Assembly: GCA_947631485.1 (NCBI GenBank)
Contig: CANRLJ010000022.1
Location: 1-10,205 of the forward strand
Direction of reading: 5' to 3'
DNA length: 10,205 bases
DNA from: an uncultured Clostridia bacterium
Lineage (GTDB): Bacteria > Bacillota > Clostridia > Christensenellales > UBA1242
Shown: piece by piece, positions 1-10,205 of the stretch
How positions within the stretch are numbered: position 1 is the first letter of the stretch
Layout of the letters: each line of letters opens with the position of its first letter
The notes under the pieces: generated by a model
Database searches by the model: none
The model's input: the letters and a program-made list of their open reading frames with translations, nothing else
What the model was told of the DNA's origin: nothing
Program-made: the position numbers and the translations under genes

Positions 1-344
1 AGGTTCAGCAGATTAAGATGTTTGCAGAAGAAAATCCAAACTACTTTTTTGATGTTTTGCCATATGCCTATGCTTTTGGGCTTAGCGATGTTTGGATCAA
101 AAAATTTGAGACAATTCCTCTTTCAATGCCAAGTTGGATTTCCGGCGAGGGCGACTCACTGCAGGATTTGGTGCTTGTCAGTATAATTTTGAACAACTTG
201 CAGACCAAAACGGCTATTGCAACAACATACATCCGCCCATCAACCGGCGGAAGATTTGGAGGCTTTTCTTCGGGTGGCGGCAGTTTTGGCGGCGGCGGAT
301 TTTCCGGAGGTGGCTCTGGAGGAGGTGGTTTTGGCGCACGTTAA
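1..344 (+). CDS. C-terminal end of a DUF2207-type membrane protein (partial)
   Basis: The left edge of the window cuts this gene, so only about 113 C-terminal residues are visible; codons are in phase from position 3. The visible part contains a segment of the type NPNYFFDVLPYAYAFGLSD, which resembles the end of the cytoplasmic part of DUF2207 (YciQ-like) predicted membrane proteins. It then has a moderately hydrophobic stretch and a C-terminal tail of Gly, Ser and Phe repeats (GGGSFGGGG-like) ending in GFGAR. Gly-rich tails of this kind are common in DUF2207 proteins. The family has no established biochemical function and is expected in the cell membrane. The flavin reductase starts 46 bases downstream with no clear promoter between, so the two may be co-transcribed. 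The family call rests on recalled similarity of a fragment; the membrane segments lie outside the window. Confidence 0.7.
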   Translation, partial: VQQIKMFAEENPNYFFDVLPYAYAFGLSDVWIKKFETIPLSMPSWISGEGDSLQDLVLVSIILNNLQTKTAIATTYIRPSTGGRFGGFSSGGGSFGGGGFSGGGSGGGGFGAR

Positions 345-390
345 AACCTGATTTTAAAAATTTAACAATTTTATTTTAAAGGAGAGAATT

Positions 391-957
391 ATGAAAAGAA
401 AAATAAAGACGACTGAAGCAATTTTTCCAATGCCTGTGCTTATGGTTGCAACCTTCAACGAGGATGGCAGTGTGGATGTCATGAACGCCGCGTGGGGCAT
501 GATGCTTGAAAGAGATTATGTGGTTTTGAATTTGTCGGAAAATCACAAGACTGTTGAGAACATCAAAAGGAGAAAGGCTTTCACTGTCAGCATTGCCGAT
601 GCAAAACATGTTGTTGAAGCGGACTATTTTGGGGTTGTTTCTGGAAACAACACGCCAAACAAGTTTGAAAAAAGTGGGCTTTCAGCCACAAAATCACAAC
701 TTGTTGACGCACCAATCATAAATGAATTTCCAATTTGTTTGGAGTGCAAATTTGAGGAATATCAAGACGACAGATTTGGCTGCGGAGTGGTTGGAAAAGT
801 TGTAAATGTTTCTGCAGAGGAAAGTGTTTTATGGATGGGGCAGGTGGACGTTGAAAAACTTGGTGCGATTGCCTTTGACCCATACACTCACGGTTATTAC
901 AAAGTTTCACAGAGGGTTGGAAACGCATTTAAAGATGGTTTTAAATTAAATAAATAA
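391..957 (+). CDS. Flavin reductase-like, FMN-binding split-barrel protein
   Basis: This complete 188-residue protein is of normal length for the flavin reductase-like (FMN-binding split barrel, flavoredoxin-type) family, which binds FMN and usually reduces flavins or quinones, or transfers electrons. Visible family features are the N-terminal strand MPVLMVATFNEDGSVDVMNAAW (about residues 14-35), the segment VVLNLSENHKTVENIKRRKAF (about 49-69) that normally contacts the flavin, and a Gly-Asn-rich segment before NKFEKSGL (about 90-98). A strong ribosome binding site (AAAGGAGAG at 378-386) sits 4 bases before the ATG. It follows the DUF2207 gene by 46 bases and converges on the nucleotidyltransferase gene, sharing a terminator with it. 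The electron donor and physiological substrate cannot be read from the sequence. Confidence 0.85.
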   Translation: MKRKIKTTEAIFPMPVLMVATFNEDGSVDVMNAAWGMMLERDYVVLNLSENHKTVENIKRRKAFTVSIADAKHVVEADYFGVVSGNNTPNKFEKSGLSATKSQLVDAPIINEFPICLECKFEEYQDDRFGCGVVGKVVNVSAEESVLWMGQVDVEKLGAIAFDPYTHGYYKVSQRVGNAFKDGFKLNK

Positions 958-985
958 AGGATTGAAAACTCAATCCTTTATTTTT
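952..985. terminator. Bidirectional rho-independent terminator between convergent genes
   Basis: A perfect 14-bp inverted repeat (952-965 pairing with 970-983, half-site AAATAAAGGATTGA) encloses a 4-base AAAC loop. On the plus strand the GC-containing core is followed by a T run ending at 985; on the minus strand the complementary A/T flank gives a matching U-rich tail. The stem contains the last codons and stop of the flavin reductase (stop 955-957) and the stop of the minus-strand nucleotidyltransferase (978-980), so it should stop transcription from both directions. Confidence 0.9.
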
Positions 986-1889
986 CTTTGTTTTTGGCTG
1001 TTTTGTAGAGGTGATTTGGATATTGCCCCTTGGATTTCATCTTGTCTATGGCATTTTTAAGGTTTTGCAAGTCCTCTCTGTAGGTTATGCCATACCATTG
1101 AGAAGTTGTTGGATACACCTTTAGGGTTGTGCCGGATTTAAGCATATCCCCAACAACATCAGGAAGCAGAAACTCGGCTGTTTGAAGCCCTTTTTCATCT
1201 TGTGAGAAGAAAGTTTTTGAGGCCTGATTGATTGCCGTTATCAGTTTTTTGCTGAAACCAAAGCACTGCATAGACACCATCGTGTCTCTTGGAATTTCTC
1301 TCCAATTTTCTTCATTTAATGGTGTTGCGAATATTCTTTGCCCACGCTTTTCCACCTTGCTTTCCACAAGACCGAGGGCGTTGCTGCCGTTCATTTGAAA
1401 AATTCCTCTTTTCACCGCACCATTTTCTGACAGTGTGTTTTCTGCCTTGAAGCCTGCACTTACAAACTCGTTTTCGCCACTGTTTTTCAGAAAATCTGCA
1501 ATGATTTTAAATGTGTCAAAGCCATAAAAATCGTCTGCATTTATCACGGCAAATCTGTCTGAGACAACATCTCTGCAACTGTAGATTGCATGGGCTGTTC
1601 CCCATGGCTTCACTCTTTCGGCAGGAATTTTTGTGCCAGCAGGCACATCATCCATCTTTTGAAAGGCATATTCCACAGGCACGATTTTTCTGAGCCTCTT
1701 TCCAACACTTTTTTCAAACATCTCTTTGTGCTCGGGACGAATTATCAGCACAACTCTGTCAAAGCCTGCCTTTATTGCATCATAAACCGAATAATCCAAA
1801 ATGAAATTACCATCATTGTCCACAGGCTCAACCTGTTTGTTTCCGCCAAATCTGCTGCCAAGACCGGCAGCCATAATAACTAAATCCAT
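978..1889 (-). CDS. Sugar-nucleotidyltransferase-like protein (GT-A / NTP_transferase fold)
   Basis: The protein has 303 residues from the chosen start. Its N-terminus MDLVIMAAGLGSRFGGNKQ is the nucleotide-binding signature of the NTP_transferase family, which joins an NTP to a sugar phosphate or similar phosphorylated compound. WGTAHA (about 96-101) and INADDFYG (about 116-123) match the base-binding and metal-binding (D119/D120) segments of the fold. An upstream in-frame ATG at 1934 would add 15 residues, but it lies at the -35 element of the likely promoter and lacks a ribosome binding site. The start at 1889 follows AAGGTGGTG (minus strand, 1893-1901) and places the signature at the very N-terminus as usual. 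No extra LbH acyltransferase domain is present. The specific sugar is unknown; no sugar-pathway gene is adjacent. The stop lies within the shared terminator hairpin. Confidence 0.85.
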   Translation of the reverse strand: MDLVIMAAGLGSRFGGNKQVEPVDNDGNFILDYSVYDAIKAGFDRVVLIIRPEHKEMFEKSVGKRLRKIVPVEYAFQKMDDVPAGTKIPAERVKPWGTAHAIYSCRDVVSDRFAVINADDFYGFDTFKIIADFLKNSGENEFVSAGFKAENTLSENGAVKRGIFQMNGSNALGLVESKVEKRGQRIFATPLNEENWREIPRDTMVSMQCFGFSKKLITAINQASKTFFSQDEKGLQTAEFLLPDVVGDMLKSGTTLKVYPTTSQWYGITYREDLQNLKNAIDKMKSKGQYPNHLYKTAKNKEK

Positions 1890-1907
1890 AAACACCACCT
1901 TTTTGTC

Positions 1908-1936
1908 ATTATAACATAGACAATTTGTTTTCACAA
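1908..1936 (-). promoter_or_regulatory. Promoter of the nucleotidyltransferase gene
   Basis: Read on the minus strand, TTGTGA (1931-1936) is separated by exactly 17 bases from a consensus TATAAT (1908-1913). Transcription would start near 1901, giving a leader of only about a dozen bases that begins around the ribosome binding site. The -35 element lies inside the palindrome at 1928-1943, so a protein bound there would be expected to block this promoter. Confidence 0.7.
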
Positions 1937-1943
1937 GTGAAAA
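1928..1943. promoter_or_regulatory. 16-bp palindrome, candidate operator in the divergent promoter region
   Basis: TTTTCAC and GTGAAAA form a perfect 7-bp inverted repeat around a 2-base AA centre. The site covers the -35 element of the minus-strand promoter and lies roughly 40-55 bases upstream of the expected start of the alcohol dehydrogenase transcript. The symmetry and position suit a dimeric regulator acting on both genes. The half-sites are A/T-flanked, so chance occurrence is possible, and no regulator gene is visible nearby. Confidence 0.4.
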
Positions 1944-1967
1944 TTTAATAAATTTCGAAGGACTTTG

Positions 1968-1976
1968 TGATATAAT
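1968..1976 (+). promoter_or_regulatory. Extended -10 promoter of the alcohol dehydrogenase gene
   Basis: TGATATAAT fits the extended -10 pattern TGnTATAAT (TATAAT at 1971-1976). No good -35 hexamer is found at 16-18 bases, which is usual for extended -10 promoters. The expected start near 1983 falls at the beginning of the AGGAG ribosome binding site (1983-1987), so the leader would be very short. Confidence 0.6.
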
Positions 1977-1993
1977 AAGTTCAGGAGATAGAT

Positions 1994-3193
1994 ATGAACA
2001 TTTTTAAAAAGATTTATTGCAGGGCATATCAGTTTGGATTTAGGATTTTGCTGCCCATTTTGCCATACAGACAGCCAAAAATTTTGAAAAGTTATCAGGA
2101 GATTGTTGATGTTTTGAAACAAAACAACAAAAAATCTGTCTTACTTTTCACCGACAAGGGCGTAAGAGGGCTGGGGCTTTCAAAGAATTTGGAAGAGTGC
2201 ATAAAATCCTCTGGGCTTTCTTTGACAGTCTTTGACGAGGTTGTCGCAAACCCAACGACAGACAATGTTGAAAGTGCATACAAACTTTTTAAAGGGCAAA
2301 ACTGCGACAGCATCATTGCCATTGGCGGAGGTTCTGTTATGGATTGCGCAAAGGCCACAGGGGCACGGGTTGCAAGACCAAACAAAACTTTAGGGCAGAT
2401 GAAAGGCGTTTTGAAAGTTAGAAGCAAAATTCCGCTTTTGGTGGCAATTCCAACCACCGCTGGCACTGGCAGTGAAACAACCTTGGCTGCGGTGATTGTG
2501 GATAGCGAAACAAGGCACAAATATGCCATAAACGACTTTGTGCTTATTCCAAATTATGCTCTGCTTGACTCCAAACTGACAGTCGGGCTGCCAAAAAGCA
2601 TAACCTCAACAACAGGCATGGACGCGCTTACGCACGCAGTGGAGGCCTACATTGGCAGAAGCACCACAAAGCAAACAAGGAAGTTTTCTTTGCAGGCAAT
2701 AAAACTCATTTTTGAAAACATTGAAAAAGCCTATGACAATGGCAAAGATTTGGATGTGAGAAAGAACATGCTTCAAGCGGCATATCTTGCTGGCATGGCG
2801 TTTACGAGAAGTTATGTTGGCTATGTGCATGCCATTGCCCACTCGCTTGGCGGAAAATATAATGTTGCACATGGGCTTGCAAATGCCGTGATTTTGCCAT
2901 ATGTGCTTAGGAGTTATGGAAAGGCAATCCACAAAAAACTTTGGAAGATTGGCATTTTTGTTGGATTGTTTGACAAAAACACTTCAAAAGAGCAGGGTGC
3001 GGAGATGGTCATACAAAGAATTGAAGAGTTAAATGCTCACATGAACATAGGCACAAAAATAGACGAAATTGTTGAAACCGACATCCCATCTCTTGCCGCA
3101 ACAGCAGAAAAGGAGGCAAATCCGCTTTATCCTGTTCCGGTTTTGTTTACTGCAAAACAACTTGAAAATATTTATAAAAATATAAAAAAATAA
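1994..3193 (+). CDS. Iron-containing alcohol dehydrogenase (group III)
   Basis: The 399-residue protein is full length for the iron-containing (Fe-ADH, FucO/AdhB/DhaT-like) NAD(P)-dependent alcohol dehydrogenases, which interconvert alcohols and aldehydes. The cofactor-binding Gly-rich loop GGGSVMDCAK is at 111-120 and AIPTTAGTGSETT at 151-163. By comparison with FucO, the metal ligands are intact: D210 and H214 in MDALTHAVEAYIG, then H279 and H293 in VHAIAHSLGGKYNVAHG, with the conserved H283 between them. The N-terminus has about 25 extra residues rich in hydrophobic and aromatic amino acids (RILLPILPY) before the usual first strand; there is no signal-peptide cleavage pattern. An AGGAG site precedes the ATG by 6 bases. 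It appears to be a single-gene transcription unit, divergent from the nucleotidyltransferase. The substrate cannot be told; a fermentative role (butanol, propanediol or similar) is only inference. Confidence 0.93.
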   Translation: MNIFKKIYCRAYQFGFRILLPILPYRQPKILKSYQEIVDVLKQNNKKSVLLFTDKGVRGLGLSKNLEECIKSSGLSLTVFDEVVANPTTDNVESAYKLFKGQNCDSIIAIGGGSVMDCAKATGARVARPNKTLGQMKGVLKVRSKIPLLVAIPTTAGTGSETTLAAVIVDSETRHKYAINDFVLIPNYALLDSKLTVGLPKSITSTTGMDALTHAVEAYIGRSTTKQTRKFSLQAIKLIFENIEKAYDNGKDLDVRKNMLQAAYLAGMAFTRSYVGYVHAIAHSLGGKYNVAHGLANAVILPYVLRSYGKAIHKKLWKIGIFVGLFDKNTSKEQGAEMVIQRIEELNAHMNIGTKIDEIVETDIPSLAATAEKEANPLYPVPVLFTAKQLENIYKNIKK

Positions 3194-3282
3194 TTAAAAA
3201 TTATTAAAAAATACAATAAAATAATAAAAAAATCATTTTTTTTAATATTTTTCAACAATTTTTTAATATTTTTTTATTTTTT
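3184..3282. repeat. A/T-tract-rich intergenic segment with a 15-base direct repeat
   Basis: This is almost pure A+T: five A tracts (starting near 3184, 3196, 3206, 3218 and 3226), then five T tracts (near 3236, 3248, 3259, 3269 and 3277). The tracts recur at roughly 8-12 bases. TTTTTTAATATTTTT occurs twice, at 3238-3252 and 3259-3273, exactly 21 bases apart. A-rich followed by T-rich DNA can fold into a weak A:U hairpin centred on 3234 with a U tail, which could end the alcohol dehydrogenase transcript. The tract phasing could also bend the DNA upstream of the next promoter. No coding potential was seen between 3194 and 3391. Confidence 0.5.
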
Positions 3283-3332
3283 GTGGACTTTTCAAAGAAC
3301 ACGAGTTGAGTTTAAATTGTTTGCTCTTTCGT

Positions 3333-3362
3333 TTGCCTTTGCAAGTCCTTTTTTGTTATAAT
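3333..3362 (+). promoter_or_regulatory. Sigma-A-type promoter of the amidohydrolase-tex-mcs-clpC cluster
   Basis: A perfect TATAAT (3357-3362) is preceded at 18 bases by TTGCCT (3333-3338), a 4-of-6 match to TTGACA. The predicted start is around 3369, about 20 bases before the preferred ATG at 3392. No tandem CtsR heptad (GGTCAAA type) and no CIRCE element was seen here, so the promoter looks constitutive. It is the only convincing promoter seen before the downstream cluster, in which every gene is close to or overlaps the next. Confidence 0.6.
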
Positions 3363-3391
3363 TTGTGTAGATGAACTGCTTTGGTGAGGGG

Positions 3392-4555
3392 ATGAAAGAC
3401 AACATTATTCGTTTTAAGAAACAAAAACTTTTCAAAAATGCCTCTTTGATAAATCTTGAAAGTGGGCAAGTGGATTTAGTAGATATCCTTGTTGAAGATG
3501 ACAAAATTTCAAGGATTGAGCCATCAATTGAGGATGTGTTTTATGATGTTGAGGACTTGGAGGGAAACTTGGTTTTGCCTCCTTTTGCCAATATGTTTTG
3601 CGACAGTGATGAGGCTTTGAAAAGCACATACAATCTTGAAATAGATGGCGAAATAAATGTTGGCGAAACCGTGAAGTTTGACAACTTTTTCAAAGTTTAT
3701 GGTGGCACTGGGCTTAAGAGTGACACTTTTATGAAAATAAACAACTTTGTCATGATGAAACTTAAAAACTATCTGGCGGGCGCTGTGTTTGTTAATGACC
3801 TTGCACAAAATGAATATTCCGACCATAGATTTGAACTTTTGCAAAACATACAAGACCTGGACGAAAAACAACTTGATGCACTGTGCCAAAAATTTCACAC
3901 AAATTGGACACTTCCGTTTCTTAAGGTTGGGCAAACTTTGGAAGAACTTGGAACACTTGACAAGATGTATAAAAAACCACTTCCACTTGTGCTTGAGGAT
4001 TTTGGATTTTTGGATTTCAGCCCAGCAATCATAGGTGGAAACTGCTTTGAAAAAGACGAACTTGAAACCCTAGAGCAATATGGTTGCACCTTTGTGGTCA
4101 CTCCGTTTGATGACGGAAAGGAGGGCAGAAGGCCGACAAACCTCATCAGGCTTAAGAATATGGATTTTACAATCTGTTTGGGCAGCGGAAACGCCTTTGA
4201 AATTGACTTTTTTGAATATATGAGGATTATGGTCATGCAGATGCGCAGCATGTTTGAAAGCAAGGATGTTTTTTCTGAGAAGGATGCCCTTGTCATTGCG
4301 CTGGCAGCAAACAAAAGCCTGTGCGTTGGAGATGTGGCAAGTTTCATCGTTGTTAAAAATGACCTTTCGCTTTATGATGACATCTACAAAACCTTGGTGT
4401 GGGGCAAGACGAACGCCGACCTTGTCATGACAGTTGACTGTGGCGAAGTAGTTGTGAAAAATGGGAAAATTGCTATACAAGAAGTGCCAAATTATGATAG
4501 ACTTAAGTATATAACAAAATTATTTACAAGGAGAAACAAAGAAGATGACAATTAA
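3392..4555 (+). CDS. Amidohydrolase-fold protein lacking the metal-binding residues (predicted pseudoenzyme)
   Basis: The 387-residue protein resembles the amidohydrolase superfamily (deaminase, ATZ/TRZ or MtaD-like) from end to end. An N-terminal composite-sandwich segment, LFKNASLINLESGQ...VDILVEDDKISRI, occupies about 13-42. The C-terminal segment ending ADLVMTVDCGEVVVKNGKI is the usual return of that domain. The catalytic positions are replaced: the HxH after strand 1 becomes F69-C-D71, the next His and the Glu of the HxxE region become K178 and Q181, the following His pair becomes G215 and C218, and the metal Asp of LGTDG becomes G266 in LGSGN. Enzymatic hydrolysis is therefore unlikely, and a binding or structural role is inferred. 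The ATG at 3392 follows GGTGA (3383-3387); an ATG at 3371 would be almost leaderless. The 3' end overlaps tex by 11 bases, suggesting translational coupling. Confidence 0.75.
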   Translation: MKDNIIRFKKQKLFKNASLINLESGQVDLVDILVEDDKISRIEPSIEDVFYDVEDLEGNLVLPPFANMFCDSDEALKSTYNLEIDGEINVGETVKFDNFFKVYGGTGLKSDTFMKINNFVMMKLKNYLAGAVFVNDLAQNEYSDHRFELLQNIQDLDEKQLDALCQKFHTNWTLPFLKVGQTLEELGTLDKMYKKPLPLVLEDFGFLDFSPAIIGGNCFEKDELETLEQYGCTFVVTPFDDGKEGRRPTNLIRLKNMDFTICLGSGNAFEIDFFEYMRIMVMQMRSMFESKDVFSEKDALVIALAANKSLCVGDVASFIVVKNDLSLYDDIYKTLVWGKTNADLVMTVDCGEVVVKNGKIAIQEVPNYDRLKYITKLFTRRNKEDDN

Positions 4556-5642
4556 AGAAAGATTATCCAGTGAGTTTGGGTTGCGTGCGGATTACACCGA
4601 AAACATAATAAACCTCATTGATGAAGGAAACACAATTCCGTTTATTGCAAGATACAGAAAGGAGATGCATGGCTCTTGTGACGACCAAGTGCTGAGAAAC
4701 TTTGCGGACAGACTGAAATATCTCAGAAACCTTGACGACGAAAAAGCCAAAGTTGAAAAGGTCATCACCGAACAGGGCAAGTGGACGGAAGAACTTAAAA
4801 AAGCCTTGGAAGAGGCCATGACTCTGACCGAAGTGGAGGACATCTATCGTCCTTACAAGCCAAAGAGAAAGACAAGGGCGTCAGTTGCCATTGCAAAGGG
4901 GCTTGAACCACTTGCGGACATAATTCAGTTGCAATCAAAGGACAAAAAGGTTTTTGAAGAGGCCAAAAACTTTATTACTGAGGAAGTTGCAACAGTTGAG
5001 GACGCCATTGCGGGCGCAAAAGATATCATTGCGGAACGCATTTCAGACAGTGCCGATTTGCGTAAGGAACTGAGAGAAATCATTGCAAACAAGGGCTTTT
5101 TGCAGTGCACACTTTTGGAAAATGAAAACAGCCCAACATATGAGACATATTCTGGCTTTAAGCAAGAGATAAAAAATCTTCCAAGTCACAGAGTGCTTGC
5201 CATAAATCGTGGTGAGAAGGAAAAGTGCTTAAAGGTTGAGGTTTTGATTGACGAAAAATTGACTATTCCTGTGATTGAAAAGGAATTTAAGAAAGACAAC
5301 GAGGACACCAATGCCATCATGGACGAGGTTGTTGCTGACGCATATGAAAGATTGCTTTTTCCTGCCCTTGAAAGAGAGTGCAGAAACAATCTGACAGATA
5401 TGGCTGACGAGCAGGCAATCAAGATGTTTGAAGTAAACTTGAAACCGCTTCTCATGGAAAGCCCGCTTAAAAACAACATCATCCTTGGCTTTGACCCAGG
5501 CTATCATAATGGATGCAAGATTGCTGTCATTGACAAAAACGGCTCTGTTTTGGACACAACAGTTGTTTATCCAACTCCTCCAAGAAACAAGACGGAAGAG
5601 GCAATGGAAAAACTTAAGAGTATGTCGATATTATTGCCATAG
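4545..5642 (+). CDS. tex: Tex-family S1 RNA-binding protein, N-terminal part (frameshifted)
   Basis: This frame encodes the first 358 residues of Tex, then seven out-of-frame residues and a premature TAG at 5640. Tex is a cytoplasmic nucleic-acid-binding protein of the Spt6/Tex family linked to transcription. The N-terminal helical Tex domain is recognisable by IPFIARYRKEMHGSCDDQ (about 31-48), VEDIYRPYKPKRKTRA (about 96-111) and the long helical stretch to about 300. The YqgF/RuvX-like nuclease-fold domain starts at NNIILGFDPGYHNGCK (about 309-325) and is interrupted. The ATG follows AAGGAG (4528-4533) at an 11-base spacing and overlaps the upstream gene by 11 bases. Dropping one G from an ancestral AAGGAG at about 5616-5620 explains the break. 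The second half remains fully open in the next frame, so the intact gene would span 4545-6688 (714 residues). Confidence 0.9.
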   Translation: MTIKERLSSEFGLRADYTENIINLIDEGNTIPFIARYRKEMHGSCDDQVLRNFADRLKYLRNLDDEKAKVEKVITEQGKWTEELKKALEEAMTLTEVEDIYRPYKPKRKTRASVAIAKGLEPLADIIQLQSKDKKVFEEAKNFITEEVATVEDAIAGAKDIIAERISDSADLRKELREIIANKGFLQCTLLENENSPTYETYSGFKQEIKNLPSHRVLAINRGEKEKCLKVEVLIDEKLTIPVIEKEFKKDNEDTNAIMDEVVADAYERLLFPALERECRNNLTDMADEQAIKMFEVNLKPLLMESPLKNNIILGFDPGYHNGCKIAVIDKNGSVLDTTVVYPTPPRNKTEEAMEKLKSMSILLP

Positions 5643-6688
5643 GAAATGGCACGGCATCAAAAGAGAGCGAGATTTTTGTTGCCGAACTCATCAAACATGT
5701 AAATCATCCAGTCAGTTATGCTGTTGTAAGCGAGGCGGGTGCGTCTGTTTATTCTGCATCAAAACTTGCCGCTGAAGAATTTCCTGAATATGATGTCAAT
5801 TTGAGGAGTGCCGTTTCAATTGCCAGACGACTTCAAGACCCACTTGCAGAACTTATTAAGATTGATGTCAAATCGATTGGCGTTGGGCAATATCAACACG
5901 ACATGCCACAAAATCGTTTGACAGAGGTCTTGACAGGGGTTGTTGAGGACTGCGTTAACAGTGTGGGAGTTGATCTTAACACCGCATCTCCAAGTTTGCT
6001 GTCATATGTTTCTGGTCTGAACATGGGAATTGCCAAAAACATCGTTGCGTTTAGGACAAAAAACAAAGGATTTAAGTCGCGCGAAGAGTTGTTGTCCGTT
6101 CCAAAACTTGGGCAAAAGGCATATGAGCAGTGCGCCGGCTTTTTGAGAGTTGTTGGTGGCGAAAATGTGCTTGACAACACTGCTGTGCACCCAGAAAGTT
6201 ATGAGGGTGCAAGAAAACTCTTAAAACTTTTCAACTTGACAGAAGATGATGTGAAAAACAACAACCTTGTTCTCTTGCCAAAAATGGTTGAACAAAAGGG
6301 CGAAAAGAAGGTTGCAGAGGAGTGTGGAATTGGCGTGCCTACTTTAAATGACATCACAAACGAGTTGTTAAAGCCAGGCAGAGACATCCGTGAAAGCATG
6401 CCAAAACCTGTGCTGAGAAGCGATGTTATTCATATGGAGGACCTTAAAGAAGGCATGATTTTTGATGGCGTTGTCAGAAATGTTGTTGACTTTGGTGCGT
6501 TTGTGGACATCGGCGTGCATCAGGACGGCCTCGTGCACATCTCACAACTGTCAGACGGGTTTGTTAAGCATCCAAGCGATGTCGTTAAGGTTGGCGACAA
6601 GGTCAAGGTGAAAGTCACAGCCGTTGACCTGAACAAAAAGCGAATCTCACTAACCATGAAAGGCATTGAAGAGGACGAAGACAAATGA
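5618..6688 (+). CDS. tex: Tex-family S1 RNA-binding protein, C-terminal part (frameshifted)
   Basis: This is the rest of Tex, in the -1 frame relative to the upstream part; in fused numbering it is residues 359-714. It restarts inside the YqgF domain with EYVDIIAIGNGTAS, then has VSYAVVSEAGASVYSASKLA. A helix-hairpin-helix region follows (about 470-560, with DLNTASPSLLSYVSGL and FKSREELLSVPKLGQKAYEQ). A complete S1 RNA-binding domain ends it (about 635-707: GMIFDGVVRNVVDFGAFVDIG, DGLVHISQLSD, VKVKVTAVDLNKKRISLTMK). The total of 714 residues is typical of Tex. The first possible start in this frame is TTG at 5801 without a good ribosome binding site, so this part is probably not made as a separate protein. 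The 357 codons of open, well-conserved frame point to a very recent mutation or a one-base sequencing or assembly error. The stop overlaps the next ATG as ATGA. Confidence 0.9.
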   Translation, partial: EYVDIIAIGNGTASKESEIFVAELIKHVNHPVSYAVVSEAGASVYSASKLAAEEFPEYDVNLRSAVSIARRLQDPLAELIKIDVKSIGVGQYQHDMPQNRLTEVLTGVVEDCVNSVGVDLNTASPSLLSYVSGLNMGIAKNIVAFRTKNKGFKSREELLSVPKLGQKAYEQCAGFLRVVGGENVLDNTAVHPESYEGARKLLKLFNLTEDDVKNNNLVLLPKMVEQKGEKKVAEECGIGVPTLNDITNELLKPGRDIRESMPKPVLRSDVIHMEDLKEGMIFDGVVRNVVDFGAFVDIGVHQDGLVHISQLSDGFVKHPSDVVKVGDKVKVKVTAVDLNKKRISLTMKGIEEDEDK

Positions 6689-6834
6689 GCGAAAAAGTTT
6701 GTCCAAAATGTGGAACATCCGTGAAGGAAATTTTGGAGACGGGCTTTGTTGGCTGTGAAAAATGTTACGATTTGCCAGAAATAAAGGCAGCCATTGACAA
6801 AATCTATGGCGGCAAAAGGCACAAGGCGTCTTAA
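6685..6834 (+). CDS. mcsA: Mini-McsA: 49-residue single zinc-finger McsA-like protein
   Basis: A short gene whose ATG overlaps the tex stop (ATGA at 6685-6688). It encodes MSEKVCPKCG...GCEKCYD...KRHKAS. The Cys pattern C6-x2-C9-x14-C24-x2-C27, with the Gly before C24 and Tyr after C27, matches the second zinc finger of Bacillus McsA (CPKCG...GCSECY, also 14 residues between pairs). The following helix and the GGKRHKA tail resemble the stretch after it in McsA. McsA is the zinc-binding activator of the arginine kinase McsB and normally has about 180 residues: a first zinc finger, this second one, and a C-terminal UVR motif. Here only the central module remains. No candidate for the missing parts was seen nearby. 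With mcsB and clpC downstream, a McsB-partner role is a reasonable inference, although another small zinc-ribbon function cannot be excluded. Confidence 0.75.
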   Translation: MSEKVCPKCGTSVKEILETGFVGCEKCYDLPEIKAAIDKIYGGKRHKAS

Positions 6835-6843
6835 AAGGAGCAT

Positions 6844-6850
6844 TTGGAGG
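6844..6850 (+). promoter_or_regulatory. Second of two tandem ribosome binding sites before the kinase gene
   Basis: TTGGAGG ends 4 bases before the ATG at 6855. Another AAAAGGAG lies at 6833-6840, overlapping the mini-mcsA stop, 14 bases from the same ATG. The nearer site decides the start. The farther one may reflect an older start position, or the ancestral ribosome binding site of the gene that once followed mcsA. Confidence 0.5.
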
Positions 6851-6854
6851 CAAT

Positions 6855-7361
6855 ATGAACAATTTGTATCTGATTACAGGCCCTGCAGGCGTCGGCAAAA
6901 GCACAATCTCGAAGAGTTTGGCGAGCGCTCTTGAAAAAAGCGTACTAATTGAAGGTGACGACATCTATCATTTGGTGGTTGGTGGATATGTCAGCCCGTG
7001 GAAAGATGGAAATCATCTGAAATTCTTTTGGAAAAATTGTCAAGATTCGGTTCGAAACAGCATTAAAGCGGGTTATGATGTGGTTTTCAATTATATCATT
7101 TCAAAAAAAGACTTGGCAAGATGGAAAAGATGTTTCAAAGATTATAAAATTAAATTTGTGGTTTTGATTGTTGATGAAAAAACTTTGATTGAAAGAGACA
7201 AACAAAGGCCTGTTGACTGTCAAATGGGCGAAAGGAGTTTAATCCTTTTAAGAGAGGTGCTTGAAGAGAATTTTGATGAACACAATATTTTGAATTCAAG
7301 CAAACTTAACATCAAACAAACAACACAAAAAATACTTCAAGATGACAGATTTTTGATTTAA
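6855..7361 (+). CDS. Small P-loop kinase (AAA_33-like) inserted between mcsA and mcsB
   Basis: The 168-residue protein has a Walker A motif GPAGVGKST at 9-17, an acidic EGDDIYHL segment at 33-40 as in small-molecule kinases of the gluconate/shikimate kinase type, and a hydrophobic strand FVVLIVDE (101-108). A lid-like segment RDKQRPVDCQMGER (114-127) supplies likely phosphate-contacting arginines. This fits AAA_33-like P-loop phosphotransferases in the cytoplasm; the acceptor (sugar, nucleoside, antibiotic or other) cannot be deduced. It lies 20 bases after mini-mcsA and 12 before mcsB, so it is probably co-transcribed with both. Its base composition looks more A/T-rich (many ATT, AAT and AAA codons) than tex or clpC, which suggests later insertion into an old mcsA-mcsB pair. 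A toxin-like or antibiotic-modifying role is possible but unsupported. Confidence 0.7.
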   Translation: MNNLYLITGPAGVGKSTISKSLASALEKSVLIEGDDIYHLVVGGYVSPWKDGNHLKFFWKNCQDSVRNSIKAGYDVVFNYIISKKDLARWKRCFKDYKIKFVVLIVDEKTLIERDKQRPVDCQMGERSLILLREVLEENFDEHNILNSSKLNIKQTTQKILQDDRFLI

Positions 7362-7373
7362 AAGGAATAGAGT

Positions 7374-8387
7374 TTGAGCGAAGAGTTTGAGGACATTGCA
7401 ATTTCATCCAGAATCAGGCTGGCACGAAATGTGTCAGGCTTTAATTTTTTCACAAAACTTACAAATGACAAGGATGCGGAATTTATTGTTCGTGCCATTT
7501 CAAATGCAATAGCCAAGTTTGACGACTTGGAAATTTTCAAACTGAAAAACCTTACTCTAAACGAGTGCAACGCCTTGCTTGAAAGGCACATCATAAGCAA
7601 AGAACTCATAGAAAACAAAGACATCTCTGCCGTGGCGCTTTCGCCAGACGAACACCTCATCATCATGATGAACGAAGAGGACCACATAAGAGAGCAGTGC
7701 ATTGTGAACGGATTTAACCTCTACAAGCCGTTTCGAGAGATAAAGCGTTTTGATGACCTCTTGCTTTCTGAGGTTGATGTGGCATATTCAAATGAATATG
7801 GCTTCATCACTTCAAGTCCAGCAAACCTTGGCACAGGCATGAGGGCATCAGTCTTACTTTTCTTGCCTGCCATTGTGCGAAACGGAGATATCGAACTCAT
7901 CAAAAAAGAGGCACGCTCGCTTGGACATACTGTGCGTGGGCTTTATGGCGAGGGCACACAAAATTATGGGGCATTTTATCAAATCTCAAATCAAAACTCG
8001 TTGGGGCTTTCGGAAGAGGAGATAATTGACAAGGTTTCGGACTATGTCTTTCAAATTTGCGAGATGGAAATGTCCGCCAGAGAAGACATCCTTGCGGCAA
8101 GTCACGACAAACTGATTGACGAGGTTTACAGGTGTTTGGGAGAACTTGAGGAGTGCTTTTTGCTTGATGAAAAAGAAATGCTTGAAAAACTTTCGCTCAT
8201 CAAGTTTGGGCATGTGTTGGGCTTTTTGAAGATAAGTGATGTCAGGGCGTTTGACAAACTTTCGATTGAGGGGCAAAGTGCAAATTTGCGAGAAATTGAA
8301 AATTTTTCAGATATTAAGCAGGAAGATTTGAAAAGAAGTGAGTATATAAATAAAAAAATAAAAGAATTGGTTTCAAAAACCAAATAA
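7374..8387 (+). CDS. mcsB: Protein arginine kinase McsB
   Basis: McsB belongs to the phosphagen-kinase fold and phosphorylates arginine side chains, tagging proteins for ClpC-ClpP. Recognisable segments in this 337-residue protein are ISSRIRLARNV (10-20), MNEEDHIREQC (99-109), ITSSPANLGTGMRAS (145-159) and VRGLYGEGTQNYGAFYQISNQ (187-207). The N-terminus is about 15 residues shorter than in Bacillus. The start is TTG: an in-frame TAG lies two codons upstream, no other nearby start exists, and AAAGGA (7361-7366) is 7 bases away. Two oddities: the conserved reactive Cys of TSCP (C167 in B. subtilis McsB) is S148, and the C-terminal RDxxRA phosphoarginine-sensing motif reads EDLKRS (317-322). ATP- and Arg-binding segments look otherwise intact. 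It lies 13 bases before clpC. Confidence 0.93.
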   Translation: MSEEFEDIAISSRIRLARNVSGFNFFTKLTNDKDAEFIVRAISNAIAKFDDLEIFKLKNLTLNECNALLERHIISKELIENKDISAVALSPDEHLIIMMNEEDHIREQCIVNGFNLYKPFREIKRFDDLLLSEVDVAYSNEYGFITSSPANLGTGMRASVLLFLPAIVRNGDIELIKKEARSLGHTVRGLYGEGTQNYGAFYQISNQNSLGLSEEEIIDKVSDYVFQICEMEMSAREDILAASHDKLIDEVYRCLGELEECFLLDEKEMLEKLSLIKFGHVLGFLKISDVRAFDKLSIEGQSANLREIENFSDIKQEDLKRSEYINKKIKELVSKTK

Positions 8388-8400
8388 AAGGGGTGAAAAA

Positions 8401-10205
8401 ATGGCTTTAAATAACAGTTTGTTTTCAGACAGCATCGAAAAAGTTATTAAAAACGCAAGCAAAATTGCGCTTAGATTTGGAAGCAACCTTGTTGGAACAG
8501 AGCACATATTGTATGGGCTTGTCAGTGTTTCGGACTGCACGGCAAGCAAACTTTTGGGCGGCTATGGAGTGACGGAAGCGGCACTGTTTGAGGTGTTTGA
8601 AGAGTCCTCAAGCGGCGTTACACTTTTTGGAAGCGTGGAACTCACTCCACGAACAAAAGAGTTGTTTCAAGTGGCTCAGCAGGTTGCAATGGACATGGGG
8701 CACTCATTTATTGGCACAGAGCACCTTCTTCTTGCAATTCTTTCAAACAAAAGTTGTTATGCCACAAGAATTTTGGAAAGCATTTTCAATGTCAATGTTG
8801 AGGAATTGAAAGTTAAGGTTATGTCAACCTTGCAGATTTCTCGAGGTGAGCCAAACAAAGCCCAAGAAGAAAAAAAGAGCCAAGTTGGAAGCAATTTGCC
8901 TGAAAAACTGTTGGAAATGGGCAGTGACATCACCTTGAAGGCAAGACAGCACAAACTTGACCCAGTCATTGGCAGAGAGGACGAAATTCAAAGACTGATT
9001 GAAATTCTTTGCAGAAAGACAAAAAATAACCCATGCCTCATCGGAGAGGCAGGTGTCGGCAAGACTGCTGTTGTTGAGGGGCTTGCACAGGCGATTGCAA
9101 GTGGGGATGTTCCAGAGCAACTGAAAGATAAAAACATCTTTGCACTTGAAATTGGTGGACTTATGGCAGGCACAAAATATCGTGGCCAGATGGAAGAAAA
9201 ACTGAAAGACACCATCGAAACAATCATTGAAAACGGAAACATTATTGTGTTTATTGATGAAATTCACACTTTGGCGCAGGCAGGAAGCGAGAAGGGGGAA
9301 ACCAGCCCTGCGGACATGCTTAAACCATACCTTGCAAGAGGAGAACTGCAAACCATCGGTGCAACAACCACAGATGAATACCGAAAATACATCGAAACCG
9401 ACAAGGCATTGGAGCGAAGATTTCAGCCTGTGATGGTCAATCCTCCATCGGTTGAACAAACCATAGAAATTTTGAGGGGACTGAAAGACACCTATGAGGC
9501 GTTCCACAACATAATCATCACAAATGAGGCCATTGAGGCGGCAGCCAATTTGTCGGACAGATATATTTCCGACAGAAGTTTGCCGGACAAGGCGATTGAC
9601 CTTATTGATGAGGCATGTTCTCGTGCAAAGGTCAACTTCACCCTAAAGCCACAAAAGGTGAGAGATTTGGAGGACAAGATTAAAACTTTGTCAGCAAGCA
9701 GAGATGAGGCATCACTGCAAAGAAACTATGAAAAAGCGGCAAAGTTGCAGTCTGAAATCATCAATTTGGAAAACGACCTGAAGGCACACAACGATTCCAT
9801 TGTAAAAAAGAGTGGCAGCAATCAGATTGGAGAAAACGAAATTGCAGAAGTTGTTTCAAAGTGGACAGGAATTCCTGTTACAAAACTGACAGAGGGCGAA
9901 AAGGAAAAACTTGTTCATTTGGAGGAAATTTTGCACAAGCGTGTTGTTGGGCAAAATGAGGCAATAAACGCTGTTTCAAAGGCAATCAGGCGTGCAAGAG
10001 TGGGGCTTCAAGACAATAAACGACCAATCGGCTCTTTCTTGTTTATGGGTCCAACCGGTGTCGGCAAGACCGAACTTTCAAAGGCGATTGCAGAGGCGTT
10101 GTTTGACAACGAAAACAACATTATTCGAATTGATATGAGCGAATATATGGAAAGCCACACTGTTTCAAAACTCATCGGCTCGCCTCCGGGATATGTTGGC
10201 TTTGA
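8401..10205 (+). CDS. clpC: ATP-dependent Clp protease ATP-binding subunit ClpC (partial, 3' end missing)
   Basis: The open frame runs off the right edge after 601 codons; ClpC is about 810 residues. ClpC is an AAA+ unfoldase that feeds proteins to ClpP. The N-domain (about 1-145) has two Clp_N repeats, each with GTEH (E34 and E107), equivalent to the two Glu that bind phosphoarginine in Bacillus ClpC. D1 has Walker A GEAGVGKT (215-222), Walker B IIVFIDE (281-287) and the Arg-finger region ALERRF (336-341). The middle domain contains a UVR-like YEKAAKLQSEI (443-453), which identifies ClpC rather than ClpB or ClpA. D2 Walker A is GPTGVGKT (550-557), followed by the start of the SPPGYVG pore-loop region. 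The ATG follows AAGGGGTGA (8388-8396). It is the last visible gene of the mcs cluster. Confidence 0.97.
   Translation, partial: MALNNSLFSDSIEKVIKNASKIALRFGSNLVGTEHILYGLVSVSDCTASKLLGGYGVTEAALFEVFEESSSGVTLFGSVELTPRTKELFQVAQQVAMDMGHSFIGTEHLLLAILSNKSCYATRILESIFNVNVEELKVKVMSTLQISRGEPNKAQEEKKSQVGSNLPEKLLEMGSDITLKARQHKLDPVIGREDEIQRLIEILCRKTKNNPCLIGEAGVGKTAVVEGLAQAIASGDVPEQLKDKNIFALEIGGLMAGTKYRGQMEEKLKDTIETIIENGNIIVFIDEIHTLAQAGSEKGETSPADMLKPYLARGELQTIGATTTDEYRKYIETDKALERRFQPVMVNPPSVEQTIEILRGLKDTYEAFHNIIITNEAIEAAANLSDRYISDRSLPDKAIDLIDEACSRAKVNFTLKPQKVRDLEDKIKTLSASRDEASLQRNYEKAAKLQSEIINLENDLKAHNDSIVKKSGSNQIGENEIAEVVSKWTGIPVTKLTEGEKEKLVHLEEILHKRVVGQNEAINAVSKAIRRARVGLQDNKRPIGSFLFMGPTGVGKTELSKAIAEALFDNENNIIRIDMSEYMESHTVSKLIGSPPGYVGF

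Follow-up and report, generated by a model that had tools for sequence, protein, structure and literature searches.

A gene for the second zinc finger of McsA alone lies upstream of mcsB in a genus of gut Clostridia

In a genus of small-genome gut Clostridia, McsA is reduced to its second zinc finger (ZnF2), the part expected to switch on McsB, and the genus constitutes a natural deletion experiment. In the window, which is the whole 10,205-nucleotide stretch of DNA analyzed here, this domain is encoded by a 49-codon gene, mini-mcsA (positions 6685 to 6834, + strand), whose product, as judged from its sequence, spans just the unit formed by ZnF2 and the loop after it. We consider it probable that mini-McsA is what was left after CtsR, the first zinc finger (ZnF1), and the UVR motif were lost and that it docks on, and keeps active, the arginine kinase McsB encoded downstream.

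RESULTS

A short, conserved gene behind tex

The mini-mcsA reading frame starts with ATG and encodes the pattern CxxC-x14-CxxC, with Cys6, Cys9, Cys24, and Cys27 as the presumed zinc ligands; in the tail, Lys44 and His46 are invariant. Its start overlaps the end of tex by 4 nucleotides (ATGA, 6685 to 6688, + strand), the TGA being the tex stop codon. A preliminary description of the window had reported both this overlap and a fusion to tex; the overlap stands but the fusion does not, and mini-mcsA may instead be translationally coupled to tex. The sequence AAGAGG within the end of tex (6669 to 6674, + strand) is a putative Shine-Dalgarno site that could serve as the ribosome-binding site of mini-mcsA.

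In the window, tex (4545 to 6688) is itself split, its reading frame shifting between about 5640 and 5801. By ORF and Pfam analysis, the first part (4545 to 5642, + strand) carries Tex_N, the central region, and the start of YqgF, while the second part (5801 to 6688, + strand), in a different frame, carries the HHH and S1 domains. tex is open over at least 715 amino acids in 33 of 36 named relatives, and in the other 3 it starts near a contig end. The split in the window is either an assembly error or a young pseudogene.

mini-mcsA is a real gene under purifying selection. The 49-residue single-zinc-finger frame first described from the window recurs in 96 of the 101 genus genomes, including 62 of the 65 with a completeness of at least 90% and a contamination of no more than 5%, and on 36 publicly named contigs. 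The loci on these contigs overlap the 101-genome set (for example, G138 and L020 have the same mcsB), and one belongs to Candidatus Caccovivens faecavium (Clostridia). In each of the 96 genomes the frame is short (48 to 85 codons), which argues against a frameshift hiding further McsA coding sequence, and 95 of these frames lack an internal stop codon (the match in G243 contains one TAA). A search of 5.8 billion proteins returned 29 homologues, 28 of them 46 to 55 amino acids long and one 85, and all 29 are unnamed in their source databases. The four cysteines, Thr19 through Glu25, Tyr28, and His46 are invariant in a 30-sequence alignment.

Selection was measured on 37 genus sequences, namely the window and the 36 loci with public names; the four cysteines, Lys44, and His46 are kept in all 37, and the zinc finger is less variable than the tail. 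The median pN/pS ratio over 666 pairs was 0.25, with a median pS of 0.69. Since synonymous sites are near saturation at this value, the 137 pairs with a pS of 0.05 to 0.6 are the better guide, and these gave a median ratio of 0.28 and a maximum of 0.52.

mini-McsA corresponds to ZnF2 of McsA

In profile-profile comparison, mini-McsA matched the second zinc finger of McsA with a probability of 98.9% (E = 2e-17), and the only matches of its predicted fold with a probability above 0.9 were the McsA chains of McsA-McsB complexes. It has the McsA-type ZnF2, CxxC-x14-CxxC, followed by a His-containing loop. The cysteine spacing equals that of ZnF2 in 8wtb and 8gqd, as originally claimed; the flanking residues, which had been called an exact match, are not, given an identity to solved McsAs of 25 to 33% in fold alignments.

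The absence of ZnF1 and UVR was confirmed. ZnF1 is missing from the sequence and the alignment, and there is no room for it because tex lies directly upstream of the short frame in the 36 named genus loci. The C-terminal UVR motif is absent from the sequence, from the alignment, and from a genus-wide search with the NCBIfam model of full McsA (equivalog NF053706). This model gave matches in 71 of the 101 genomes, and all but one coincided with mini-mcsA by coordinates; the exception was a chance match without a CxxC pair. Full-length mcsA was found neither in the 101 genus genomes searched nor in the window's own genome, which is 77% complete in 118 contigs, and the suggestion that McsA has been reduced in this lineage is supported. 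The window mini-McsA scored 20.1 bits against NF053706, under the curated cut-off of 210 bits, a value that in six-frame searches was reached by none of 151 genomes of the order and by none of 14 controls, B. subtilis among them.

mini-mcsA and mcsB occur together

The order tex, mini-mcsA, zero or one gene, mcsB was observed in 36 of 36 genus loci: mcsB is the next gene in 23 and the next but one in 12, and it is fused behind another domain in 1. The small frame thus precedes mcsB in every named relative and in none lies among genes unrelated to mcsB. In the window, a P-loop kinase-like gene (6855 to 7361, + strand; AAA_18/AAA_33 domain match) separates mini-mcsA from mcsB (7374 to 8387, + strand; domain match and alignment), which encodes the protein-arginine kinase expected to be its partner; clpC (8401 to 10205, + strand; domain match) follows and runs off the window. 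mcsB is present in 97 of the 101 genus genomes. Both genes are missing from G190, G193, G239, and G244, and in G237, which lacks mini-mcsA, a contig end truncates mcsB. CtsR was found in 0 of the 101 genomes.

The P-loop kinase gene also intervenes in 4 of the 36 named relatives, an ADP-ribosylglycohydrolase-like gene (PF03747) does so in 6 (L014 [8159 to 8959], L018, L026, L029, L031, and L034), and an ORF of 99 to 100 amino acids does so in 2. The assignments come from Pfam for one locus in each of these three groups (L014 among the 6) and for the fused ORF, and from sequence likeness for the rest. In Candidatus Caccovivens faecavium (L032, 5722 to 7548), the ADP-ribosylglycohydrolase and McsB form one 608-amino-acid ORF. 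One speculative reading of the ADP-ribosylglycohydrolase beside mcsB is a connection between ADP-ribosyl-arginine and phospho-arginine.

The partner McsB has a changed catalytic residue. The catalytic cysteine is serine in 38 of 39 distinct genus proteins, the window's included, and asparagine in 1, the fused protein of Candidatus Caccovivens faecavium. The 13 other columns compared in the ATP:guanido phosphotransferase domain, presumed to include the catalytic ones (the two Arg of SSRIR, EEDH, and additional Arg, Pro, Asn, and Glu positions), are unchanged in 40 of 40 rows, and the genus McsB is probably an active kinase. Because it has Ser for the catalytic Cys, the effect of ZnF2 on it cannot be just to orient a Cys. 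The McsB of G274, which lies in the same 14-row tree clade as the window's genus, has the same serine, and this genome retains CtsR and an McsA with ZnF1, ZnF2, and a weak UVR. The catalytic Cys is also serine in 3 other McsBs of the family and asparagine or aspartate in 11 more; several of the Asn/Asp proteins are low scoring and divergent and are possibly pseudokinases.

Across the family and the order, ZnF2 follows McsB

In the loci examined, ZnF2 is kept wherever McsB is and is lost or eroded where McsB has been lost. The 98 genomes of the family comprise 26 with CtsR and McsB, 24 with CtsR alone, 26 with McsB alone (4 from the window's genus), and 22 with neither. We scored the 72 loci outside the genus in the first three classes using domain models from other families, with calls at ≥15 bits for ZnF2, >5 for UVR, and ≥20 for ZnF1. 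When both CtsR and McsB are present, ZnF2 was found in 26 of 26 loci, UVR in 25, and ZnF1 in 13. With CtsR alone, 13 of 24 loci have no McsA, 4 have ZnF1 and UVR without ZnF2, and 7 keep ZnF2; the His-loop motif occurs in none of these 7 versus 22 of the 26 loci with both partners. With McsB alone, ZnF2 is present in 22 of 22 loci, UVR in 5, ZnF1 in 4, and the His-loop motif in 8. ClpC is present in all 24 loci (L097 to L120) of the family genomes that have CtsR and in which McsB was not found.

We predicted that the pattern would repeat in the order before searching for CtsR there, at a point when the McsB and ZnF2 search results for the order and 20 full training McsAs were already known. 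The 151 genomes of the order outside the family were searched, and their loci were then scored. All 56 loci with both CtsR and McsB have ZnF2, and 54 have UVR. ZnF2 is absent from all 14 informative loci (of 16) with CtsR alone, of which 7 have no McsA, 5 have ZnF1 and UVR, and 2 have ZnF1 at the start of ClpC, while the 24 informative loci (of 25) with McsB alone all have ZnF2, and 10 have UVR.

Raw Fisher tests, which ignore kinship, gave P values of 5e-15 for ZnF2 with McsB and 1e-7 for UVR with CtsR. On a quick tree of CtsR and ClpC (81 genomes), McsB is present in only one member of each of 8 independent pairs, and ZnF2 follows McsB in a mean of 7.5 of these, never in the opposite direction (median P = 0.008; range, 0.008 to 0.031). 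In the same pairs, neither ZnF1 (P = 0.125) nor UVR (P = 0.5) is significantly tied to McsB. On a quick tree of 134 McsB proteins, UVR is concordant with CtsR in 2.6 of 5 pairs, never opposite (P = 0.25). Given these tests on independent pairs, the ZnF2-McsB association survives phylogenetic correction, whereas the UVR-CtsR association is suggestive only.

Other reductions and fusions of McsA

McsAs that consist of ZnF2 alone are present not only in the window's genus but also in two others, g93 (63 amino acids) and g131 (77 amino acids). In the tree of McsB proteins, the window's genus forms a group of its own (support, 100), and g93 and g131 fall in a different clade (support, 100) together with two genera that retain ZnF1 remnants; the ZnF2-only state therefore probably arose at least twice. 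ZnF2 is found at the head of the McsB frame, read as a single frame from the assemblies, in five genomes: G286 (family f1), G030 (f30), and G034, G113, and G141 (f3). In family f4, a ZnF1-like zinc finger is fused to the N terminus of ClpC in L211 (G079) and L213 (G097), both from CtsR-positive, McsB-negative genomes.

DISCUSSION

We infer the following sequence of events from the homology, conservation, and gene pairing described above. The lineage would have lost CtsR together with the ZnF1 and UVR parts of McsA, leaving ZnF2 and a short loop. mini-McsA would fold round one zinc ion through its four cysteines, dock on the kinase domain of its partner McsB, whose gene lies a short way downstream, and hold McsB in an active arrangement, and the arginine-phosphorylated proteins would pass to ClpC for degradation. 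Because the genus has no CtsR, the role of the pair is likely general quality control through ClpC. McsA is reported to aid CtsR dimerization and repression (PMC12634643), which fits the joint loss of CtsR and the remaining parts of McsA. Homology and co-loss give good support to the earlier suggestion that mini-McsA is the minimal module for McsB activation, with activation as its presumptive part.

That mini-McsA works with McsB not as an activator but as a redox or zinc switch, or as a brake, is unlikely, even though the review PMC5506225 reports that in B. subtilis the thiols of McsA act as oxidation sensors that release McsB and that McsA also holds McsB in check. The changed catalytic residue likewise means that the published activation step, in which the C-terminal zinc finger of McsA contacts the McsB loop Y147-Y153 and orients Cys157 (review PMC12467219, citing Lu 2025), cannot apply unchanged. 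Co-loss of mini-mcsA and mcsB fits an activator and a switch or brake alike. The second zinc domain and the loop after it are, however, reported to bind the McsB kinase domain and to raise its activity (review PMC12387690, citing Arifuzzaman 2024), which favors the activator.

The readings that deny mini-mcsA a role with McsB fare much worse. Genomes of 0.6 to 1.5 Mb and the many stages of McsA erosion in other genera of the family would suit a decaying, functionless remnant of mcsA, but the low pN/pS ratio, the residues invariant in all 37 sequences, the near absence of internal stops, and the presence of the gene in every mcsB-bearing genome save the one with the truncated mcsB make decay very improbable. 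We give equally little credence to an unrelated small zinc ribbon sitting in the operon by chance. The best single Pfam match of the window mini-McsA is indeed YhfH (PF14149; E = 3.5e-4), whose 37-position model covers residues 3 to 27, yet the score of 20.8 bits falls under the gathering cut-off of 27, and only 2 of 30 mini-McsA members match YhfH at E ≤ 0.001, versus 16 of 30 for NCBIfam McsA; the profile, the fold, the gene position, and the pattern of co-loss each favor McsA. (A 37th candidate locus, a cyanobacterial zinc ribbon, was a 27-residue match inside a 317-amino-acid protein and is unrelated to mini-McsA.) An artefact, that is, a full mcsA frameshifted or fragmented in a draft metagenome assembly, might be suspected from the broken tex and the incomplete genome of the window, but it is scarcely credible when the same short gene recurs in the high-quality genomes with tex directly upstream.

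We lean, by a narrow margin of belief, toward a wider reading in which McsA is a hub of separable cassettes that evolution has mapped by deletion: ZnF2 for McsB and ZnF1 plus UVR for CtsR or ClpC. ZnF2 would be kept with McsB, standing alone or fused to it, and would be lost or eroded upon McsB loss. Where CtsR is kept and McsB lost, either ZnF1 and UVR could outlast ZnF2 or McsA could vanish entirely; upon CtsR loss, ZnF1 and UVR would often erode, and one genus fuses ZnF1 to the N terminus of ClpC. In the window's genus, activation of an arginine kinase no longer under CtsR control would fall entirely to the 49-residue protein. In the sources consulted, published accounts of McsA rest on Bacillus and Staphylococcus proteins, and natural single-domain, two-domain, and fused McsAs offer losses to set against those of CtsR or McsB. 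The cassette reading predicts that ZnF1 and UVR serve CtsR or ClpC, not McsB. mini-McsA, the product of a conserved gene so far unnamed, is a ready-made minimal protein for biochemistry, and an McsB in which Ser replaces the catalytic Cys puts the proposed activation step to the test.

Among the titles and abstract openings of open PMC papers, a set that leaves most subscription papers outside, we found neither a single-finger McsA nor the domain-partner pattern. Since published structures had earlier indicated that ZnF2 is the part that binds McsB, what is new is its natural stand-alone existence and the surrounding pattern. mini-McsA resembles the McsAs of B. subtilis and S. aureus (8wtb/8wtc and 8gqd) in its CxxC-x14-CxxC finger and loop and, in its predicted fold, their McsB-bound ZnF2. 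It differs in having 49 residues rather than the 187 of the 8wtb chain, in lacking ZnF1 and UVR, and in having a partner with Ser for the catalytic Cys. Like B. subtilis mcsA, in the operon ctsR-mcsA-mcsB-clpC (PMC12634643), mini-mcsA lies upstream of mcsB and clpC, but tex takes the place of ctsR. The ZnF2-McsB fusions likewise join ZnF2 to McsB, with UVR undetected and CtsR not found in their genomes; they differ in being one polypeptide and, in the f3 members, in retaining a ZnF1-like stretch before ZnF2. The closest counterpart is the 59-residue McsA chain on S. aureus McsB in 8gqd, the same domain at nearly the same extent (residues 4 to 49 of the mini-McsA model align to its residues 85 to 133): there it is part of a longer protein, whereas mini-McsA is a natural gene.
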